A DNA stretch of 64,000 bases, taken from Roseomonas gilardii subsp. gilardii (GTDB lineage: Bacteria; Pseudomonadota; Alphaproteobacteria; Acetobacterales; Acetobacteraceae). The notes below the pieces were generated by a model. It worked only from the letters and a program-made list of their open reading frames with translations. It did no database searches and was not told where the DNA came from. The translations under genes and the position numbers were made by a program. The DNA lies in assembly GCF_023078375.1 (NCBI RefSeq), contig NZ_CP095554.1:992001-1056000 (forward strand). The letters are read 5' to 3'. Within the stretch, counting starts at the first letter, position 1. Each line of letters begins with the position of its first letter. This document shows, in pieces, positions 1 through 64,000 of this stretch.

Positions 1-283
1 TCTCGGCCACGCTCATATGCGGGTAGAGCGCATAGTCCTGGAAGACCATGGCGATGTTGCGCTCGCCGGGTGGCAGGTGGCCGATGCTGCGGCCGCGGAT
101 GCTGAGATCGCCGGCGGTGATCTCCTCCAGCCCGGCGATCATCCGCAACAAGGTGGACTTGCCGCATCCGGAAGGGCCCACCAGCACGATGAACTCGCCG
201 CTCTCGATCTCCAGCTCCACCTGCTGGAGCACGTTCAGGGCGCCATAGTCCTTCCGGATGCCACGCAGCGTGATGGCCGCCAT
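1..283 (-). CDS. ABC transporter ATP-binding protein, MalK/UgpC type (N-terminal 94 residues; continues past the left edge)
   Basis: This is the N-terminal part of a nucleotide-binding subunit that hydrolyses ATP to drive a sugar-type ABC importer at the inner membrane. The Walker A motif GPSGCGKST lies at residues 36-44 and the Q-loop motif [14 protein letters not shown] at about 79-92, the pattern of the MalK/UgpC (CUT1) family. Walker B, signature and C-terminal regulatory domain lie outside the window. The ATG at 281-283 has a purine-rich stretch upstream (GGGAAG). The gene is divergent from the GntR regulator at 412. The binding protein and permeases at 2143-5257 have no ATPase of their own, so this subunit probably serves them. 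The family is certain; the substrate is not known. Confidence 0.9.
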
Positions 284-367
284 GGAACTTCCCTCCTGGC
301 CGGGCGGGGCCTGATTCCATGCCGGAACCACCCCGACCGGCCATTTCGTTGTTGCCTGTCTTGTGTA

Positions 368-389
368 ATATCAATAATGATATTGATAT
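368..389. promoter_or_regulatory. Inverted repeat, candidate GntR operator
   Basis: ATATCAAT and ATTGATAT form a perfect 8-bp inverted repeat separated by 6 bp. It lies between the divergent ATPase and GntR genes and ends 22 bases before the GntR start. Its A+T content stands out in this GC-rich DNA. FadR/GntR regulators bind short palindromes of this kind, so autoregulation and control of the divergent transporter are likely; this is inferred. Confidence 0.6.
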
Positions 390-411
390 CGAGTGACAAG
401 GAGTTTCGGCC

Positions 412-1104
412 ATGGGCGAGGCGGTCCTGGCGCCCCCGAGCCGGGGCGTAACCCGGGGAGGGGCTGGCAAGGCGTCCCTGCCCTTCATGGCGCTGAAGCG
501 GCAGATCATGCTGGGCGAGCTGGAGGCCGGGCAGGTGCTGACGGAACTCGACCTCGCCAGCCGCTTCTCCTGCAGCCAGGGCACGGTGCGGGAGGCGCTG
601 CTCCAGCTCCAGGAGGAAGGGCTCGTCCAGCGCAAGGGCTATCGCGGCACCCAGGTCTCCGCCTGCACGACGGATGAGGCGGTGGAGATGTTCCATATCC
701 GCCAGGCGATCGAGACGCGCGGTATCCGCCGCGCCATGCGCCACCCTTCGCGCGACCTCGTGCCCGACCTGCGCGCCCTGATGCGGCGGATGGAGGAATC
801 CGCCGAAGGCGGGGACGAGCTGGAGCTCGCCGCGCTCGACCGGGATTTCCACCGCCGCCTCTTCGCCGAGGCTGGCCTCGCCGCGCTGGACCCGATCCTG
901 CACCGCTGCCTGGTGCACAACCACCGCTACAAGATCTCCCGCAGCCTCGGCCCGCGTGACCTGCGCCAGACCGCGCTGCGCCACGAGGCCATCATCGCCG
1001 CCATCGCGCAGGGCGACACCGAGGCGGCGGCGGCGGCCCTGCGGCACCACATCGCCACCATCGTCGACCTCGGCCCGAACATCTTTCCGGACAGCGCCCC
1101 ATGA
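412..1104 (+). CDS. GntR family transcriptional regulator (FCD subfamily)
   Basis: This is a 230-residue DNA-binding repressor or activator. A winged helix-turn-helix spans about residues 22-85, with the recognition region CSQGTVREALLQLQEEGL, and an all-alpha FCD ligand-binding domain follows at about 95-215 and contains the histidines typical of metal/effector pockets. The ATG at 412 is preceded by an AAGGAG-like site. Its stop overlaps the start of the hydrolase at 1101 by four bases (ATGA), so it is the first gene of the catabolic operon. The A+T-rich palindrome at 368-389 is its probable operator. The effector is probably the sugar or polyol, or a breakdown product, handled by the downstream transporter and enzymes. 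Confidence 0.88.
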   Translation: MGEAVLAPPSRGVTRGGAGKASLPFMALKRQIMLGELEAGQVLTELDLASRFSCSQGTVREALLQLQEEGLVQRKGYRGTQVSACTTDEAVEMFHIRQAIETRGIRRAMRHPSRDLVPDLRALMRRMEESAEGGDELELAALDRDFHRRLFAEAGLAALDPILHRCLVHNHRYKISRSLGPRDLRQTALRHEAIIAAIAQGDTEAAAAALRHHIATIVDLGPNIFPDSAP

Positions 1105-2057
1105 GCGACCTCTCCAGCGAACTGGCCCCGGAGATGCGGGCCCTGGCGGAGCGTGTGGCGGCGGAGGATGGGCCGCAGCCGGACACCACCACCCTGCCGC
1201 CGGCCGAGGGGCGCGCCCTGGCGGCCCGGCTGGCGGAGCGGTGGAACCGGAACCTGCCGGCTATGGCCGAGGCGCGCTGGGCCGTGGTCCCGGCCGATCC
1301 CGCGCTGGGCACGCCGGAGCAGGAGCTCCTCGTGCTACGGCCGGAACAGGCACGTCCCGGCGCCATCCTCTTCGTCCATGGCGGCGGCTTCGCCTTCTGC
1401 GACGCGCGCACCCATGAACGCTGCGCCCGTGGCCTCGCCATCGCTTCCGGCCTGCCGGTGATCCTGCCGAACTACCACCTCGCGCCCGAGCATCCGTTTC
1501 CCGCCGGGCTGCGCGACGTGGTCGCGGCGCGCCGGCGGGCCTTCGCCGCCTCCGGCCTGCCGGAGGGGCCGCTGCTTCTCGCGGGGGATTCGGCGGGCGC
1601 CAACCTCGCCTTGGCCTCCGAGCTCCATGAGCAGGCGGCGGGTGAATCCCCGGCCGCGGCGCTGCTGCTTTTCTACGGGGTCACGGATGCGGATTTCGGC
1701 ACGGAATCCTACACCGTCTTCGCCGATGGCCCCGGGCTGACGCGCGCGAAGATGCAGCGTTACTGGAATTTCTACGTCGCCGACTGGGATCGGCGCCGCG
1801 ACCCGCTCGTGGCCCCGCTGCACGCCCCCGAGGCCGCGCTGCGCAACCTGCCGCCGATGCACCTCATGGCCGCCGGGATCGATCCGCTGCTGAGCGACAC
1901 GCTGAACTTCGCCGCCCGCCTTCGCGCCCTGGGCCGGGCGGAGGAGGCGACGGTGGTGCCCGGCGTCGTGCACGGCTTCCTGCAGATGTCGGAGCACCTG
2001 CCGCAGGCCCGCGAGGCGATCGCCGCCGCCGGCGCCTTCGCCCGGCAGATCGCATGA
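1101..2057 (+). CDS. Alpha/beta hydrolase, hormone-sensitive-lipase (HSL) family esterase
   Basis: This 318-residue protein has the HSL-family oxyanion-hole motif HGGG (about residues 93-96), the nucleophile elbow GDSAG with serine near residue 164, and a late histidine in VVHGF, which completes a Ser-Asp-His triad. No signal peptide is visible, so it should be cytoplasmic. It overlaps the GntR gene by four bases and is followed after 85 bases by the ABC transporter binding protein. In this setting it could remove an acyl or ester group from an imported sugar derivative, or open a lactone; that role is inferred. Family assignment is firm and substrate unknown. Confidence 0.85.
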   Translation: MSDLSSELAPEMRALAERVAAEDGPQPDTTTLPPAEGRALAARLAERWNRNLPAMAEARWAVVPADPALGTPEQELLVLRPEQARPGAILFVHGGGFAFCDARTHERCARGLAIASGLPVILPNYHLAPEHPFPAGLRDVVAARRRAFAASGLPEGPLLLAGDSAGANLALASELHEQAAGESPAAALLLFYGVTDADFGTESYTVFADGPGLTRAKMQRYWNFYVADWDRRRDPLVAPLHAPEAALRNLPPMHLMAAGIDPLLSDTLNFAARLRALGRAEEATVVPGVVHGFLQMSEHLPQAREAIAAAGAFARQIA

Positions 2058-2142
2058 CCGCCGTGCCTTAGCTGCCGCGCGACGGAGTGGCCGAACCGAA
2101 TACGGCGGCCGGGGTAAGAAACTTGTCTGGGAGGACACGGGA

Positions 2143-3426
2143 ATGATCGCACGACTGCGTGGACTTGCCTTCCGCCGCCCCGCGGCCGGGCGGGGAGCAG
2201 GTCAGGGGGCGGGCCGGCGTGGCCTGGGCCGGCTGGCCCTGGCCGGCCTGGCCTTCGCCGGGCTCGCATCCGGCGGCCTCGCCACCCGGGCGGCGCAGGC
2301 CGAGACGGTCCGCTTCTGGTACCATGTCGACAATCCGGAAAACCCGATGACGTCGCTGGTGCAGAAGTTCCAGGCGGCCCATCCGGGGATCACGATCCAG
2401 GCGGAGAACGTCCCCTGGAACAGCTACTACGACAATCTCTACACCGCGCTGGTCGGGGGCAATGCGCCCGACGCCGCGATGGTGAAGCTCTTCGCCCAGC
2501 CGCGCCTCGTGGAGATGGAGGCGCTGGAGCCGCTGGATGCCCGCATCGCCCAATGGCCGGGCAAGGCGGACCTGCTGGACAACCTGCTGAAGCTCAATGC
2601 CGGCCCGAACGGCAAGCAGTACTACCTGCCGGTCCAGTATGTGGTGCTCTACCTGTACTACCGGACCGACCTGTTCCAGGCCGCCGGCCTGCAGCCGCCC
2701 CGCACCTGCGACGAGTTCCGCGCCGCCGCCAAGGCGCTGACCCAGGCGCCGGACCGCTACGGCTTCGGCTTCCGCGGCGGCAAGGGCGGCTGGGACCAGT
2801 GGGGCAGCTTCGTCTTCTCGCGCGGTGCCTCGCTGACCAAGGGCGGGCTGACCTCGCCCCAGGCGGTCGCGGCCAACCAGTGGCTGCTGGACATGTTCCA
2901 GAAGGACAAGTCGATCCCGCCCTCCGCGCCCAATGACGGGTTCCAGGAGATCGTCGGTGCCTTCAAGTCCGGCCGCACGGCGATGACCATCCACCATATC
3001 GGTTCTGCCAATGATCTCGTCGCGGCACTGGGCGACAAGGTTTCCGCCGTGCCGGTGCCGAGCTGCGACGGCAAGGCCTGGACCTCCTACGGGGACGAAT
3101 CCCTCGCCATCTTCTCGGCCTCGCGGGTGAAGGACGCCGCCTGGAAATGGATCTCCTTCCTGGCGGAAGGCGAGAACAACGCGGCCTTCATCAAGGCCAC
3201 CGGGCAGTTGCCGGTGACGCGATCCGCCTCCGCCAGTTGGACGGGGCATCCGAAGCGCTTCGTCGATGCGACCGTCGCCTCGCTGCCCTTCGCCGCCGTG
3301 CTGCCGCAGAACTCCGCCACGGCGGATTTCGTGAACACCGAGTGGCAGACGGCCATGCAGCAGGCGCTGACCGGGCGGATCACGTCGCAGCAGATGATGA
3401 CGCAGCTCGAACAGCCCTTCCGCTGA
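2143..3426 (+). CDS. ABC transporter extracellular substrate-binding protein, family 1 (sugar type)
   Basis: This 427-residue periplasmic protein captures the ligand for the adjacent permeases. It has a long signal peptide with an arginine-rich start and a hydrophobic core at about residues 30-45, ending in AQA before residue 50. The mature protein begins with the typical family-1 layout (TVRFWYHVDNPENPMTSL and later GNAPDAAMVKLF). A strong GGGAGGA site precedes the ATG. It heads the transporter genes and is followed 59 bases later by the first permease. Similar proteins bind oligosaccharides, polyols or glycerol-3-phosphate; the ligand cannot be read from the sequence. Confidence 0.9.
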   Translation: MIARLRGLAFRRPAAGRGAGQGAGRRGLGRLALAGLAFAGLASGGLATRAAQAETVRFWYHVDNPENPMTSLVQKFQAAHPGITIQAENVPWNSYYDNLYTALVGGNAPDAAMVKLFAQPRLVEMEALEPLDARIAQWPGKADLLDNLLKLNAGPNGKQYYLPVQYVVLYLYYRTDLFQAAGLQPPRTCDEFRAAAKALTQAPDRYGFGFRGGKGGWDQWGSFVFSRGASLTKGGLTSPQAVAANQWLLDMFQKDKSIPPSAPNDGFQEIVGAFKSGRTAMTIHHIGSANDLVAALGDKVSAVPVPSCDGKAWTSYGDESLAIFSASRVKDAAWKWISFLAEGENNAAFIKATGQLPVTRSASASWTGHPKRFVDATVASLPFAAVLPQNSATADFVNTEWQTAMQQALTGRITSQQMMTQLEQPFR

Positions 3427-3485
3427 TCGTGCCGGAACAGGGGGGCGGGCGCGTGACCCCGCCCCCGCGAAAGGGAAAGATCCGC

Positions 3486-4424
3486 ATGAGCGAGACCGTT
3501 TCCATGGCGATGCCCGGCGGGATGGCGTCGAACGGGTGGCGGGCGCGGGCGATGCTGCGCCTGCGCGCCATGCCCTATCTGCTGCTGGCGCCGGCCCTGC
3601 TCGTCACCCTGCTGATCGTCTTCGTGCCGATGGTGCAGGCCGTCTGGACCAGCTTCTACGACCTGGTGCTGTTCCGCCCCAACGCCAGCCGCTTCGTCGG
3701 GCTGGGCAACTACCTGCGCCTGCTCTCCGATCCGGTCTTCTGGACGGCGCTGTGGCAGACCGCGCTCTGGATCGGCCTCACCGTGCCGCTGCAGATGGGG
3801 CTGGGCCTCGTGGCGGCGCTGCTGCTGAACCAGGACTTCGCCTGGCGCGGCATCGCCCGCGCGCTGGTGGTGATCCCCTGGGCGCTGCCCAGCGTGGTGA
3901 TCGCGCTGATGCGGCGCTGGATCTACGATCCCAGCACGGGCGTGGCGAACGACCTGCTGCTGCGCCTGTCCATCATCCAGTCGGCGGTGCCCTGGCTGGC
4001 CGATCCGGACACCGCCCTCTATGCCGTGATCGCCACCCTGACCTGGCAGGGCTTTCCCTTCTTCGCGGTGATGATCCTGGCCGGCCTCCAGGGCATCCCG
4101 AAGAGCCAGTACGAGGCGGCCGCCATCGACGGCGCCTCCCCATGGCGGCAGTTCCGCTATGTCACCCTGCCCGGCCTCGCCCCGGTCCTGGCCACGGCCG
4201 GGCTGCTGCGGGTCATCTGGGTGGCCAATTCGATGGACGTCATCTTCGTGATGACCGGCGGCGGCCCCGGCTACGCGACCTATACCTTGCCGCTCTACGC
4301 CTTCGTGAAGGCGCGGCAGAACCTGGATTTCGGCTATGGCACGGCCATCGCCGTCACCTTCACCATCCTGCTCGCCGGGATCGTGGCGCTCTACCTCTCC
4401 CGCACGATGAAGGAGGCCGAGTGA
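3486..4424 (+). CDS. ABC transporter permease, UgpA/MalF type
   Basis: This 312-residue inner-membrane permease has about six hydrophobic segments, the first at about residues 30-50 (YLLLAPALLVTLLIVFVPMV), and the cytoplasmic EAA loop EAAAIDGASPWRQFRYVTLP that contacts the ATPase. The open frame extends further upstream, but the ATG at 3486 after the AAAGGGAAAG site gives the usual N-terminus. It pairs with the second permease, whose ATG overlaps this stop by one base. The genes form a CUT1-class sugar importer with the binding protein at 2143 and probably the ATPase at the left edge. Confidence 0.9.
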   Translation: MSETVSMAMPGGMASNGWRARAMLRLRAMPYLLLAPALLVTLLIVFVPMVQAVWTSFYDLVLFRPNASRFVGLGNYLRLLSDPVFWTALWQTALWIGLTVPLQMGLGLVAALLLNQDFAWRGIARALVVIPWALPSVVIALMRRWIYDPSTGVANDLLLRLSIIQSAVPWLADPDTALYAVIATLTWQGFPFFAVMILAGLQGIPKSQYEAAAIDGASPWRQFRYVTLPGLAPVLATAGLLRVIWVANSMDVIFVMTGGGPGYATYTLPLYAFVKARQNLDFGYGTAIAVTFTILLAGIVALYLSRTMKEAE

Positions 4425-5257
4425 TGCGCCGCCACGGCTTCGCCCGCCGCCTGCTCACCATCCACCTGCCCGTGGCGCTGATCGTGCTGCTGGCGATCGG
4501 CCCCTTCCTCTGGATGATCCTGACCTCGCTCACGCCCAGCGCGCGGATCGTGGCCAGCGGTGTGTCCGTCTCCCCGGCCGGATGGAGCGCGGACAACTAC
4601 CTGCGCCTGCTGCGGCAGACCTCCTTCCTCGGCAATATGGGGCACAGCCTCATCGTCGCGCTCGGGACGGTGGCGGTGGGGCTCACTGTCTCGGTGACGG
4701 CGGCCTATGCCTTCTCGCGCTTCCGCTTCCGGGGGCGGCGGCTGCTGATGCTGCAGTTCCTGCTGGTGAACATGTTCCCGGTGGTGCTGCTGATCCTGCC
4801 GCTCTTCATCCTGATGCGGAGGCTGGGGCTGCTGGACACGCATCTGGCGCTGATCCTGGCCAATTCTACCGTGGCGATCCCCTTCGCCGTCTGGATGCTG
4901 CGCAGCTATGTCGGCGCCATTCCGAAGAGCCTCGACGAGGCGGCGATGATCGACGGCTGCTCGCGCCTCACCGCGCTGCGCCGCGTGGTGCTGCCGCTGG
5001 CCCTGCCGGGCATCATCTCCACCGGCATCTACATCTTCATCACCGCCTGGAACGAGTATCTCTACGCCCTGACGCTCGGCGGCAGGAATGTCCGCACCGT
5101 CACGGTCGCGATCCAGACGCTGATCGGCGAATACCAGATCGAATGGGGCCTCCTCGCCGCGGGCGGCGTGGTGGGTGCCCTGCCGGTCACGATCCTCTTC
5201 CTGCTCGTGCAGCGCCGCCTCGTGGGTGGCCTGACACAGGGCGCCGTCAAGGGATGA
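4424..5257 (+). CDS. ABC transporter permease, UgpE/MalG type
   Basis: This 277-residue second permease of the CUT1 importer starts at an ATG that shares one base with the preceding stop (TGATG), which indicates translational coupling. It has six predicted membrane segments and the EAA motif EAAMIDGCSRLTALRRVVLP in the second half. The C-terminus overlaps the start of the epimerase gene in an ATGA arrangement. Length and motif position are normal for the MalG family. It should form a heterodimeric channel with the permease at 3486. Confidence 0.9.
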   Translation: MRRHGFARRLLTIHLPVALIVLLAIGPFLWMILTSLTPSARIVASGVSVSPAGWSADNYLRLLRQTSFLGNMGHSLIVALGTVAVGLTVSVTAAYAFSRFRFRGRRLLMLQFLLVNMFPVVLLILPLFILMRRLGLLDTHLALILANSTVAIPFAVWMLRSYVGAIPKSLDEAAMIDGCSRLTALRRVVLPLALPGIISTGIYIFITAWNEYLYALTLGGRNVRTVTVAIQTLIGEYQIEWGLLAAGGVVGALPVTILFLLVQRRLVGGLTQGAVKG

Positions 5258-6183
5258 AACGGAGCATCATGACAACCGGACCAAGCGATGGAGGGCAGCG
5301 CGTGAATCCCGTCGGCCTCGTCTCCATGCAGTATGCGCGGCCCTTCACCGAGGAGCATTTCCACCTCTTCGACCGCATGCGCTCCCTGGGCTTCGACTTC
5401 GTCGAGCTGTTGGTACCTGAGCCAGGCGAGATGAACCTCGCCGTGGCCGCCAGGGCGCTGCGCGATGCCGGGCTGGGCGTGGTGCTCGCCGCCCGGGTCA
5501 ATCTCGACCGCAACCTGTCCTCCGCCGAGGCATCGAAGCACCGCGCGGGCGTGGACTATCTGCGCTACGCCGCGGATTGCGCCGCCGCGCTGGGCGCCAC
5601 GATCGTCGGGGGGCCGCTGACCGGCAATCCCCTGGTCTTCGCCGGGCGCTCCCCGGCACCGGTGGCGGAGGAGGAACGCCTGGCTCGCAAGGCGCGCTGC
5701 GTGGAGGGGCTGCGGGCCGCCGGCGCGCATGCCGCGGGCTGCGGCATCCGGCTCGCGATCGAGCCCCTCAACCGCTTCGAGAGCGATGTCCTCTGTACCA
5801 CGCAGCAGGCGATGGAACTGCTGGAGGCGGTGGAGCATCCCTCGGTCGGGCTGATGCTCGACACCTTCCACATGGCCATGGAGGAAGCCTCGATCGCCGA
5901 GGCGATCCGCCTGGGCGGCCGGCATCTCATCCATTTCCAGGCCAACGAGAACCATCGCGGCTTTCCCGGCACGGGATCGATCGACTGGGTTCCCGTCTGC
6001 CGTGCGCTGCACGAGGTGGGCTACGAGGGCCCCGTCTCGCTGGAGCCCTTCCGCCGCAACGACGACCGCTTCGGCGTGCCCTTCGCCCAGTGGCGGCCGC
6101 CGCATGAGGATGAGAGCGCACGCCTGGACGCCGCCGTCCGCTTCATCAAGTCCCATCTTCTGCTGACGGAGTACCGGCGATGA
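5254..6183 (+). CDS. Sugar phosphate isomerase/epimerase family protein (TIM barrel)
   Basis: This protein of about 309 residues belongs to the xylose-isomerase-like TIM barrel family that includes tagatose/psicose 3-epimerases and hydroxypyruvate isomerase. The four metal ligands expected of that family are visible: Glu in IEPLNRFE, Asp in LMLDTFHM, His in the HFQANENH region and Glu in SLEPF. It overlaps the permease stop at 5254 (ATGA). In-frame alternatives are ATG 5269, which has a better ACGGAG site, and GTG 5302. It probably epimerises the imported sugar or ketose after oxidation by the dehydrogenase that follows. The specific substrate is unknown. Confidence 0.85.
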   Translation: MKRSIMTTGPSDGGQRVNPVGLVSMQYARPFTEEHFHLFDRMRSLGFDFVELLVPEPGEMNLAVAARALRDAGLGVVLAARVNLDRNLSSAEASKHRAGVDYLRYAADCAAALGATIVGGPLTGNPLVFAGRSPAPVAEEERLARKARCVEGLRAAGAHAAGCGIRLAIEPLNRFESDVLCTTQQAMELLEAVEHPSVGLMLDTFHMAMEEASIAEAIRLGGRHLIHFQANENHRGFPGTGSIDWVPVCRALHEVGYEGPVSLEPFRRNDDRFGVPFAQWRPPHEDESARLDAAVRFIKSHLLLTEYRR

Positions 6184-7174
6184 CCCTCAGGATCGGCTGG
6201 ATCGGCTGCGGCACCCATGCGACGCAGATGCTGCTGCCGCAGCTCCTGCGCCATGACGTGGAACTCGTCGCCCTTTGCGACGTGGACGGGGCCGCCTGGC
6301 CCAGGCGGGGCGCCAGTTCGGTGTGCGCGAACGGACGACCAGCGCGGCCGATCTGATCGCCACGCCCGGCCTCGACGCGGTCGGCATGGCGGTGGGTCCG
6401 GACCAGCACCTGGCCTTCGGCAAGGCGGCGCTGGAGCGTGGGCTGCCGGTCTTCATGGAGAAGCCCCCGGCCGCGACCGCGGAAGGGGCGAGGGAACTCC
6501 TGGCCGCCGCCGAGCGCGCCCGCAAGCCGCTCCTCCTCGGCTTCATGAAGCGCTATTCGGTTGGCAACAGGATCGCGAAGAACATCCTGGAATCCGGAGA
6601 ATTCGGCCCGATCTATGGCCTGACCGGCTACTACATGACGGCGCCCGGGTATTTCGAAGGGAATGTGGACTATACCGGGTTCCTGCTGCATCACTGCGTC
6701 CACTACATGGACCTGGTCTCACATCTCGTCTCGCCGGTCGTGGGCATGCGGGCCCGGAAGGTGGAGCGGAAGCCGGGGCGCATCCTCTTCCACCTGGCCC
6801 TCGACTTCGAATGCGGCGCGATCGGCACGGTCGCCATGGGTACGATGCAGAGCCGCGGCACCCCCGTGGAGCGGATCGAGCTGATGGGCGACCACCAGCG
6901 CATCGAGGTGGACGACGTCGTGAACGTGACCTGGCACCGCAACCCGCCCTTCAAGGTCGCCGATCCCGCCGCGACCCTGCTGGAAAGCGAGGACACGCTC
7001 ACCTGGCGCCCGAATTTCACCGCCGCCGCGAACGAGGACTACAAGGGCTATCACGCCCTCCTCGCCGATGTGGTCCCGGCTTTGGCGGGGCAGAAGACCG
7101 GGGCGCCGGACATCGCCGCCGGGGTGGTGGCCATGGAGCGGCTGGAGGCGATGCGGCGGCAATTGGAGATCTGA
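6180..7174 (+). pseudogene. Gfo/Idh/MocA family dehydrogenase, apparent frameshift near 6288-6296
   Basis: An NAD(P)-dependent sugar or inositol dehydrogenase is encoded in two frames. The ATG at 6180 overlaps the epimerase stop and gives the Rossmann start LRIGWIGCGTHATQMLLPQL and VALCDVDG, then runs to an early TGA at 6354-6356. The normal continuation (LAQAGRQFGV, the EKPPA motif, and a helix with HHCVHYMDL) is in the +2 frame to 7174. Moving from GAC GGG GC to CGC CTG GCC would need one extra base around 6291-6295. The join gives about 331 residues, normal for the family. Either the gene is broken by a one-base loss or the base is a sequencing error in a GC run. A TTG at 6275 could start only a fragment without the nucleotide-binding motif. 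Confidence 0.75.
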
Positions 7175-7184
7175 GACGCTACCT

Positions 7185-7212
7185 GGCGGCACGGGCGCGC
7201 GCCCGTGCCGCC
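7185..7212. terminator. 28-bp perfect palindrome, probable bidirectional terminator
   Basis: A perfect 14+14 bp GC palindrome with no spacer lies between the convergent genes ending at 7174 and 7220. It would form a very stable hairpin on either transcript. No T-run follows, which is common in high-GC genomes, so the terminator role is inferred from position and symmetry. Confidence 0.65.
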
Positions 7213-7219
7213 GGTCAGC

Positions 7220-8188
7220 CTATCCGGCGGCTTTCCGCGAGCTCATCTGCGGCATTGCCGGCGCCGTGCCGCTCGGCTTCCGTTCCTCGCCCTGGAGCGG
7301 GCCGGTCACGATCGACCGGAGCATCGTGGCACGCGCACTGCGCAGGTGCGCGCGGCATTTCGCGTCGATCAGCCGCAGGTCCCGGCTGCGCAGCGCCGCG
7401 ATATAGTCCAGGTGCTCGCCGATGGCGACGATGTTCCGTTCCTTCTCGTCCGTCTTGTCCCACTGGTAGTGGTAGTGGAAGATGATCGAGATCACGTCGT
7501 AGAACTCGCGGATGAAGCGGTTGTGCGACGCTTCGTGGATCAGCCTGTGCAGGCGTTCGTCGAGGCGTGAGAAATCGCTGTAGCGGCTGTCGATGTGCCG
7601 CAGCAGGTCGCGATGCTCCCGCTCGATCGCGTCCAGGGCGGCCCAGGCCGGGGCGGTGTCGTCCAGGCCGACGAAGCGCCGTGCCGAGCGCAGCTCGAAC
7701 ATCTCCCGGATCTCGTAGATCTCCGTGGCGAAGCCGGTCGTCACGCCCTTGAAGATCCAGCCGCTGTTGGCGCGCCGTTCCAGCAGGCCGAACTGGCTGA
7801 AGCGGGTCAGATACTCCCGGACCGCCGTGGTGGAGGTGCCGAACTGCCGCGCCAGCTCGGCGCTGTTGATCGTCTGGCCGGGACGGTGATCGCCGGTCAG
7901 CACCATCTGCATGAACTTGCGCTCCACGATCTGCGAAGCGCCTTCCGTCTGCGGATCGGGGAAGTGGTCCCGCGGGTCGGGATGGCGCGCGAGACAGCGC
8001 TCCCCCCCATGGCCCCGCAGGATTCCCGCTTCTCTCAGCCCGGCCAGGATGGCGCGCACCGTGGTCCGGCTCACCCCCAGTTGCGCCGCGAGCCCGGCCT
8101 CCGAGAAGGGCAAGGGGCCCAGGGGCTGTTCCGCCAGGAGATCCAGGCAGCGGTTGAAGCTCCTCTTGTAGAGCGTGTTCGTCTTCAT
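7220..8188 (-). CDS. GntR family regulator with two tandem winged-helix domains and an FCD domain
   Basis: This 322-residue regulator has an unusual arrangement. A first winged helix lies at about residues 20-60 (motif AAQLGVSRTTVRAILAGLRE). A second, canonical GntR winged helix lies at about 85-150 (AELARQFGTSTTAVREYLTR). An FCD domain follows at about 155-300. Ordinary FCD regulators are about 220-250 residues and have one winged helix. The ATG at 8186-8188 follows AGGGAAG at good spacing; a longer upstream open frame lacks such a site. It is divergent from the sugar-acid operon starting at 8388, and the perfect inverted repeat at 8296-8315 is its likely operator. Confidence 0.85.
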   Translation of the reverse strand: MKTNTLYKRSFNRCLDLLAEQPLGPLPFSEAGLAAQLGVSRTTVRAILAGLREAGILRGHGGERCLARHPDPRDHFPDPQTEGASQIVERKFMQMVLTGDHRPGQTINSAELARQFGTSTTAVREYLTRFSQFGLLERRANSGWIFKGVTTGFATEIYEIREMFELRSARRFVGLDDTAPAWAALDAIEREHRDLLRHIDSRYSDFSRLDERLHRLIHEASHNRFIREFYDVISIIFHYHYQWDKTDEKERNIVAIGEHLDYIAALRSRDLRLIDAKCRAHLRSARATMLRSIVTGPLQGEERKPSGTAPAMPQMSSRKAAG

Positions 8189-8270
8189 CGCGGCTTCCCT
8201 TCCGGTACTCCCATTCGGCACGCCCGTCCGGGCTGGTTCTTTTGGCGGTACTTTGTGCATTAAAAACCGA

Positions 8271-8300
8271 TTGACAGGCTCCGCCTACCTGTCCTTTATG
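8271..8300 (+). promoter_or_regulatory. Putative sigma-70 promoter
   Basis: A consensus TTGACA at 8271-8276 is followed after 18 bp by TTTATG at 8295-8300. It points toward the sugar-acid operon, and its -10 region overlaps the inverted repeat at 8296-8315, so a bound regulator would block it. Confidence 0.5.
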
Positions 8301-8315
8301 TAAAAACATACATAA
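8296..8315. promoter_or_regulatory. Inverted repeat, candidate operator of the double-winged-helix GntR
   Basis: TTATGTA and TACATAA form a perfect 7-bp inverted repeat with a 6-bp spacer in the intergenic region between the divergent regulator (start 8188) and the operon at 8388. It is A+T-rich and overlaps the probable -10 element. Confidence 0.6.
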
Positions 8316-8343
8316 GTCAGAAGACACGGGAGGAGATGCGCGC

Positions 8344-8391
8344 ATGGATGGGGTCCGTTCGCCTGACCACGTCTGGTGGATGCCGGCGTGA
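8344..8391 (+). CDS. Possible 15-codon leader peptide coupled to the downstream dehydrogenase
   Basis: A strong ribosome site (GGGAGGAG, 8328-8335) sits 8 bases before an ATG at 8344 that opens a 15-codon frame ending in TGA at 8389-8391. That TGA overlaps the GTG at 8388 (GTGA), the most family-like start of the dehydrogenase, which itself has no good ribosome site. The arrangement suggests translation of the enzyme by coupling to the small frame. It could also be chance, or a misread N-terminus of the enzyme. Confidence 0.35.
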   Translation: MDGVRSPDHVWWMPA

Positions 8392-9509
8392 CCGGCCGCA
8401 TCATCCAGTTCGGCACGAGCCGCTTCCTGCAGGCCCATGTCGATCTCTTCGTGCATGAGGCCAGGCAGTCCGGCCAGCAGGCCGGCCCCATCACGGTCGT
8501 CCAGACCTCGGGGGATGCGGCACGGGCCGGCCGCGTGGCGGCCTTCGGGCGCCCGGAAGGCTATCCGGTGCTGATCCGTGGCATCGAGGATGGCCGGCCC
8601 GTCGATCGCTCGGTCACCGTCACCAGCATCGACCAGGGCCTTTCCGCCAGCGCGGACTGGGAGGCGCTGGAACGGCTCTTCGCCGGGGAGGCCGCCTATG
8701 TGGTCTCCAACACCGGCGACATGGGCTATGCGGTGGCGGAGGCGGATCGCGGCCCGGCCCTGCTGGACGGCGTGCCGGCATCCTTTCCCGGCAAGCTGAC
8801 CCGCTTGCTGCACGCGCGCTGGCAGGCCGGCGCCCGGCCGATCACCATCCTGCCCTGCGAGCTGATCAACCGGAACGGACGGGTGCTGCAGGCCCTGGTC
8901 CTGGAACTGGCGGCGCAGGCGGCGCTGCCGGAGGGCTTCCGCGACTGGCTACGCGAGGGCGTGACCTGGACGGACACGCTGGTGGACCGGATCGTCTCCG
9001 AGGCGCTGGAGCCGGTGGGCGCCGTCGCCGAGCCCTATGCGATCTGGGTCATCGAACGCCGCCCCGGGCTCGTCCCGCCCTGTGCCCATCCGGCGATCGT
9101 GCTGGCGGAGGAGCTGGAACCGCATGAGCGGCTGAAGCTGCATATTCTGAATCTGGGCCATACGGTCCTCGCGGATCTCTGGCTGCGGGACGGCCGGGCC
9201 GCGGAGGAAACGGTGCGCGAAATCCTCGCCGATCCGGCGGTGGCGGACCGGCTCGGCCGGATCTACCGCGAGGAAGTGCTGCCCGGCTTCGCCCGCAGGG
9301 GCATGGGGGCGCAGGCGGAAGCCTATGCCGCCACCACGCTGGACCGTTTCCGGAACCCCTTCCTGAACCACCGGATCGCCGACATCGCGCAGAACCACGG
9401 CGCGAAGGTGGAGCGGCGGATCGGCGCCTTCCTGCACTGGCTGGGCGAGGCGAGGGGGGCGACGCCGATGCTGGATGCGGTGCTGGCACGGCAGGAAGGC
9501 CGCGGATGA
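8388..9509 (+). CDS. Mannitol dehydrogenase family protein, probable tagaturonate/fructuronate reductase
   Basis: This 373-residue NAD-dependent long-chain polyol/uronate dehydrogenase opens with TGRIIQFGTSRFLQAHVDLF, as in UxaB/UxuB-type reductases. The catalytic Lys-Asn-His set of the family is visible as K-x4-N-x2-H in LKLHILNLGH. GTG 8388 is chosen because it is the first family-like position and overlaps the leader stop; GTG 8376 is an alternative. Members convert keto-uronates such as tagaturonate or fructuronate to aldonates. The LgoD-like enzyme in the same operon would supply D-tagaturonate from L-galactonate, which makes tagaturonate reductase a reasonable inference. The protein is shorter than the roughly 480 residues of mannonate oxidoreductases. 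Confidence 0.8.
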   Translation: MTGRIIQFGTSRFLQAHVDLFVHEARQSGQQAGPITVVQTSGDAARAGRVAAFGRPEGYPVLIRGIEDGRPVDRSVTVTSIDQGLSASADWEALERLFAGEAAYVVSNTGDMGYAVAEADRGPALLDGVPASFPGKLTRLLHARWQAGARPITILPCELINRNGRVLQALVLELAAQAALPEGFRDWLREGVTWTDTLVDRIVSEALEPVGAVAEPYAIWVIERRPGLVPPCAHPAIVLAEELEPHERLKLHILNLGHTVLADLWLRDGRAAEETVREILADPAVADRLGRIYREEVLPGFARRGMGAQAEAYAATTLDRFRNPFLNHRIADIAQNHGAKVERRIGAFLHWLGEARGATPMLDAVLARQEGRG

Positions 9510-10189
9510 CCTACCAGTTCGACTTTTCCGCGCTGCTGCCCTACTGGCGCGAATTCGCCGAGGGCGTCTGGCTGACGTTGCAGCTCTCGGCCGTCTCGAC
9601 CGTGTTCGGCTTCATCGGCGGCGCGCTCTGCGCCATCGCCCGGACGGATGGGGCGCCCTGGCTGAAGCGCCTGGTCGGCGCCTATGTCGAGGCCATCCGC
9701 AACACGCCGCTGCTGGTGCAGATCTTCCTGATCTATTTCGGCATCGCCGTACTGGGCATCCGCGTCGATGCGAACCTGGCCGCGGTGATCGCGCTGGTGG
9801 TGAACGTGGTCGCCTATACCTGCGAGATCATGCGCGCGGGCATCGAGAGCGTGCACAAGGCGCAGATCGAGGCGGCGGAATGCCTGGGGCTCAGCCGTGC
9901 CCAGACCTACTGGCACGTGGTGCTGCGCCCGGCCATCGAGCGGGTCTATCCGGCCCTGGTCAGCCAGTACGTGCTGCTGATGCTGGCCTCCTCCATCACC
10001 TCGCAGATCTCGGCGGAGGAGCTGACGGCGGTGGCCAACCGCATCCAGTCCGACACCTTCCGCGCCTTCGAGACCTATATCGTGGTCGGCCTGCTCTACC
10101 TCGCCCTGTCCTTCGTGGTGCGCTGGGCCTTCTGGGGCTTCGGCATGCTGGTCTTCACCCGCCGCCGCAAGCTCGGCACGGCGCTGTAG
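9506..10189 (+). CDS. Polar-amino-acid-type ABC transporter permease (HisM/GlnP family)
   Basis: This 227-residue inner-membrane permease overlaps the preceding dehydrogenase by four bases. It has about five hydrophobic segments and the family signatures YVEAIRNTPLLVQIFLIYFG and EAAECLGLSRAQTYWHVVLRPA (EAA loop). Together with the permease at 10205, the ATPase at 10842 and the binding protein at 11594 it makes a complete PAAT-class importer. Since it is embedded between sugar-acid dehydrogenases, its substrate may be an aldonate or uronate rather than an amino acid; this is inferred from context only. Confidence 0.9.
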   Translation: MTYQFDFSALLPYWREFAEGVWLTLQLSAVSTVFGFIGGALCAIARTDGAPWLKRLVGAYVEAIRNTPLLVQIFLIYFGIAVLGIRVDANLAAVIALVVNVVAYTCEIMRAGIESVHKAQIEAAECLGLSRAQTYWHVVLRPAIERVYPALVSQYVLLMLASSITSQISAEELTAVANRIQSDTFRAFETYIVVGLLYLALSFVVRWAFWGFGMLVFTRRRKLGTAL

Positions 10190-10204
10190 GGGGGACGGGA
10201 CACC

Positions 10205-10858
10205 ATGCCAAGCTTCGGCCTCGGCCATCTCGAATTCCTCCTCGTCGCGGCGTGCTGGACCATCGCGCTCTCGGCCGTGGCCTTTGTCGGCGGCGGGGTG
10301 CTGGGCTTCCTGGTCGCGCTCGCGCGGATCTCCGACAACCCGCTGCTGCGCCGCCTCGCCGCCGGCTACGTGCAGGTGGTGCAGGGCACGCCGCTGCTGA
10401 TCCTGCTCTTCCTGATCTATTTCGGCCTGCCCATCCTCGGCTTTGAGAACGTCCCGGCGCTGCTGGCGGCGGGCCTCGGCCTGACCGTCTATTCCTCCGG
10501 CTTCCTGGGCGAGATCTGGCGCGGCTGCATCGAGAGCGTGCCGAAGACCCAGTGGGAGGCCGCGGAATGCCTGGCCATGACGCGCTGGCAGCGCATGACG
10601 CGGGTGATCCTGCCGCAGGCCATGCGCATCGCCACGGCGCCGACCGTCGGCTTCCTCGTGCAGATCGTCAAGAACACCTCGCTCGCCTCGGTGATCGGCT
10701 TCGTAGAACTGTCCCAGGCGGGCAAGCTGATCAACAACTCCACCTTCGAGCCCTTCCGCGTCTTCATGGCCGTCGCGGTGCTCTACTTCCTCATCTGCTA
10801 CCCGCTCTCGGCCTGGAGCCGCGGGCTGGAAAGGAGGCTCAATGTCGGCCGTCGTTAA
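10205..10858 (+). CDS. Polar-amino-acid-type ABC transporter permease, second subunit
   Basis: This 217-residue protein has the paired PAAT permease features: GYVQVVQGTPLLILLFLIYF in the N-terminal half and the EAA loop EAAECLAMTRWQRMTRVILP. It begins 16 bases after the first permease stop, with a GGGGGGAC stretch upstream, and overlaps the ATPase gene by 17 bases. It would pair with the permease at 9506 to form the translocation channel. Confidence 0.9.
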   Translation: MPSFGLGHLEFLLVAACWTIALSAVAFVGGGVLGFLVALARISDNPLLRRLAAGYVQVVQGTPLLILLFLIYFGLPILGFENVPALLAAGLGLTVYSSGFLGEIWRGCIESVPKTQWEAAECLAMTRWQRMTRVILPQAMRIATAPTVGFLVQIVKNTSLASVIGFVELSQAGKLINNSTFEPFRVFMAVAVLYFLICYPLSAWSRGLERRLNVGRR

Positions 10859-11570
10859 GCTCGACAATGTCCACAAGAGCTTCGGCCCGCTGAAGGTCCT
10901 GGACGGTGTTTCCTTCGCCGTGGACCGGGGCGAGGTCGTGGCGGTGATCGGCCAGTCCGGCTCCGGCAAGTCCACCGCGCTGCGCTGCATCAACGCGCTG
11001 GAGAGCATCGAGCAGGGCTCGATCCAGGTCTGCGGCCATGAGATCCACAGCCAGGCGCTGGACAAGCGCGCGCTGCGCCTGGATGTCGGGATCGTCTTCC
11101 AGAGCTACAACCTCTTCCCGCACCTGACCGCCGAGCAGAACATCATGCTGGCGCCCACCTGCGTGAAGAAGCTGGGCAAGAAGGAGGCGCGGGACCTGGC
11201 GCGCGACGTGCTCTCGCGCGTGGGCCTGGCCGAGAAGGCGGACCACTATCCCGAGCAGCTCTCGGGCGGGCAGCAGCAGCGCGTGGCCATCGCCCGCAGC
11301 CTGGCGATGCAGCCGAAGGTGATGCTGTTCGACGAGGTCACCTCGGCGCTCGACCCGCAACTGACCGGCGAGGTGCTGAAGGTGATGGAGGACCTCGCGC
11401 GCGGCGGCATGACGATGATCCTGGTGACGCACGAGATGGGCTTCGCCCGCAAGGTCGCCACCAACGTCATCTACATGCGCCAGGGCAAGGTCTGGGAGAC
11501 CCTGCCCGGCCACCGGCTGACGTCACCGCAGACGCCGGAGCTGCGGGACTTCATCGGCAACGATCTCTGA
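10842..11570 (+). CDS. Polar-amino-acid-type ABC transporter ATP-binding protein (GlnQ type)
   Basis: This 242-residue ATPase is complete. It has Walker A GQSGSGKST (near residue 40), Q-loop IVFQSYNLFPHLTA, signature LSGGQQQRVAIARSL, Walker B VMLFDEVTSALDP and the H-loop VTHEMGFA. Its ATG at 10842 lies inside the end of the permease gene behind AAAGGAGG, so translation is coupled. It powers the permease pair at 9506 and 10205. Family and completeness are certain; transported ligand is not. Confidence 0.92.
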   Translation: MSAVVKLDNVHKSFGPLKVLDGVSFAVDRGEVVAVIGQSGSGKSTALRCINALESIEQGSIQVCGHEIHSQALDKRALRLDVGIVFQSYNLFPHLTAEQNIMLAPTCVKKLGKKEARDLARDVLSRVGLAEKADHYPEQLSGGQQQRVAIARSLAMQPKVMLFDEVTSALDPQLTGEVLKVMEDLARGGMTMILVTHEMGFARKVATNVIYMRQGKVWETLPGHRLTSPQTPELRDFIGNDL

Positions 11571-11593
11571 CCAGGAACCGGAGGAACACAGGA

Positions 11594-12382
11594 ATGAACC
11601 GCAGGACCCTTCTCGGCGCCGGCCTCTCGCTCGCCGCCGTCTCCACCCTGGCGCTGCCCGCCCGGGCCGATACGCTCGACACCATCAAGTCGCGCAAGAA
11701 GCTGATGGTGGCCATCGATCTCGGTTCCCCGCCCTTCGGCCAGACCGACGCGCAGATGCAGCCCACCGGCTCCGATGTCGAGACGGCGAAGCTCCTCGCC
11801 GCCGACTGGGGCATGCCGCTGGAGATCGTGCAGGTCACCAGCCCCAACCGCGTGCCCTTCCTGCTGACCGGCAAGGCGGACATGGTCATTGCCTCCTTCT
11901 CCGTGACGGAGGAGCGGCAGAAGGTGATCGACTTCTCCCGCCCTTATGGCGTCATCCAGATCGTGGTGGCCGCGAAGAAGGGGATGGAGATCAAGGACTA
12001 TGCCGCCCTGGCCGGCAAGCGTGTCGGCACCACGCGCGGCAGCTCCAACGACAAGGAATTCACCTCGCTCAACACCGGGGCGCAGATCATCCGCTATGAC
12101 GACGATGCGACGCTGGTGACGGCGCTGGTCTCCGGCCAGGTGGATATCATGGCGACCTCGCCGCAGATCATGGCCACCGCCAATGCGCGGGCGGGCGGCG
12201 ATCCGTTCGAGGTGAAGATCGTGGTCAAGACCAACCCCTATGCCATCGGCATCCGCAAGGGCGACACCGCGCTCAAGGCGGCGCTGGACCAGTGGATCGC
12301 CACCAACCTGGAAAACGGCAAGCTGCGCGAGATCTACAAGAAGTACAACGGCGTCCCGTTGCCCGAGCAGATGCCGGCCTGA
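11594..12382 (+). CDS. ABC transporter substrate-binding protein, family 3
   Basis: This 262-residue periplasmic protein has a typical signal peptide (MNRRTLLGAGLSLAAVSTLA, cleavage after AR-A near residue 25) and the family-3 fold marks: KKLMVAIDLGSPPFG near the mature N-terminus and DMVIASFSVTEERQKVIDFS in the middle. It follows the ATPase by 23 bases with a GGAGGA site. The stable hairpin right after its stop (12392-12419) fits the usual higher expression of binding proteins through 3'-end protection. It should be the specificity subunit of the PAAT transporter. Confidence 0.9.
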   Translation: MNRRTLLGAGLSLAAVSTLALPARADTLDTIKSRKKLMVAIDLGSPPFGQTDAQMQPTGSDVETAKLLAADWGMPLEIVQVTSPNRVPFLLTGKADMVIASFSVTEERQKVIDFSRPYGVIQIVVAAKKGMEIKDYAALAGKRVGTTRGSSNDKEFTSLNTGAQIIRYDDDATLVTALVSGQVDIMATSPQIMATANARAGGDPFEVKIVVKTNPYAIGIRKGDTALKAALDQWIATNLENGKLREIYKKYNGVPLPEQMPA

Positions 12383-12391
12383 TGCCAACGC

Positions 12392-12419
12392 GCCGGCCCG
12401 CCACCTGCGGCGGGCCGGC
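12392..12419 (+). terminator. Strong hairpin after the binding-protein gene
   Basis: An 11-bp perfect GC stem (GCCGGCCCGCC with its complement) with a 6-base loop lies just downstream of the binding-protein stop and before the LgoD-like gene. It could be a partial terminator or an mRNA-stabilising hairpin inside the operon. Confidence 0.55.
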
Positions 12420-12449
12420 CGCCCGACCTGAAGAGCGGAAGACAAGACC

Positions 12450-13460
12450 ATGAAGGTGCTGATCTGCGACGAACCCGGCAAGCTGTCGGTGATCGACCGG
12501 CCTGAGCCGGAGCCGGGCCCGGGCGAGGCACTGGTGCGCATCAGGCGCGTCGGCATCTGCGGCACCGATTTCCATATCTTCCAGGGCAAGCATCCCTTTC
12601 TGGAATATCCGCGCGTCATGGGCCACGAGCTGTCCGGCACGGTGGAAAGCGCGCCGGAAGGAAGCGGCCTCCAGGCCGGGCAGAACGTGTATATCGTGCC
12701 CTATCTGAGCTGTGGCCGGTGTGTCGCCTGCCGCAAGGGTATCACCAATGCCTGCCAGAACATCAGCGTGCTCGGCGTCCACAAGGATGGCGGCATGGCG
12801 GAACTCCTCTGCGTGCCCGTCGGCAATGTGGTGCCCGTGGGCGACACACCGCTGGAGGATGCGGCGATGACCGAGTTCCTCGCCATCGGCGCGCATGGCG
12901 TGAAGCGGGGCGGCATCTCGGCGCAGGACCGTGTGCTGGTGGTCGGCTCCGGCCCGATCGGCATGTCGGCCATCATCTTCGCCAAGGCACGCGGGGCCCA
13001 TGTCACGGTGATGGACATGCGGGAGGATCGCCTGGCCTTCACGCAGGACAGGCTGGGCGCCGACGCGCTGCTGCTGGCCAATGGTGAGGCGGAGGCCAGG
13101 GCGGCGGCGGCCACGGATGGCGACTTCTTCGACGCCGTGATCGACTGCACCGGCAACCTGGCGGCGATGCAGCGCGGCTTCGGCTTCGTTGGCCATGGCG
13201 GCCGCTATGTCCTCGTCTCCGTGGTGCGGGACAACGTGACCTTCTCGGACCCGGAGTTCCACAAGCGCGAGACCACGCTCTTCGCGAGCCGCAACGCCCA
13301 GCCGGACGACTTCGCCGAGGTCGTGCGCCAGATGCGGGCCGGCAAGGTCCCGACACAGGCCCTCAACACGCATCGCGGCCCGCTCTCCGCCGGGCCGGAA
13401 CTGTTCCGCGACTGGCTGCGGCCGGAAGCGGGCGTCATCAAGGCCATCCTGGAGATCTGA
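12450..13460 (+). CDS. lgoD: Zinc-dependent alcohol dehydrogenase, probable L-galactonate 5-dehydrogenase
   Basis: This 336-residue medium-chain dehydrogenase has the catalytic-zinc motif GICGTDFH, GHELSG, a four-cysteine structural zinc loop (C-x2-C-x2-C-x7-C at about residues 90-104) and the Rossmann motif VVGSGPIG. As I recall it, E. coli LgoD (YjjN) shares the stretches ISVLGVHKDGG and SDPEFHKRETTLFASRNA almost word for word. LgoD oxidises L-galactonate to D-tagaturonate with NAD. The reductase at the operon start would then act on tagaturonate. It is separated from the binding protein by a hairpin. The exact substrate could also be another aldonate such as L-idonate. Confidence 0.75.
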   Translation: MKVLICDEPGKLSVIDRPEPEPGPGEALVRIRRVGICGTDFHIFQGKHPFLEYPRVMGHELSGTVESAPEGSGLQAGQNVYIVPYLSCGRCVACRKGITNACQNISVLGVHKDGGMAELLCVPVGNVVPVGDTPLEDAAMTEFLAIGAHGVKRGGISAQDRVLVVGSGPIGMSAIIFAKARGAHVTVMDMREDRLAFTQDRLGADALLLANGEAEARAAAATDGDFFDAVIDCTGNLAAMQRGFGFVGHGGRYVLVSVVRDNVTFSDPEFHKRETTLFASRNAQPDDFAEVVRQMRAGKVPTQALNTHRGPLSAGPELFRDWLRPEAGVIKAILEI

Positions 13461-13493
13461 CACGGCGCGGCTTCTGCCGTCGCTCCCGTTGCA

Positions 13494-13586
13494 TCCCCGG
13501 GGAGGCTCCGCCTGCCCCCGGAACCCCCACCGCTCAGGGAGGCAGGGGCCTCCCCGAGACCCCGCCTTGAGTTGGCGCTGGTGGGA
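13494..13586. repeat. Hairpin repeat element, copy a
   Basis: This element lies between convergent genes (lgoD-like and MFS). It has the family plan: a GC hairpin (13496-13519), a linker like GGAACCCCCACCGC, a 7-bp stem GGGAGGC/GCCTCCC with loop AGGG (13537-13554), and the tail CCCCGCCTTGAGTTGGCGCTGG. The linker and tail match the other copies while the stem sequences differ. Confidence 0.7.
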
Positions 13587-13660
13587 TCAGCAAGACACCA
13601 TTTCCGCGCTGGTGGTGTCCTCGGTCGCCGGAGAGCCATGCTTCCCGGCGTGGTCCGGCG

Positions 13661-14947
13661 TCACTCCGCCGGTTGCATTTGTGGCCGGCGGTAGAGCGTG
13701 GCGACCAGCAGGGCGGCCACCAGGCAGAAGGTGCCGGCCACATAGAGGGCGGGCAGGTAGGTGGAGAACTCGGTCCGGCTGAACCCGGCGCCGAAGGCGG
13801 CGGTGGCGGCGCCGAGCTGGTGCCCGGTGAAGATCCAGCCGAAGACCAGCCCCGCCTTTTCCGGGCCGAAGCGGTTGGCGGCGAGACGCACGGTCGGCGG
13901 CACGGTCGCCACCCAGTCGAGCCCATAGACCACCGCGAAGACGGAGAGCGCGTAGACGTTGAACTCGGTGAAGGGGAGGTAGAGCAGGGAGAGGCCGCGG
14001 AAGGCGTAGTAGGAGGCCAGCAGCCAGCGGTTGTCGTAGCGGTCGGACAGCCAGCCCGACAGGATCGTGCCGGCGAAGTCGAAGATGCCGATCACCGCCA
14101 GCATGCTCGCCGCCCCGACCGCCGCCACGCCGTAATCGCCGCAGAGCGCGATCCAGTGCGTCTGGATCAGACCATTGGTGCTGAGGCCACAGACATAGAA
14201 GGTCAGGAACAGCACCCAGAAGGTGTAGCTGCCGGCTGCCTCCCGCAGCACGCGGAGAGGGGAGAGGAGGAGGTTGCCCAGCCCCTGCTCACGCGGTGGC
14301 CCTGCCTGCTGCACGGAGGTCCCATAGGGCGTGAGGCCGAGATCCGCGGGCCGGTCGCGCATCAGCAGCAGCACCACGACCATGGCGAAGGCCAGCGTGC
14401 CCAGCACGAAGACCAGGGCGGTGCGCCAGCCATAGGCCGTGCTGAGGCTGGCCAGGATGGGCAGGAACACGAGCTGTCCGGTGGCATTGCTGGCAGTGAG
14501 CAGCCCCACCACGAAGCCGCGCCGTTCCGAGAACCAGCGCGTGGCCACGGTGGCGCCCAGCACGATCGCCGTCATCCCCGTGCCGAGGCCGACGATGACG
14601 CCCCAGAGCAGCACGAGCTGCCAGAGCTCCCGCATCAACAGCGAGCCGAGCAGCCCGGCGGAGATCAGCGTCAGGGCGCAGAGGATGACGCTGCGCACCC
14701 CGAAGCGGTTCATGAAGGCGGCGGCGAAGGGGCCCATCAGCCCGAACAGGGCGAGGCGCAGCGCGAAGGCGGTGGAGATGTCGGCGTTCTGCCAGCCGAA
14801 TTCCTGCTGCAGGGGCTCGATCATCACCCCGGCGGAGCCCATGGCCCCGGCGGTGGCGAGCATGGTGAGGAAGGTCGCCCCCGCGACCACCCAGCCGTAA
14901 TGGATGCCCTTCTGCCGCAGGCCCGTGGCCAAGGCGGTGGAGATCAT
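13661..14947 (-). CDS. MFS transporter, oxalate/formate-antiporter-like
   Basis: This 428-residue, twelve-helix major facilitator begins with HYGWVVAGATFLTMLATAG, the start typical of the oxalate/formate antiporter (OFA) and monocarboxylate-type MFS groups, and has the MFS loop motif after helix 2 (MNRFGVRSVI). Its start overlaps the stop of the MarR regulator at 14944 by four bases, so the two form a small operon. The neighbours deal with sugar acids and carboxylates, which agrees with an organic-anion substrate, but this is not proven. Confidence 0.85.
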   Translation of the reverse strand: MISTALATGLRQKGIHYGWVVAGATFLTMLATAGAMGSAGVMIEPLQQEFGWQNADISTAFALRLALFGLMGPFAAAFMNRFGVRSVILCALTLISAGLLGSLLMRELWQLVLLWGVIVGLGTGMTAIVLGATVATRWFSERRGFVVGLLTASNATGQLVFLPILASLSTAYGWRTALVFVLGTLAFAMVVVLLLMRDRPADLGLTPYGTSVQQAGPPREQGLGNLLLSPLRVLREAAGSYTFWVLFLTFYVCGLSTNGLIQTHWIALCGDYGVAAVGAASMLAVIGIFDFAGTILSGWLSDRYDNRWLLASYYAFRGLSLLYLPFTEFNVYALSVFAVVYGLDWVATVPPTVRLAANRFGPEKAGLVFGWIFTGHQLGAATAAFGAGFSRTEFSTYLPALYVAGTFCLVAALLVATLYRRPQMQPAE

Positions 14948-15405
14948 GATGGTGTTTCCCCGTGGTCGCCCGGGCGGGCGGGCTGGTTGGATCCGGAAGG
15001 AGAAGGGTCGAGGTCGTTCAGAAGGGCGCGCAGGTTGCGGGCGCCCTCCGCGCCGAGCAGCGCCTCGACCTCCGCCTGTGCCTTGTTCCAGAGGGGCGCG
15101 CCGTCGTGCAGCACCCGCCGGGCCGCCTCGGTCAGTTCCAGCGCGGTCTCGCGCTGGTCGCGCCCGGCCACGCTGCGGATCAGCCCCTCGCGCTCCAGCA
15201 GCTTGGTGTTGCGACCGACCGTGGAGCGGTCCAGCAGGCTGAGCCGCGCGAGTTCGGTGAGCGAGACGGGCTGGAAACGCCCGATCCGCCGCAACAGGCT
15301 GTACTGGGCCACGTTGACGCCCGCCGGGGCCAGGGCCTCGTCATAGATCGACGAGACCTTCCGCGCCGCCACGCGCAGCGCTACGCAGTAGCATTCCGTC
15401 ATCAT
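14944..15405 (-). CDS. MarR family transcriptional regulator
   Basis: This 153-residue winged-helix regulator has the MarR core at about residues 30-110 (LTELARLSLLDRSTVGRNTKLLEREGLI and a wing containing RDQRETALELT). It is translated just upstream of, and coupled to, the MFS gene. A 9-bp perfect inverted repeat ends one base before its ATG, so the operator, and possibly the promoter, abuts the coding sequence and the message may be leaderless. This fits autorepression relieved by a small aromatic or acidic effector, as is common in the family. Confidence 0.88.
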   Translation of the reverse strand: MMTECYCVALRVAARKVSSIYDEALAPAGVNVAQYSLLRRIGRFQPVSLTELARLSLLDRSTVGRNTKLLEREGLIRSVAGRDQRETALELTEAARRVLHDGAPLWNKAQAEVEALLGAEGARNLRALLNDLDPSPSGSNQPARPGDHGETPS

Positions 15406-15429
15406 AAATGCGGGTATATGCCCGCATTT
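15406..15429 (-). promoter_or_regulatory. MarR operator adjoining the start codon
   Basis: AAATGCGGG and CCCGCATTT form a perfect 9-bp inverted repeat with a 6-bp spacer containing TATA. It ends directly at the MarR start codon. On the minus strand the TATA lies about ten bases before the ATG, as expected for a leaderless transcript. Confidence 0.65.
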
Positions 15430-15481
15430 GCCGCCCGTCCAGGATTTTCCGCGCCCAGCCTTATCCGCCGGAGTAGGGGGT

Positions 15482-16213
15482 TCAGATCTGGTCGCGCACC
15501 CGTTCCAGCGTCTTGTCCAGATGCAGTTGCAGCACCCGCGCCAGGGCCGTGCCGTCGCGCTTCTTCAGGGCCGCGACCATCTGCTCGTGCTCGGCCACGG
15601 CCCCGGCCCATTTCTCCGGACCGGCATTGCCGATGAAGCGGATATGCTTCATCCGCGCCTGGATCGCCTCATGCGCCCAGATCAGCGTGGCATTGCCGGA
15701 CAGGGCCACGATCGCGGTGTGGATCGCCTGGTTCAGCTTGAAATAGGCCATGCGGTCCCGGGCGGCATAGCGGTCCATCATCGCCTCGTGCAGCGCCACG
15801 ACGCGTGCGATCCCTTCCCCCGAGGCTTCGCGGCAGGCAAGCTCCCCCGCCAGCCCTTCCAGGTTGCGCAGCACCGTCAGGCTGTCGGTCACGTCCTTCA
15901 ACGTGACCTTCCGCACCACCGCGCCCCGGGCCGGCACCAGTTCCACCAGCCCCTCACCGGCCAGCATGCGCACGGCCTCCCGCAACGGGGTGCGGGAGAC
16001 ACCGAGCTTGGCGCAGAGCGCGACCTCGTTGATGCGGGTGCCGGGGGCGATGGTGCCTTGCGTGATCAGGTCGCGCAGCCGGGCGGCCACCTCTTCCTGA
16101 AGCGGGCGGCGCACGATGGGGCCGACCCCGCCCGCCGGCGGGCTTTCCAGCCCTTCCTCATCCATCAGGGCGGAGACGGCCATCAGCTTCGAACCCGGTC
16201 CATGCTCATCCAT
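15482..16213 (-). CDS. GntR family transcriptional regulator (FCD subfamily)
   Basis: This 243-residue regulator has an N-terminal winged helix (about residues 35-95, with EVALCAKLGVSRTPLREAVR) and a C-terminal FCD domain (about 100-230, with NQAIHTAIVALSGN). ATG 16213 is used rather than an upstream TTG because AAAGGGG precedes it. It is divergent from the PdxA-Tct operon that starts at 16347. The inverted repeat at 16276-16295 in the shared intergenic region is its probable operator, so it most likely represses uptake and oxidation of the organic acid that serves as inducer. Confidence 0.88.
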   Translation of the reverse strand: MDEHGPGSKLMAVSALMDEEGLESPPAGGVGPIVRRPLQEEVAARLRDLITQGTIAPGTRINEVALCAKLGVSRTPLREAVRMLAGEGLVELVPARGAVVRKVTLKDVTDSLTVLRNLEGLAGELACREASGEGIARVVALHEAMMDRYAARDRMAYFKLNQAIHTAIVALSGNATLIWAHEAIQARMKHIRFIGNAGPEKWAGAVAEHEQMVAALKKRDGTALARVLQLHLDKTLERVRDQI

Positions 16214-16275
16214 ATGCAAGCCCCTTTAGATATGCCTTGACGGGGCTGCCCCGTCCACATTAGGTCTGGATTACT

Positions 16276-16295
16276 GTATGCAGTGTGAAGCATAC
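16276..16295. promoter_or_regulatory. Inverted repeat, candidate GntR operator for the pdxA-tct locus
   Basis: GTATGC and GCATAC form a perfect 6-bp inverted repeat with an 8-bp spacer, midway between the divergent GntR and PdxA-like genes. The location supports shared control of both directions. Confidence 0.5.
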
Positions 16296-16346
16296 TCTAT
16301 GTGACGACTGGCACGAAGCCAAAGCAAGAAAGCGGGAGAGGGCGGC

Positions 16347-17369
16347 ATGGAAGCGCAACTGCTGACGAGGCCGAGGATTGCCCTGGCCATGGGCGACGCG
16401 GCGGGCGTTTCCTCCGAACTTGCCGCCAAGGTTCTGGCCGATCCCGTGGTGCGCGAGGCCGCCGAGATCACCGTGATCGGCGATGTGCGGATGCTGGCGC
16501 GGGGTGCCGAATTCGCCGGCGTGGACCCGGATGTCGATGTGGTCCGCGAGGGCGAGGCCATGCCGCGCCGCGTCCCCGGCCGTCCGGTGCTGGTCGATCT
16601 CGGCCATGGCAATCCGGACGATATCAAGCTGGGCGAGATCTCCGAGGCTGGCGGCCGCTTCGCCACCGAGAATTTCCGCCGTGCCCTGCGCATGGCCGCC
16701 GCCGGCGAAGCCGATGCGGTCTGCTTCACCCCCTTCAACAAGGCGGCGATGCGCCTCGTCACCCCGGGCTACGAGGACGAGATCGGCTTCTCCGCCGAAA
16801 CCATCGGCTTCCACGGCGTGGCCAAGGAGTTCAATGTCCTGGAAGGGCTGTGGAACGCCCGCGTCACCTCGCATGTGCCGCTGAAGGACGTGGCCGGGCT
16901 GCTGACGAAGGAGAACATCCTCGACAACCTGCGCCTGACCGACGAGGCGCTGCGTGCCTCCGGTGTCGCCCGCCCGCGCATCGCCGTGGCGGGGCTGAAC
17001 CCGCATGCCGGCGACAACGGCAATTTCGGGCGGGAGGAGATCGAGGTGATCGCCCCGGCGGTGGAGGCCGGCAAGCGCGAGCAGATCGCCTGCGACGGCC
17101 CCTTTCCGGCGGATACGGTCTTCGTGCGCGCCAAGCGCGGCGACTTCGATGCGGTGCTGACCATGTACCACGACCAGGGCCAGATCGCGATGAAGCTGAT
17201 CGGCTTCGATGCCGGCGTGACGCTGATGGGCGGTTTCCCCTTCCCGATCTGCACCGCCGCCCATGGCACGGCCTATGACATCGCGGGCAAGGGCATCGCC
17301 CATCCCGGCGCCATGCGCAACGCGCTGCTGCTGGCCTCCCGCATGGCGGCGAGCCGCATCGCCGCCTGA
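16347..17369 (+). CDS. PdxA family dehydrogenase (4-hydroxythreonine-4-phosphate dehydrogenase-like, probably catabolic)
   Basis: This 340-residue NAD-dependent, metal-binding dehydrogenase has the PdxA marks: MGDAAGVSSEL at the start, TSHVPLKDV with a metal histidine, AGLNPHAGDNG, and MYHDQGQIAMK with further metal ligands. PdxA proper makes pyridoxal 5-phosphate. Homologues next to Tct transporters and sugar-acid dehydrogenases (PdxA2) oxidise 4-phosphorylated threonate or erythronate instead. This gene sits directly before tctC-B-A and divergent from a GntR regulator, so a catabolic role is more likely. The kinase (DUF1537/OtnK) that usually partners PdxA2 is not in the window. Confidence 0.8.
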   Translation: MEAQLLTRPRIALAMGDAAGVSSELAAKVLADPVVREAAEITVIGDVRMLARGAEFAGVDPDVDVVREGEAMPRRVPGRPVLVDLGHGNPDDIKLGEISEAGGRFATENFRRALRMAAAGEADAVCFTPFNKAAMRLVTPGYEDEIGFSAETIGFHGVAKEFNVLEGLWNARVTSHVPLKDVAGLLTKENILDNLRLTDEALRASGVARPRIAVAGLNPHAGDNGNFGREEIEVIAPAVEAGKREQIACDGPFPADTVFVRAKRGDFDAVLTMYHDQGQIAMKLIGFDAGVTLMGGFPFPICTAAHGTAYDIAGKGIAHPGAMRNALLLASRMAASRIAA

Positions 17370-17433
17370 TCGATCCCTTTAACGGCGCGAAGGCCCGGAA
17401 CGGGTGCGCGCCTTACCCTGGAGGAAAACAAGA

Positions 17434-18444
17434 ATGCGCGTTCTCCCGACGCTGACGCTCGCCTTTTCGCTCGGCGCCGCCTCCCTGGCGGCGACGGCGC
17501 CCCGCCCCGCCCTGGCGGCCTGGGAACCGAACCGCCCCGTCGAGTTCATCGTCACCTCCGGTGCCGGCGGCGGCACCGACCTCTTCGCCCGCACCATCCA
17601 GGCGGCCATCCAGAAGCATGATCTGCTGAACGTGCCCGTCGTCGTCACCAACAAGGGCGGCGGCTCGGGCGCAGAGGGCTTCGTCTATGGCCGCGGCTCG
17701 CAGGGCGATCCGCTGAAGGTGATCTTCGGCACCAACAACGAGTGGCTGCTGCCCTATGTGGCCCGCGTGGCCTGGAAGCCGGAGCAACTCGTGCCGGTGG
17801 CCACCATGGCCTTCGACGAGTTCATGCTCTGGGTGAAGGCGGACGCCCCCTACAAGACCGCCGCCGACTACATCGCCGCGGCCCGCGAGAAGCCGGGCGC
17901 GATGAAGATGGGCGGCAGCCAGACCAAGGACACCGACCAGATCCTCACGCTGAAGATCCAGAAGGCGACCGGCGTGCGCTTCACCTACATTCCCTTCCGC
18001 GGCGGCGGAGAGGCGGGCGTGCAGCTCGCCGGCGGCCATGTGGATTCCAACGTCAACAACCCCTCCGAGAGCGTCGGCGGCTGGCGCGGCGACCAGGTCC
18101 GCCCGGTCTGCGTCTTCCGCAAGACGCCCCTGCCGGTCACGGAGAAGGTGACCGCGACGCAGTCCTGGGCCGATATCCCGACCTGCGCCAGCCAGGGCAT
18201 CCCGGTGGACGAGTACCGCATGCCGCGCACCGTCTTCCTGCCGCCCGACGTGCCGAAGGAGGCCCAGGAATTCTGGACCGGCGTGATGCGCAAGGTCACC
18301 GAGACGCCGGAGTGGAAGGACTACATCACCCGCACGGTGCAGAGCGCGGTCTTCCTGACGCCCGAGCAGATGAAGCCCCTCATGGAGGAGGAGCAGAAGT
18401 CCGGCAAGGAGATGTTCGCCGCCGAGAAGTGGCTGGTGAACTGA
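17434..18444 (+). CDS. tctC: Tripartite tricarboxylate transporter substrate-binding protein (TctC/Bug family)
   Basis: This 336-residue periplasmic protein has a signal peptide ending in ALA near residue 28, then the family start WEPNRPVEFIVTSGAGGGTD and a Bug-type core (NKGGGSGAEGF and IPFRGGGEAGVQLAGGHVD). ATG 17434 is preceded by GGAGG; the in-frame GTG at 17404 is less likely. It captures a carboxylate for the TctAB membrane part encoded immediately downstream. Bug proteins bind citrate, dicarboxylates, hydroxy acids and aromatics, so the ligand is open; neighbouring dehydrogenases suggest a hydroxylated sugar acid. Confidence 0.9.
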   Translation: MRVLPTLTLAFSLGAASLAATAPRPALAAWEPNRPVEFIVTSGAGGGTDLFARTIQAAIQKHDLLNVPVVVTNKGGGSGAEGFVYGRGSQGDPLKVIFGTNNEWLLPYVARVAWKPEQLVPVATMAFDEFMLWVKADAPYKTAADYIAAAREKPGAMKMGGSQTKDTDQILTLKIQKATGVRFTYIPFRGGGEAGVQLAGGHVDSNVNNPSESVGGWRGDQVRPVCVFRKTPLPVTEKVTATQSWADIPTCASQGIPVDEYRMPRTVFLPPDVPKEAQEFWTGVMRKVTETPEWKDYITRTVQSAVFLTPEQMKPLMEEEQKSGKEMFAAEKWLVN

Positions 18445-18475
18445 GGCACCGGAAGCTGGACAGGGAGCGACGGCG

Positions 18476-18958
18476 ATGCTGACCCGCTACCGGATGGAAA
18501 TGGCCACGGCGGCCGTTGTCTTCCTGCTCGGCGCCGTGGCCGTGATCGGTGCCATGGAGCTCGATTACGGCTGGGCGGAGGATGGGCCGCAGGCCGGCTA
18601 CTTCCCCTTCCGCATCGGCCTGATCGTCATGGCCGCCGCCGTCGCGATCGCGGTGCAGAGCTGGTACAACCGGGTGGCGCTGACGCGGGAGGTCTTCGTG
18701 GACCGCGCCGGCGGCGGCCGCGTGCTGCGCTTCGGCCTGTCGATCCTGGCCCTGGTGGTGCTTTCGCTCACCCTCGGCATGTATGTCGCCATGGCCGCCT
18801 ACCTGATCGTCATGATGCGCTGGCAGGGGCGGCATTCCTGGCTCGCCAGCATCGCCGTGCCGCTGCTCTACACCGTCGCGACCTGGCTGGTCTTCGAGAA
18901 CTGGTTCCTCGTGCCGCTCCTCAAGGGGCCGGTCGAGGTCTGGCTCGGCCTGGCCTGA
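18476..18958 (+). CDS. tctB: Tripartite tricarboxylate transporter small membrane subunit TctB
   Basis: This 160-residue protein has four hydrophobic segments, the size and layout of TctB. It includes an early DYGWAEDGPQAGYFPFRIG segment typical of the family. GGGAG lies 8 bases before its ATG. It lies between tctC and tctA in the standard order and should form the membrane complex with TctA; its exact role in the complex is poorly understood. Confidence 0.88.
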   Translation: MLTRYRMEMATAAVVFLLGAVAVIGAMELDYGWAEDGPQAGYFPFRIGLIVMAAAVAIAVQSWYNRVALTREVFVDRAGGGRVLRFGLSILALVVLSLTLGMYVAMAAYLIVMMRWQGRHSWLASIAVPLLYTVATWLVFENWFLVPLLKGPVEVWLGLA

Positions 18959-18970
18959 GGAGACTGGGCG

Positions 18971-20503
18971 ATGTTCGACAACCTCGATTCGCTGATGCAC
19001 GGCTTCGGCGTCGTGCTCACCTTCCACCACGTCGCCATCATCATGGGCGGCGTGCTGCTGGGCATCCTGGTCGGCGTGCTGCCCGGGCTGGGCGCGCCGA
19101 ACGGCGTGACGCTGCTGCTGCCGCTGACCTTCTCGATGGACCCGGTCTCGGCCATCATCCTGCTCACCAGCCTCTACTGGGGCGCGCTGTTCGGCGGTTC
19201 CACCACCTCGATCCTGTTCAACATCCCGGGTGAGCCCTCTTCCGTCGCCACGACCTTCGACGGCTATCCCATGGCCCGGAACGGGCGGGCCACCGAGGCG
19301 CTGACCTATGCCTTCCTCTCCGCCGGCTTCGGCGCGCTGGTGGGCGTGGTGGTGATCACGCTGCTCTCGGGCTTCGTCACCTCCTTCGCGCTGCGCTTCG
19401 GGCCGCCGGAATACTTCGCGGTCTATCTCCTGGCCTTCGCCTCCTTCATCGCCTTCGGCGGCGGCGCGCCGCTCAAGACGCTGGTCTCCATCTGCCTGGG
19501 CTTCGGCTTCGGCATGGTGGGCATGGACACGGTGTCCGGCTCCATGCGCCTGACCTTCGACATCCCCGCGCTGATCAAGGGCATCTCCTTCCTCGTCGTG
19601 GTGATCGGCCTTTTCGGCATCGGGGAACTGCTGCTGACGCTGGAGGAAGGGCTGGAGTTCAAGAGTGTCCGCGCCAAGCTGAACCCGATTGAGATCCTGC
19701 GCGCCGCCGCGCGGATGCCGCGGTACATCCTCGCCATGCTGCGCGGCAGCGCCATCGGCGTCTGGATGGGCATCACCCCCGGCGGGCCGACCGCGGCCTC
19801 CTTCATGTCCTATGGCATCGCCCGCAAGGTCTCGCGCCGCCGCGACCATTTCGGCAAGGGCGAGCCGGAGGGCGTGATCGCGCCGGAAACGGCGGACCAT
19901 TCCGCCGGCACCGCCGCCATGCTGCCGATGCTGGCGCTGGGCATCCCCGGCTCCGCCACCTCGGCGGTGATGCTGGGCGGGCTGATGATCTGGGGCCTCA
20001 ACCCCGGCCCGATGCTCTTCATCGAGCAGAAGGATTTCGTCTGGGGCATGATCGCCTCGATGTATCTGGGCAATGTCATCGGCGTGGTGCTGGTGCTGGC
20101 CACGGTGCCCTTCTTCGCGGCGCTGCTTTCGGTGCCCTTCACCATCATCGGCCCGATCATCGTCACGGTCTGCCTCGCCGGCGCCTATACCGTCGCGAAC
20201 TCCGCCTTCGACCTCTGGATCATGCTGGTCTTCGGCGTGGCGGGCTATGTCATGAAGAAGCTGGACTACCCGATCGCCCCGCTCGTCCTGGCCATGGTGA
20301 TCGGCGACAAGGCGGAGGACGCCTTCCGCCAGTCCATGCTGCTGTCCCAGGGTTCGATCGGCATCCTGTGGTCCAACCCGCTGGTGGGAACGATCTCCAC
20401 CATCGCTGTCCTGTTCCTGCTGTGGCCCATCGTGGCGGCCATCCTGGGCTGGCGCCGCGCCGGCAAGTCGGCCCTGGCCGCGGGGTCGGGAAGCCAGGCG
20501 TGA
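18971..20503 (+). CDS. tctA: Tripartite tricarboxylate transporter large permease TctA
   Basis: This 510-residue membrane protein has the TctA signatures GVLPGLGAPNGVTLLLPLTF (about residues 36-55) and, in the second half, GAAMLPMLALGIPGSATSAV-like sequence around residues 315-340. It has roughly eleven or twelve transmembrane segments. GAGGAG precedes its ATG at good spacing. It uses the proton or sodium gradient to move the ligand captured by TctC. The gene is followed by a 352-base gap made mostly of hairpin repeats. Confidence 0.92.
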   Translation: MFDNLDSLMHGFGVVLTFHHVAIIMGGVLLGILVGVLPGLGAPNGVTLLLPLTFSMDPVSAIILLTSLYWGALFGGSTTSILFNIPGEPSSVATTFDGYPMARNGRATEALTYAFLSAGFGALVGVVVITLLSGFVTSFALRFGPPEYFAVYLLAFASFIAFGGGAPLKTLVSICLGFGFGMVGMDTVSGSMRLTFDIPALIKGISFLVVVIGLFGIGELLLTLEEGLEFKSVRAKLNPIEILRAAARMPRYILAMLRGSAIGVWMGITPGGPTAASFMSYGIARKVSRRRDHFGKGEPEGVIAPETADHSAGTAAMLPMLALGIPGSATSAVMLGGLMIWGLNPGPMLFIEQKDFVWGMIASMYLGNVIGVVLVLATVPFFAALLSVPFTIIGPIIVTVCLAGAYTVANSAFDLWIMLVFGVAGYVMKKLDYPIAPLVLAMVIGDKAEDAFRQSMLLSQGSIGILWSNPLVGTISTIAVLFLLWPIVAAILGWRRAGKSALAAGSGSQA

Positions 20504-20512
20504 TCGTCCGTG

Positions 20513-20821
20513 TCCGGCCCCGGGAGGAGGCCCTGCCTCCTCCGGTCCCCCTCCGCTGGGGACATGGTATGTCCCCAGACTCCGCCTTGCGTTGGCACGG
20601 GGCGGAGGCGTTGTCCGGGAGACCATGCCGGAGCGCGCATGGACGAGCGGAACTCGTAGAACACAACAGGGCGTCCGCGATCGCGGCATCCGCCGTCGCC
20701 GAAGGGCTGAGCCCTTCGGCGCGATCCCGCTGCAGTGAAAGCCAACGCATGGAAGGTCCAGGAAACTCAGTTTCCTGGCGGATAGGGGGGCCGGGGGAAA
20801 GGTGGAGCCTTTCCCACGGGA
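20513..20821. repeat. Hairpin repeat elements, copy pair b (two units in inverted orientation)
   Basis: The 352-base gap 20504-20855 holds two units facing each other. The left unit (20513-20597) has stems GGAGGAGGC/GCCTCCTCC with loop CCT and CTGGGGACAT/ATGTCCCCAG with loop GGT. The right unit (20698-20821) has GCCGAAGGGC/GCCCTTCGGC with loop TGA, CCAGGAAAC/GTTTCCTGG with loop TCA, and GGGAAAGGT/GCCTTTCCC with loop GGA and one T-G pair. The linkers (GCCAACG, GGTCCAGG, GCGGATAGGGGG) are shared with other copies. I see no gene in the gap. Confidence 0.75.
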
Positions 20822-20855
20822 CAGCGCAACGCCCGAACCGAAAGCGGAACGACGC

Positions 20856-21746
20856 ATGAAACTCGCATTCCTCGGCCTGGGCCTGATGGGTGGCCACATG
20901 GCGCGCCGCGTGCTGGCGGCGGGGCATGAGCTGACGGTCTGGAACCGTTCCCCCGACAAGGCCGCCCCCTTCGCCGAGGCCGGCGCCCGCGTGGCGGCCA
21001 GTGCCGCCGAGGCGGTGCGCGAGGCCGAGGCCGTGATCCTGATGCTGGAGAACGGCCCGGTGGTGGAGCGCGTGCTCTTCGGCAGCGGCATGGCGGAGGC
21101 CCTGCCGCCCGGCGCGGTGGTGGCGGACATGTCCTCCATCAAGCCGGCCGAGGCGCAGGATCATGCCGCACGCCTGGGCGGGCGGGGCGTGCATCATGTG
21201 GACGCACCGGTGTCCGGCGGCACCACGGCGGCGGAGGCCGGCACGCTCGCCATCATGGCGGGCGGCGAAGCGGCGCCCTTCGCCCGTGTCGAGCCGGTGC
21301 TGCGCGCCATGGGACGCCCGGTGCTGGTCGGACCGCATGGGGCGGGGCAACTCGCCAAGCTGGCCAACCAGGTGATCGTCGGCGTCACCATCGGTGCGGT
21401 GGCCGAGGCGCTGATGCTGGCCGCGCGCGGCGGCGCCGATCCGGCCAAGGTGCGTGAGGCGCTGCGCGGCGGCTTCGCCGAGAGCCGCATCCTGGAACTG
21501 CATGCCCAGCGCATGATCGAGCGCGACTTCGCCACGCGCGGCCGCTGCGTCACGCATCTGAAGGACCTGGACAACACGCTCGACGCGGCGGAACGGCTGG
21601 GGCTGGAAAGCGTGCCCTATTCGGCGCTCACCGCCGATCTCTATCGCGGGCTGATCGAGAGCCAGGGCGATCCCGACCACTCCGCCCTGCTGCTGGAGCT
21701 GGAGCGCCGCAACCCGCCTGCCGGGGCAGAGGAGGCGAAGGCATGA
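20856..21746 (+). CDS. NAD(P)-dependent oxidoreductase, 3-hydroxyisobutyrate dehydrogenase family
   Basis: This 296-residue beta-hydroxyacid dehydrogenase has the nucleotide-binding motif FLGLGLMGGHMA at the N-terminus, the substrate motif DAPVSGGTTAAEAGTLAIM (about residues 118-136) and the catalytic lysine in GQLAKLANQ. Family members act on 3-hydroxyisobutyrate, tartronate semialdehyde or, in LtnD-like enzymes, threonate at C2. Here it follows a PdxA-like gene and a Tct transporter, an arrangement seen for threonate/erythronate catabolism, so oxidation of a C4 sugar acid is a fair guess. ATG 20856 gives the normal N-terminus. Its stop overlaps the next gene by four bases. Confidence 0.85.
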   Translation: MKLAFLGLGLMGGHMARRVLAAGHELTVWNRSPDKAAPFAEAGARVAASAAEAVREAEAVILMLENGPVVERVLFGSGMAEALPPGAVVADMSSIKPAEAQDHAARLGGRGVHHVDAPVSGGTTAAEAGTLAIMAGGEAAPFARVEPVLRAMGRPVLVGPHGAGQLAKLANQVIVGVTIGAVAEALMLAARGGADPAKVREALRGGFAESRILELHAQRMIERDFATRGRCVTHLKDLDNTLDAAERLGLESVPYSALTADLYRGLIESQGDPDHSALLLELERRNPPAGAEEAKA

Positions 21747-23122
21747 ACCACGAGATCCTTTTCCGCGACCTGGGTGACCGTTGCTTCGGCTTCGCCCTGA
21801 CAGGTGCCAAGGGCGGCTTCAGCCGCACCCTGCTGGCGCAGATCCGTGCCATTCCCCGGCTGCGGCCGGCGGCGCTCTGCGACCTCGATCCCGAGGGCGT
21901 GCTGGCACTGCTCGCGGAGCTCGGCTTCCCGGCGGATGCCGCCCGGATCTGCGAGACGCCGGACAGCGCGCGCGAGGCCGCCGCCACCGGCCATATCGTG
22001 GTGCTGCGCGACCAGTCCCTGCTGGGCGCCGTGCCGCATGACATCCTGGTGGAGGCCACGGGCCAGCCCGAGGCCGGCGCCCGCATGGCACTGGAGGCGA
22101 TCCGCCGCGGCGCGCATGTCGCCATGGTGAGCAAGGAGGTGGATTCCGTCGTCGGTCCGCATCTCAACCGGCTCGCCTGCGACCGGGGCCTCGTCTACAC
22201 CACGGCGGATGGCGACCAGCCGAGCAACCTGATCGGCCTCGTCACCTGGGCGCGGCTGCTGGGCTTCGAGGTCGTCGCCGCCGGCAAGTCCAGCGAATAC
22301 GACTTCGTCTTCGACCATGCCACCGGCACCGTGACCTGCGCCGACCTGCGTGGCGAGGCGCCCGCCCTGGCGGATCTGTGGGCATTGGGCGAGGATGTGA
22401 CGGGCACGCTGGCACGCCGTTCCGCCGCGCTCGCCGACCTGCCGCAGAGCGCCACGCCCGACTACTGCGAGATGAACGTGGTGGCCAACTCCACCGGCCT
22501 GCTGCCCTCGCGCCCGGAGCTCAGCTACCCGCTCTGCCGCATCACCGAACTCGCGGATGTCTTCATCCCGCGCGAGGATGGCGGCATCCTCGACCGCACC
22601 GGCGTGGTGGACGTGTTCAACTGCCTGCGCCGGCCGGAGGAGGTGAGCTTCGGCGGCGGCGTCTTCGTCGTGGTCCGGGCGGGCGACCGGCCGGTCTGGG
22701 AGATGCTGCGCGGCAAGGGCCATCTGGTGAGCCGCAACGGGCGCTATGCCTGCATCTTCCTGCCCTATCACTTCATGGGCCTGGAAACGCCCGTCTCGCT
22801 GCTGTCCGCGGCGGGCCATGGCCGTGCCTCCGGCAGCGACCGGCAGCGGGTGGAAGCGGTGATGGTGGCGCGCGCCGAGCGCGACTTCCGCGCCGGCGAA
22901 GTGCTGGAGATGGGCGGCCACCACCACATCATGACGGATTGCACGCCGCTCCTCCTGCCCGTGGCCGAGGCGCGGGGGCTGGCCCCCTTCTACCTCGCCG
23001 CCAACAAGCCGCTGCGCGTGGATGTGCCGCGCGGTACGCTGATTCGTGAGGAAATGGTGGATCTGGAGGGCTCGCTGCTCCAGTCCCTGCGGCAGGAGGA
23101 CGTGGTTCCGGCTGCGGGCTGA
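21743..23122 (+). CDS. Homoserine-dehydrogenase-like NAD(P)-binding protein with C-terminal SAF domain
   Basis: This 459-residue protein belongs to the group predicted as homoserine-dehydrogenase-like with an SAF domain. The Rossmann part has FALTGAKGGFSRTLLAQI near residues 12-30, a middle catalytic domain follows, and the C-terminal SAF-like segment contains YLAANKPLRVDVPRGTLIRE (about residues 415-434). It lacks the usual ACT domain and is not next to threonine biosynthesis genes. It overlaps the 3-hydroxyisobutyrate-type dehydrogenase gene and so belongs to the same organic-acid operon. I do not know the substrate; a branched or short hydroxy-acid derivative is plausible from context. Confidence 0.75.
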   Translation: MNHEILFRDLGDRCFGFALTGAKGGFSRTLLAQIRAIPRLRPAALCDLDPEGVLALLAELGFPADAARICETPDSAREAAATGHIVVLRDQSLLGAVPHDILVEATGQPEAGARMALEAIRRGAHVAMVSKEVDSVVGPHLNRLACDRGLVYTTADGDQPSNLIGLVTWARLLGFEVVAAGKSSEYDFVFDHATGTVTCADLRGEAPALADLWALGEDVTGTLARRSAALADLPQSATPDYCEMNVVANSTGLLPSRPELSYPLCRITELADVFIPREDGGILDRTGVVDVFNCLRRPEEVSFGGGVFVVVRAGDRPVWEMLRGKGHLVSRNGRYACIFLPYHFMGLETPVSLLSAAGHGRASGSDRQRVEAVMVARAERDFRAGEVLEMGGHHHIMTDCTPLLLPVAEARGLAPFYLAANKPLRVDVPRGTLIREEMVDLEGSLLQSLRQEDVVPAAG

Positions 23123-23147
23123 TCACGGCGGCGTCGCGCCTGTGTTC

Positions 23148-23242
23148 CAGCCCCGGGAGAGAGGCGCTGCCTCTCCGCCCGGACCCCCACTCCGCCGGGG
23201 ACCGAGGCCGGTCCCCGGACCCCGGGCCTGAGTTGGTGCTGG
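23148..23242. repeat. Hairpin repeat element, copy c
   Basis: One unit lies between convergent genes. Stem 1 is GAGAGGC/GCCTCTC with loop GCT, then the linker GGACCCCCACTCCG, then stem 2 CCGGGGACC/GGTCCCCGG, and the tail ACCCCGGGCCTGAGTTGG. The stems differ in sequence from copies a, b and f but pair in the same places. Confidence 0.7.
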
Positions 23243-23297
23243 CGGCTGCCGTTGATCTGTCGCCCGGCCCTTGGACGCAGGTGGGCCGGCGGGGTTC

Positions 23298-25118
23298 CTA
23301 CCCTGCCGGCACCACCGGCAGCACCAGGTGCGAAGCGCGCCCGGCATCGACGAAGAGCGTGTTGGTGGCCGCCCGCATCCGCCGCCAGTTGCCTTCCGGC
23401 TCGCCGGTCTGCGGGTTCAGGTCATAATGTGGGAACTCGCTCGATGCGATGTCCAGCCGGATGCGGTGCCCTGCCTTGAACAGATTGGCCGTGGGGAAGA
23501 GCTCCACCGTGACGGGCACGGGCACGCCCGGTTCCAGCGGCACGGGGCGTGACGGGTCCTCGCGGTAACGGCAACGCAGGATGCCCTCGCAGAGATTCAT
23601 GGCGAAGCCCTGCGGGTAGTCTTCGCTGGGCGGATACACATCCACCAGCTTGGCGGTGATGTCGGTGTCCGGCGCGTCGGAGGCGATCCAGAGATGCGCC
23701 ACCACGGGGCCGACCGCCGTCACGTCCCCGGCCAGGGGCTCCGTCTGGAAGACCAGCACATCCGGGCGGGAGGCCAGCGGCAGGAAGGGAGCGCGATGCG
23801 CGTACATGTCGGGCCGTTCGCGCTGGTCATAGGGGCCGCCGGCGATCAGCGGCTCCATCGAGGTGATCGCACCGCCCACGGTCGGCACCGGATTGGCGGG
23901 GTCGGCGGTCCAGGACAGCGGCGCCGCGGCTTCCGGCGGCGCGTCCTCCCGCAGCCCGCCATCGCCATGCAGGTGGAAGCGGGTGAAGCGCGTGTCCGGC
24001 AGCGGCCAGTCCGTGGCGTGCCGCCAATGGCCGCCATGTTCCAGCCGCCCTTCCACATTCTTCCGGCCGGAGCCACCGCCCATGACGAAGACGCGCACGG
24101 GCGGATCGGAATCCACGCCATTCGCCTCGCCCTTCAGCCAGCGGTCGAAGAAGCGCAGGCGGAAGGCGCGCCAGTCCCCGGCCCAGGAATCGATGGTGGC
24201 CTCGGGGCCGAACTCCACCTCGCCGAAGGCGGTCTGCGAGCGGTTGCCATGCGTCCAGGGGCCGAGGATCAGCGAGGGCCGCCCACGCCCGGCATCGCGC
24301 AGCCCCCGGAAATTCTCCACCGCCGTGCGCGGATAGGGATCGTACCAGGAAGACATGTGCACCATGGACACATCGGCATAGCGGCCGTGCCAGCCCTTGG
24401 CATAGATGCCGAGGCGCTGCCAGTATTCGTCGAAGGCGCCGCGCTGCCACTGCTCGAAGAGATAGTCCTCGTAATCCGGCGCGTGCCGCACCGGGGAATG
24501 GCCGGGCTTCCAGGGCCAGCGGGCGAACCAGTCATGCAGGCTCTCGCCCGCGAAAGCCGCGCTGCGCACCGGGTCGGCGATGGTTTCCGGCGCGAGGCGC
24601 CCCTGGTTGAAGGCCCAGGTCGCCTGCTTCAGCTCGAAGGCGCCGCCACGCCGGATGCCGCCGTTCCAGGCATCGGAGAAGCCGCCGGAATCCAGGATCT
24701 GCGCCGCGAGGCCCGGCGGGTCGAGGCAGCCCAGCGCGGCCTGGGTATGGGCCGCGTAGCTCAGCCCCATCGTGCCGATCCGGCCGTCGCACCAGGGCTG
24801 TTCCACGATCCAGGCGCAGCAGTCGTAGCCGTCCTCGCCATCGGCGAGGTACTTCACGAACTCGCCCTCGGAACCGTAGCGGCCCCGGCAGTCCTGATAG
24901 ACGACGGTATAGCCGGCGGCGTTGAAATACGCCGCGATCGCCTCCCGCTTCACGGGGACGGGGTCGGCGGCGGTACGCTCGGAGCGCGAGACCTCGCGCT
25001 TGCCATAGGGCGTGCGCTCCAGGATGGTGGGCCAGGGGCCTTCGCCGTCCGGAAGATAGATATCCGTGGCGAGGCGGACGCCGTCGCGGCAGGCCATCCT
25101 GTACTCGGTGCGGCGCAT
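23298..25118 (-). CDS. CocE/NonD family hydrolase (X-Pro dipeptidyl-peptidase-like)
   Basis: This 606-residue serine hydrolase has the CocE fold: an N-terminal alpha/beta hydrolase with ERTPYGK, CRGRYGSEGEF and the nucleophile in GLSYAAHTQ, a cap domain, the histidine region GPWTHGN, and a C-terminal jelly roll of the X-Pro dipeptidyl-peptidase type (HRIRLDIASSEFPHYDLN near the end). Members cleave esters, amides or X-Pro peptides. Its ATG overlaps the GNAT stop (TGATG); a GTG lies one codon upstream. Together with the peptide-binding protein at 25645 this suggests a peptide or amide substrate. There is no clear signal peptide. Confidence 0.85.
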   Translation of the reverse strand: MRRTEYRMACRDGVRLATDIYLPDGEGPWPTILERTPYGKREVSRSERTAADPVPVKREAIAAYFNAAGYTVVYQDCRGRYGSEGEFVKYLADGEDGYDCCAWIVEQPWCDGRIGTMGLSYAAHTQAALGCLDPPGLAAQILDSGGFSDAWNGGIRRGGAFELKQATWAFNQGRLAPETIADPVRSAAFAGESLHDWFARWPWKPGHSPVRHAPDYEDYLFEQWQRGAFDEYWQRLGIYAKGWHGRYADVSMVHMSSWYDPYPRTAVENFRGLRDAGRGRPSLILGPWTHGNRSQTAFGEVEFGPEATIDSWAGDWRAFRLRFFDRWLKGEANGVDSDPPVRVFVMGGGSGRKNVEGRLEHGGHWRHATDWPLPDTRFTRFHLHGDGGLREDAPPEAAAPLSWTADPANPVPTVGGAITSMEPLIAGGPYDQRERPDMYAHRAPFLPLASRPDVLVFQTEPLAGDVTAVGPVVAHLWIASDAPDTDITAKLVDVYPPSEDYPQGFAMNLCEGILRCRYREDPSRPVPLEPGVPVPVTVELFPTANLFKAGHRIRLDIASSEFPHYDLNPQTGEPEGNWRRMRAATNTLFVDAGRASHLVLPVVPAG

Positions 25119-25648
25119 CACCGATTCTCCCCGTCCGGCACGAAGTCGAGCTGCATCATGTCCCAGTCGAAGTAGCGGCCGCCGACCTTCAGCGCGCGGC
25201 GCTGCACGCCGAAGGACACGAAGCCGAGCCCACGGTACAGCGCGGCGGCCGCGTCATTGCCGCAGGTGACGGTGAGATGCAGCAGCTCCACATGCTCCTG
25301 CGCATGCGCGATCAGCCGCTGCATCAGCGCATGCGCGACACCCTGGCCACGCAGCGCGGGCGCCACATAGACGCCCCAGACCATGCCCCGGTGCCGCGCC
25401 TTGGCGCCCTTGTCCACCAGGAAGCCCGCCATGCCGCCCAGCGCGCCGTCACGGAAGGCGCCAAGCACGAGGTCCGGCGGAAGCGCCCCGGCCAGTTGCG
25501 CGGCGAAGGCCGCCTCATCGCGCAGCCCGGCCTCCTCATGGCTCATGCCGAAGGATTCCGGATGGTCGCGCAGCGCCTTCAGCCTCAGCCGCCGGAACGC
25601 CGCGCCATCCGCCCCGTCGAGCGGGCGGATCGCGATGCCGGTGCTCAC
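25118..25648 (-). CDS. GNAT family N-acetyltransferase
   Basis: This 176-residue acetyl-CoA-dependent acetyltransferase has the GNAT core, including the acetyl-CoA loop VYVAPALRGQGVAHALMQRL (about residues 90-110) and the late motif NDAAAALYRGLGFVSFG. It starts with GTG, overlapping the stop of the binding-protein gene (GTGA), and its own stop overlaps the CocE gene. The three genes are therefore one tightly coupled unit. The acceptor is unknown; an amine product of the peptide or amide hydrolase is possible. Confidence 0.85.
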   Translation of the reverse strand: MSTGIAIRPLDGADGAAFRRLRLKALRDHPESFGMSHEEAGLRDEAAFAAQLAGALPPDLVLGAFRDGALGGMAGFLVDKGAKARHRGMVWGVYVAPALRGQGVAHALMQRLIAHAQEHVELLHLTVTCGNDAAAALYRGLGFVSFGVQRRALKVGGRYFDWDMMQLDFVPDGENR

Positions 25649-27267
25649 GGTTTCGGCCGCAGGTGCTGGGCCAGGGTGTTCTCCTCCAGCCCGCCCTCAT
25701 AGGTCAGGTTCGCGCGATGCGCCCAGACATTGTTGGGCACATGCAGCGGCAGGATCGCCGCATCCTGCTGGAAGGCGACCTCCTGCGCCTGCCGCAGCAG
25801 CGCGCCGCGGCGTTCCGTGTCGGGGACGGTGCGCGCCTGGTCGATCAGCGCATCGAAAGCCGGGTTGCTGTAGCGCCCGCGGTTCAGCCCGCCATAGCCC
25901 CTGCCGTCATAGCTGTGCAGGACCTGCGACAGGCCGAGCCAGCTATCCCCCGTGGTATGGCCGAAGCCGATCAGGAAGGCGCTGAACTCCCGCTTGCCGG
26001 CGCGGGTGAAGAAGACGTTGGAGGGCATCACCTCCACCCGCGCGTCGATGCCGATGCGGTTCCAGAACTGCGCGACTGCCTGGGCAGTCTTGTCGTCCTC
26101 GACATAGCGGTTGTTGGGCGAATGCAGGGTGAGGCGGAAACCGTCCGGATAGCCCGCCTCGGCCAGCAGGTGCTTCGCCGCCGCGGCATCGTAGGCGGGG
26201 GCGGCGAGCTGCGGGTCGTAGCCGACCTGCCCCTCCACGGCGAGCTGCCCGGCGGGCCGTCCGCTGCCCTGGAGCACACGGTCCACGATCAGTGCCCGGT
26301 TGATGGCGAGGGACAGCGCCTGCCGCACCCGCGCATCGCGCAGCGGATTCTTCGGCAGCGGCCTGCCCTCCTTGTCCGTGGCGAAGGGTGTCGTCTCCCC
26401 GCCCTGGTCCAGCGCCAGATAGATCAGCCGTGCCGAGGGGGAGGCGGTGAGGCCGATCTTCCCGTCCCCGCGCAGCCGCGCGACGTCGCCGGGCGGCACG
26501 TTGTCGATCAGGTCCACATCCCCGGACAGCAGTGCCGCCATGCGCGCGGCGTCGCTGGCAATGGGGCGGATGGTGACACGGCGGAAGGCAGGCTTCTCGC
26601 CCCAGTAGCGGTCGTTGCGCTCCAGCACGAGTTGCGAGCCGGGCTGCCAGCTCACGAAGCGCCAGGGGCCGGAGCCGATGGCGGCTCGGCCGCTGTTGAA
26701 GTCGGCGGTGCTCGCCTCCTTCGCGACCCGGGCCGGGATGACATAGGCGGTCATGGCGTTCAGCACCACGGCCGGGTCCGCGCCGCGCGAATGCAGTCGG
26801 ATGGTGCGCTCGTCCACCACCTCCATGCTGGTCACGGCGGCCTGCATGCGGATGAAGGGCGCCGGGCTGTTCGGCACCTTCGGCATGCGCTCCAGCGAGG
26901 CACGCACATCCTCCGCCGTCACAGGCGCGCCGTCCTGGAACACCGCGCCGTCGCGGATGCGGAACTCCCAGACATCCGGCTGCGGATTGGTCACGGTGGC
27001 GAGCCCCGGCACCGGCCGCATGTTGCTGTCGGAGCCGATCAGCGGGTCGAAGATATGCTGCGCGATGGCCTGGTTGGCGCCGACCAGGGCGAAATGCGGG
27101 TCGAGCGAGGAGGTCTCGGTCTGCAGAGCGATCCGCGCCTCGTCCGCCGACCGGGCCCGGGCGGGCGTCGTCACAGCGGGTACGCCCATGGCCGGCAGGC
27201 CCAGCGCCGCCAGGAGGGCCAGGAGGGGGCCGCGGCGCGGAATGCGGGGCGGCTGGGGTGGGATCAT
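25645..27267 (-). CDS. ABC transporter substrate-binding protein, family 5 (peptide/nickel type)
   Basis: This 540-residue periplasmic binding protein has a signal peptide with a hydrophobic core at about residues 15-32 and the family-5 motifs: SLDPHFALVGANQAIAQHIF, YVIPARVAKE, and a C-terminal TVPDTERRGALLRQAQEVAF. ATG 27267 follows GGGAGAG; the open frame continues upstream without a site. Such proteins deliver di- or oligopeptides or related compounds to Dpp/Opp-type permeases. No permease or ATPase genes are adjacent, so it either uses a transporter elsewhere or works as a scavenging receptor. It is translationally coupled to GNAT and CocE genes. Confidence 0.88.
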   Translation of the reverse strand: MIPPQPPRIPRRGPLLALLAALGLPAMGVPAVTTPARARSADEARIALQTETSSLDPHFALVGANQAIAQHIFDPLIGSDSNMRPVPGLATVTNPQPDVWEFRIRDGAVFQDGAPVTAEDVRASLERMPKVPNSPAPFIRMQAAVTSMEVVDERTIRLHSRGADPAVVLNAMTAYVIPARVAKEASTADFNSGRAAIGSGPWRFVSWQPGSQLVLERNDRYWGEKPAFRRVTIRPIASDAARMAALLSGDVDLIDNVPPGDVARLRGDGKIGLTASPSARLIYLALDQGGETTPFATDKEGRPLPKNPLRDARVRQALSLAINRALIVDRVLQGSGRPAGQLAVEGQVGYDPQLAAPAYDAAAAKHLLAEAGYPDGFRLTLHSPNNRYVEDDKTAQAVAQFWNRIGIDARVEVMPSNVFFTRAGKREFSAFLIGFGHTTGDSWLGLSQVLHSYDGRGYGGLNRGRYSNPAFDALIDQARTVPDTERRGALLRQAQEVAFQQDAAILPLHVPNNVWAHRANLTYEGGLEENTLAQHLRPKP

Positions 27268-27393
27268 GGGCGTCGCTCTCCCTTTGGCTCCGGCCATGCC
27301 GGCCGGGAGCGGGGCTCCGGGGCGGCGGGAGCGTGAATCGGGCACGGAGGATGCGCCGATGCGGCGTGCCGGCATAGGGCGGCCGCGCACCCG

Positions 27394-28851
27394 TCAGTGC
27401 GGCGCGCCGAGCCCCTGTCCGATCCGCTCCAGCATCTCGTCGAAGAAGGGGTTGGAGGACATGCGGATCAGCGCATCGAGGCTGACCGCCAGCACGCCGC
27501 GCTCGCCCTTCGGCGCGATCGTGCCGAAATGCACCCCGAAATCCTCGTCGGCCGGGTCGGGAAACTGTCCGTAGAGCGAATCGCTTTGCGGGAAGGGCAG
27601 GGCGACGTGGGAAAGGGAATAGACATCGCGCGGATAGGTGTCGCGCAGCGGCACCACCCGCATCTCCATGCTTCCAGGCTCGGTCACCCGCGCCACCATG
27701 GCCTCCTGCCCCGGCGCGGCATTGGTGACGACCACGGTGCGGTAGCGGCGTGGCCCCGGCGGCAGCATCCGCTCCAGCGCCGTTTCCGAACTCGGGCTGA
27801 GCAGGATGCCCAGCTTGCTGTTGCGGTTGAGATCGAACAGCACGAGCTCGCTGCCATTGGCCGGCAGCAGGGCATAGAGCGCATCCAGCACAGCGGGCGT
27901 GCTGACCGTGGTGTCGAGCACCGACTGGAAGGTCAGCACCGGCGGCAGCCCGGCGAGCCGGCCCTCGCGCGCGCGCTGGCTGACCTGTTCCTGCAAGGCC
28001 CGGGTCAGCCGCCAGGACTGGCGCGCGCCGTTGACCGGAAAGGAGTTGTACTTGAACGGGTTGAACTCCGGCACGATGCCGAGCCAGCTCGCCTTGGCGA
28101 AGCGCGGCAGCAGGGCCGGCAATCCCGCCAGCCCGGCGAAACGGGCGAATTCGGTGATGCCCACCATGGGCGAGATCAGCACCACCCGCTCCGGCCGCGC
28201 CAGCCTGGGATCGTCCAGCGCCTCCATGGCGTATTTCATCGCCAGCGCGCCGCCGTTGGAGAAGCCCACGATCTCGAGCGGCCCCTGCGGGACGCGCCGC
28301 CGGGCCTCCCGCACCGCGAGGCGTGTGGCCGCCATCCAGTCCTCCCAGGTCACGTCGCTCAGCGCCGCCGGCACGGTGCCATGCCCCGGCAGGCGGATGC
28401 CGATGGCGACATAGCCGCGGTCACGGTAGAAGCGGCCGACATGGCGCAGGCTGTAGGGGGCGTCGGTCAGCCCGTGCAGCAACACCACCGCGCCGCGCGG
28501 CGGGCCGTCGGGCTCCAGCACGAAGGAGCGGTTCCAGTCCTGCCGGAAGCGCGGCGGATAGACGGGGCTGCCCTCAAAATAGCGGTTGAGCGGCGTGCGC
28601 TCCTCCGGCGTCAGCTTCTGCGTCACCTCCCGCCGCACGGAGTCGAAGACGCGCTGCTCCGCCGCCAGATAACCCGCCCAGTCGGTCTTCCCGATCTCCT
28701 CGGCCCGCATTTCGCTGGGAACATAGAGGTGCCAGGTCCGCAGCGGCGGGCCGCTCTGGACCTGCCAGGCGCGCAGCACGAAGACCGCCAGAAGGGCTCC
28801 GAGGACAAAATACAGGCCCCTGCGGAGAAACCTGATCGGAAATGCCGGCAC
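27394..28851 (-). CDS. Membrane-anchored alpha/beta hydrolase (carboxylesterase/lipase)
   Basis: This 485-residue protein has one N-terminal membrane segment (about residues 8-28), which would anchor the catalytic domain at the periplasmic side. The hydrolase part has the oxyanion motif VVLLHGLTDAPYS (about residue 145 on), a nucleophile serine in the GFSNGGA elbow and a late His in the SHVALPF region. It starts with GTG. It faces the AI-2E transporter gene divergently and is separated by 126 bases from the peptide-binding gene downstream. Family is clear, substrate unknown; lipid or surface-ester hydrolysis is possible. Confidence 0.8.
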   Translation of the reverse strand: MPAFPIRFLRRGLYFVLGALLAVFVLRAWQVQSGPPLRTWHLYVPSEMRAEEIGKTDWAGYLAAEQRVFDSVRREVTQKLTPEERTPLNRYFEGSPVYPPRFRQDWNRSFVLEPDGPPRGAVVLLHGLTDAPYSLRHVGRFYRDRGYVAIGIRLPGHGTVPAALSDVTWEDWMAATRLAVREARRRVPQGPLEIVGFSNGGALAMKYAMEALDDPRLARPERVVLISPMVGITEFARFAGLAGLPALLPRFAKASWLGIVPEFNPFKYNSFPVNGARQSWRLTRALQEQVSQRAREGRLAGLPPVLTFQSVLDTTVSTPAVLDALYALLPANGSELVLFDLNRNSKLGILLSPSSETALERMLPPGPRRYRTVVVTNAAPGQEAMVARVTEPGSMEMRVVPLRDTYPRDVYSLSHVALPFPQSDSLYGQFPDPADEDFGVHFGTIAPKGERGVLAVSLDALIRMSSNPFFDEMLERIGQGLGAPH

Positions 28852-29023
28852 CGGTGCGCCTCCATCCTTCGGGGCGCCGCAAATCAGCCAACCCGAATCG
28901 GCACGCTGTCGGCCCTCAGCGTCTATGCTGCAACCCGGCGGTGCCGCCGGGCAAGCATGCCGGGGCGTATTGACAACCGGTCCGGCCCATTCCCAATGGC
29001 CGGGTCACAGGAGAGAAATCCGC

Positions 29024-30082
29024 ATGGGGACCGAGCCGGGCCTCCTATCGCATGCCGCACGCGAACCGGTGCTCCGCCTGACGACGGGCCTTTGCGCGGC
29101 GGTCCTCGTCTTCGCCTCGCTCCGCGAGGCCGCCTCGGTCTTCGTGCCCGCGACCTTCGCGCTCTTCATCATCGCCGTGGTCTGGCCTTTGCAGAGCCTG
29201 CTGCAGCGCCGCCTGCCGAAGGTGCTGGCCCTGGTGATCACGCTGATCGTGGCGCTGGTCGCGGTGATGCTGCTCGCCCTGCTGGTGGCCTGGGGCTTCT
29301 CGCGGATCGCGCAATGGGTCATCGCCAACGCGACGCGCTTCCAGGACCTCTACCTCCGCCAGGCGGAATGGCTGGAGGGGCACGGCCTCCCCGTGGCCGG
29401 GCTGGTGGCGGAGAATTTCGACATGCGCTGGGTCGTCTGGCTGGCCCAGGCCGCCACCGGGCAACTCCAGGGCTTCATGAGCTTCGTCACCGTCACGCTG
29501 GTCTTCACCATCCTGGGCATGCTGGAGGTGGACATCCTGCACCGGAAGCTCTCCGCCATGGGCCGGCACGGGGAGGGGCGCCGCCTGCTCGATGCCTGCA
29601 TGCGGGTGGCCTCGAAGCTGCAGACCTACATGCTGGTGCGCACGGTGATGAGCGCGCTGACCGGCGTGACCATCTGGGCCTTCGCCCTGCTCGCCGGGCT
29701 GGACCTGCCGGTGGAATGGGGCCTCATCGCCTTCGCGCTGAACTACATCCCCTTCCTCGGCCCGCTGGTGGCGACGGTCTTCCCGACCTTCTTCGCCGCC
29801 CTGCAGTTCGGCTCCTGGGAAATGCCGCTGACCGTCTTCCTGGGGCTGAACACCATCCAGTTCCTGTCCGGCAGCTATATCGAGCCCCGCCTGGCCGGAA
29901 AGGCGGTCTCCGTCTCGCCCTTCATCGTGCTGTTCGCCGTCTTCTTCTGGTCCTTCCTCTGGGGCATCGCCGGCGCCTTCATCGGGATTCCCGTCACCAT
30001 CGCGGCTCTGGTCCTCTGCGCCGCCTATGACAGATCGCGCTGGATCGCGGATCTGCTCTCCGGCCGTGACACGGCCGGCTGA
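29024..30082 (+). CDS. AI-2E family transporter
   Basis: This 352-residue integral membrane protein of the TqsA/PerM (AI-2E) family has about seven or eight hydrophobic segments. The family features TLVFTILGMLEVDIL and, near the C-terminus, ALNYIPFLGPLVATVFP followed by SGSYIEPRLAGKAVSVSP are visible. ATG 29024 follows AGGAGAG; the longer frame upstream lacks hydrophobic sequence. Members export small molecules or protons; quorum-signal export is shown only for some, so the name is not a function. The following hydrolase starts 15 bases downstream. Confidence 0.88.
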   Translation: MGTEPGLLSHAAREPVLRLTTGLCAAVLVFASLREAASVFVPATFALFIIAVVWPLQSLLQRRLPKVLALVITLIVALVAVMLLALLVAWGFSRIAQWVIANATRFQDLYLRQAEWLEGHGLPVAGLVAENFDMRWVVWLAQAATGQLQGFMSFVTVTLVFTILGMLEVDILHRKLSAMGRHGEGRRLLDACMRVASKLQTYMLVRTVMSALTGVTIWAFALLAGLDLPVEWGLIAFALNYIPFLGPLVATVFPTFFAALQFGSWEMPLTVFLGLNTIQFLSGSYIEPRLAGKAVSVSPFIVLFAVFFWSFLWGIAGAFIGIPVTIAALVLCAAYDRSRWIADLLSGRDTAG

Positions 30083-30096
30083 AACGGCCGCCGACC

Positions 30097-30804
30097 ATGC
30101 CCGCCTCGCAGGAAGCCAGCCCCGCCGCCCCGGAGCGGGTCCTGCTGCTGCATGGCATCGCCCGGCGCGCCTCCTCCATGTCCGTGATGGAACAGGCGCT
30201 GCGCGCCGCTGGCTACGAGACGCTGAACATCGACTACGAGGCGCGCCGCAAGCCGCTGGAGGCCTTGGCGGAGGACCTGCATGACGAGGCCGGGGCGTTC
30301 CTGCAACGCGACGGCGGCCGGGTGCATGTCGTGGCCCATTCCATGGGCGGGCTGCTGGCGCGGGCCTATATCACCCGCCACCGCCCTCCGGCGCTGGGCC
30401 GGGTGGTGATGCTGGGCACGCCCAATGCGGGCAGCGAACTGGCCGACCTGCTCTGCGGGCAGGCTCTCTACCGCCCCCTCTATCACCGCGTCTTCGGCCC
30501 CGCCGGGGCCCAGCTCGTGACCACGCCGGATGCGGCGCTCGCGACCCTGCTCGGCCCGGTGGATTACGAGCTGGGCGTCATTGCCGGCGACCGCGCGCTG
30601 AACCTCCTGGCCGCCTGGCTCGTCCTGCCCGGGCCGAATGACGGCAGCGTCTGCGTCGCCCGCACCCGGGTGGAGGGGATGGCCGACCATATCGTGCTGC
30701 ACGTCACCCACACGCTGATGATGCGCCACCCGGAGGTGATCCGGCAGAGCCTCCATTTCCTGCGCCACGGCCGGTTCGACCATGGGATAACGACCGAGGG
30801 CTGA
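30097..30804 (+). CDS. Small alpha/beta hydrolase (lipase-like)
   Basis: This 235-residue serine hydrolase has all three catalytic elements: nucleophile in VVAHSMGGLLARAY (serine near residue 82), Asp in LPGPNDGSVC and His in VTHTLMMR. The motifs resemble those of triacylglycerol lipases and of the alpha/beta hydrolases with a PGAP1-like core. No signal peptide is present. It is 15 bases downstream of the AI-2E transporter gene and probably cotranscribed. It faces the mnh operon convergently. Confidence 0.82.
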   Translation: MPASQEASPAAPERVLLLHGIARRASSMSVMEQALRAAGYETLNIDYEARRKPLEALAEDLHDEAGAFLQRDGGRVHVVAHSMGGLLARAYITRHRPPALGRVVMLGTPNAGSELADLLCGQALYRPLYHRVFGPAGAQLVTTPDAALATLLGPVDYELGVIAGDRALNLLAAWLVLPGPNDGSVCVARTRVEGMADHIVLHVTHTLMMRHPEVIRQSLHFLRHGRFDHGITTEG

Positions 30805-30823
30805 CGCCCCCCGGCAACCCGGA

Positions 30824-31174
30824 TCAGCCGCGCAGCCGCTCCTCCAGCGGCGCCTTCTGCCGCTCCACCACCTCCGCCAGCGGGTCCTCGCCCTTCAGCC
30901 CGCGCAGCGTCGCGCCGGACATGTAGGCGGCCCGGCCGAGAAGCTGTGCCGCCACCGGCAGGGTGAGCAGCAGAAAGAGGATCGTCAGCACCCCGGTCGG
31001 CAGCTTCACGGCATCCCCTGCCAGCAGCGCGCCGACCAGCACCAGCGTGGTGCCCAGCGTGCCGGCCTTGGTCCCCGCATGCATGCGTTGGAAGGCATCC
31101 GGCAGCCGCACCACGCCGATGGCGGCGATGCAGAGGAAGGCGGTGCCCAGGATCATCAGGAGGGCGGCGATCAT
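30824..31174 (-). CDS. mnhG: Mrp/Mnh cation-proton antiporter subunit G
   Basis: This 116-residue protein has three hydrophobic segments and the MnhG signature VVRLPDAFQRMHAGTKAGTLG. It is the last gene of a six-gene antiporter operon and overlaps mnhF by four bases. The MrpA-G complex exchanges Na+ (or K+) for protons across the inner membrane and supports pH and salt tolerance; G is a small subunit required for assembly. Confidence 0.92.
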   Translation of the reverse strand: MIAALLMILGTAFLCIAAIGVVRLPDAFQRMHAGTKAGTLGTTLVLVGALLAGDAVKLPTGVLTILFLLLTLPVAAQLLGRAAYMSGATLRGLKGEDPLAEVVERQKAPLEERLRG

Positions 31175-31452
31175 CGTTGGCTTCCCTTGCGTTCCAGGAA
31201 GGCGGCGAAGGCGCAGGTGGCGACGAAGTTCACCAGCGCGATCACCAGCCCGACATCGAGGAAGGCGCTGCGCCCCGTCGCCAGCGCCGTCATGGCGGCG
31301 AAGGCCACCGCGACGGCGGTGAGCATGTCCAGCGCCACGAAACGGTCGGCGAAGCCCGGCCCCGCGATCATGCGATAGGCGGCGAGGCCCAGCGGCAGCA
31401 CCAGGACGAAGGCCAGCAGCCCGGCCAGGGTCTCGATCCCTTCCATGCTCAT
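31171..31452 (-). CDS. mnhF: Mrp/Mnh cation-proton antiporter subunit F
   Basis: This 93-residue protein has three membrane segments and the MnhF features RMIAGPGFADRFVALDMLTA and FLDVGLVIALVNFVATCAFA. Its ATG overlaps the stop of mnhE and its stop overlaps the start of mnhG, each by four bases, so the operon is translationally coupled here. Confidence 0.92.
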   Translation of the reverse strand: MSMEGIETLAGLLAFVLVLPLGLAAYRMIAGPGFADRFVALDMLTAVAVAFAAMTALATGRSAFLDVGLVIALVNFVATCAFAAFLERKGSQR

Positions 31453-31799
31453 CGGCCTCCTTCCAGCATCAGGATCCAGCGCTCGTAGAGGCGCTTGAAC
31501 TGCGCGATCACCTCCTCATCCGTCCGCGCGTCCAGCACATGCACGTAGAAGCGGCGCAGGTCGTCCGAGACGTGCAGGCAGGTGGAGCCCGGCGTCAGCG
31601 AGACGCAATAGGCGAAGAGCGCCACGCCCCAGCGCGTGCGCGCCTCCACCGGCACCACCACGATGGCCGGCAGCGGCTGCGCATAGGGCGACAGCACGAT
31701 GCGCGCCACGGACAGGGAGGAGGCCACCAGGTCCCACAGGAAGGTGACGATCAGGCAGAGCAGCGCCCAAAGGCGCAAGGGAAGGCGCAGCAGGCTCAT
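31449..31799 (-). CDS. mnhE: Mrp/Mnh cation-proton antiporter subunit E
   Basis: This 116-residue subunit has an N-terminal pair of hydrophobic segments and a soluble C-terminal part with the family pattern VSLTPGSTCLHVSDD and a later FYVHVLDA. The ATG at 31799 overlaps the stop of mnhD. Length is short but normal for MnhE in proteobacteria, where it often lacks one N-terminal helix. Confidence 0.9.
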   Translation of the reverse strand: MSLLRLPLRLWALLCLIVTFLWDLVASSLSVARIVLSPYAQPLPAIVVVPVEARTRWGVALFAYCVSLTPGSTCLHVSDDLRRFYVHVLDARTDEEVIAQFKRLYERWILMLEGGR

Positions 31800-33301
31800 G
31801 CTCCGCCTCCCGCCGGCAATGCCCCGGGCAACATCCCTTGGGCCGCCTCCCGCGCGAAGGCGCCGAGCGGCTCTACCCCGATCCCCATGGCGAGGATCAG
31901 GAAGGCCAGGATGCCCAGGGCCGCCAGCATGGCGGGCGGTACGCGGCGCGGCGCGCGGCCGCTGCCCGGCGCCTTCCAGAAGGCCTCCACCCAGATCTGG
32001 CTCATGGAATAGACGGTGACGAAGCCGGTCGCGAGCAGGACCAGCGCCAGCGCGCCGCCACCCGACAGGAAGCCCGCCTGCACCAGCACGAACTTGCCCC
32101 AGAAGCCGGAGAAGGGCGGGATGCCGGACAGCGACAGGGCCGGGACGGCGAAATACACCGCCAGCATCGGCTGCCGCTTCATCAGCCCGCCGCAACGGTT
32201 CAGGTCGGTGCTGCCATTGGCGCGGGCGATGGCCCCGGCGGCGAGGAACAGGCTCGTCGTCACCAGGATGGAGTGCAGCATGTAGAGGATAGCGGCGGCC
32301 AGACCCGCCAGGCTGGCCAGCGCCAGCCCCATCATCATCGTGCCGATCGAGGCGATGATCTGGAAGGCGAGGATCCGCCGCGTGTCCTCCTGCGCCATGG
32401 CCCCCAGCACGCCCAGCACCATGGTCACCGCCGCCAGCAGGCCCAGCATGGGCGCGAGGCCCGGGATGACCGGCGCCGTGCCCAGGCCGAAGACCAGCAC
32501 CAGCACACGCAGGCAGGCATAGAAGCCGACCTTGGTCAGCAGCCCCGCCATCCCCGCCAGCACCGTCATCGGCGCGGTGGGATAGGCCGCAGGCAGCCAG
32601 GAGAAGAAGGGGAACAGCCCCGCCTTCAGCCCGAAGCCCGACAGCAGCAGGAAGGCCGAGGCCACCAGCGCCAGGCTCGGCGCCCGCCCGCTCAGGGCGC
32701 GGGACAGGTCGGCCATGTTCAGCGTCCCCGCCTCGCCGAACAGCAGGGCGATGCCGAGCAGCATGAAGCCCGCGCCGAGCATGCTCAGCGCGGCATAGCG
32801 GATCGCCCCGTCGATCTGCGCCCGCCGCCGGTCGAGCACGGTGAGGCCCAGCGCCGTCACCAGCATCAGCTCGAACCAGACATAGAGGTTGAAGATGTCG
32901 CCGGTCAGGAAGGCGCCGTTCACCGCCGCCAGCATGGCCAGGAACAGCGCATCGAACCCGGCTGCGCGCCGGCGCGGCCCGATATCCGCCCGCGCATAGA
33001 TGGCCACCACCAGCCCGACGATGCCCGTGAAGACGGACAGCATCGCCCCCAGCCGGTCGGCCACGAAGCTGACCCCGAAGGGGCGCGGCCAGCCGCCGAA
33101 GACGAGCGTCAGCGGCCCGTTCTGCGACACTTCGGCCAGCAGGCCGAGCGAGGCGGCGAGCATCAGCCCGATGGCGGCCTCCATCGTGGCGCGCTGCCAG
33201 TCCGGGCGGTGGCGCAGCACGGCGCAGAGCGCCGCGGCCAGCAGCGTGCCCACCACCGGCCAGAGGAGCAGGAGGCCCGGCAGCAGGGATTCAGCGCGCA
33301 T
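31796..33301 (-). CDS. mnhD: Mrp/Mnh cation-proton antiporter subunit D
   Basis: This 501-residue membrane protein is related to complex I subunits NuoM/NuoN. It has about 14 helices and conserved charged residues within helices (for example DIFNLYVWFELMLVTALGL and KAGLFPFFSWLPAAYPTAP). ATG 33301 is chosen because GGAGG lies six bases upstream; ATG 33307 would have no spacing. It overlaps mnhC by 11 bases. MrpA and MrpD are thought to carry the proton and cation paths of the antiporter. Confidence 0.92.
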   Translation of the reverse strand: MRAESLLPGLLLLWPVVGTLLAAALCAVLRHRPDWQRATMEAAIGLMLAASLGLLAEVSQNGPLTLVFGGWPRPFGVSFVADRLGAMLSVFTGIVGLVVAIYARADIGPRRRAAGFDALFLAMLAAVNGAFLTGDIFNLYVWFELMLVTALGLTVLDRRRAQIDGAIRYAALSMLGAGFMLLGIALLFGEAGTLNMADLSRALSGRAPSLALVASAFLLLSGFGLKAGLFPFFSWLPAAYPTAPMTVLAGMAGLLTKVGFYACLRVLVLVFGLGTAPVIPGLAPMLGLLAAVTMVLGVLGAMAQEDTRRILAFQIIASIGTMMMGLALASLAGLAAAILYMLHSILVTTSLFLAAGAIARANGSTDLNRCGGLMKRQPMLAVYFAVPALSLSGIPPFSGFWGKFVLVQAGFLSGGGALALVLLATGFVTVYSMSQIWVEAFWKAPGSGRAPRRVPPAMLAALGILAFLILAMGIGVEPLGAFAREAAQGMLPGALPAGGGA

Positions 33302-33671
33302 CGGCATCCTCCCCGTCCTCAGGGAAAGGCGGCTCGGCGGCGGTGATCCGGGCGGCGTTGATCGTGCCTTCCCCACGCCAGGCACGCAGCACCAGCGTCA
33401 TCAGCACCACGGTCAGGGCGAAGCCGATCACGATGGCCGTCAGCACCAGCGCCTGGGGCAGGGGATCGGCGGACAGCCTCAGCACCGCCTCACCATCGGG
33501 AATCAGCGGTGGCTGGTCCGAGCGCAGCCGCCCGGTCATGAACAGCACGAGGTTCACCGCGGTGGACAACAGCGCCAGTCCCAGCACCAGCCGCGCCAGG
33601 TTGCGCGACAGCGCCATGTAGAGGCCGCACCCGGCCAGCGCGGCGGCCACGAAGGCAGTCAGCAGGTTCAT
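33291..33671 (-). CDS. mnhC: Mrp/Mnh cation-proton antiporter subunit C
   Basis: This 126-residue subunit is homologous to NuoK. It has three membrane helices, GCGLYMALSRNLARLVLGLALLSTAVNLVLF at the start, and the NuoK-like PLPQALVLTAIVIGFALT segment. It overlaps mnhAB by four bases and mnhD by eleven. The cytoplasmic tail is acidic. Confidence 0.92.
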   Translation of the reverse strand: MNLLTAFVAAALAGCGLYMALSRNLARLVLGLALLSTAVNLVLFMTGRLRSDQPPLIPDGEAVLRLSADPLPQALVLTAIVIGFALTVVLMTLVLRAWRGEGTINAARITAAEPPFPEDGEDADAR

Positions 33672-36397
33672 CGCTCCGCCTCCCGCTGCAGGCCGAAGAG
33701 GAAGGCCAGCACCCCGCCCAGCACCACGGCGAAGACGCCCAGGTCGAAGATCAGCGTGGTGCCCTGCTTGACGGTCAGGCCGAACAGGTCGGCCTGGACC
33801 CAGAGATGCTTCAGGTAGCTGCCATGGGCGAGCAGTCCCGGCACGCCACTCAGCACCGCCAGCCCCATCCCCAGCCCGACCAGCACCATCGGATGCAGCC
33901 GCAGCGCCGCCCGCGCCCGCTCCACGCCCCCCGCCAGGGCCAGCATGGCGAAGGCGAGCGCCGCCACCAGCCCGCCCACGAAGCCGCCGCCGGGCTGGTT
34001 ATGCCCGCGCAGCAGGATCATCACCGCCGCCAGCAGCAGCAGCGCGAAGAAGGCACGGCTGGTGGCGGCCAGGATGAAGGCGGCCGGCCTTTCCCGTGCC
34101 GGGACCGGATCGGCCTTCAGCAGCGACCAGGCCATCAGCGCCGACATGCCGATCACCACCGTCTCGCCCAGCGTATCGAAGCCACGGAAGTCCACCAGGA
34201 TCACGTTGACCACGTTCTGGCCGAAGGCGGCGGCATAGCTCTGCGCGCCATAGAAGCCGGAGACCGTGCCATCCGCCGGCCCGGCCAGCATGTCCACGGT
34301 CGTCAGGAAGACCAGCGCGGCGAAGCAGCAGGAGAGCAGGATGTCGTGCTGCCGCTCCGCCCGGCTGCGCGTCGCCGGGGCCGCGAGCGGCAGCACCAGC
34401 AGCACGGCGGTCAGCAGCACGACGATCAGCGCCTCCACCGAGAACTGCGTCAGCGCCAGGTCCGGCGCGCCGTTGCGCAGGAAGACCAGCGCCACCGCCA
34501 GCCCCACCAGCCCCACCGCCACCAGGGCGGACAGCAGGGAGCGCGCGCGGGTGGCGGCGAAGCCCCCGGCCAGCCCGACCAGCAGGATGGCGGCGGTGGC
34601 CGGGTCGAAGCGGCCGAATTCCGGCCAGCGCGGCACCGTGCCCGCCCGCACCGCGCCGAACAGGCAGAGCCCCATGGCCGAGACGGCCGCGAGCCAGAGA
34701 TAGCGCCGCAGGTCGCCATTCTGCACGAAGCCGGTGACCCGGCGGGCGAAGCCGACCAGGCCGCGCATCAGGGCATCGTAGCCGATCTCGGCGGCATAGT
34801 GGTCGAAGGGCTGGAGCGCCAGCAGCCAGGTGTGGATCGATCGCCAGAAGGTGACGATCACCGCCCCGATGGCCACCACCACCAGGCTCAGCATCAGCAT
34901 CGGCGTCAGCCCGTGCCAGAGCTCGACCTTCACCTCCACCGGCTGGCCATAGATCGCCAGCACCGCCGGGTTCAGCACGTTGTCGCGCACCCATTCGGGC
35001 TCCAGGCTGATCGTGAGGCCCAGCAGCGACAGCAGCAGCGGCCCCAGCGTCAGCCCCACCGTTTCCCCATGCTTGACCTCGGTGATCTTGCCGCGCCCGA
35101 GGAAGAAGGGCCGCAGCGAGACCACCCCGGCCACGCCCACCATCACCGCGTTCACCAGCACCGCGATGGCCACCGGCACGGCGTCCCAGGAGCTCTGGAT
35201 CTGCGCTTCGAACAGGAACTCCTTGGAAATGAAGCCGATGAAGGGCGGCAGCCCGGCCATGGACAGGCTGGCCAGGCTCGCCGCCACTGCCGTCAGCGGC
35301 AGGAAGCGCACCAGCCCGCCCATCTGCCGCAGATGCGACTTGCCGGTGGCGTGGATGGCATTGCCCGCGCAGAAGAACAGCGCCGCCTTGTAGAGCGCGT
35401 GCGCCAGGATGAACCCCACCGTGGCCACGCTGGCCATCGGCCCGTCCAGCCCGATCAGCATCACCAGGATGCCCAGCGAGGCGACGGTGGAATAGGCCAG
35501 CGCCGCCTTGAAGCCCTGTGCCCGCAGCGCCTGCACCCCCGCCACCAGCATGGTCGCTGCGGCGAAGCCGATCAGGATGCTGCGCCCCCCCGGCACCTCG
35601 GCGAAGAACCCCTCGAACCGCGCCAGCAGGTAGATGCCGAGCTTCACCATCGTGGCCGAATGCAGATAGGCCGAGGCCGGGGTCGGTGCCTGCATGGCGT
35701 TGGGCAGCCAGAAGTGGAAGGGGAACTGCGCCGACTTGGTGAAGCCGCCGAGCAGCAGCCCGATCACGATCAGGGCGACCCAGGGGCTCCGCGCCAGCTC
35801 CCCTGCCCGGTCGCTGGCCCCCGAGAAGCTGAAGCTGCCCAGGGTGATCCCGATCAGCACGATGGCGCAGAGCAGCCCCAGCCCCCCGCCCACCGTCACC
35901 TGCAGGGATTGCAGCGCCGAGCGGCGCGAGGCCGGGCTCTTGCCGTCGAAGCCCACCAGCATGAAGGAGAGGATGCTGGTCGCCTCCCAGAACATGAAGA
36001 AGACCAGCAGGTTGTCCGACAGCACCGCCCCCAGCATGGCGGTCATGAAAAGCAGGATCAGGGTGAAGAAGCGCGCCCGGTCGCCCGGTGATTTCTCCGC
36101 CATGTAGGCGCCGGCATAGACCACCACCAGCGTGCCGATGCCGGTGATCAGCAGCGCGAAGAGGAAGGAGAAGCCGTCCAGCCGGAAGGCCAGCTCCACC
36201 CCCAGCGACGGCGCCCAGGGCAGCCGCGTCTCGGCCACGCCGCCCCCGGCGATCAGCGGCGCAAAGCTCAGGAACATCCCGAACAGCCCCGCCGGCAGCA
36301 GCGCCAGCCCCCAGCCCCCGGCGCGGCCGAGCAGGCGCGACACAGGCGCGGCCAGGCAGGCCCCGGCCAGGGCGACCAGCAGGATCAGCGGCAGCAC
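33668..36397 (-). CDS. mnhA: Mrp/Mnh cation-proton antiporter, fused subunits A and B
   Basis: This 909-residue protein carries the NuoL-like MnhA part (about residues 1-770, with FWEATSILSFMLVGFDGKSP and the lysine-bearing FTKSAQFPFHFWLPNAMQAP) and then the MnhB domain (about 775-900, with GGGFVGGLVAALAFAMLALA and the ending GTTLIFDLGVFAVVLGGVLA). No separate mnhB exists in the operon, as in the group-2 Mrp operons of alphaproteobacteria. It starts with GTG at 36397. It is the first operon gene, 165 bases after the TetR gene on the same strand. Confidence 0.92.
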   Translation of the reverse strand: MLPLILLVALAGACLAAPVSRLLGRAGGWGLALLPAGLFGMFLSFAPLIAGGGVAETRLPWAPSLGVELAFRLDGFSFLFALLITGIGTLVVVYAGAYMAEKSPGDRARFFTLILLFMTAMLGAVLSDNLLVFFMFWEATSILSFMLVGFDGKSPASRRSALQSLQVTVGGGLGLLCAIVLIGITLGSFSFSGASDRAGELARSPWVALIVIGLLLGGFTKSAQFPFHFWLPNAMQAPTPASAYLHSATMVKLGIYLLARFEGFFAEVPGGRSILIGFAAATMLVAGVQALRAQGFKAALAYSTVASLGILVMLIGLDGPMASVATVGFILAHALYKAALFFCAGNAIHATGKSHLRQMGGLVRFLPLTAVAASLASLSMAGLPPFIGFISKEFLFEAQIQSSWDAVPVAIAVLVNAVMVGVAGVVSLRPFFLGRGKITEVKHGETVGLTLGPLLLSLLGLTISLEPEWVRDNVLNPAVLAIYGQPVEVKVELWHGLTPMLMLSLVVVAIGAVIVTFWRSIHTWLLALQPFDHYAAEIGYDALMRGLVGFARRVTGFVQNGDLRRYLWLAAVSAMGLCLFGAVRAGTVPRWPEFGRFDPATAAILLVGLAGGFAATRARSLLSALVAVGLVGLAVALVFLRNGAPDLALTQFSVEALIVVLLTAVLLVLPLAAPATRSRAERQHDILLSCCFAALVFLTTVDMLAGPADGTVSGFYGAQSYAAAFGQNVVNVILVDFRGFDTLGETVVIGMSALMAWSLLKADPVPARERPAAFILAATSRAFFALLLLAAVMILLRGHNQPGGGFVGGLVAALAFAMLALAGGVERARAALRLHPMVLVGLGMGLAVLSGVPGLLAHGSYLKHLWVQADLFGLTVKQGTTLIFDLGVFAVVLGGVLAFLFGLQREAER

Positions 36398-36562
36398 GGC
36401 GAATTCACCGGCGGCTGGGCAGGGGAGATGCCAGGATCTCGCGGGGTGAGGTTCCGCGGGCCACGGTTTTGTCGGCGGAGCAGGCGAAAGATCATGCCGG
36501 AGAAGCTCCCTGGCTTGTGATGGGTTTCCGGGCCGGGCCGGTTTCCATGCCGGTCCGCCGCC

Positions 36563-37258
36563 TCACGCCGCGGTTCCGCCGCCTTCCGCCCCCGTTCCGG
36601 CGGTGGGAGGGCGCAGCATGCCCAGCACGCCCTGCACCAGCATCTCCCGGTGCCGCGCCCGCAGCCCGGCCTCCCCCAGATCCTTGCCGAACAGGACCTC
36701 GATCGTATGGCGGTTGGCGGAGCGGAAGAAGCAGAAGCCGCTGATGAAAAGGTGCACGTCGATGGCATCGACATCCTTGCGGAACAGTCCCTCGCGCTGA
36801 CCCCGTTCCAGGATGATGCGCAGTGCGTCGATGATCGTGACGTTCAGGCTCCGGGCGTTGCGGGACTGGCGCAGGTACTGGCCGTGATGGATGTTCTCGA
36901 TGGTGACGAGGCGGATGAAGTCCGCATGGTCCCACTGGTAGTCGAAGGTGAACTCCGCCATCCGGCGGATCGCCTGCTCCGGCGCCAGCGCCTCCAGCCG
37001 CAGCTCCCTCTCTACCGAGCGGATGTCGTCATAGGCGGCCTCCAGCACGGCGAGGTAGAGCCCCTCCTTGCTGCCGAAATAATAATAGATCATCCGCTTG
37101 GCGGTCTTGGTGCGCGCCGCGATGGCATCCACCCGCGCACCGGTCAGCCCGTGCCGCGCGAATTCCTCGCGCGCCGCCTCCATGATCTCCCGCTTCGTGC
37201 GTTCCGGATCGTTCCGGCGGAAATGTGGCTCCGTCAATTCGCTCGTCGTGTCGGCCAA
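36563..37258 (-). CDS. TetR/AcrR family transcriptional regulator
   Basis: This 231-residue regulator has an N-terminal helix-turn-helix (about residues 20-65, with FARHGLTGARVDAIAARTKT and RMIYYYFGSKEGLYLAVLE) and a helical C-terminal ligand domain with NIHHGQYLRQS. The TTG at 37258 is preceded by AGGAG at good spacing; an in-frame ATG at 37297 has none. It reads toward the mnh operon 165 bases away and could control it, but TetR proteins more often control divergent genes, and its upstream gap is filled by repeats. Target and effector are unknown. Confidence 0.82.
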   Translation of the reverse strand: MADTTSELTEPHFRRNDPERTKREIMEAAREEFARHGLTGARVDAIAARTKTAKRMIYYYFGSKEGLYLAVLEAAYDDIRSVERELRLEALAPEQAIRRMAEFTFDYQWDHADFIRLVTIENIHHGQYLRQSRNARSLNVTIIDALRIILERGQREGLFRKDVDAIDVHLFISGFCFFRSANRHTIEVLFGKDLGEAGLRARHREMLVQGVLGMLRPPTAGTGAEGGGTAA

Positions 37259-37355
37259 TGGGACGCTCCTGCGAATCCCTTCATACCCGCCCAACATCGC
37301 CACGGCCAAATGCCGCCGCCCAGCCCCGGTTGCGCTTCACGTCCGGCGTTGCCCT

Positions 37356-37689
37356 GTCCCCGGGGGACAAGGCTCCGCCGTCGACGCAGTGCGTCGACCC
37401 CCCGGTCCCCCTGATCCGCCAGGAACCTGGTCAAACGTATACGTTTGACCCTGGACCTCCCATTCGTTGGTGCTCTCCGGCGACTGTGGGCGCCACCAGC
37501 GCGAACACGGTGTTGTTTTTCTTTTCGGGAGCCCCGCTGATCCACCTGCCCCCAGGATCAGCCCGCAGGCTGACGCCCACCACCAATGTCAACGAAAGCC
37601 CGGGGTCCGGGGACCGGCTCCGGTCCCCCATCATGGTCATGGGCGGAGTGGGGGTCTGGGGGCGAGACGGCGCCTTGCCCCCGGGGGCC
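37356..37689. repeat. Hairpin repeat elements, copy pair d, with a 22-bp perfect palindrome
   Basis: The gap 37259-37719 has no gene. Two inverted units fill it. The left one (37356-37475) has the stem GTCGACGCA/TGCGTCGAC with a one-base loop, the linker CCCGGTCCCCCTGATCCGCC, CCAGGAACCTGG, and then a 22-bp perfect palindrome at 37429-37450, before the tail CATTCGTTGGTGCT. The right one (37589-37689) has TCAACGAAAGCC, the stem GGGGACCGG/CCGGTCCCC, the linker GGCGGAGTGGGGGTCTGGGG and a final CCTTGCCCCCGG. The middle holds a T-run at 37513-37526. Confidence 0.7.
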
Positions 37690-37719
37690 AGCCACGAAGC
37701 GCGACGCCACCCGCCGGGC

Positions 37720-38631
37720 CTATCTGGTCTCCCCCTCGATGACAGCCCGGCGTGCCGCGATCGCCCCGGCCAGGAAATCCGTCAGGGCGCGGATGCGCGG
37801 CAGGTGCCGCAGGTCCGGATGGGTCAGCAGCCAGAGATCGGCGGCGAAATCCGGTTCCGGCGGTGCCAGGCGGCGCAGGCCCGCCCGGCTATCCCCCACG
37901 AAACAGGGCAGGTGCCCGATCCCCAGCCCCGATTCGACCGCGTCGGCCAGGGCCAGCACCCCATCGAACCGCGCCGCCAGCCGTGCCGCCGGCACACGCT
38001 CCCGGGCGAAGCGTGTCACCTTCAGCCCGGCAAGATTGTCGCCGAGACAGACCCAGTCCCGCCCCATCGGATCGGCACCTGGGGCGACCGGCGCGGAGGC
38101 GGGCTCGTAGAGCGCCCAGGCGATCCGCGCCACGCGCCGCCCGACCAGCGTATCCGGCGGCTTATCGCTGGCCCGCAGTGCGACATCGGCATCCCGGCGG
38201 GACAGGTTGGCGGCGGCATTGCCGGTGACGAGGTCCAGCCGCACGTCGGGGCAGGCGGCGCGGAAACGCACCAGCATCGGCATCAGCAGATCGGCCAGCA
38301 GGCTGTCGCTGGTGGCCAGCCGGACCTCGCCGGCAGGGCCGGGGGCTTGTCCGGCGAGGCGGCGGGTGACGGCGGTGATGTCCTCGTCCACCCGTCCGGC
38401 CAGGGCCGCCATCTCCTCCCCCGCCGCCGTTGGAGCATAGCCGCCCCGGTGCCGCTCGAAGAGCGGATAGCCCACCATCTCCTCGATCTGCCGCAGGCGG
38501 CGGAAGACGGTGGAATGCGCCACCCCGAGCCGCGCCGCGGCCGCCGGCAGCGCCCGCGTCTCCGCCACCGCCTGGATCAGCCGGAAATCATCCCAGGCGA
38601 GGGCAGTGGGGGAGCGGGGCTTATCGGTCAC
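37720..38631 (-). CDS. LysR family transcriptional regulator
   Basis: This 303-residue regulator has a winged helix at about residues 12-70 (PAAAARLGVAHSTVFRRLRQIEEM) and a periplasmic-binding-like effector domain. The GTG at 38631 gives the usual N-terminus; upstream codons lack family sequence. It is divergent from the ring-cleaving dioxygenase at 38787, and a perfect inverted repeat at 38685-38710 lies between them. LysR proteins typically activate the divergent gene, so this one probably responds to a quinone, phenol or other electrophile; this is inferred. Confidence 0.85.
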   Translation of the reverse strand: MTDKPRSPTALAWDDFRLIQAVAETRALPAAAARLGVAHSTVFRRLRQIEEMVGYPLFERHRGGYAPTAAGEEMAALAGRVDEDITAVTRRLAGQAPGPAGEVRLATSDSLLADLLMPMLVRFRAACPDVRLDLVTGNAAANLSRRDADVALRASDKPPDTLVGRRVARIAWALYEPASAPVAPGADPMGRDWVCLGDNLAGLKVTRFARERVPAARLAARFDGVLALADAVESGLGIGHLPCFVGDSRAGLRRLAPPEPDFAADLWLLTHPDLRHLPRIRALTDFLAGAIAARRAVIEGETR

Positions 38632-38684
38632 GATGAGCTGGAGCCTCGCATTCCGCACCGCTCGCTGGAAGGGGCGGCCTCTGA

Positions 38685-38710
38685 TGCATGATCCGCATTG
38701 CAATCATGCA
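38685..38710. promoter_or_regulatory. Inverted repeat, candidate LysR binding site
   Basis: TGCATGAT and ATCATGCA form a perfect 8-bp inverted repeat with a 10-bp spacer; the spacer and right arm contain the palindrome ATTGCAAT. It lies between the divergent LysR and dioxygenase genes and contains T-N11-A spacing as expected for the LysR family. Confidence 0.6.
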
Positions 38711-38786
38711 ATTCGTTTGTGGTGGGAGATAGGGGCCCATTGCCCATATGCATGACAGACAGTGAAACCAGCCTGGAGGAGCTTCC

Positions 38787-39710
38787 ATGGCCCGCAACGG
38801 CATCCATCATGTGACCGCCATCGCCGGCAAGGCGCAGCGGAACCTCGACTTCTACACCCGCACCCTCGGGCTGCGGCTGGTGAAGAAGACGGTGAACTTC
38901 GACGACCCCGGCGCCTACCACTTCTACTACGGCGACGAGGCCGGCAGCCCCGGCACCATCCTGACCTTCTTCCCATGGGAGAATGCCGCCCCCGGCCGCG
39001 CCGGGATCGGCGAACTGCAGGAGACGGTGTTCCGCGTACCCCAGGGCGCGATCGGCTTCTGGACGCAGCGCCTGGCGCCGCATGGCGTGGAGCGCGCGGA
39101 GGCGTTCGGCGAGACGCTGCTGCGCTTCCGCGACCCGGACGGCATGCGCCTCGCCCTGGTCGGCCTGCCGGGCATTGAGGCTGAACCCGTCTGGAGCACG
39201 GGTGAGGTTCCGGCCGAGGTAGCGATCCGCGGCTTCCACGGCGTGCGCCTGATGCTGGACCGCACCGAGGCGACCGGTGCCATCCTCAGCGATGTCTTCG
39301 GCTTCGCCGAGGCGGCGCGCGAGGGCGACACGCTGCGCTACCGTGCCGCAGGCACGGTGCTGGGCGGGATCGTGGACCTGCAAGGTGTCGGCGGCTTCCT
39401 GCCGGCGCGGCTGGGGCGGGGTTCGGTGCACCACCTGGCCTTCCGCGCCGCCGATGACGCGGCGGAGATGGAGATGGCGCGCAAGCTCGTGGAGAACCAC
39501 GGCATCCGCACCACGGAACAGAAGGACCGCGACTACTTCCGGTCCGTCTACTTCCGCGAGCCGGGCGGCGTGCTCTTCGAGATCGCGACCGACATCCCAG
39601 GCTTTGCCGTGGACGAGGCGCCGGAGGCCCTGGGCACGGGCCTGCAACTGCCGGCCTTCCTGCGGCCCCACCGGGCGGCGATCGAGGCCGCGCTGCCCGC
39701 CCTGGCCTGA
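38787..39710 (+). CDS. Ring-cleaving dioxygenase / VOC family protein (MhqO-like)
   Basis: This 307-residue protein has two glyoxalase (VOC) modules. The first starts with GIHHVTAIAGKAQRNLDFYT and the second carries SVHHLAFRAADDAAEME and GGVLFEIATDIPGF; the histidines and late glutamate are the metal ligands of the extradiol dioxygenase group. MhqO/MhqA-like proteins act on hydroquinones or catechols and are induced by quinones. The following hydrolase is MhqD-like, the usual partner. GGAGGAG precedes the ATG. The stop codon lies in a 13-bp tandem repeat. Confidence 0.85.
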   Translation: MARNGIHHVTAIAGKAQRNLDFYTRTLGLRLVKKTVNFDDPGAYHFYYGDEAGSPGTILTFFPWENAAPGRAGIGELQETVFRVPQGAIGFWTQRLAPHGVERAEAFGETLLRFRDPDGMRLALVGLPGIEAEPVWSTGEVPAEVAIRGFHGVRLMLDRTEATGAILSDVFGFAEAAREGDTLRYRAAGTVLGGIVDLQGVGGFLPARLGRGSVHHLAFRAADDAAEMEMARKLVENHGIRTTEQKDRDYFRSVYFREPGGVLFEIATDIPGFAVDEAPEALGTGLQLPAFLRPHRAAIEAALPALA

Positions 39711-39751
39711 CCCCCTGGCCTGACCCCCTGGCCTGACATCCTGGCCCGACC
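39700..39751 (+). repeat. Four tandem copies of a 13-bp repeat across the stop codon
   Basis: The unit CCCTGGCCTGACC occurs at 39700-39712 and 39713-39725 exactly, then at 39726-39738 and 39739-39751 with one and two changes. The dioxygenase stop codon (39708-39710) lies in the first copy; later copies carry TGA in other frames. Confidence 0.85.
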
Positions 39752-39819
39752 CTGGGACGGCGCGCCCCCCCGGTGGCGCGCCGTCCGGGCAGGAGAATGA
39801 CACGAAAGGAGACACCCGC

Positions 39820-40476
39820 ATGAGCGGCACCGAGACCGGCCCCAGAACCGGCCATGGCACCCGCCTGGGCTTCCAGCACCGGTTCCATCCGGCCACGCGC
39901 CCGGGCCGCCCGCCCCTGCTGCTGCTGCACGGCACCGGCGGCGATGAGGACGACCTGTTGCCGCTGGGCGAGGCGGTGGCGCCGGGTTCCGCCCTGCTTT
40001 CCCCACGCGGCCAGGTGCTGGAGAACGGCATGCCGCGCTTCTTCCGCCGTCTGGCGGAAGGTGTCTTCGACGAGGCGGACTTGCGCCGCCGCACCGACGA
40101 CCTCGCCGCCTTCATCCGTGATGCGCAGGGGGCCTATGGGTTGGAGGCGCCGGTCGCGCTCGGCTTCTCGAACGGCGCCAACATCGCCGTGGCGCTGCTG
40201 CTGCGCCATCCGGGCCTGCTGCGCGGGGCGGTGCTGCTGCGGGCCATGCAGCCCTTCCGGGACGAGGAACCGATCCCGCCGCCGGGGCTGGACGGTACGC
40301 CGGTTCTGCTGCTCTTGGGCACGGCCGACCCCATCGTGCCCGCCGCGAACAGCGAGGGGTTGGCGGCGCGGCTGCGCCAGGCGGGGGCCGGGGTCGAGCG
40401 CCATGCCCTGCCGGTGGGGCATGGCCTGTCGCAGATGGACCTGTCCCTGGCACGGGCCTGGCTGGACCGGCTCTGA
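39820..40476 (+). CDS. Alpha/beta hydrolase, phospholipase/carboxylesterase type (MhqD-like)
   Basis: This 218-residue cytoplasmic hydrolase has LLLLHGTGGDEDDLLPLGE at the start, the nucleophile in GFSNGANIA (near residue 108), Asp in LGTADPIVPA and His in PVGHGLSQMD. This is the predicted-esterase group containing MhqD, which is encoded with MhqO in electrophile-response operons. AAAGGAG precedes its ATG. It is 109 bases downstream of the dioxygenase gene and ends before a degenerate copy of the hairpin repeat. It may hydrolyse the ring-cleavage product. Confidence 0.85.
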   Translation: MSGTETGPRTGHGTRLGFQHRFHPATRPGRPPLLLLHGTGGDEDDLLPLGEAVAPGSALLSPRGQVLENGMPRFFRRLAEGVFDEADLRRRTDDLAAFIRDAQGAYGLEAPVALGFSNGANIAVALLLRHPGLLRGAVLLRAMQPFRDEEPIPPPGLDGTPVLLLLGTADPIVPAANSEGLAARLRQAGAGVERHALPVGHGLSQMDLSLARAWLDRL

Positions 40477-40570
40477 GGGCACCCGGCCCGCCTCAGGGAC
40501 GGCCCGGCCATCCATCATCGGCAGGTTCATGGCGAGCCGCATGATGCCGGGACGCCCAGGCCCGAACCGG

Positions 40571-40638
40571 TGTCAGCGAACGGTAACGAACCGAGGGCAG
40601 GGGAGGAGTCGGGGCAAGACGGGGCCTTGCCCCCGGGA
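40571..40638. repeat. Hairpin repeat element, degenerate copy e
   Basis: This copy lies between the convergent MhqD-like and GT87 genes. It keeps the tail TCAGCGAACGGTAACGAACC, a shortened middle, and the end hairpin GGGGCAAG/CTTGCCCC. Stem 2 is not clear, so this looks like a decayed unit. Confidence 0.5.
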
Positions 40639-40688
40639 GCACGGCGATGCGCGATGGGCAGGTAGCGGCGGCCTTCCTGCCCCTGGCG

Positions 40689-42044
40689 TCAGGACCCCGC
40701 CGCCGGCTGCGCGGCCCGCCCGCCCAGGTGGAAACCCTGTGGCGAGGCGGCCCAGGCCCGGCTCCAGGCGAGCAGGCCGAACCACAGCAGCCCACCGAAG
40801 AGCAGGTAGGAGACGCCGAACCGGGCATAGGCCTCCATCAATCCCGGATTCGCGAAGGTGATGACGAGCACGGCCGGCGTCGTCAGCAGGATCGCGGCCC
40901 AGCCCAGCGCGCGCCGCGCGGGGCTGGCGGAGAGGGTGGAACCGGGGGCCAGGAAAAAGGCCGCCGGCATCAGCATCAGCGCGTAGTAGTGCGACCAGGA
41001 CAGCGGGCTGCTGACCACGGCCAGCACCAGCACCAGCATGTACTCCAGATCCCGCCCCTGGCCGCTCCGTGTCCCCGCATCCTGGCTCCCGGCATCCTGG
41101 CTCTCGCCGATGGCGCCCTTCACGCAGGCAAGCAGCGCGGTCAGGTAGAGCAGCCCGACCACCACCGTGCCGGTCAGCCGCTGCAGCGGTGCCGGGCTGC
41201 GCAGCGTCTCCCAGTCCATCAGCGCCACCGGGCCTTCGGCGAGGCGCACCAGGAAGCCCGCCACGGACTGCACGTTGAAGGCGCCGAGCGGATGGCTGCT
41301 GAACTGGAGCACGCAGAGCTGCAGCCAGTGCCAGTGCATCTCCCAGCCGAAGATGGCGAGGGACAGCAGCCCCGCCGCGCCGCAGAAGCCGGCGAAGCCG
41401 GCCGTGGCGTGCCAGTTCCGCCGCAACAGGAAATACAGGCCGAAGAGCATGAGCGGCAGCTTGATCACCGCCGCGAAGCCGAGCAGCAGCCCCGCCGCCA
41501 GGTCCCGCCGCCCGCGCAGCAGCCAGAGCCCGGCGGCCAGCATCAGCAGCACGATATGGGTGGTGTTGCCTTCCTTCAGGCTGTTCTGCAGCGGCCCGTT
41601 GATGGCGAAGAGCAGCAGCAGCAGCCAGAACCCCGTCCCGCGCAGCCCGGTGAGCCGGACCAGGAGCAGGAAGGCACCCGCCGTGGCCGCGAGGCCGATC
41701 AGCGTGAACAGTACCGCCGCCGCCTTGTCCGGCAGCAGGCCGAAGGGCGCGAAGAGATAGGCCACGATGGGCAGGTTCACGAAGCCGTCCACGCCCCGCT
41801 CGATCTGCGGCCCCAGCGCCGCTGGGCGGTCCAGCACGGCCTGCCCGCCCAGGTAATAGGCGGCACGGAAATCCTCGAAGAGGTGCCGCGGCTCCGAGAT
41901 GGCGAAGAGCGCCAGCGCCGCGACGGCGCAAAGGGCGGGCAGGGCCCAGGCCGGCCTCGCCTCCCGGCGCGCCAGCCGGAAGAAGAGGAACAGGCTGCCG
42001 GCGATCGTCACGAGATCCGCGAGGGGGAGCAGTTTGGTCAGCAT
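40689..42044 (-). CDS. Glycosyltransferase family 87 (DUF2029) membrane protein
   Basis: This 451-residue protein has about ten to twelve membrane segments and the GT-C/GT87 pattern: an early acidic loop FEDFRAAYYLGGQAVLDRP, then NSLKEGNTTHIVLLMLAAGL and SSPLSWSHYYALMLMPAAFF. Such enzymes transfer mannose or other sugars from polyprenyl-phosphate donors outside the inner membrane. A hydrophilic loop near residue 335 contains SQDAG twice, encoded by a short tandem DNA repeat. ATG 42044 is the first codon before hydrophobic sequence. It is divergent from the RTX protein gene and belongs to a surface-modification region. Confidence 0.82.
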   Translation of the reverse strand: MLTKLLPLADLVTIAGSLFLFFRLARREARPAWALPALCAVAALALFAISEPRHLFEDFRAAYYLGGQAVLDRPAALGPQIERGVDGFVNLPIVAYLFAPFGLLPDKAAAVLFTLIGLAATAGAFLLLVRLTGLRGTGFWLLLLLFAINGPLQNSLKEGNTTHIVLLMLAAGLWLLRGRRDLAAGLLLGFAAVIKLPLMLFGLYFLLRRNWHATAGFAGFCGAAGLLSLAIFGWEMHWHWLQLCVLQFSSHPLGAFNVQSVAGFLVRLAEGPVALMDWETLRSPAPLQRLTGTVVVGLLYLTALLACVKGAIGESQDAGSQDAGTRSGQGRDLEYMLVLVLAVVSSPLSWSHYYALMLMPAAFFLAPGSTLSASPARRALGWAAILLTTPAVLVITFANPGLMEAYARFGVSYLLFGGLLWFGLLAWSRAWAASPQGFHLGGRAAQPAAGS

Positions 42045-42155
42045 GAGAAGCGTCCGGGCCTCCGTCGGGTGCCGTTCAGCACAATGAGAATCGGGCCGCC
42101 GGGGAGGGCGGAGCAGGGAATATGTCTCATCATAGAGACGTTTTCGCATCTTTTA

Positions 42156-42186
42156 GCAATATTTATTGCACTCCTGTCGCAGGAGT
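42156..42186. promoter_or_regulatory. A+T-rich divergent control region with two hairpins
   Basis: The gap 42045-42460 has no gene. At 42120-42190 it turns A+T-rich and contains GCAATA/TATTGC with a 2-base loop (42156-42169), directly followed by ACTCCTG/CAGGAGT with a 3-base loop (42170-42186). It lies between the divergent GT87 and RTX genes and is the likely promoter region; the second hairpin could also hide a ribosome-site-like sequence. The rest of the gap is ordinary GC-rich sequence. Confidence 0.45.
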
Positions 42187-42460
42187 CTCATGATACGGCG
42201 CAGAGGCAGACAGGGATCGCGGACTGGAACTCATGGGACGGATCGGGAACAGGACGGAGGGGCGGCAAAAACGCCGCAGCGCCCTGCCCATCCTCGCCTC
42301 CTGCCCGGCCTCTCTCTCCACGGGCATCGGGCCGAAGGATCTGGGTCATGGCCGCCCCCCGGTGGCCCCTTCCCGGTCGCGTCGCCATGCCTTGCCCATC
42401 CCCCCGGCCTCCCGCCGCGGGCCCGGTTCACGCAACGGCAATGCCAGGAGGGCATGAGGC

Positions 42461-45400
42461 ATGGCGACCACCAACAGCAGGCCCGTCGCGGTGGCGGACA
42501 CGGCTGCCGTCTCGGAGGACGGGGTGCTGCAGGCCACGGGCAACGTGCTGTCCAACGACCGGGACGCGGATGGGGACGCGCTGACCGTCACCGCCGTGAA
42601 CGGGCTGGCCGCGGGCGTGGGCACGACCATCGCCGGCACCTATGGCAGCCTCGTGCTCGGCGCCAACGGCCAGTACACCTATGTCCTGGCCAATGCGCAG
42701 GCGAATGTGCAGGCGCTCGCCGCCGGCCAGACGGTGACGGAAACCTTCACCTACACGATCTCCGACGGGCAGAGCCATGCCGATGCCGGCGAGAACCTGA
42801 TCGCGCAGTCGGAAGCCTTCGACGATGCCTCCTGGGTGCTGTTCAACGGCATCGGAACCCTGCCCACCGTCACCAGCAATACCGCCACCGGACCGACCGG
42901 CACGGCGACGGCCGATCTGCTGACCCTGACGGATGGCAGCGGCATCTACACCGACACCGCCGTCAGCGGGCAGTACACCTTCAGCATCTGGGTGCGGCTG
43001 GTCAGCGGCGACGGCAACTTCGCCTTCAACTACTATGACGGAACCAGCGACAGCATCCAGTCCGCGACCGCGACCGGCGAATGGCAGCGCTTCAGCTGGA
43101 CCTTCACCGGCAATGGCAGCAGCGAGGCCAATGTCGCCATCCTGCACGATCTCGCCTCCTCCCCCGGCAGTGTCTTCGAGATCTGGGGCGCGCAGCTCAA
43201 CAGCGGCGGCAGCGCCGGCACCTATGTCGCCACCACCGGCACCCCCGTCACCGCCACCACCGTCACCACGCAGAACCTGATCCCGCAGTCGGAAGCCTTC
43301 GACGACGCCTCCTGGGCGCATTTCACCGTCACGGGCACCCAGCCCACGGTGACGGCCAATGCCGCCACCGGCCCCACGGGCAGCGGTACGGCCGACCTGC
43401 TGAGCCTTTCCGGCATCGGCACCGGCATCTACGTCAACACGGCGGTCAGCGGGCAGTACACCTTCAGCGTCTGGGTCCGTCTGGCCAGCGGCGACGGGAG
43501 CTTCAGCTTCAACTACTACGACGGCAGCAGCAACCACCTCCAGTCCGCGACCGCCACCGGCGAATGGCAGCGCTTCAGCTGGACCTTCGACGCCAACGGC
43601 AACGGCAATGCCAATGTCGCCATCATGCACGACCTGGTCACCGCCACCTCCGGTGTCTTCGAGCTCTGGGGGGCCCAGCTCAACCAGGGCGCGGCGGCGG
43701 ACAGCTATATCGCCACGTCCGGCAGCGCCGTCACCGTCACGGGTTCCGGCACGGGGGACGAGACCGCCACCCTGACCGTCACCATCACCGGTGCGGCCGA
43801 CAGCAGCACCGGCGGCCCCGCCCTGCCCGTCGCGGTGGCGGACACGGCTGCCGTCTCGGAGGACGGGGTGCTGCAGGCCACGGGCAACGTGCTGTCCAAC
43901 GACCGGGACGCGGATGGGGACGCGCTGACCGTCACCGCCGTGAACGGGCTGGCCGCGGGCGTGGGCACGACCATCGCCGGCACCTATGGCAGCCTCGTGC
44001 TCGGCGCCAACGGCCAGTACACCTATGTCCTGGCCAATGCGCAGGCGAATGTGCAGGCGCTGGAGGCCGGGCGGAGCGTCACCGACGTCTTCCACTACAC
44101 CGTCACGGACGGGGCGGGCCACACCGTCACCACGCAGAACCTGCTGCCCTATTCCGAGGCGCTCGACAATCCGGCCTGGGTGCGGTTCAGCGCGAACGGC
44201 GCCTCCGCCACGGTAATGGCGAACGAGGCGATGAGCCCGCTCGGCACCAAGACGGCCGAGCTGCTGAGCATGACGGGCTACGGCACCGGCATCTACACCA
44301 GTACCGCTGTCAGCGGGCAGTACACCTTCAGCGCCTGGATCCGCCTGGCCGCCGGCGACGGGCATTTCAGCTTCAACTACTATGACGGTGGCAGCGACCA
44401 CTTCCGGTCCGCCCTCGCCACCAGCGAGTGGCGGCACTTCACCTGGACCTTCACCGGCAGCGGCAGCAACAGCGCCAATGTCGCCATCATGCACGACCTC
44501 TCCACCCTCACCTCGGGCAGCTTCGAGATCTGGGGCGCGCAGTTGAATGCCGGCGCCACGGCGGATGCCTATGTCGCCACCTCCGGCACTCCCGTCACCC
44601 AGGCCAGCACCGGCCTCGCCACCATCACCTCCACCCTGACCGTCACCATCACCGGTGCGAGCGATACGCTCAGCGCCGCCTCCACCCTGTCCCTGGCCGA
44701 CCATGCGGACGGGGTCGTGGCGAATCTCGCGACCGGCCAATGGGCCCAGGCGCTGAAGATCATGCCGCTGGGCGATTCCATCACCTATGGCTGGCGGCAG
44801 ATCGACACCAACTACGGCTACCTCCAGGACAACCTGGCGAATGGCTACCGTCAGCCGCTCTGGGCGGATTTCACCGACCGGGACATGCTGATCAACTATG
44901 TCGGCTCCCAGAGTTCCGGCACCGACACCCTGCCCGATCACGACCATGCTGGCTTCCCGGGCTGGAAGGCGGACGAACTCGCCACCATCCTGCCCAGCCT
45001 GCTCAGCAGCAGCGCGCCCGATGCGGTGCTGCTCATGGCCGGCGCCAACGACGTCTTCCGTGAGGATGCGGCACAGAACACGGTCGGCACCGACATCAAG
45101 GCGATGCTCGATGCGATCGCAGCCGCGAATCCCAGCACCCATGTCTATGTCTCGACCATCCTGCCGACCGCCTGGGCCGATGCGTCGGAGGTGAACGCGG
45201 TCAACGCCGTCATCCGCTCGACCGTGCAGAGCGCCATCGCCAGCGGGCAGAAGGTCACGCTGGTCGAGATGCCCGGCGTCACCACCGCCGACATGTATGA
45301 CGGCATCCACCCGACCGAGGCAGGCTATGCCGAGATGGCGCAGTACTGGCTGAACGCCATCCTGACCGCCCAGGGAAACAGCGGCGGCACGCCCGGCGGC

Positions 45401-45805
45401 ACCGCCCAGGCCATCGCCTCCGGCATCACCTCGATCCTCGGCGGCAGTGGCAACGACCTGCTGATCGGCGACACGCGGGCGAACACGCTGAACGGCGCGG
45501 ACGGGAACGACCGCCTGATCGGCGGCGGGGGGAACGACACGCTGATTGGCGGCGCGGGGGCGGACGAGTTCGTCTTCCGCCCCGTGGCGGGAAATGTGGT
45601 GGTGCAGGATTTCAGCACGGCGGAGAAGGATGTGCTGGTCTTCGACGGCATCGCCGGGCTGAGCAACTTCGCCTCGCTGAGCGGCCATATCGCGCATGTG
45701 GGCAGTTCCACGGTGATCGACCTGTCGGGCTTCGGCGCTTCGGCGCAGATCACCCTGCAAGGCTTCACCGGCAGCCTGACCGCGGACAATGTCTGGTTCT
45801 CTTGA
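42461..45805 (+). CDS. Mosaic RTX surface/secreted protein with VCBS domains, beta-sandwich modules and an SGNH hydrolase
   Basis: This 1114-residue protein is built in blocks. A VCBS/cadherin-like domain occupies about residues 8-108, two beta-sandwich (carbohydrate-binding-like) modules about 110-440, a second VCBS domain 456-555, a third module 560-710, an SGNH hydrolase 760-975, and RTX nonapeptides (GGSGNDLLIGD, GGGGNDTLIGGAGADEF) near 1000-1040. All SGNH blocks are present: GDSITYG with serine about 773, GAND and DGIHP with the catalytic Asp and His. There is no N-terminal signal peptide; the RTX C-terminus implies type I secretion. AGGAGGG precedes the ATG. No type I exporter is in the window. 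It may deacylate surface or foreign polysaccharide. Confidence 0.9.
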   Translation: MATTNSRPVAVADTAAVSEDGVLQATGNVLSNDRDADGDALTVTAVNGLAAGVGTTIAGTYGSLVLGANGQYTYVLANAQANVQALAAGQTVTETFTYTISDGQSHADAGENLIAQSEAFDDASWVLFNGIGTLPTVTSNTATGPTGTATADLLTLTDGSGIYTDTAVSGQYTFSIWVRLVSGDGNFAFNYYDGTSDSIQSATATGEWQRFSWTFTGNGSSEANVAILHDLASSPGSVFEIWGAQLNSGGSAGTYVATTGTPVTATTVTTQNLIPQSEAFDDASWAHFTVTGTQPTVTANAATGPTGSGTADLLSLSGIGTGIYVNTAVSGQYTFSVWVRLASGDGSFSFNYYDGSSNHLQSATATGEWQRFSWTFDANGNGNANVAIMHDLVTATSGVFELWGAQLNQGAAADSYIATSGSAVTVTGSGTGDETATLTVTITGAADSSTGGPALPVAVADTAAVSEDGVLQATGNVLSNDRDADGDALTVTAVNGLAAGVGTTIAGTYGSLVLGANGQYTYVLANAQANVQALEAGRSVTDVFHYTVTDGAGHTVTTQNLLPYSEALDNPAWVRFSANGASATVMANEAMSPLGTKTAELLSMTGYGTGIYTSTAVSGQYTFSAWIRLAAGDGHFSFNYYDGGSDHFRSALATSEWRHFTWTFTGSGSNSANVAIMHDLSTLTSGSFEIWGAQLNAGATADAYVATSGTPVTQASTGLATITSTLTVTITGASDTLSAASTLSLADHADGVVANLATGQWAQALKIMPLGDSITYGWRQIDTNYGYLQDNLANGYRQPLWADFTDRDMLINYVGSQSSGTDTLPDHDHAGFPGWKADELATILPSLLSSSAPDAVLLMAGANDVFREDAAQNTVGTDIKAMLDAIAAANPSTHVYVSTILPTAWADASEVNAVNAVIRSTVQSAIASGQKVTLVEMPGVTTADMYDGIHPTEAGYAEMAQYWLNAILTAQGNSGGTPGGTAQAIASGITSILGGSGNDLLIGDTRANTLNGADGNDRLIGGGGNDTLIGGAGADEFVFRPVAGNVVVQDFSTAEKDVLVFDGIAGLSNFASLSGHIAHVGSSTVIDLSGFGASAQITLQGFTGSLTADNVWFS
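42481..42717 (+). repeat. 237-bp direct repeat, first copy (VCBS domain 1)
   Basis: This stretch reads as identical base for base to 43825-44061, offset by 1344 bases (448 codons). Protein modules between the copies diverge, so the identity points to recent duplication or gene conversion. Confidence 0.9.
43825..44061 (+). repeat. 237-bp direct repeat, second copy (VCBS domain 2)
   Basis: This is the second identical copy of 42481-42717. Recombination between the two would remove exactly 448 codons, keeping the frame and the SGNH and RTX parts. Confidence 0.9.
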
Positions 45806-45840
45806 AAGCCCCGGCCAGACCGGAGAGGCAGGGTAGGAAG

Positions 45841-47004
45841 ATGGAAACGCCAGTCGTGACGTCCGGACATTCCGCCAGCAAGGCGCGAAAGAGCGAGTAT
45901 CTCTACGGGGTGGATGCCATCCGCTTCCTGGCCGCCCTGATGGTGGCCGTCTTTCACCTCACCTGGTACGAGGCCGCCACCCATGACGTGGCCTGGTTCG
46001 GCTGGGTGGGCGTGCAGATCTTCTTCGTGCTGTCCGGTTTCGTGATTGCGAATTCCGCGAACGGCACGACGCCGCTGGCCTTCCTGCGCTCCCGCGTGCT
46101 GCGCCTCTACCCGGCTGCCTGGGCCTGCGCCGTGCTGAGCCTCGTCGTCCTGACCCTCGCGCCGCAATCCGATGGCAGCCTGCTGCGCCCCTTCCTGGCC
46201 TCGCTCGCCCTGGCCCCGACCGGCCCCTGGATCGCCACGGCCTATTGGACCCTGCCGATCGAGATCGTGTTCTACGCGCTGATCCTGCTTCTGCTGCTGC
46301 GTGGCGCCTTCCACCGGCTGGAATGGCTGGGCATCGGCCTCACCCTGGCCAGCAGCGCCTATCTCACCGCCTATGCCCTGCAGGTGGCCGGCCTCATCCA
46401 CGGGCCCTCGCTCGAATTCGGCTATGGTGTCCGCAACCTCACCCTGCTGCGCCACGGCATCTACTTCGCCGCCGGCATCTTCCTCTGGCTCTGGTCGCGG
46501 CAGCGCCTGTCGCGCGCCGGGGCCCTGGCCCTGCTGCTGGCGATCCTCGCGGCGCCGGTGGAGATGACCTGCCGCACCCTGGAGATCGTGGAGAAATCGC
46601 CCGGCCACCTCGATGCCGCCGCGATCTGGCCCTGGCCCATCCTGCTCTGGGCCCTGGCCTGTGGCGGGATCATCGCCTCGGTGATCTGGCGCGCGGAGAT
46701 CGCGCGCCTGCCGGGCACCTGGCTGCGGGTCCTGCGGCAGGCGGGGCTGACGACCTATCCCCTCTATCTCCTGCATGAACCCATCGGGCACACGCTCCGG
46801 CACGCCTTTCACGCGCAGGGGGTGCCACCAGTCGCGGCGGCGCTGCTCGGGGTCGCCGGCACGTCCCTGGTGGCGCTGGCCGTTGCCGCCCTGGCCGAAC
46901 CCCTCCTGCGGCGGGCGCTCCAGGAACTTCTTCGTTGGAAGCGTGGCGAGGTGGCGCCGGAGGCGGGGCTGGGCCTGCTGCGCCGTTCCGGCGGCGTGAT
47001 CTGA
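45841..47004 (+). CDS. Acyltransferase 3 family membrane protein (OafA type)
   Basis: This 387-residue protein has about ten hydrophobic segments and the acyltransferase-3 marks: YGVDAIRFLAALMVAVFHL at the start with its histidine, then VGVQIFFVLSGFVIANS and FLRSRVLRLYPA. Such enzymes move acetyl or other acyl groups from the cytoplasm to extracytoplasmic sugars such as O-antigen. TAGGAAG precedes ATG 45841. It follows the RTX esterase gene after 35 bases and may be cotranscribed with it, which pairs an acyl-adding and an acyl-removing enzyme. Confidence 0.88.
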   Translation: METPVVTSGHSASKARKSEYLYGVDAIRFLAALMVAVFHLTWYEAATHDVAWFGWVGVQIFFVLSGFVIANSANGTTPLAFLRSRVLRLYPAAWACAVLSLVVLTLAPQSDGSLLRPFLASLALAPTGPWIATAYWTLPIEIVFYALILLLLLRGAFHRLEWLGIGLTLASSAYLTAYALQVAGLIHGPSLEFGYGVRNLTLLRHGIYFAAGIFLWLWSRQRLSRAGALALLLAILAAPVEMTCRTLEIVEKSPGHLDAAAIWPWPILLWALACGGIIASVIWRAEIARLPGTWLRVLRQAGLTTYPLYLLHEPIGHTLRHAFHAQGVPPVAAALLGVAGTSLVALAVAALAEPLLRRALQELLRWKRGEVAPEAGLGLLRRSGGVI

Positions 47005-47116
47005 TGGCGGCCCCATCGCAGTGGATTCGCCTCGCCCGGAACTCCCCACAAGCGTGAATTTTTGCTTGAAAAACAACCTTTAGGGAAGAAACCCATTCTG
47101 GCTTCGCGGTGTATCC

Positions 47117-47132
47117 CAAAAACGTGTTTTTG
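47117..47132. promoter_or_regulatory. A+T-rich upstream region with an inverted repeat
   Basis: The 242-base gap before the HAD-UbiA gene turns strongly A+T-rich from about 47045 to 47230, unlike its surroundings. It contains CAAAAAC/GTTTTTG with a 2-base spacer at 47117-47132. This is a probable promoter and regulator-binding region of the operon starting at 47247. Confidence 0.45.
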
Positions 47133-47246
47133 CAGCATCGATTCCCGCATTGTTTGTAAAAAATTCCAATTGTCTCTATTTTGGTCTTTACATCTTATTG
47201 CTGCTCTGCACCAATTAGGAGCCTCGTGACATAAGGAGTGGGCCCC

Positions 47247-48707
47247 ATGGATATGGCAGTAGAGTTGCTGGCAGTGCCTGCGGCAGCGCCCGCTGCCCGA
47301 CCCCTGGTCGTCGACCTCGACGGCACGCTGATTCGCTCCGACCTCCTGATCGAGACCGCCTTCGCCGAGCTCGGCCGTCATCCGCTCTCCGGCTTCCGCC
47401 TGCTGCGCGCCCTCATCTCCGGCAAGGCGGCGCTGAAGCACCTCCTGGCCGAGACCGCGGAGATCGACCCGGCGACGCTGCCCTATGACGAGGCGGTGCT
47501 CGACCGGATCCGGCAGGCCCGTGCCCAGGGTCGCCCCGTCTGGCTGGCCTCCGCCAGCAATGCGCGCCTGGTCGGGGCCATTGCCGATCATCTCGGCCTC
47601 TTCGACGGCTGGCTCGCCTCCGATGCCACCACCAACCTCGCCGGCCCGGCCAAGGCCCAGGCCCTGGCCGAGCGCTTCGGCCATGGCGGCTTCGACTATA
47701 TCGGCAACGACACCGCCGACCTGCCCGTCTGGGCGGAGGCTGGGCACGCCCTGGCGATCCGCACCTCGCCGCGCGTCGGCCGGCGCCTCGCCACCATCCA
47801 TCCGGATGCGGAGCACCTGCCCTCCGCCCGCGCCACCCTCAAGACCTGGCTGAAGCTGCTGCGCGTGCACCAGTACGCGAAGAACGCCCTGGTCTTCGTG
47901 CCGCTGTTGACGGCCCATGCCTTCACGCCGGATGCGCTGCTGCAAAGCGTCCTGGCCCTGCTGGCCTTCTCCCTCTGCGCCTCCAGCGTCTATCTCCTGA
48001 ACGACCTGCTGGACATCGCGGCCGACCGCGCGCACCTGACGAAGCGCCGCCGCCCTCTGGCCAGCGGCATGATCCCGCTGATGGACGGCATCCTGGCCGT
48101 GCCGGTCCTCTTCCTCGCCTCCATGGCGGTGGCCATCGCGGTCTCACCGGCCTTCCTCGCCGTGCTGCTCGGCTATTTCGCCCTCACCACCGCCTATTCG
48201 CTGGTGCTGAAGCGGAAGATGCTGGTGGATGCCGTGGCGCTGGCGCTGCTCTATGCCTTCCGCGTGGTCGGTGGCGCGGTGGCGATCAACGTGGCCATCT
48301 CGGAATGGCTGATCGCCTTCTCGCTCTTCATCTTCATGGCCCTGGCCCTGGTGAAGCGCTACATCGAGCTCTCGACCCTGCTCGACCGCTCGCTGCCGGA
48401 CCCCTCGAACCGCAACTACAAGACCGGCGACCTGCCGATCGTCGCGGCGCTGGCAGCCTCCAGCGGCTTCAACGCCATCATCATCCTCACCCTCTATCTG
48501 TCCAGCGACGCGGTGCACTCGCTCTACAGCCATCCGCAACTGCTCTGGCTGCTCTGCCCAGTACTGATGTTCTGGTTCGGCCGGGTGCTGCTGATGGCGC
48601 ATCGCCGCCTGATGCATGACGACCCCATCGTCTTCGCCCTGCGCGATGGCGTCAGCCGCTACGTCCTCCTGGCCTCGGTCGGCATCGTCCTGGCTGCCAC
48701 CTTCTGA
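47247..48707 (+). CDS. HAD phosphatase - UbiA prenyltransferase fusion
   Basis: This 486-residue protein joins two enzymes. Residues about 20-190 are a HAD phosphatase with all four motifs (DLDGTLIRSD, the serine of LASASN, the lysine in GPAKAQAL, and YIGNDTADLPVW). Residues about 200-485 are a UbiA prenyltransferase with eight or nine helices and both Asp motifs (NDLLDIAADRAHLTKRRRP and DAVALALLYAFRVVGG). This pairing resembles decaprenyl-phosphate phosphoribosyltransferases (Rv3806c type), where a phosphatase step follows transfer. AAGGAG precedes ATG 47247. The next genes encode a GT-C-like protein and an ArnE-like flippase, which suggests lipid-linked pentose synthesis. Confidence 0.85.
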   Translation: MDMAVELLAVPAAAPAARPLVVDLDGTLIRSDLLIETAFAELGRHPLSGFRLLRALISGKAALKHLLAETAEIDPATLPYDEAVLDRIRQARAQGRPVWLASASNARLVGAIADHLGLFDGWLASDATTNLAGPAKAQALAERFGHGGFDYIGNDTADLPVWAEAGHALAIRTSPRVGRRLATIHPDAEHLPSARATLKTWLKLLRVHQYAKNALVFVPLLTAHAFTPDALLQSVLALLAFSLCASSVYLLNDLLDIAADRAHLTKRRRPLASGMIPLMDGILAVPVLFLASMAVAIAVSPAFLAVLLGYFALTTAYSLVLKRKMLVDAVALALLYAFRVVGGAVAINVAISEWLIAFSLFIFMALALVKRYIELSTLLDRSLPDPSNRNYKTGDLPIVAALAASSGFNAIIILTLYLSSDAVHSLYSHPQLLWLLCPVLMFWFGRVLLMAHRRLMHDDPIVFALRDGVSRYVLLASVGIVLAATF

Positions 48708-48757
48708 TCCCACTCCGGAAGCACGCCCCCGCAGATCCCGTAAGGAAGGCCCCCCGC

Positions 48758-50197
48758 ATGTTCATTCAGCCGAGCCGCTTGAGCGCGGCGCGCTTCCCTG
48801 GGGAGGCGCGCACCCTGGAGCGCGACGCCGCCGTGTCCTCCGGCGTGACGGACAGCCTGGTGGCGACGGGCTGGGCGCTGCTGGGCGCCGGCCTGTCCTG
48901 GTGGGCCTCGGCGCAGTTCGCCCCGCACTTCTACCAGATGGAATGGATCAACATCTGGTTCCAGGCGGACCATCCGCGCGTTCTGGGCAACATGCTGGAC
49001 ATGCGGGGCTCGCACCGCTCCTCGGTGCATCCGATCTTTTCGATCCTGACGATTCCGCTGACCAACCTGCTCATGCTGCTCGGCCTGACCCCGCTTGCCG
49101 CGGGCAGGGCGCTGATGGCGGGGGCGGGGGGCCTGACCCTTGCCTTCTTCTACCTCTCGATGCGCGGCCTGGCGCTGAGCCTGCCCATCGCCGGCCTGCT
49201 CACCGCCGGCCTGCTCGTCAGCGCCACCTATCTCTACTGGTTCGCGGTCATCGAGACCTATCCCTTCGCCGCCCTGGGCACGAGCATCATGCTCTGGGCC
49301 CTCACCAGCTGGCGTGACAGGGGCACTCTGCCCTGGGCCCTGGCCTCGGCCGCGACGCTGGCCATCACCACCACGAACTGGAGCTTCGGCCTCGCCGCGG
49401 CCTTCTTCCGGCTGGGCCTGCGCCGCAGCATCGTGGTCAGCCTGCTCGCCTTCACCATGGTCGCCGGCATCGCCGTGGTGCAGCGCCTCACCTTCGAGGA
49501 CGCGGGCGTCTTCTTCCAGCCGCGCGTGCTCAAGCAGGAATCGGAATTCCTGCGCTCCGCGCGGGAGGAATTCTCCCAGGCCGAGGAAGCCAAGGGCGAG
49601 ACCCCGGCTTCCGTGCTGCGCTCGATCCTGCTCTACAGCGCCGTCACCGCCCATCCGCGTGTCGAGCCCGTGCAGGATGGCATCCTCGAAAGCATCACGG
49701 TTCGCCGCACCGATGCGGGCGCCCCGCCGGACTGGGTCTACCAGTACGTGAAGGCACACGTCCCCTTCATCGAGGAACGCGTCTACAACCTCCTCAACAA
49801 CCAGCATTCCCCGGTGCTGGACCAGGACTGGCCCGGCCTGGCCGGCATGCTGGCCTGGACCGTGCTGCTGGCCTGCGGCATCTGGGGCGCCATCCTGCAC
49901 CGGCCGGCGCGCCCGGTCGCACTGGCGATCGGCGCCTTCCTTCTTGGCCAGATCGCCCTGCACCTCGTCTATGGCGAGATCACCTTCCTCTACGCCGCGG
50001 ACTTCTTCCCCGCCCTGCTGGCCCTGGCCGCCTTCGCCTTCTTCACTCCGGCGCGCCGTCTGGCAGTGGTCGCGGCCCTGGCCTTCGTCATCCTCGGCGG
50101 CATCAGCAACATCACCGAACTGCGCAACAGCATCGCCGAGGCGAACAGCATCACGCAGAAGCCCCTCAATCCGGTCCTGCATGGCAACAAGCACTGA
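48758..50197 (+). CDS. Multi-spanning membrane protein, GT-C glycosyltransferase-like
   Basis: This 479-residue protein has about ten hydrophobic segments. A large first extracytoplasmic loop contains QMEWINIWFQADHPRVLGNM and HRSSVHPIFS, whose charged residues near the membrane resemble the acidic active-site loop of GT-C transferases. A second soluble stretch at about 245-340 contains EEFSQAEEAKGET. I do not recognise a named family. AAGGAAGG precedes its ATG. It stands between the HAD-UbiA fusion and the small flippase, so it is a good candidate for the enzyme that transfers the lipid-linked sugar to an acceptor outside the membrane. Confidence 0.7.
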   Translation: MFIQPSRLSAARFPGEARTLERDAAVSSGVTDSLVATGWALLGAGLSWWASAQFAPHFYQMEWINIWFQADHPRVLGNMLDMRGSHRSSVHPIFSILTIPLTNLLMLLGLTPLAAGRALMAGAGGLTLAFFYLSMRGLALSLPIAGLLTAGLLVSATYLYWFAVIETYPFAALGTSIMLWALTSWRDRGTLPWALASAATLAITTTNWSFGLAAAFFRLGLRRSIVVSLLAFTMVAGIAVVQRLTFEDAGVFFQPRVLKQESEFLRSAREEFSQAEEAKGETPASVLRSILLYSAVTAHPRVEPVQDGILESITVRRTDAGAPPDWVYQYVKAHVPFIEERVYNLLNNQHSPVLDQDWPGLAGMLAWTVLLACGIWGAILHRPARPVALAIGAFLLGQIALHLVYGEITFLYAADFFPALLALAAFAFFTPARRLAVVAALAFVILGGISNITELRNSIAEANSITQKPLNPVLHGNKH

Positions 50198-50215
50198 AGA
50201 TCAGACGGAACGCGC

Positions 50216-50590
50216 ATGCCCATCTCCACCTACTTCCTGCTGATCAGCAGCATCGCCCTCGCCACCTTCTCCCAGGTGGTGCTCAAGATCGGCATGTCCT
50301 CGGAACCGGTTCAGCTCGCGCTGAGCCGGCGCCAGCCCATCGACACGGTGGCCTCCATCATCACCTCCCCCTGGGTCCTGGGCGGGCTGACCTGCTTCGG
50401 GCTGAGCGCGGTGGTCTGGCTCCTCGTCCTGTCGCGCATGAACCTGTCCCAGGCCTATCCCTGCGTCGCCCTAGGCTTCGTGCTGACCATGTGCGCCGGC
50501 TACTTCCTGCTGGGCGAGCCGATCAACCTGCTGCGGATCGGCGGCCTGTCCCTGATCCTCGCCGGCGTCGCCTGCGTCGCCGTCAGTTGA
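50216..50590 (+). CDS. Small EamA/SMR-type membrane protein, ArnE-like flippase subunit
   Basis: This 124-residue protein has four predicted membrane segments and the drug/metabolite transporter half-domain pattern with LSRMNLSQAYPCVALGFVLT and YFLLGEPINLLRIGGLSLIL. The length and pattern match ArnE/ArnF, which flip aminoarabinose-phosphoundecaprenol, more than multidrug SMR proteins. Only one subunit is encoded here, so it would act as a homodimer. It follows the membrane protein at 48758 after 18 bases. With HAD-UbiA it suggests that polyprenyl-phosphate-pentose is made in the cytoplasm and flipped outward. Confidence 0.75.
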   Translation: MPISTYFLLISSIALATFSQVVLKIGMSSEPVQLALSRRQPIDTVASIITSPWVLGGLTCFGLSAVVWLLVLSRMNLSQAYPCVALGFVLTMCAGYFLLGEPINLLRIGGLSLILAGVACVAVS

Positions 50591-50843
50591 TCGGCCCGGC
50601 CCCGCTCACCGGAGGAGCCTGAACGGCCAGCCCCGGAAGATGCTGCCCCGAGATCCGCTCCGGGGGGCTGGGCTGCGGAAAAACCTGGGCTGGGGCGGCA
50701 CGGCCCGTGCGATCCCTGTCAGCATCCTGCCAGCCGTGACGGCCTTTCCTGAATCCGGAAGGGCCGGACCGGTTCACCGGGGCGACCCCGGAGGCAGGTC
50801 CGGCCTGGCCCGCCCAGACCGGCTGACCGAGGGGAGACGCCAT

Positions 50844-52058
50844 ATGAGCCAGGGCAGCCTTGCCGCCGAACGGCCCGCCGTGAGCCAGACCGCCTTCACC
50901 GTGCTGGCGGCGCTCAGCCTCTGCCACCTGCTCAACGACATGATGCAGTCGCTGCTGGCGGCGCTCTTCCCCGTCCTGAAGGCGAGCTACGGCCTCAGCT
51001 TCACCCAGATCGGCTTCCTCGCCTTCACCTTCCAGCTCACCGCCTCCCTGCTGCAACCGGCCGTGGGCTGGTACACCGACCGCAAGCCGCAGCCCCGCTC
51101 CCTGCCGGTCGCCATGGGCTTCACCTTCTGCGGGCTGCTGCTCCTGGCCTGGGCGGACCACTACTGGTCGCTGCTCTGCGCGGCCGCCATGGTGGGCATG
51201 GGCTCCTCGGTCTTCCACCCGGATTCCTCCCGCATCGCCCGGATCGCCTCGGGCGGGCGGCACGGGTTGGCGCAGTCGATCTTCCAGGTCGGCGGCAATG
51301 CCGGCTCGGCGGCCGGCCCATTGCTCGCCGCCTATGTCGTCCTGCCGCGCGGCCAGGGCAGCGTCGCCTGGTTCTCTCTCGCCGCGCTGCTGGCCATGTC
51401 ACTGCTCTGGTGGGTCGGCGGCTGGGCGCATGGCCAGCTTCTCAGCCGCCGCCGCGCCATCGGCCACGCCGCGGCGCCGCATGCCGCCCTGCCGCGGCAG
51501 AAGGTCATGATGGCTATCGCCGTGCTCGGCATCCTGGTCTTCTCGAAGTACATCTACATGGCCAGCCTGACGAGCTACTACACCTTCTACCTGATGCAGA
51601 GCTTCGGCCTGACCATCCAGGAGGCGCAGGTCTATCTCTTCCTCTTCCTCGGCGCCGTCGCGGTCGGCACCGTGGTGGGCGGGCCGGTGGGCGACCGCTT
51701 CGGGCGCAAGGTGGTGATCTGGGGCTCCATCCTCGGCATCCTGCCCTTCACCCTGGCGCTGCCCTATGTGAACCTGTTCTGGACGGCGGTGCTCACCGTG
51801 CTGATCGGCCTGATCCTGGCCTCCGCCTTCTCGGCGATCCTGGTCTATGCGCAGGAACTGGTGCCGGGCCGCGTCGGCGTGATCTCCGGCCTGTTCTTCG
51901 GCTTCGCCTTCGGCATGGGCGGCCTCGGCTCCGCCCTGCTCGGCATCCTGGCGGATGCGAAGGGCATCACCTTCGTCTACCACCTCTGCTCCTTCCTGCC
52001 CCTGCTCGGCATCCTCACCATCCTGCTGCCGAATCTGGAGCGGCATCGGGCAGGGTAG
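50844..52058 (+). CDS. MFS transporter, fosmidomycin-resistance (Fsr) type
   Basis: This 404-residue, twelve-helix efflux protein has the Fsr pattern: LSLCHLLNDMMQSLLAALFP at helix 1, SFTQIGFLAFTFQLTASLLQ, GMGSSVFHPDSSRIARIASG and, in the second half, GGPVGDRFGRKVVIWGS. ATG 50844 follows GAGGGGAG; the frame continues upstream without a ribosome site. It is separated from the lipid-sugar genes by 253 bases in which I see no gene. Fsr homologues export fosmidomycin or related small molecules; the natural substrate is not known. Confidence 0.87.
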   Translation: MSQGSLAAERPAVSQTAFTVLAALSLCHLLNDMMQSLLAALFPVLKASYGLSFTQIGFLAFTFQLTASLLQPAVGWYTDRKPQPRSLPVAMGFTFCGLLLLAWADHYWSLLCAAAMVGMGSSVFHPDSSRIARIASGGRHGLAQSIFQVGGNAGSAAGPLLAAYVVLPRGQGSVAWFSLAALLAMSLLWWVGGWAHGQLLSRRRAIGHAAAPHAALPRQKVMMAIAVLGILVFSKYIYMASLTSYYTFYLMQSFGLTIQEAQVYLFLFLGAVAVGTVVGGPVGDRFGRKVVIWGSILGILPFTLALPYVNLFWTAVLTVLIGLILASAFSAILVYAQELVPGRVGVISGLFFGFAFGMGGLGSALLGILADAKGITFVYHLCSFLPLLGILTILLPNLERHRAG

Positions 52059-52087
52059 GGGGCAACAGCCCCGTCGCGCCTGCGTTC

Positions 52088-52392
52088 CGGCCCCGGTGGA
52101 GGCCCTGCCTCCCCCGGCCCCCTCCGCTGGGGACATGGTATGTCCCCAGACCCCGCCTTTCGCTGGCACCGGGTGGCAAGGTCAGCCAGCGGCCTGATCC
52201 CGAAGGGCAGGCGGATCGGCGAGGCTCCAAAAGAAGAAAAACACCATCTCCACGCGCGCGGCGCCGGCAGCCCGCCGGAGAGCCTGGCTCTCCGGCGCGA
52301 CCCGGCATCAGCAAGCGCCAACGAACCGGGTCCAGGGTGCGCAGCGTCCTGGCGGATGGGGGTCTGGGGGGAAGGCGGAGCCTTGCCCCCGG
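52088..52392. repeat. Hairpin repeat elements, copy pair f (best preserved)
   Basis: The gap 52059-52440 between convergent genes holds two inverted units. The left (52088-52169) has GGTGGAGGC/GCCTCCCCC with loop CCT and one mismatch, then CTGGGGACAT/ATGTCCCCAG with loop GGT. The right (52274-52392) has GCCGGAGAGC/GCTCTCCGGC with loop CTG, then CCAGGGTGC/GCGTCCTGG with loop GCA and two G-T pairs, then AAGGC/GCCTT with loop GGA. Linkers match copy b while stems differ. Between the units I see no gene. Confidence 0.78.
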
Positions 52393-52440
52393 AAGGCAGC
52401 GGCCTCCACGGAGCAAAGGCCGGAAGCGACAGCCCCCGCC

Positions 52441-54699
52441 TCAGGCCGGCGCCGCATCCCCCCGGGCTGCACGTCGCCGCGCCGGGGCACGCCCCGCGCC
52501 TGCCTTCCTGGGCCGGCCCTTGCCCGGGCCTGCCGCCTTCGTCCGGCCCGGCGTCTTCCCCTGCTGCCCGTCGATCCAGGCGGAGATGGCGGCAGCGCTT
52601 GCCTGTGCCTCCTCCGGCAGGGCCACGCCACGCTGCTCCGCCAGCTTCCGCGCGAAACCGAGCTGCGCCGCGCTGGGTGCGCGGCCGGTCCCTGCCTCGC
52701 CACCGCCTTCCCGGCGCGGCGCGTGCTCGTCGAGGAAGGCGCGGCAGGCCGTCGCGGAGCGTGTGTAGCCCTTGGGTGGCGCGATCCCCTTGCGCTTCGC
52801 CAGGCTGGCCACGAAACGCGCCATGGCCGGGGTCGGCGCACCTTTCCCGCCCGGCGCGCCGCCACTGGCCAGGAGCGGCGCCTCGCCCGAGGCCGCGCGC
52901 TCGGTCAGCCGCGCGATGATCCGGCTGGCCTGGGCGCAGACGGCGTCGATCGCGCCCATCATCTCCTGCTGCCCCACCAGCACCTCGTCCAGCAGCCGTT
53001 CGAGCTGCGCCGTCACGCCGGGATCGACCAGCGCCGGATCGGCCTGTTCCAGAACGGCGAAGAGCTGGAGCCCGCGTTCCGTCGGCACGATGTGCTTGCC
53101 GTCGATGCGCAGGAAATCCTGCGCCTTCAGCCCACGGATGATCTCGGCCCGCGTCGCCGGCGTGCCGATGCCCTTGGCCTCCTTCAGCCGGTCCTGCAAC
53201 GCCTCGTCCCCGACGAAGCGCCAGGCGTTCTGCATCGCCTCGATCAGCGTACCCTCGTTGTAGCGCGGCGGCGGGCGCGTCTCCTTCGCCTCCACCTTCG
53301 CCTCGCTCAGCGCGGCAGGCTCGCCATCGCGGAGAGCGGGGAGGAGCTGCGCATCCTCGCCCTTCTCCTCGGCGGGCACCCATTCGGGGAAGGCGGCGCG
53401 CCAGCCCATCTCCAGCGGCTGCCGCCCCACGGCACGGAAGGCGTGGCCCTTCACGTCGATCGTGGCCGTGGTCTGGCGATAGCGGAAATCCGGCATCATC
53501 GCCGCCAGATAGGCGCGCGCGATCACGTCGAAGAGCTTGCGCTCATCCGCCGAAAGGCGCGGCCAGGCCTCGCGCAGCCGCTCCACCGTGTTGACGTTCG
53601 GGATCACCGCGTGGTGGCTCGCCCCCGCCAGGCCCTTGTCGTGGAAGGCCCCGCTGGCGCCGCGCCGGACCAGCGGCGGCTGCGGTACGGGAATGCCGCT
53701 CCAGGCCCGCCCTTCCCGCAGGGCCGCCACGATGCGCGGCACATCAGGGATCAGGCTTTCCGGCAGGTAGCGTGTCTCGGCGCGGGGATAGGTGATGACC
53801 TTCTTGCCCTCGCCGTCATAGAGTTCCTGCGCCACCTCCAGCGTGCGGGCCGCCGACCAGCCGAAACGCGAGCCGCAGAGGCGTTGCAGCGAAGGCAGGT
53901 CGTGCAGGCGCGGCGGCGATTGCCGCTTCTCCTCGACCTTTACCGCGAGCGGCCCCTGGAAGCCCTCGGCCAGGGCGGCGATGGCTTCGGCCTCCTCGCG
54001 CTTCAGGATGCGCTCCTTCGGCGCGTGGCGCATGCGCAGCCGCCCGGCCTCGACGGCGGCACTCGCCACCACCTCGAAATAGCTCTGCGGCACGAAGTCG
54101 CGGATCTCGATCTCCCGCCGGCAGACGATGGCCAGCGTCGGCGTCTTCACCCGCCCCACGCCGATCACCGCGCGTGCACCCTTCGCCAGCGTCACCGTAG
54201 CGGTGCGGGTGAGGGAGAGGTTGTAGATCTGGTCCGCCTGCCGCCGCGCCACCGCCGCCGCGTAGAGCCGCGCATGCTCGGCATTGGGCCGGGCATGGGC
54301 GAAGGCGTCGCGGATGGTCTGCGGGTCCTGCGCGGTGAACATCACCCGCATCACCGTACCGCGATAGCCATAGTGCTCCAGGATCTCCTGGCCGATCAAC
54401 TGCCCCTCACGGTCGCAATCCGTGGCCAGCCAGACGCGCTTGGCCGAACGCAGGGCCGCGCGGATCGCCTGTAGCTTGGACGCCTTGTTCCCGCCCGTGG
54501 CGGGGCGCGTGCCGTAGAGCGACTCCGGCCGCAGCAGTATGGGGCTCCAGCGCTTCCAGGCCGGGTTCGCCTCCTCGGGCTCCACGAGGTCGAAGAGATG
54601 CCCCTCCGCCGGCAGCACGGCGCCGTAACGTTGGCCCACCGCGGCGCGGATATCCTTGGCCTGGCTGGTCTTTTCGGCGATGACGATCTGCTCGGCCAT
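52441..54699 (-). CDS. topB: DNA topoisomerase III
   Basis: This 752-residue type IA topoisomerase has the Toprim domain with catalytic Glu in VIAEKTSQAKDI and the metal-binding DCDREGQLIGQEIL, then the gate domains with the active tyrosine in KVITYPRAETRYLP (about residue 320). Near the C-terminus are two copies of a roughly 40-residue module (ARFVASLAKRKGIAPP and LGFARKLAEQRGVALP, each followed by a helix with A-x-I/C-R/S) and then a Lys/Arg/Ala-rich tail. ATG 54699 gives the normal start MAEQIVIAEKT. It unlinks single-stranded DNA intermediates. It is divergent from the MucR-like gene. Confidence 0.9.
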   Translation of the reverse strand: MAEQIVIAEKTSQAKDIRAAVGQRYGAVLPAEGHLFDLVEPEEANPAWKRWSPILLRPESLYGTRPATGGNKASKLQAIRAALRSAKRVWLATDCDREGQLIGQEILEHYGYRGTVMRVMFTAQDPQTIRDAFAHARPNAEHARLYAAAVARRQADQIYNLSLTRTATVTLAKGARAVIGVGRVKTPTLAIVCRREIEIRDFVPQSYFEVVASAAVEAGRLRMRHAPKERILKREEAEAIAALAEGFQGPLAVKVEEKRQSPPRLHDLPSLQRLCGSRFGWSAARTLEVAQELYDGEGKKVITYPRAETRYLPESLIPDVPRIVAALREGRAWSGIPVPQPPLVRRGASGAFHDKGLAGASHHAVIPNVNTVERLREAWPRLSADERKLFDVIARAYLAAMMPDFRYRQTTATIDVKGHAFRAVGRQPLEMGWRAAFPEWVPAEEKGEDAQLLPALRDGEPAALSEAKVEAKETRPPPRYNEGTLIEAMQNAWRFVGDEALQDRLKEAKGIGTPATRAEIIRGLKAQDFLRIDGKHIVPTERGLQLFAVLEQADPALVDPGVTAQLERLLDEVLVGQQEMMGAIDAVCAQASRIIARLTERAASGEAPLLASGGAPGGKGAPTPAMARFVASLAKRKGIAPPKGYTRSATACRAFLDEHAPRREGGGEAGTGRAPSAAQLGFARKLAEQRGVALPEEAQASAAAISAWIDGQQGKTPGRTKAAGPGKGRPRKAGAGRAPARRRAARGDAAPA

Positions 54700-54886
54700 G
54701 TTGCTTCGAGGGGAGATCCGGAACAAAACTGGAACCGGAATGCCAGAGCGGAAGCGACGGCGCCAGATTCAAATTTATCGCCACAGGGTCTATAGCCCTG
54801 ACATGACGTGATCGGCCGGGCGCCTTCCCGGCACGGTCCGAGGCCATTCCACCCGCCGAAGAAACCCAACCGAGAAGAGTCGTCCT

Positions 54887-55789
54887 TTGCAATTGATGCC
54901 CGAGCAAGCCGGGATCGCCCGGGCCTGCGGATGCCAGATCGTGCCCGCCACCGAGGAGCAGATCTGGCGCCTGTCGCGGGAACACCGGATCTTCCGCCTG
55001 GATGGCGCCGCCGTGGTGGTCCGCCGGCCCGATGGCTTTCTGGAAACCGCCGGCACGCTGCGCCTGCTGCTGGAGCAGCATGCGCGTGCCCAGGATCTGG
55101 CCGAGGCGGCACCCGCCATGCCAGCAGCCATCCCCGAGCCGCCCGTTGCCGCAGGGCCTGGCCCCGGGCCGGGGGCAGCGCCTTTTCCGCCGGCCGAGCG
55201 GGAGCGGGCGCTGTCGCGGCGGACCCCCCGGGGAGCTTTCGGGGGTTCTTCCGGCGGCGTGCACCGGGAATTGCCGTCCGAGCCGGACCCCACATCCGTG
55301 CCTGGGCCTGGGCCTGGGCCACGGCGATGGGAGCCTGCGCCGGCTGTGGCCTCGCCTGACGGCGCGCCGCCCGATTTCGCGGATCGGCGGCCCGCCCCGC
55401 CACCGGAGGCACCTGCTGGAACCCCCTTGGAGGTCTCTGGTGACTTCCTCGGAGAGGCCCCGGCGGCGGCGCCTGTGGCGGAACATCCGGCCAGCACGGA
55501 ACCCGTGGCGGGGCCCATGGGGCCACGCCCCGAGCCGGCCGTGCCGATCGCCGAGAGCGTGACGCCCGAATATCTGGTCTGCCTGGAAGATGGGAGGCAG
55601 GTGAAGATGCTCACGCGCCACCTCAAGGCTGCCTATGGGATGACGCCGGACCAGTACCGCGCCCGCTGGGGCCTGCCGCCGGATTACCCGATGATGGCGC
55701 CCGGCTCGGCCGAGCGCCGGGCCGCCGCCCGGGCTCCGCGTGCCGCCGGCCGTGGCCGCGCCGGCGGGGAGGAAGGCGCCGTCGAATAA
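54887..55789 (+). CDS. MucR/Ros family protein with long proline-rich N-terminus and degenerate zinc finger
   Basis: This protein of about 300 residues ends in a Ros/MucR domain (about 225-290: TPEYLVCLEDGRQVKMLTRH, YGMTPDQYRARWGLPPDYPM and APGSAERRAAA). Normal MucR proteins are about 140-150 residues. Here an unknown N-terminal region of about 75 residues and a Pro/Gly/Ala-rich linker of about 145 residues precede it. The zinc finger keeps Cys, Asp and one His, but the second His is replaced (RHLKAAYG), as in Ros homologues that fold without metal. TTG 54887 has a GAAGAG site; ATG 54896 is an alternative. It may still bind A+T-rich DNA. Confidence 0.75.
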   Translation: MQLMPEQAGIARACGCQIVPATEEQIWRLSREHRIFRLDGAAVVVRRPDGFLETAGTLRLLLEQHARAQDLAEAAPAMPAAIPEPPVAAGPGPGPGAAPFPPAERERALSRRTPRGAFGGSSGGVHRELPSEPDPTSVPGPGPGPRRWEPAPAVASPDGAPPDFADRRPAPPPEAPAGTPLEVSGDFLGEAPAAAPVAEHPASTEPVAGPMGPRPEPAVPIAESVTPEYLVCLEDGRQVKMLTRHLKAAYGMTPDQYRARWGLPPDYPMMAPGSAERRAAARAPRAAGRGRAGGEEGAVE

Positions 55790-55810
55790 CGCTGCGCCGG
55801 GACGGGTCTT

Positions 55811-55857
55811 CCAGGAGGGGGCGCCGGGGGGCAGGACGGGGCGATGCCCCCCCCCGG
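55811..55857. repeat. Degenerate end hairpin related to the repeat family
   Basis: Downstream of the MucR-like stop, a G-rich stretch and its C-rich partner (GGGGGGCAGG ... GATGCCCCCCCC) form a hairpin resembling the end stem of the repeat family. The conserved tail is missing. It may act as terminator. Confidence 0.35.
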
Positions 55858-55991
55858 CCTCCATGTTTCAACCTGTCACACCGGCCACGAAGCCGCCGCT
55901 TCCGCCCCAGAGATTCCCTGGGGGCGCCCGAGACCTGCCCTGGGGCGGGTGTCCTCTTCCTCTCGCGCTCACCAGCCCAGAGGAGGCCCAA

Positions 55992-56198
55992 TTGCGCAAG
56001 ACGTTCCGTGGTAGCCTGCTGTTCTCCGCCCTGCTGCTCGGTTCCGCCGGCATGGCCATGGCCCAAGGGACAGTGCAGGGGGCGGCCCCCGCTGCCACGT
56101 CCGGGCCGGCGGCCACCGCCGCCACGGCCCCCTCGCAGCTCCCGTCCCAGCCCCAGCCCGAATCGCAGTCCCGGAACCAGGCTTCCCCGGCACCGTGA
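55992..56198 (+). CDS. Small secreted protein (68 residues)
   Basis: A TTG start at 55992 is preceded by a near-perfect GAGGAGG ribosome site and gives a clear signal peptide (RKTFRGSLLFSALLLGSAGM, cleavage after AMA near residue 24). The mature part of about 44 residues is rich in Ala, Pro, Gln and Ser, with no cysteines. No family is recognised. Its stop overlaps a GTG that opens the next small frame. It is likely real because of the ribosome site and signal peptide; function is unknown. Confidence 0.6.
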   Translation: MRKTFRGSLLFSALLLGSAGMAMAQGTVQGAAPAATSGPAATAATAPSQLPSQPQPESQSRNQASPAP

Positions 56199-56419
56199 AG
56201 ACCCCCGTGGCCAAGGCCGGGGAGGGCGAAGGCGCACACCAGGCCCCCCGTCACGAAGCCGCCGGCACGGCGAAGCATTCCCACCCCGGCAAGGCCAGCC
56301 TGTCGTCGTCGCGCTCCGCCGGCCATACGGCGGAGCGGACCCGGGAGGCCGGGCAGGCCGCCCACAGCCAGACGGGCACCGGCCCCGGCGCGGAGGCCCC
56401 CGCCACCCGCGTCAACTGA
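56195..56419 (+). CDS. Small hydrophilic protein (74 residues), uncertain
   Basis: GTG 56195 overlaps the previous stop (GTGA), which suggests coupling. The product is hydrophilic, rich in Ala, Gly, His, Ser and Arg, with no signal peptide or recognisable domain. Composition alone could come from GC-rich noncoding DNA, so the main support is the overlap and the undisturbed frame between two secreted-protein genes. Confidence 0.35.
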   Translation: MKTPVAKAGEGEGAHQAPRHEAAGTAKHSHPGKASLSSSRSAGHTAERTREAGQAAHSQTGTGPGAEAPATRVN

Positions 56420-56499
56420 ACCGCCGGGCCGGCGCTGTCACGGGAGGCCGCGCCGGCCTTTCCCGCCACCCGCTTCCGCAGAAGGATCGAAGACGTCCC

Positions 56500-56799
56500 A
56501 TGCGTAAACTGCTCTACGCCGCCCTGCTGGCCCCGCTGCTGTCCGTGACCGCCCTCGCGGCCGGAGAGGCGCAGGCGGCGCCCGCCCCGGTGTCCGTGGT
56601 GCCGGAGGCGCGGGCCGCCGGCCTTCTGCAGCCGGTCCAGTACTACTACGCCCCGCCGCCGACCCGCTGGCACGGGCCGCCGCCGCGCCGCTGGCGCCCG
56701 CCGCCGCCGAGGCATTGGCATCGCCCGCCCCCGCCGCCCCCGCGCTGGCACCGTCCGCCCCCGCCGCGCTACGGCTACGCGCCGCCACGGCGCTACTGA
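56500..56799 (+). CDS. Secreted Pro/Arg/His/Trp-rich small protein
   Basis: This 99-residue protein has a clear signal peptide (RKLLYAALLAPLLSVTALAA, cleavage after AQA near residue 27). The mature region ends in a repetitive, strongly basic tail rich in Pro, Arg, Trp, His and Tyr (units like PPPRRWRPPPPRHWHRPP). Such tails are common in short alphaproteobacterial envelope proteins and may bind polyanions, metals or peptidoglycan; no function is established. It lies 60-odd bases before a hairpin and upstream of the acetyl-CoA synthetase gene. Confidence 0.65.
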   Translation: MRKLLYAALLAPLLSVTALAAGEAQAAPAPVSVVPEARAAGLLQPVQYYYAPPPTRWHGPPPRRWRPPPPRHWHRPPPPPPRWHRPPPPRYGYAPPRRY

Positions 56800-56855
56800 C
56801 GGCTGGTCTTCACGCTTCCTGGGCTGTCGGGAGGTTCGGTGAGTTTTGATGGCGG

Positions 56856-56877
56856 AATGGCGCAATTCTGCGCCATT
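56856..56877. terminator. Hairpin between the secreted-protein gene and acs
   Basis: AATGGCGCA/TGCGCCATT is a 9-bp perfect stem with a 4-base loop. It lies 57 bases after the small secreted protein and about 105 before acs. It could end the upstream message or be an operator for acs; no T-run follows. Confidence 0.45.
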
Positions 56878-56983
56878 TCCCAGGGCAGGAAGCCGGCCCG
56901 ATTCCTCCCCTTGCTTGACGGCGGCGCCGCGCCGCGTCCCAATCCGCTTCAAACGCCCCACCGGCGCCTGAATCGGGAGTGAA

Positions 56984-58921
<1,938 letters not shown>

Positions 58922-58931
58922 AACCCATCTC

Positions 58932-58957
58932 CCCGGGGGCGGGCGGCCGCCCCCGGG
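58932..58957 (+). terminator. Terminator-like hairpin after acs
   Basis: CCCGGGGGCGG/CCGCCCCCGGG is an 11-bp perfect stem with loop GCGG, starting 11 bases after the acs stop. There is no T-run, as usual for this genome, but position and stability support termination. Confidence 0.6.
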
Positions 58958-59051
58958 AGGCCGGTTCCGGAAACCCGCCCCCTTTCCGTCCCCCCTTTTC
59001 GGTCCCTGAGGCGGTTGCGCCCGCCGCCGCTCTGCGCAGGATGGCCGGCGC

Positions 59052-60254
59052 ATGTCCGACTCCCCGTCCGCCACCACCCTTTCCGCCGCACAGGTCGGCC
59101 ATCTGGTCTTCGTCCTGGGCCTCGCCGGCTTCTCCTCCGCCCTCACCACCCGCGCGCTGGACCCGCTGCTGGTCAGCGTGGCGGCGGATTTCGGCACCAG
59201 CGTCGAGCGCACCGCCCTGCTCGCCTCGGCCTTCGCCCTGCCCTATGCGCTGATCCAGCCCATCCTCGGCCCCATCGGCGATGCGCTGGGCAAGCGGCTG
59301 GTCATGATCCTCTGCGCCAGCCTGCTGGTCCTGGCCCTCGCCTTCGGCGCCCTGGCCACCAGCCTGCCCATGCTCTTCGTGGCGCGCATCCTGGCAGGGG
59401 CGGCGGCGGGCGGCATCACCCCGCTGGCGCTTGCCACCTTCGGCGACAGCGTGCCGATGGCGGAACGGCAGGTGGCGATGAGCCGCTTCATGGCCTGGAC
59501 CATCGGCGGGCAGGTCGCGGGCGGCGCGCTTTCGGGCTTCCTGGCGGCTTATCTCGGCTGGCGCGGCATCCTCGCCGCCTGCGGCATGGTGGTGCTGGCG
59601 GGCGTGGTGGTGCTGTGGCAGGACAGCCGCCGCCGCCCGGCCCCGCCTGCGCGCCGCTTCGACCTTTCCGTCGCGCTGAACCATTACAAGGGTATCCTTT
59701 CCAACCCCGTGGCGCTGCGTCTCTTCTCCGGTGTGGCGGCGGAGGGGCTGCTGGTCTTCAGCATGTTCCCCTTCCTCGCTGCGCTGCTCGCCCTGCGGGG
59801 CCTCGGCGGCACCTCGGAGGCGGGGATGGCGCTCGGCATCTTCGGCCTGGGCGGCTTCGCCTATGCCAGCCTGGCGCCGCTCCTGGTCCGCACCATCGGG
59901 CAGGCGAACATGATGCGCCTCGGTGGCGTTCTGGCCGGCTGCGGCCTGCTGCTGGTCGCCCTGGCCGGCGCGCTGGCCATGGTGCTGGCGGGAACGCTGC
60001 TGCTGGGCCTCGGCTATTTCATGCTGCACAACAGCATCCAGGTCCGCGTCACCGAGGTCGCGCCCAAGGCGCGCGGCTCCGCCATGGCGCTGCATGCCTG
60101 CAGCTTCTTCCTCGGCCAGTCCCTGGGGCCGGCGGTCTTCGGCATCGCCCAGGCGCGGATCGGCACGCTGCCCAGCCTCGCCGCCTGTGCCGCCGGGATC
60201 GTCCTGGTCGGCCTCTGGCTGGCCCATACCCGCCGCCCGGTGCGGGGGGCCTAG
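59052..60254 (+). CDS. MFS transporter (DHA1-like)
   Basis: This 400-residue, twelve-helix transporter has the loop-2/3 MFS pattern GPIGDALGKRLVMILCASLL and the drug:H+ antiporter-like motif in helix 5 (GGQVAGGALSGFLAAYLGWR). Upstream of the ATG there is only a weak ribosome site (GGCCGG). It follows acs after a hairpin, so it is probably its own unit. Substrate unknown; DHA1 members usually export small amphipathic compounds. Confidence 0.83.
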   Translation: MSDSPSATTLSAAQVGHLVFVLGLAGFSSALTTRALDPLLVSVAADFGTSVERTALLASAFALPYALIQPILGPIGDALGKRLVMILCASLLVLALAFGALATSLPMLFVARILAGAAAGGITPLALATFGDSVPMAERQVAMSRFMAWTIGGQVAGGALSGFLAAYLGWRGILAACGMVVLAGVVVLWQDSRRRPAPPARRFDLSVALNHYKGILSNPVALRLFSGVAAEGLLVFSMFPFLAALLALRGLGGTSEAGMALGIFGLGGFAYASLAPLLVRTIGQANMMRLGGVLAGCGLLLVALAGALAMVLAGTLLLGLGYFMLHNSIQVRVTEVAPKARGSAMALHACSFFLGQSLGPAVFGIAQARIGTLPSLAACAAGIVLVGLWLAHTRRPVRGA

Positions 60255-60516
60255 TTCTGGCGGACGGACCCACTTGTCCACCATGCCGGTGGGCGGGGGC
60301 CGTCACCGCTTTCGTCCGTGTCACTTTAGGGTTTTAGCCTTTTAGGTATTTATTCATCCAGATCAGTGGAACTCAAGGCCCGGAAACGTAAGCGACTACC
60401 GTCATGTCAGGCTGGTTTGAGGATTTAATTCCTGTATCCCGCCGTGGCTGGGAAAGCAAGGGGAGATACGGGCGGTGGCCGTGCCTCGTCCCGCGTGGCG
60501 GGGCCGGCTGGGGCGT

Positions 60517-60650
60517 CCGGGGCCCGGGGGAAGGCTCCGCCTTGCCCCCGATACCCCCATCCGCCAGGAGCCGGTGGCTCCTGGACCTGCCTTTCATGGG
60601 TTCTCGTTGTGGCCGGATCGCGCCGGAGAGGCAGCGCCTCTCCTCCGGGG
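60517..60650. repeat. Hairpin repeat element, copy g
   Basis: The gap 60255-60673 between convergent genes has no supported gene. It holds a short A+T-rich stretch at 60325-60360 and one repeat unit. The unit has AAGGC/GCCTT with loop TCC, the linker CGATACCCCCATCCG, CCAGGAGCC/GGCTCCTGG with loop GGT, the tail ACCTGCCTTTCATGGGTTCTC, GGATCGCGCC and a third stem GGAGAGGC/GCCTCTCC with loop AGC. Confidence 0.72.
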
Positions 60651-60673
60651 GTAGGGAGGCCAGGCCGCCCGCA

Positions 60674-61549
60674 TCACTCCGGCCGTGCCGCCTCCGCCAG
60701 CAGCCATTGCCGGAAGGCCCCCAAAGCCGGTGTCTCGGCCCGTGACTTCAGCCGGGTCAGCCAGTACGCGCCGAGCGTGACCTCGGTGGCGAAGGGGCGC
60801 ACCAGCCGTCCGGCGCGCAGGTCGTGCTCGAACATCCGCGCCGGCAAAAGGGCGACGCCCACGCCCTGCACCGCCGCCTCCGCCATGGTCAGCGAGGAAT
60901 CGAAGACGAAGCCCCGGATCGCCGGGGGCGCCAGCCCCGCCGCGGCGAACCAGCGTTCCCATTCATCGGTGCGGTAGGACCGCAGCAGCACCTCCGGCAG
61001 CAGGTCCGCAGGCTGGCGCAGCCGCCAGGCCAGGGCCGGGGCACAGAGTGGCGAAAGCGGCGCCGCCAGCAGCCGCACCGCTTCCGTCCCATGCCAGGCG
61101 CCGTCGCCGAAGCGGATGGCGCCGTCCAGCCCCTCGCCGGCGAGGTCCACGCGGTTGTTGTTGGTCAGCAGCCGCAGGTCCACGAAGGGATGTGCCGCGC
61201 GGAAACGCGGCAGGCGCGGCAGCAGCCAGCCGGTGACGAAGGTGCCCACCGCGCCCAGTGTCAGCACCTCCCGCAGCTGCCCGCCCGCGAAGCGTTCCAG
61301 CGTGCCGGAGATCTGCCGGAAGGCCTCGGTCAGCACCGGCAGCAGCGCCTCGCCCTCCTCGGTCAGGGCGAGGCCGCGCGGCAGGCGGCGGAACAGGGTG
61401 ACGCCCAAGATTTCCTCAAGGCTCTTCACCTGATGGCTGACCGCCGCCTGGGTGACGCGCAGCTCCAGCCCGGCCCGCGTCAGGCTCAGGTGCCGGGCGG
61501 CGGCCTCGAAGGCCCGCAGCGCGTTGAGCGGAAGCTGCGAGGGGAGCAT
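60674..61549 (-). CDS. ampR: LysR family regulator of beta-lactamase, AmpR-like
   Basis: This 291-residue regulator closely follows the AmpR pattern as I recall it from Citrobacter: LPLNALRAFEAAARHLSLTR, VSHQVKSLEEILGVTLFRRL, TNNNRVDLAGEGLDGAIRFG, SYRTDEWERWF and ALLPARMFEHDLRAGRLVRP all have counterparts. It is divergent from a class A beta-lactamase gene with 106 bases between starts, the classic ampR-bla arrangement. AmpR senses muropeptides and activates bla when cell-wall synthesis is disturbed. Two overlapping palindromes at 61578-61598 mark the likely binding site. Confidence 0.88.
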   Translation of the reverse strand: MLPSQLPLNALRAFEAAARHLSLTRAGLELRVTQAAVSHQVKSLEEILGVTLFRRLPRGLALTEEGEALLPVLTEAFRQISGTLERFAGGQLREVLTLGAVGTFVTGWLLPRLPRFRAAHPFVDLRLLTNNNRVDLAGEGLDGAIRFGDGAWHGTEAVRLLAAPLSPLCAPALAWRLRQPADLLPEVLLRSYRTDEWERWFAAAGLAPPAIRGFVFDSSLTMAEAAVQGVGVALLPARMFEHDLRAGRLVRPFATEVTLGAYWLTRLKSRAETPALGAFRQWLLAEAARPE

Positions 61550-61577
61550 GGCGTGATCCCTTAGCTTTCTTTGGGGC

Positions 61578-61598
61578 TCTCGCGAGAAACGATCGTTT
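61578..61598. promoter_or_regulatory. Overlapping palindromes between ampR and bla
   Basis: TCTCGCGAGA (61578-61587) and AAACGATCGTTT (61587-61598) are two perfect palindromes that share one base. They lie in the 106-base space between the divergent ampR and bla genes and are the probable AmpR binding site, which would control both promoters. Confidence 0.55.
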
Positions 61599-61655
61599 GC
61601 CGCGACCCGGCCGCCTGCGCAATCTCCGCCCGCCAGCATGGAGGGGAATGGCAGG

Positions 61656-62582
61656 ATGATCGGCAGGCGGATGGGCATGGGCGCCATGGCGGCGCTGGGC
61701 TTCGGCATGATGGGGACGGTGCCTTCACGGGCGGCATCCGTGGCCGGGAAGGGGGATGCGGGAGCCGGCTTCGGCGCCCTGCCGGCCAGTTTCGCCGCCA
61801 TCGAGCGGCGGGTCGGCGGGCGGCTCGGCGTGGCCGTGCTCGACACCGCCACCGGCCAGCGGGCCGGGTATCGCGAGACGGAGCCTTTTCCCCTCACCAG
61901 CACCTTCAAGCTCCTGGCGGCGGCGGCCGTCCTGGCGCGGGTCGATGCCGGGCAGGCGCGGCTGGACCAGCGCATCCGCTATGGGCGGGAGAAGCTGGTG
62001 GCCTATTCCCCCGAGACGGGGAAGCATGCCGGGGAGGAGGGGATGACCCTGGCCGCGATCTGTGAGGCGGCCGTCACGCTCAGCGACAACACCGCCGGCA
62101 ACCTGATGCTGGAACAGGTCGGCGGCCCGGCGGGGCTGACCGCTTGGCTGCGCTCCATCGGCGACGGGGTGACGCGGCTCGACCGCTGGGAAACCGCGCT
62201 GAACGAGGCGAAGCCGGGCGATCCGCGCGATACCACCAGCCCGGCCGCGATGCTGGCCAGCCTGCACCAAGTGACGCTGGGCGAGGTGCTGTCGGACAAG
62301 GGGCGGGCGCGGTTGATCGATTGGCTGCGCGCCAACAGGACGGGCGACAAGCGCCTGCGCGCCGGCCTGCCGGAAGGCTGGCGGGCGGGCGACAAGACCG
62401 GCGCGGGGGAGAACGGCAGCAACAACGATGTCGGCCTTCTTTGGCCGCCTCATGCCTCTCCGGCCGGGCCGGCGCCGGTCCTGGTCGCCGCCTATTCCAC
62501 CGGCAGCACGGCGGATGGCGCGGCCCGCGATGCGGCCCTGGCCGAGGTGGCCGCGGCCATCGTTGCCGCGAAGGGCCACTGA
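61656..62582 (+). CDS. bla: Class A beta-lactamase
   Basis: This 308-residue serine beta-lactamase hydrolyses beta-lactam rings in the periplasm. All motifs are present: STFK with the active serine, SDN, the omega-loop glutamate in RWETALNEA, and KTG in DKTGAGENGSN. RTGDKRLRAG lies before the KTG box. ATG 61656 follows GGAGGGG; ATG 61638 is in frame but precedes that site. The N-terminus IGRRMGMGAMAALGFGMMG is a signal peptide with a twin arginine and may use the Tat route, as some class A enzymes do. Spectrum cannot be read from the sequence. Confidence 0.93.
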   Translation: MIGRRMGMGAMAALGFGMMGTVPSRAASVAGKGDAGAGFGALPASFAAIERRVGGRLGVAVLDTATGQRAGYRETEPFPLTSTFKLLAAAAVLARVDAGQARLDQRIRYGREKLVAYSPETGKHAGEEGMTLAAICEAAVTLSDNTAGNLMLEQVGGPAGLTAWLRSIGDGVTRLDRWETALNEAKPGDPRDTTSPAAMLASLHQVTLGEVLSDKGRARLIDWLRANRTGDKRLRAGLPEGWRAGDKTGAGENGSNNDVGLLWPPHASPAGPAPVLVAAYSTGSTADGAARDAALAEVAAAIVAAKGH

Positions 62583-62927
62583 AGCGGGCCTGACCCGGCC
62601 GGAAGGTCACGGAGGCGGAGCGGGCATCCGGATCACGAACCGGCGGAGCCCCGGCCAGCCGAGGTGGCGCGATGGGTGATGGAAGTTGAGTGCCGAGAAA
62701 AACCGGGCGGGATGGAGATCCCGTTCATGGGTGCAAAGTCATGTGTAAGTTAAAATAGCGAAATTCCAATGTAGGAATTTTAATTTTCGCCGTTTCAGCC
62801 ATGCTGTCAGCGGTTTCGCCCGTATGTTTTCTTTACGATATGGTTATGCTGCTTATCAACGATTGACAGGTGAAACAGGGGGCGAATAGGCCGGGTTCAA
62901 AACACGCTTTCCGGCCAGGGGTCCCGC
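62583..62927. promoter_or_regulatory. Intergenic region with A+T-rich stem-loop and putative promoter
   Basis: This 345-base gap has no gene. From about 62735 to 62870 it is unusually A+T-rich. AAATTCC/GGAATTT (62761-62780, 6-base spacer) is flanked by GCG and CGC, which extends the stem imperfectly to 62758-62790. A TTGACA lies at 62864-62869 but the -10 match is weak. It is the likely control region of the dehydrogenase operon that follows. Confidence 0.45.
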
Positions 62928-63662
62928 ATGTCGACAGGTCACATGACGCTGCGTCGTCATTTCCTCCTTACCACGGCACTCGCCCTTCCGGCGGCGGCCA
63001 CGCTGGGGGCCGCCTTCGCCCGGATGCCGGCGGCCGAGGCGGCGGAACGCCTCGCCCCCTCGCTCGACAGCTACAAGCCCGTCTTCTTCTCGGCGGAGGA
63101 GTGGGACTTCGTGAAGGCCGCCTGCGACAGGTTGATCCCTTCCGATGCGGAAGGCCCGGGCGCGCTGGACACCAATGTGCCCGTCTTCATCGACCAGGAG
63201 CTGAACGGCCCCTATGGGCAGGCGGCCGACTGGTACATGGAAGGCCCCTTCCAGCCGGATGCCCCGGCGCTGATGGGCTTCCAGCTTCCCTATCCGCCGC
63301 AGGAGATCTACCGCCGCGGCATCCGGGCCACCGGAGCCTTCTGCCGGAAGACCCACGGGAAGGATTTCGAGGCGCTCGACGCCGCCACGCGCGACGCGGT
63401 GCTGACGGGGCTGCAGCACAACGAGATCCGCTTCTCCGATTTCGGCGAGCCGCAGCTCAAGGCCGGGGAATTCTTCTCCTTCCTGCTGACCAACACCAAG
63501 GAAGGCTACCTCTCCGACCCGATGTATGGCGGCAACAAGGGCATGGCGGCGTGGAAGATGATCAACTTCCCCGGGGCCCGTGCCAGCTTCCTCGAATGGG
63601 TGGGGCAGCACAATGTCCGCTACCCGCTCGGCCCGGTCAGCCTCCTGGGCGAACGCGCCTGA
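62928..63662 (+). CDS. Gluconate 2-dehydrogenase subunit 3 family protein
   Basis: This 244-residue protein has a Tat-like signal peptide (MTLRRHFLLTTALALPAAAT) and the subunit 3 domain, with EWDFVKAACDRLIPSD, DFEALDAATRDAVLTGLQ, EFFSFLLTNTKEGYLSDPMY and GGNKGMAAWKMINFPGARA. In membrane FAD dehydrogenases this small subunit escorts the catalytic flavoprotein through the Tat pathway. The catalytic GMC oxidoreductase starts 45 bases downstream. ATG 62928 is used; ATG 62943 is possible. The complex oxidises a sugar, sugar acid or alcohol in the periplasm and feeds electrons to the respiratory chain. Confidence 0.88.
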   Translation: MSTGHMTLRRHFLLTTALALPAAATLGAAFARMPAAEAAERLAPSLDSYKPVFFSAEEWDFVKAACDRLIPSDAEGPGALDTNVPVFIDQELNGPYGQAADWYMEGPFQPDAPALMGFQLPYPPQEIYRRGIRATGAFCRKTHGKDFEALDAATRDAVLTGLQHNEIRFSDFGEPQLKAGEFFSFLLTNTKEGYLSDPMYGGNKGMAAWKMINFPGARASFLEWVGQHNVRYPLGPVSLLGERA

Positions 63663-63707
63663 CCCCGTCCAGCTTCGCTGACGCGCCCCTCCCGCTAGGA
63701 TTCCCCA

Positions 63708-64000
63708 TGACTATCGTCAAAGACGCCGTTGACGCGGTGGTTGTCGGACTGGGCTGGTCCGGTTCGATCATGAGCATCGAGCTGGCGCGTGCCGGGCTCA
63801 AGGTCCGTGCGCTCGAAAGCGGTCCCGAGCGCACCAACGCCCAGCACATCTACCCCAGGCCGGCCGACCAGCTCGCCTATTCCATCCGCCAGAAGGTCTT
63901 CGCCCGCCCGCGCCAGATGGCGACGACGGTGCGGCACAACACCGACGAGGTCGCGCTGCCGACGCGCAACTGGGGCGCCTTCAAGCCCGGCAACGGCGTC
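63708..64000 (+). CDS. GMC oxidoreductase, FAD subunit of a membrane dehydrogenase (N-terminal 97 residues; runs off the right edge)
   Basis: The visible N-terminus carries the FAD-binding fold AVVVGLGWSGSIMSIELARA with the G-x-G-x-x-G signature and the acidic end of strand 2 (VRALESGPER), as in gluconate 2-dehydrogenase and sorbitol or alcohol dehydrogenase flavoproteins. TAGGA lies before ATG 63708. Paired with the subunit 3 gene just upstream, it should be the catalytic subunit; a cytochrome c subunit is expected beyond the window. Substrate cannot be told from this fragment. Confidence 0.85.

Follow-up and report, generated by a model that had tools for sequence, protein, structure and literature searches.

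A dispersed composite hairpin repeat at gene ends in Roseomonas gilardii, concentrated around parAB-gidAB

Between two convergent genes of Roseomonas gilardii subsp. gilardii lies a run of hairpins that could be a termination signal, a structured RNA or a mobile repeat, and the question addressed here is which of these it is. The window analysed is a stretch of 64,000 nucleotides (contig NZ_CP095554.1, positions 992,001 to 1,056,000). An earlier note, made from its letters, had located the element at 52088..52392; self-BLAST places the copy at 52086-52392. This segment is one full copy of a composite hairpin repeat, ~310-340 bases long as a family, in which two inverted half-units of ~70 bp, each with hairpins H2 and H3, enclose a centre with hairpin H1 and an A-rich strip (Table 1). 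Within a half-unit, H2 (GGTCC[AGG...CCT]) is connected to H3 by GGCGGATnGGGG. Both arms are matched by one profile, in opposite directions, and hence form inverted terminal repeats, as in a MITE; with a spacer between its two inverted palindromic units, the element also follows the plan of a REPIN. Lone half-units occur too. In the consensus of aligned copies, CGTTGGC, GGACC and CCCCCnCTCCGC of the left arm return in inverted form as the linkers GCCAACG, GGTCC and GCGGATGGGGG. The arrangement of A-rich strip, H1, left H3/H2 and inverted right half-unit is common to the aligned copies, both in a set of 18 and in a set of 130 distinct copies (38 from this genome, 54 from Roseomonas mucosa, 21 from the related genome G003 and 17 from the related genome G013, assigned by locus number). 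Beyond what the earlier note described, this is one composite element of ~310 bp with inverted arms and mutually inverted linkers, belonging to a family centred on the presumed origin. The linkers that the note had called conserved stand as parts of an ordered whole (profile E 4.7e-73, the copy being itself in the profile), whereas alone they do not exceed chance: GCCAACG occurs 14 times (13.7 expected), and with one mismatch allowed GCGGATGGGGG occurs 10 times (7.7 expected) and GGCGCGAYCC 47 times (57 expected). Folded as RNA, the 307 nt are more stable than dinucleotide shuffles (z -2.55; 0/100 shuffles as good), and the same holds for a DNA fold (z -2.82; 1/100 as good).

Table 1. Features of the element at 52086-52392 and other copies in the window
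Feature	Position	Strand	Evidence and remarks
Full composite element	52086..52399	+	nhmmer full-length profile, 244.8 bits, E 4.7e-73; this copy is among the profile's 18
Flanking convergent genes	50640-52058 and 52441-54699	+ and -	Gene calls
Hairpin H3L (outer, left arm)	52093..52117	+	Sequence; alignment columns 27/41 covary
Hairpin H2L, CTGGGGACAT-GGT-ATGTCCCCAG, 10 bp	52127..52149	+	Sequence; covariation tests
Left half-unit (H2-H3), inverted orientation	52085..52152	-	CM R1, 47.5 bits, E 2.1e-8
A-rich strip of centre, CTCCAAAAGAAGAAAAACACCATC	52225..52248	+	Sequence; minus strand T-rich; similar strip in 18 aligned copies
Hairpin H1, GCCGGAGAGC-CTG-GCTCTCCGGC plus one C-G pair	52273..52297	+	Sequence; compensatory changes, columns 213-217/223-227
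Linker GCCAACG	52317..52323	+	Inverted counterpart of left-arm consensus CGTTGGC (consensus fold); cross-arm pairs not significant
Right half-unit	52329..52398	+	CM R1, 79.2 bits, E 5.6e-15; row of A1; A1 pair counts
Hairpin H2R of right half-unit	52332-52352		
Linker GGCGGATGGGGG of right half-unit			
Hairpin H3R of right half-unit	52366-52390		
Full copy	20507..20833	+	4 bp past stop of gene 18971-20503; tandem genes; same site occupied in R. mucosa
Copy spanning whole profile, degenerate H1	37345..37701	-	Tandem genes; same site occupied in R. mucosa
Degenerate copy, one half-unit	13490..13664	+	Convergent genes
Left-arm partial copy	23141..23299	+	Convergent genes
Right half-unit fused to H1 remains	60517..60650	-	Apparent internal deletion; convergent genes
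Weak seventh site, H3-like remnant	40582..40642	+	CM R1, E 0.03; convergent genes

The element is not alone. Self-BLAST of the window pairs 20513-20819 with 52086-52392 over the whole length (E 1e-31), and links one or the other of these to partial matches at 13.5, 23.1, 37.5 and 60.6 kb. R1, a covariance model of the half-unit, finds nine half-units at six sites with E <2e-5 (13490, 20513+20755, 23147, 37353+37622, 52085+52329 and 60517), three of which (20755, 52329 and 60517) are among the 29 rows used to build it. The dispersed family of at least seven sites that had been read from the letters is thus recovered as six clear sites and the weak seventh at 40582; its five sites between convergent genes become, by our gene calls, four of the six clear sites, or five of seven when 40.6 kb is counted. 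Across the own genome there are at least 67 BLAST matches (the best 40 of 271 candidates scored) and at least 83 half-unit matches to R1 (83 of 8328 first-look candidates scored). Nor are the copies mere identical duplications: the most similar own-genome pair stands at 0.88, and with no near-identical copies there is no sign of recent movement.

Some variants and other repeats were seen along the way. A shorter version, ~220 bp end to end and made of two inverted half-units, occurs at L039:9967-10186, L040:14062-14284 and L063:8729-8951, one of them in the terminus half of the chromosome. The nested palindrome GTCGACGCACTGCGTCGAC is inserted in H3 at ~37380-37402 of the window, near 11180 of L046 and near 17450 of L052, and another lies within H2 of L052, L082 and L084. 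The large gene 42491-45805 has long internal repeats at 74-81% identity (window 42481-44692), and an exact 548-bp duplicate, possibly part of a recent insertion sequence, occupies two distant tandem spacers (L035:12167-12714 = L042:7573-8120).

Stems were said to differ between copies and yet stay paired, and they do: examples are CCAGGAAAC/GTTTCCTGG at 20.76 kb and CCAGGAGCC/GGCTCCTGG at 60.56 kb, as well as GCCGAAGGGC and GCCGGAGAGC in H1. In A1, an alignment of 29 half-units drawn from several genera, bases pair in 95.8% of cells and 10/20 pairs have changed on both sides, columns 10/21 holding GC 15 times, CG 9, AU 3 and UG 2. Its covariation score is 0.296, against 0.123 in shuffled alignments (0/500 as high) and at most 0.088 for a slid structure; the number of further pair types is unremarkable (21 against 19.0, reached by 74/500 shuffles). 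The lower five H2 pairs are invariant in A1, in large part because its rows were chosen by patterns that largely fix them. An in-house R-scape-like test of the 130-copy alignment, in which substitutions were re-thrown on a FastTree tree, gives 8/103 structure pairs with E <0.05 within the structure, so that a test of the kind that had been proposed comes out in favour of covarying local hairpins. Among all column pairs, the two strongest lie in H2R and H3L and are the only structure pairs with E <0.05. Two pairs outside the structure pass as well (41-53 and 27-53, E 0.002-0.003), which indicates that some family-tree signal leaks through the test. Covariation above the phylogenetic background is confined to the local hairpins, and pairs of the centre and across the arms are frequently broken, none of them being significant. 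A cross-arm dumbbell fold obtained from RNAalifold, in which changes mostly break pairs and none is significant, is accordingly kept only as a possible DNA cruciform. Six pairs of copies at the same site in two species, taken over the whole fold, differ by double changes, of which 18 stay paired and 15 do not, and by single changes, of which 38 stay paired and 87 do not, from which it follows that the whole fold is not tightly kept.

Two G-T pairs in one stem had been taken as a sign of selection at the RNA level. The pairs are present, in H2R, but the conclusion drawn from them is not upheld: over the 67 pairs shared by the plus- and minus-strand folds there are 279 G-T cells and 230 A-C cells, the latter being G-T on the other strand (29 against 21 pairs), and as the two are about equal, RNA-level selection is not shown and there is no strand preference. 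A stronger excess on the plus-strand fold (933 G-T against 460 A-C) was discarded, since G-U pairs were permitted when this fold was chosen, and the minus-strand fold gives 425 against 485. Columns 272-282 hold G-T in 105/130 copies, and this pair is absent from the shared-fold set.

Palindrome-repairing mutation could give much of the pairing, and is a serious rival explanation of the covariation. Template switching at quasi-palindromes would copy one arm from the other, so that mutation rather than selection kept the stems paired and no function were needed. The near equality of G-T and A-C deviations is what a DNA-level process would produce, and several adjacent pairs often change together; against this, H3 mostly keeps its loop orientation (right arm GGC 10 and GCC 1; left arm GCC 42 and GGC 6), and the half-unit plan recurs in 19/59 sampled genera of the family. 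On balance we regard template switching as a fairly unlikely source of the pairing. H1 loops occur together with their reverse complements (ATG 34 and CAT 20; GAT 13 and ATC 5); flipping of the H1 hairpin was considered and set aside, as close copy pairs have no excess of flipped loops.

Covarying hairpins might also betray a trans-acting or riboswitch-like RNA family, and a centre pseudoknot that pairs CTGATCC/GGATCAG with GGGAGC/GCTCCC may be read from the alignment. Such an RNA seems very improbable to us, given that the centre and cross-arm pairs are often broken with none significant, that there is no strand preference, and that copies lie after genes and not before them. Rfam supplies no known RNA family either: it gives 0 matches above the gathering score in the window, and the one match near the copy with E up to 1 (E 0.13, 52020-52056) falls outside it.

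The position of the copies relative to genes was surveyed with gene calls made in this analysis (1124 genes, 85% coding) over 60 evenly spaced 20-kb stretches and the window. The 38 sampled sites, or 36 without the two shared by L044 and the window, comprise 21 in convergent spacers, 12 in tandem spacers, 1 in a divergent spacer and 2 at an edge. In the half of the chromosome nearer the presumed origin, copies occupy 17/73 convergent, 10/280 tandem and 1/75 divergent spacers (Fisher p 7e-8 for convergent spacers versus all others). Copies usually begin ~5-45 bp past a stop codon and often fill an entire convergent spacer; exceptions start at 284 bp in L031 and 416 bp in L039, and a few overlap called genes. 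As expected of REPINs, the location is extragenic with few divergent sites; overlaps with called genes exceed 5 bp at four sites (7, 8, 54 and 126 bp). The REP-like family that the earlier note had among its suggestions fits what is found, namely dispersed, inverted palindromic doublets past stop codons. Single half-units, too, are oriented: in 16 matches from other Roseomonas-related records, two of them in G088 (Roseomonas acroporae NAR14), H3 faces the nearest stop in 14/15 scorable cases, and in G088 itself it does so in 13/19 scorable of 20.

This placement, with divergent spacers almost never occupied, is what might be expected if the elements were mainly bidirectional terminators or modules for processing mRNA 3' ends, selected site by site, with dispersal secondary. 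Several observations speak against it. Most convergent spacers have no element (63/65 in the far half and 56/73 in the near half), occupancy differs between orthologous gene pairs, and the 12 elements in tandem spacers run with the genes in 7 cases and against them in 5. In its canonical form the terminator reading is not supported, no hairpin of the 52086-52392 copy being followed by a U-tract, and none of 5 terminator-like sites at 50-62 kb (4.5 expected by chance) lying inside the element. Intrinsic terminators share the GC-rich hairpins just past stop codons and differ from the Roseomonas element in having a U-tract. A primary role in ending transcripts is possible, though we think it rather unlikely.

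How widely is the family distributed? The exact pattern of H2 plus linker occurs in 95 stretches of a genome contig collection, and among the 80 named ones 51 belong to R. mucosa ATCC BAA-692. The remaining named matches fall in other Roseomonas, Pseudoroseomonas, Plastoroseomonas and relatives, with some in unrelated phyla, of which three loci of one Faecivivens MAG weakly fit the profile and the others do not. With the full element as query, 10/40 genomes match, that is, the own genome and 9/14 other genus members, and 0/25 genomes of other genera (at most 18 candidates scored per genome). Among the other genus members, full-length matches come from G003, G004 (R. mucosa) and G013 only, and six others give pieces of at most 70 bp. 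The half-unit model R1 reaches further, with matches in 20/60 genomes of the bacterial family including the own one, or 19/59 genera. A phage collection that may omit records close to the own genome gave no match; in a plasmid collection that may likewise omit such records, one 68% copy without annotation was noted at NZ_CP087720.1:8263-8546, a plasmid of Roseomonas sp. OT10.

Aligned blocks of G003 and R. mucosa share for the most part 87-96% identity with the own genome, and between these species the copies come and go. In 186 comparisons of orthologous spacers, 16 are occupied in both genomes, 11 in the relative only, 4 in the own genome only and 155 in neither; the 11 and 4 amount to 9 and 3 distinct places, the comparisons are not all independent, and most loci of relatives were fetched for holding a copy. 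The spacer of the 52086-52392 copy (52058-52441) has a counterpart of 60 bp in R. mucosa. Conversely, spacer 50590-50640 measures 49 bp in the own genome and 485 bp, with a copy, in R. mucosa; and at 60.25-60.67 kb R. mucosa has a full copy, the own genome one with an apparent internal deletion, and G003 none. Of six same-site pairs, four have the relative's copy among the three most similar (ranks 1-3) and the other two have it at ranks 6 and 27, for which turnover or gene conversion is as good an explanation as insertion. Flanks were too diverged for readable junctions in the 8 site comparisons made for target-site duplications.

Copies also lie at points of rearrangement. The two sides of the 52086-52392 copy lie apart in G003, in opposite orientation, each ending in a copy (4014971-4015303 and 4044112-4044403), which would be the outcome if a segment of ~29 kb flanked by oppositely oriented copies had been inverted. 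In G004 (R. mucosa), blocks of L036 and L045 have other neighbours, and the joints lie at copies, though one of them, in L216, has no copy left. Synteny is also broken at places without a copy (in L036 and L046, compared with G003). The four origin-side stretches that were compared are split into several blocks between species, and a terminus-side stretch, L064:1-20000 (G000:C1:2592473-2612472), can be followed without a break through 20 kb of G003 and G004 (93% identity); the contrast rests on five stretches.

Set beside known repeats, the element resembles several classes. E. coli BIMEs combine palindromic units into mosaics that lie at gene ends, between convergent or tandem genes, and the likeness to them lies in just this mosaic plan and position, compared from description rather than sequence. 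NEMIS and ERIC are short, MITE-like inverted-repeat elements that are dispersed, intergenic and found at rearrangement points; the Roseomonas element is like them in each of these respects and differs in that no autonomous partner or target-site duplication was found and that the pairing inside each arm covaries. In the 1.2 Mb sample, inspection showed no close pair of inverted half-units with a gene between its members, as an autonomous element would have, and no transposase tied to the element was found. REPINs are shorter than ~310-340 bp.

As far as the consulted portion of the REPIN account goes (PMC3116915), those elements, which are mobilised by RAYTs, are likewise extragenic, many-copied inverted palindromic doublets with a spacer and with compensatory hairpin changes. 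Unlike them, the Roseomonas element has two hairpins per half-unit, bears no REP tag, is origin-centred and has no RAYT in 15 genus genomes. The GTAG/CGTC-tagged REP families, so far as they are set out in an excerpt (PMC3733652), also include sub-families with alternative complementary stem residues, form dimers in opposite orientation, and lie downstream of genes between unidirectional and convergent ORFs. According to the same excerpt, some GTAG families are confined to core genome regions and CGTC repeats are missing in Acetobacteraceae (PMC3733652). From these tagged repeats (PMC3733652, as excerpted) the Roseomonas element differs in having no tags at the feet of its five hairpins: within 8 nt of ten hairpin feet in the 130 copies, GTAG occurs 0-1 times, CTAC 0-1 and CGTC 0-3, and GACG is present in 20/130 copies at one foot (H3R right) and in 0-1 at the others. 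The RAYT gene itself (Y1_Tnp, PF01797) was found in 0/15 genus genomes (own and 14 others), a control search being positive in 5/14 named genomes. A RAYT-driven REPIN was accordingly rejected, both the gene and the GTAG/CGTC tags being missing. A literature search, with subscription journals mostly outside its coverage, found no description of this family.

These comparisons lead us to regard the family as probably a dispersed, non-autonomous, REPIN/BIME-like mobile palindromic element without RAYT, whose copies are tolerated or used as 3'-end hairpins. For such a RAYT-free mobile element, copies would spread as folded single-stranded DNA or by recombination, through a putative enzyme, and insertions would survive mainly at gene ends. 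Survivors would then act as strand-symmetric hairpins at the 3' ends of flanking mRNAs, either as stabilisers or as exonuclease stops after Rho-dependent termination, and those at gene ends may separate converging transcripts.

Finally, the copies are unevenly spread. The family peaks on contig C1 near 0.78-0.86 Mb, and gidB lies at C1:779925 beside parA, parB and gidA, a locus that commonly marks the origin in Alphaproteobacteria. Merged R1 matches give 76 listed sites (82 of the 83 matches, from 83 candidates scored), 39 of them clockwise and 37 counter-clockwise of gidB; 70 of the 76 fall no more than a quarter chromosome away from it (Rayleigh p ~2e-15), and the density of sites decays with distance from parAB-gidAB on both sides. 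The evenly spaced sample agrees: R1 has 58 matches over the same 60 stretches, 53 near, 5 far and 0 in the 6 stretches of contig C2; stretches with any site number 19/27 near against 2/27 far (p 3e-6); and all 22 full-like copies (>100 bits) are within 0.98 Mb of gidB. In G003, 5/5 sites fall on the near side (p 0.03, from 9 stretches on either side), and in G013 19/22 do (p 0.07 by stretches, 10 on either side). The origin is inferred here and parABS is a proxy for it, as dnaA is 1.1-1.5 Mb from the centre of the distribution and neither GC skew nor gene strand bias of the own genome indicates a clear origin. Accessory DNA was considered as a cause of the empty terminus half and found no support in the single 20-kb stretch aligned there, which both G003 and G004 keep unbroken at 93%; sampled coverage of the far half is lower than that of the near half by G003 (0.159 against 0.348) and higher by G013 (0.227 against 0.143).

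What the gradient means is less certain, since it is compatible with dosage, selection or chromosome folding. The hairpins might be chromosome-organising elements, recognised by a factor of the nucleoid or SMC type that loads near parABS and selects for origin-close copies. The two-sided decay of the listed sites and the lean of G003 and G013 in the same direction would suit this; sites turn over between species, however, and dosage or selection against rearrangement could yield the same gradient, so that we rate a chromosome-organising role as quite improbable. More speculatively, and with low confidence, a RAYT-free family whose density falls on both sides of parABS may mark, and perhaps help to define, an origin-proximal domain that rearranges through its repeats, the terminus half being nearly free of copies and, in one stretch tested, collinear.

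Under the reading preferred here, that of a mobile palindromic element, the family is of interest for two reasons. REP-like repeats are usually explained by RAYT transposases, and a covarying palindromic family with no RAYT found in 15 genomes is one whose mover can now be sought. Its concentration around the presumed origin is strong in one genome, with two others leaning the same way; this makes it testable whether replication, gene dosage or folding shapes where repeats reside, and may bear on why origin-side stretches are broken into blocks and the one terminus-side stretch is collinear.
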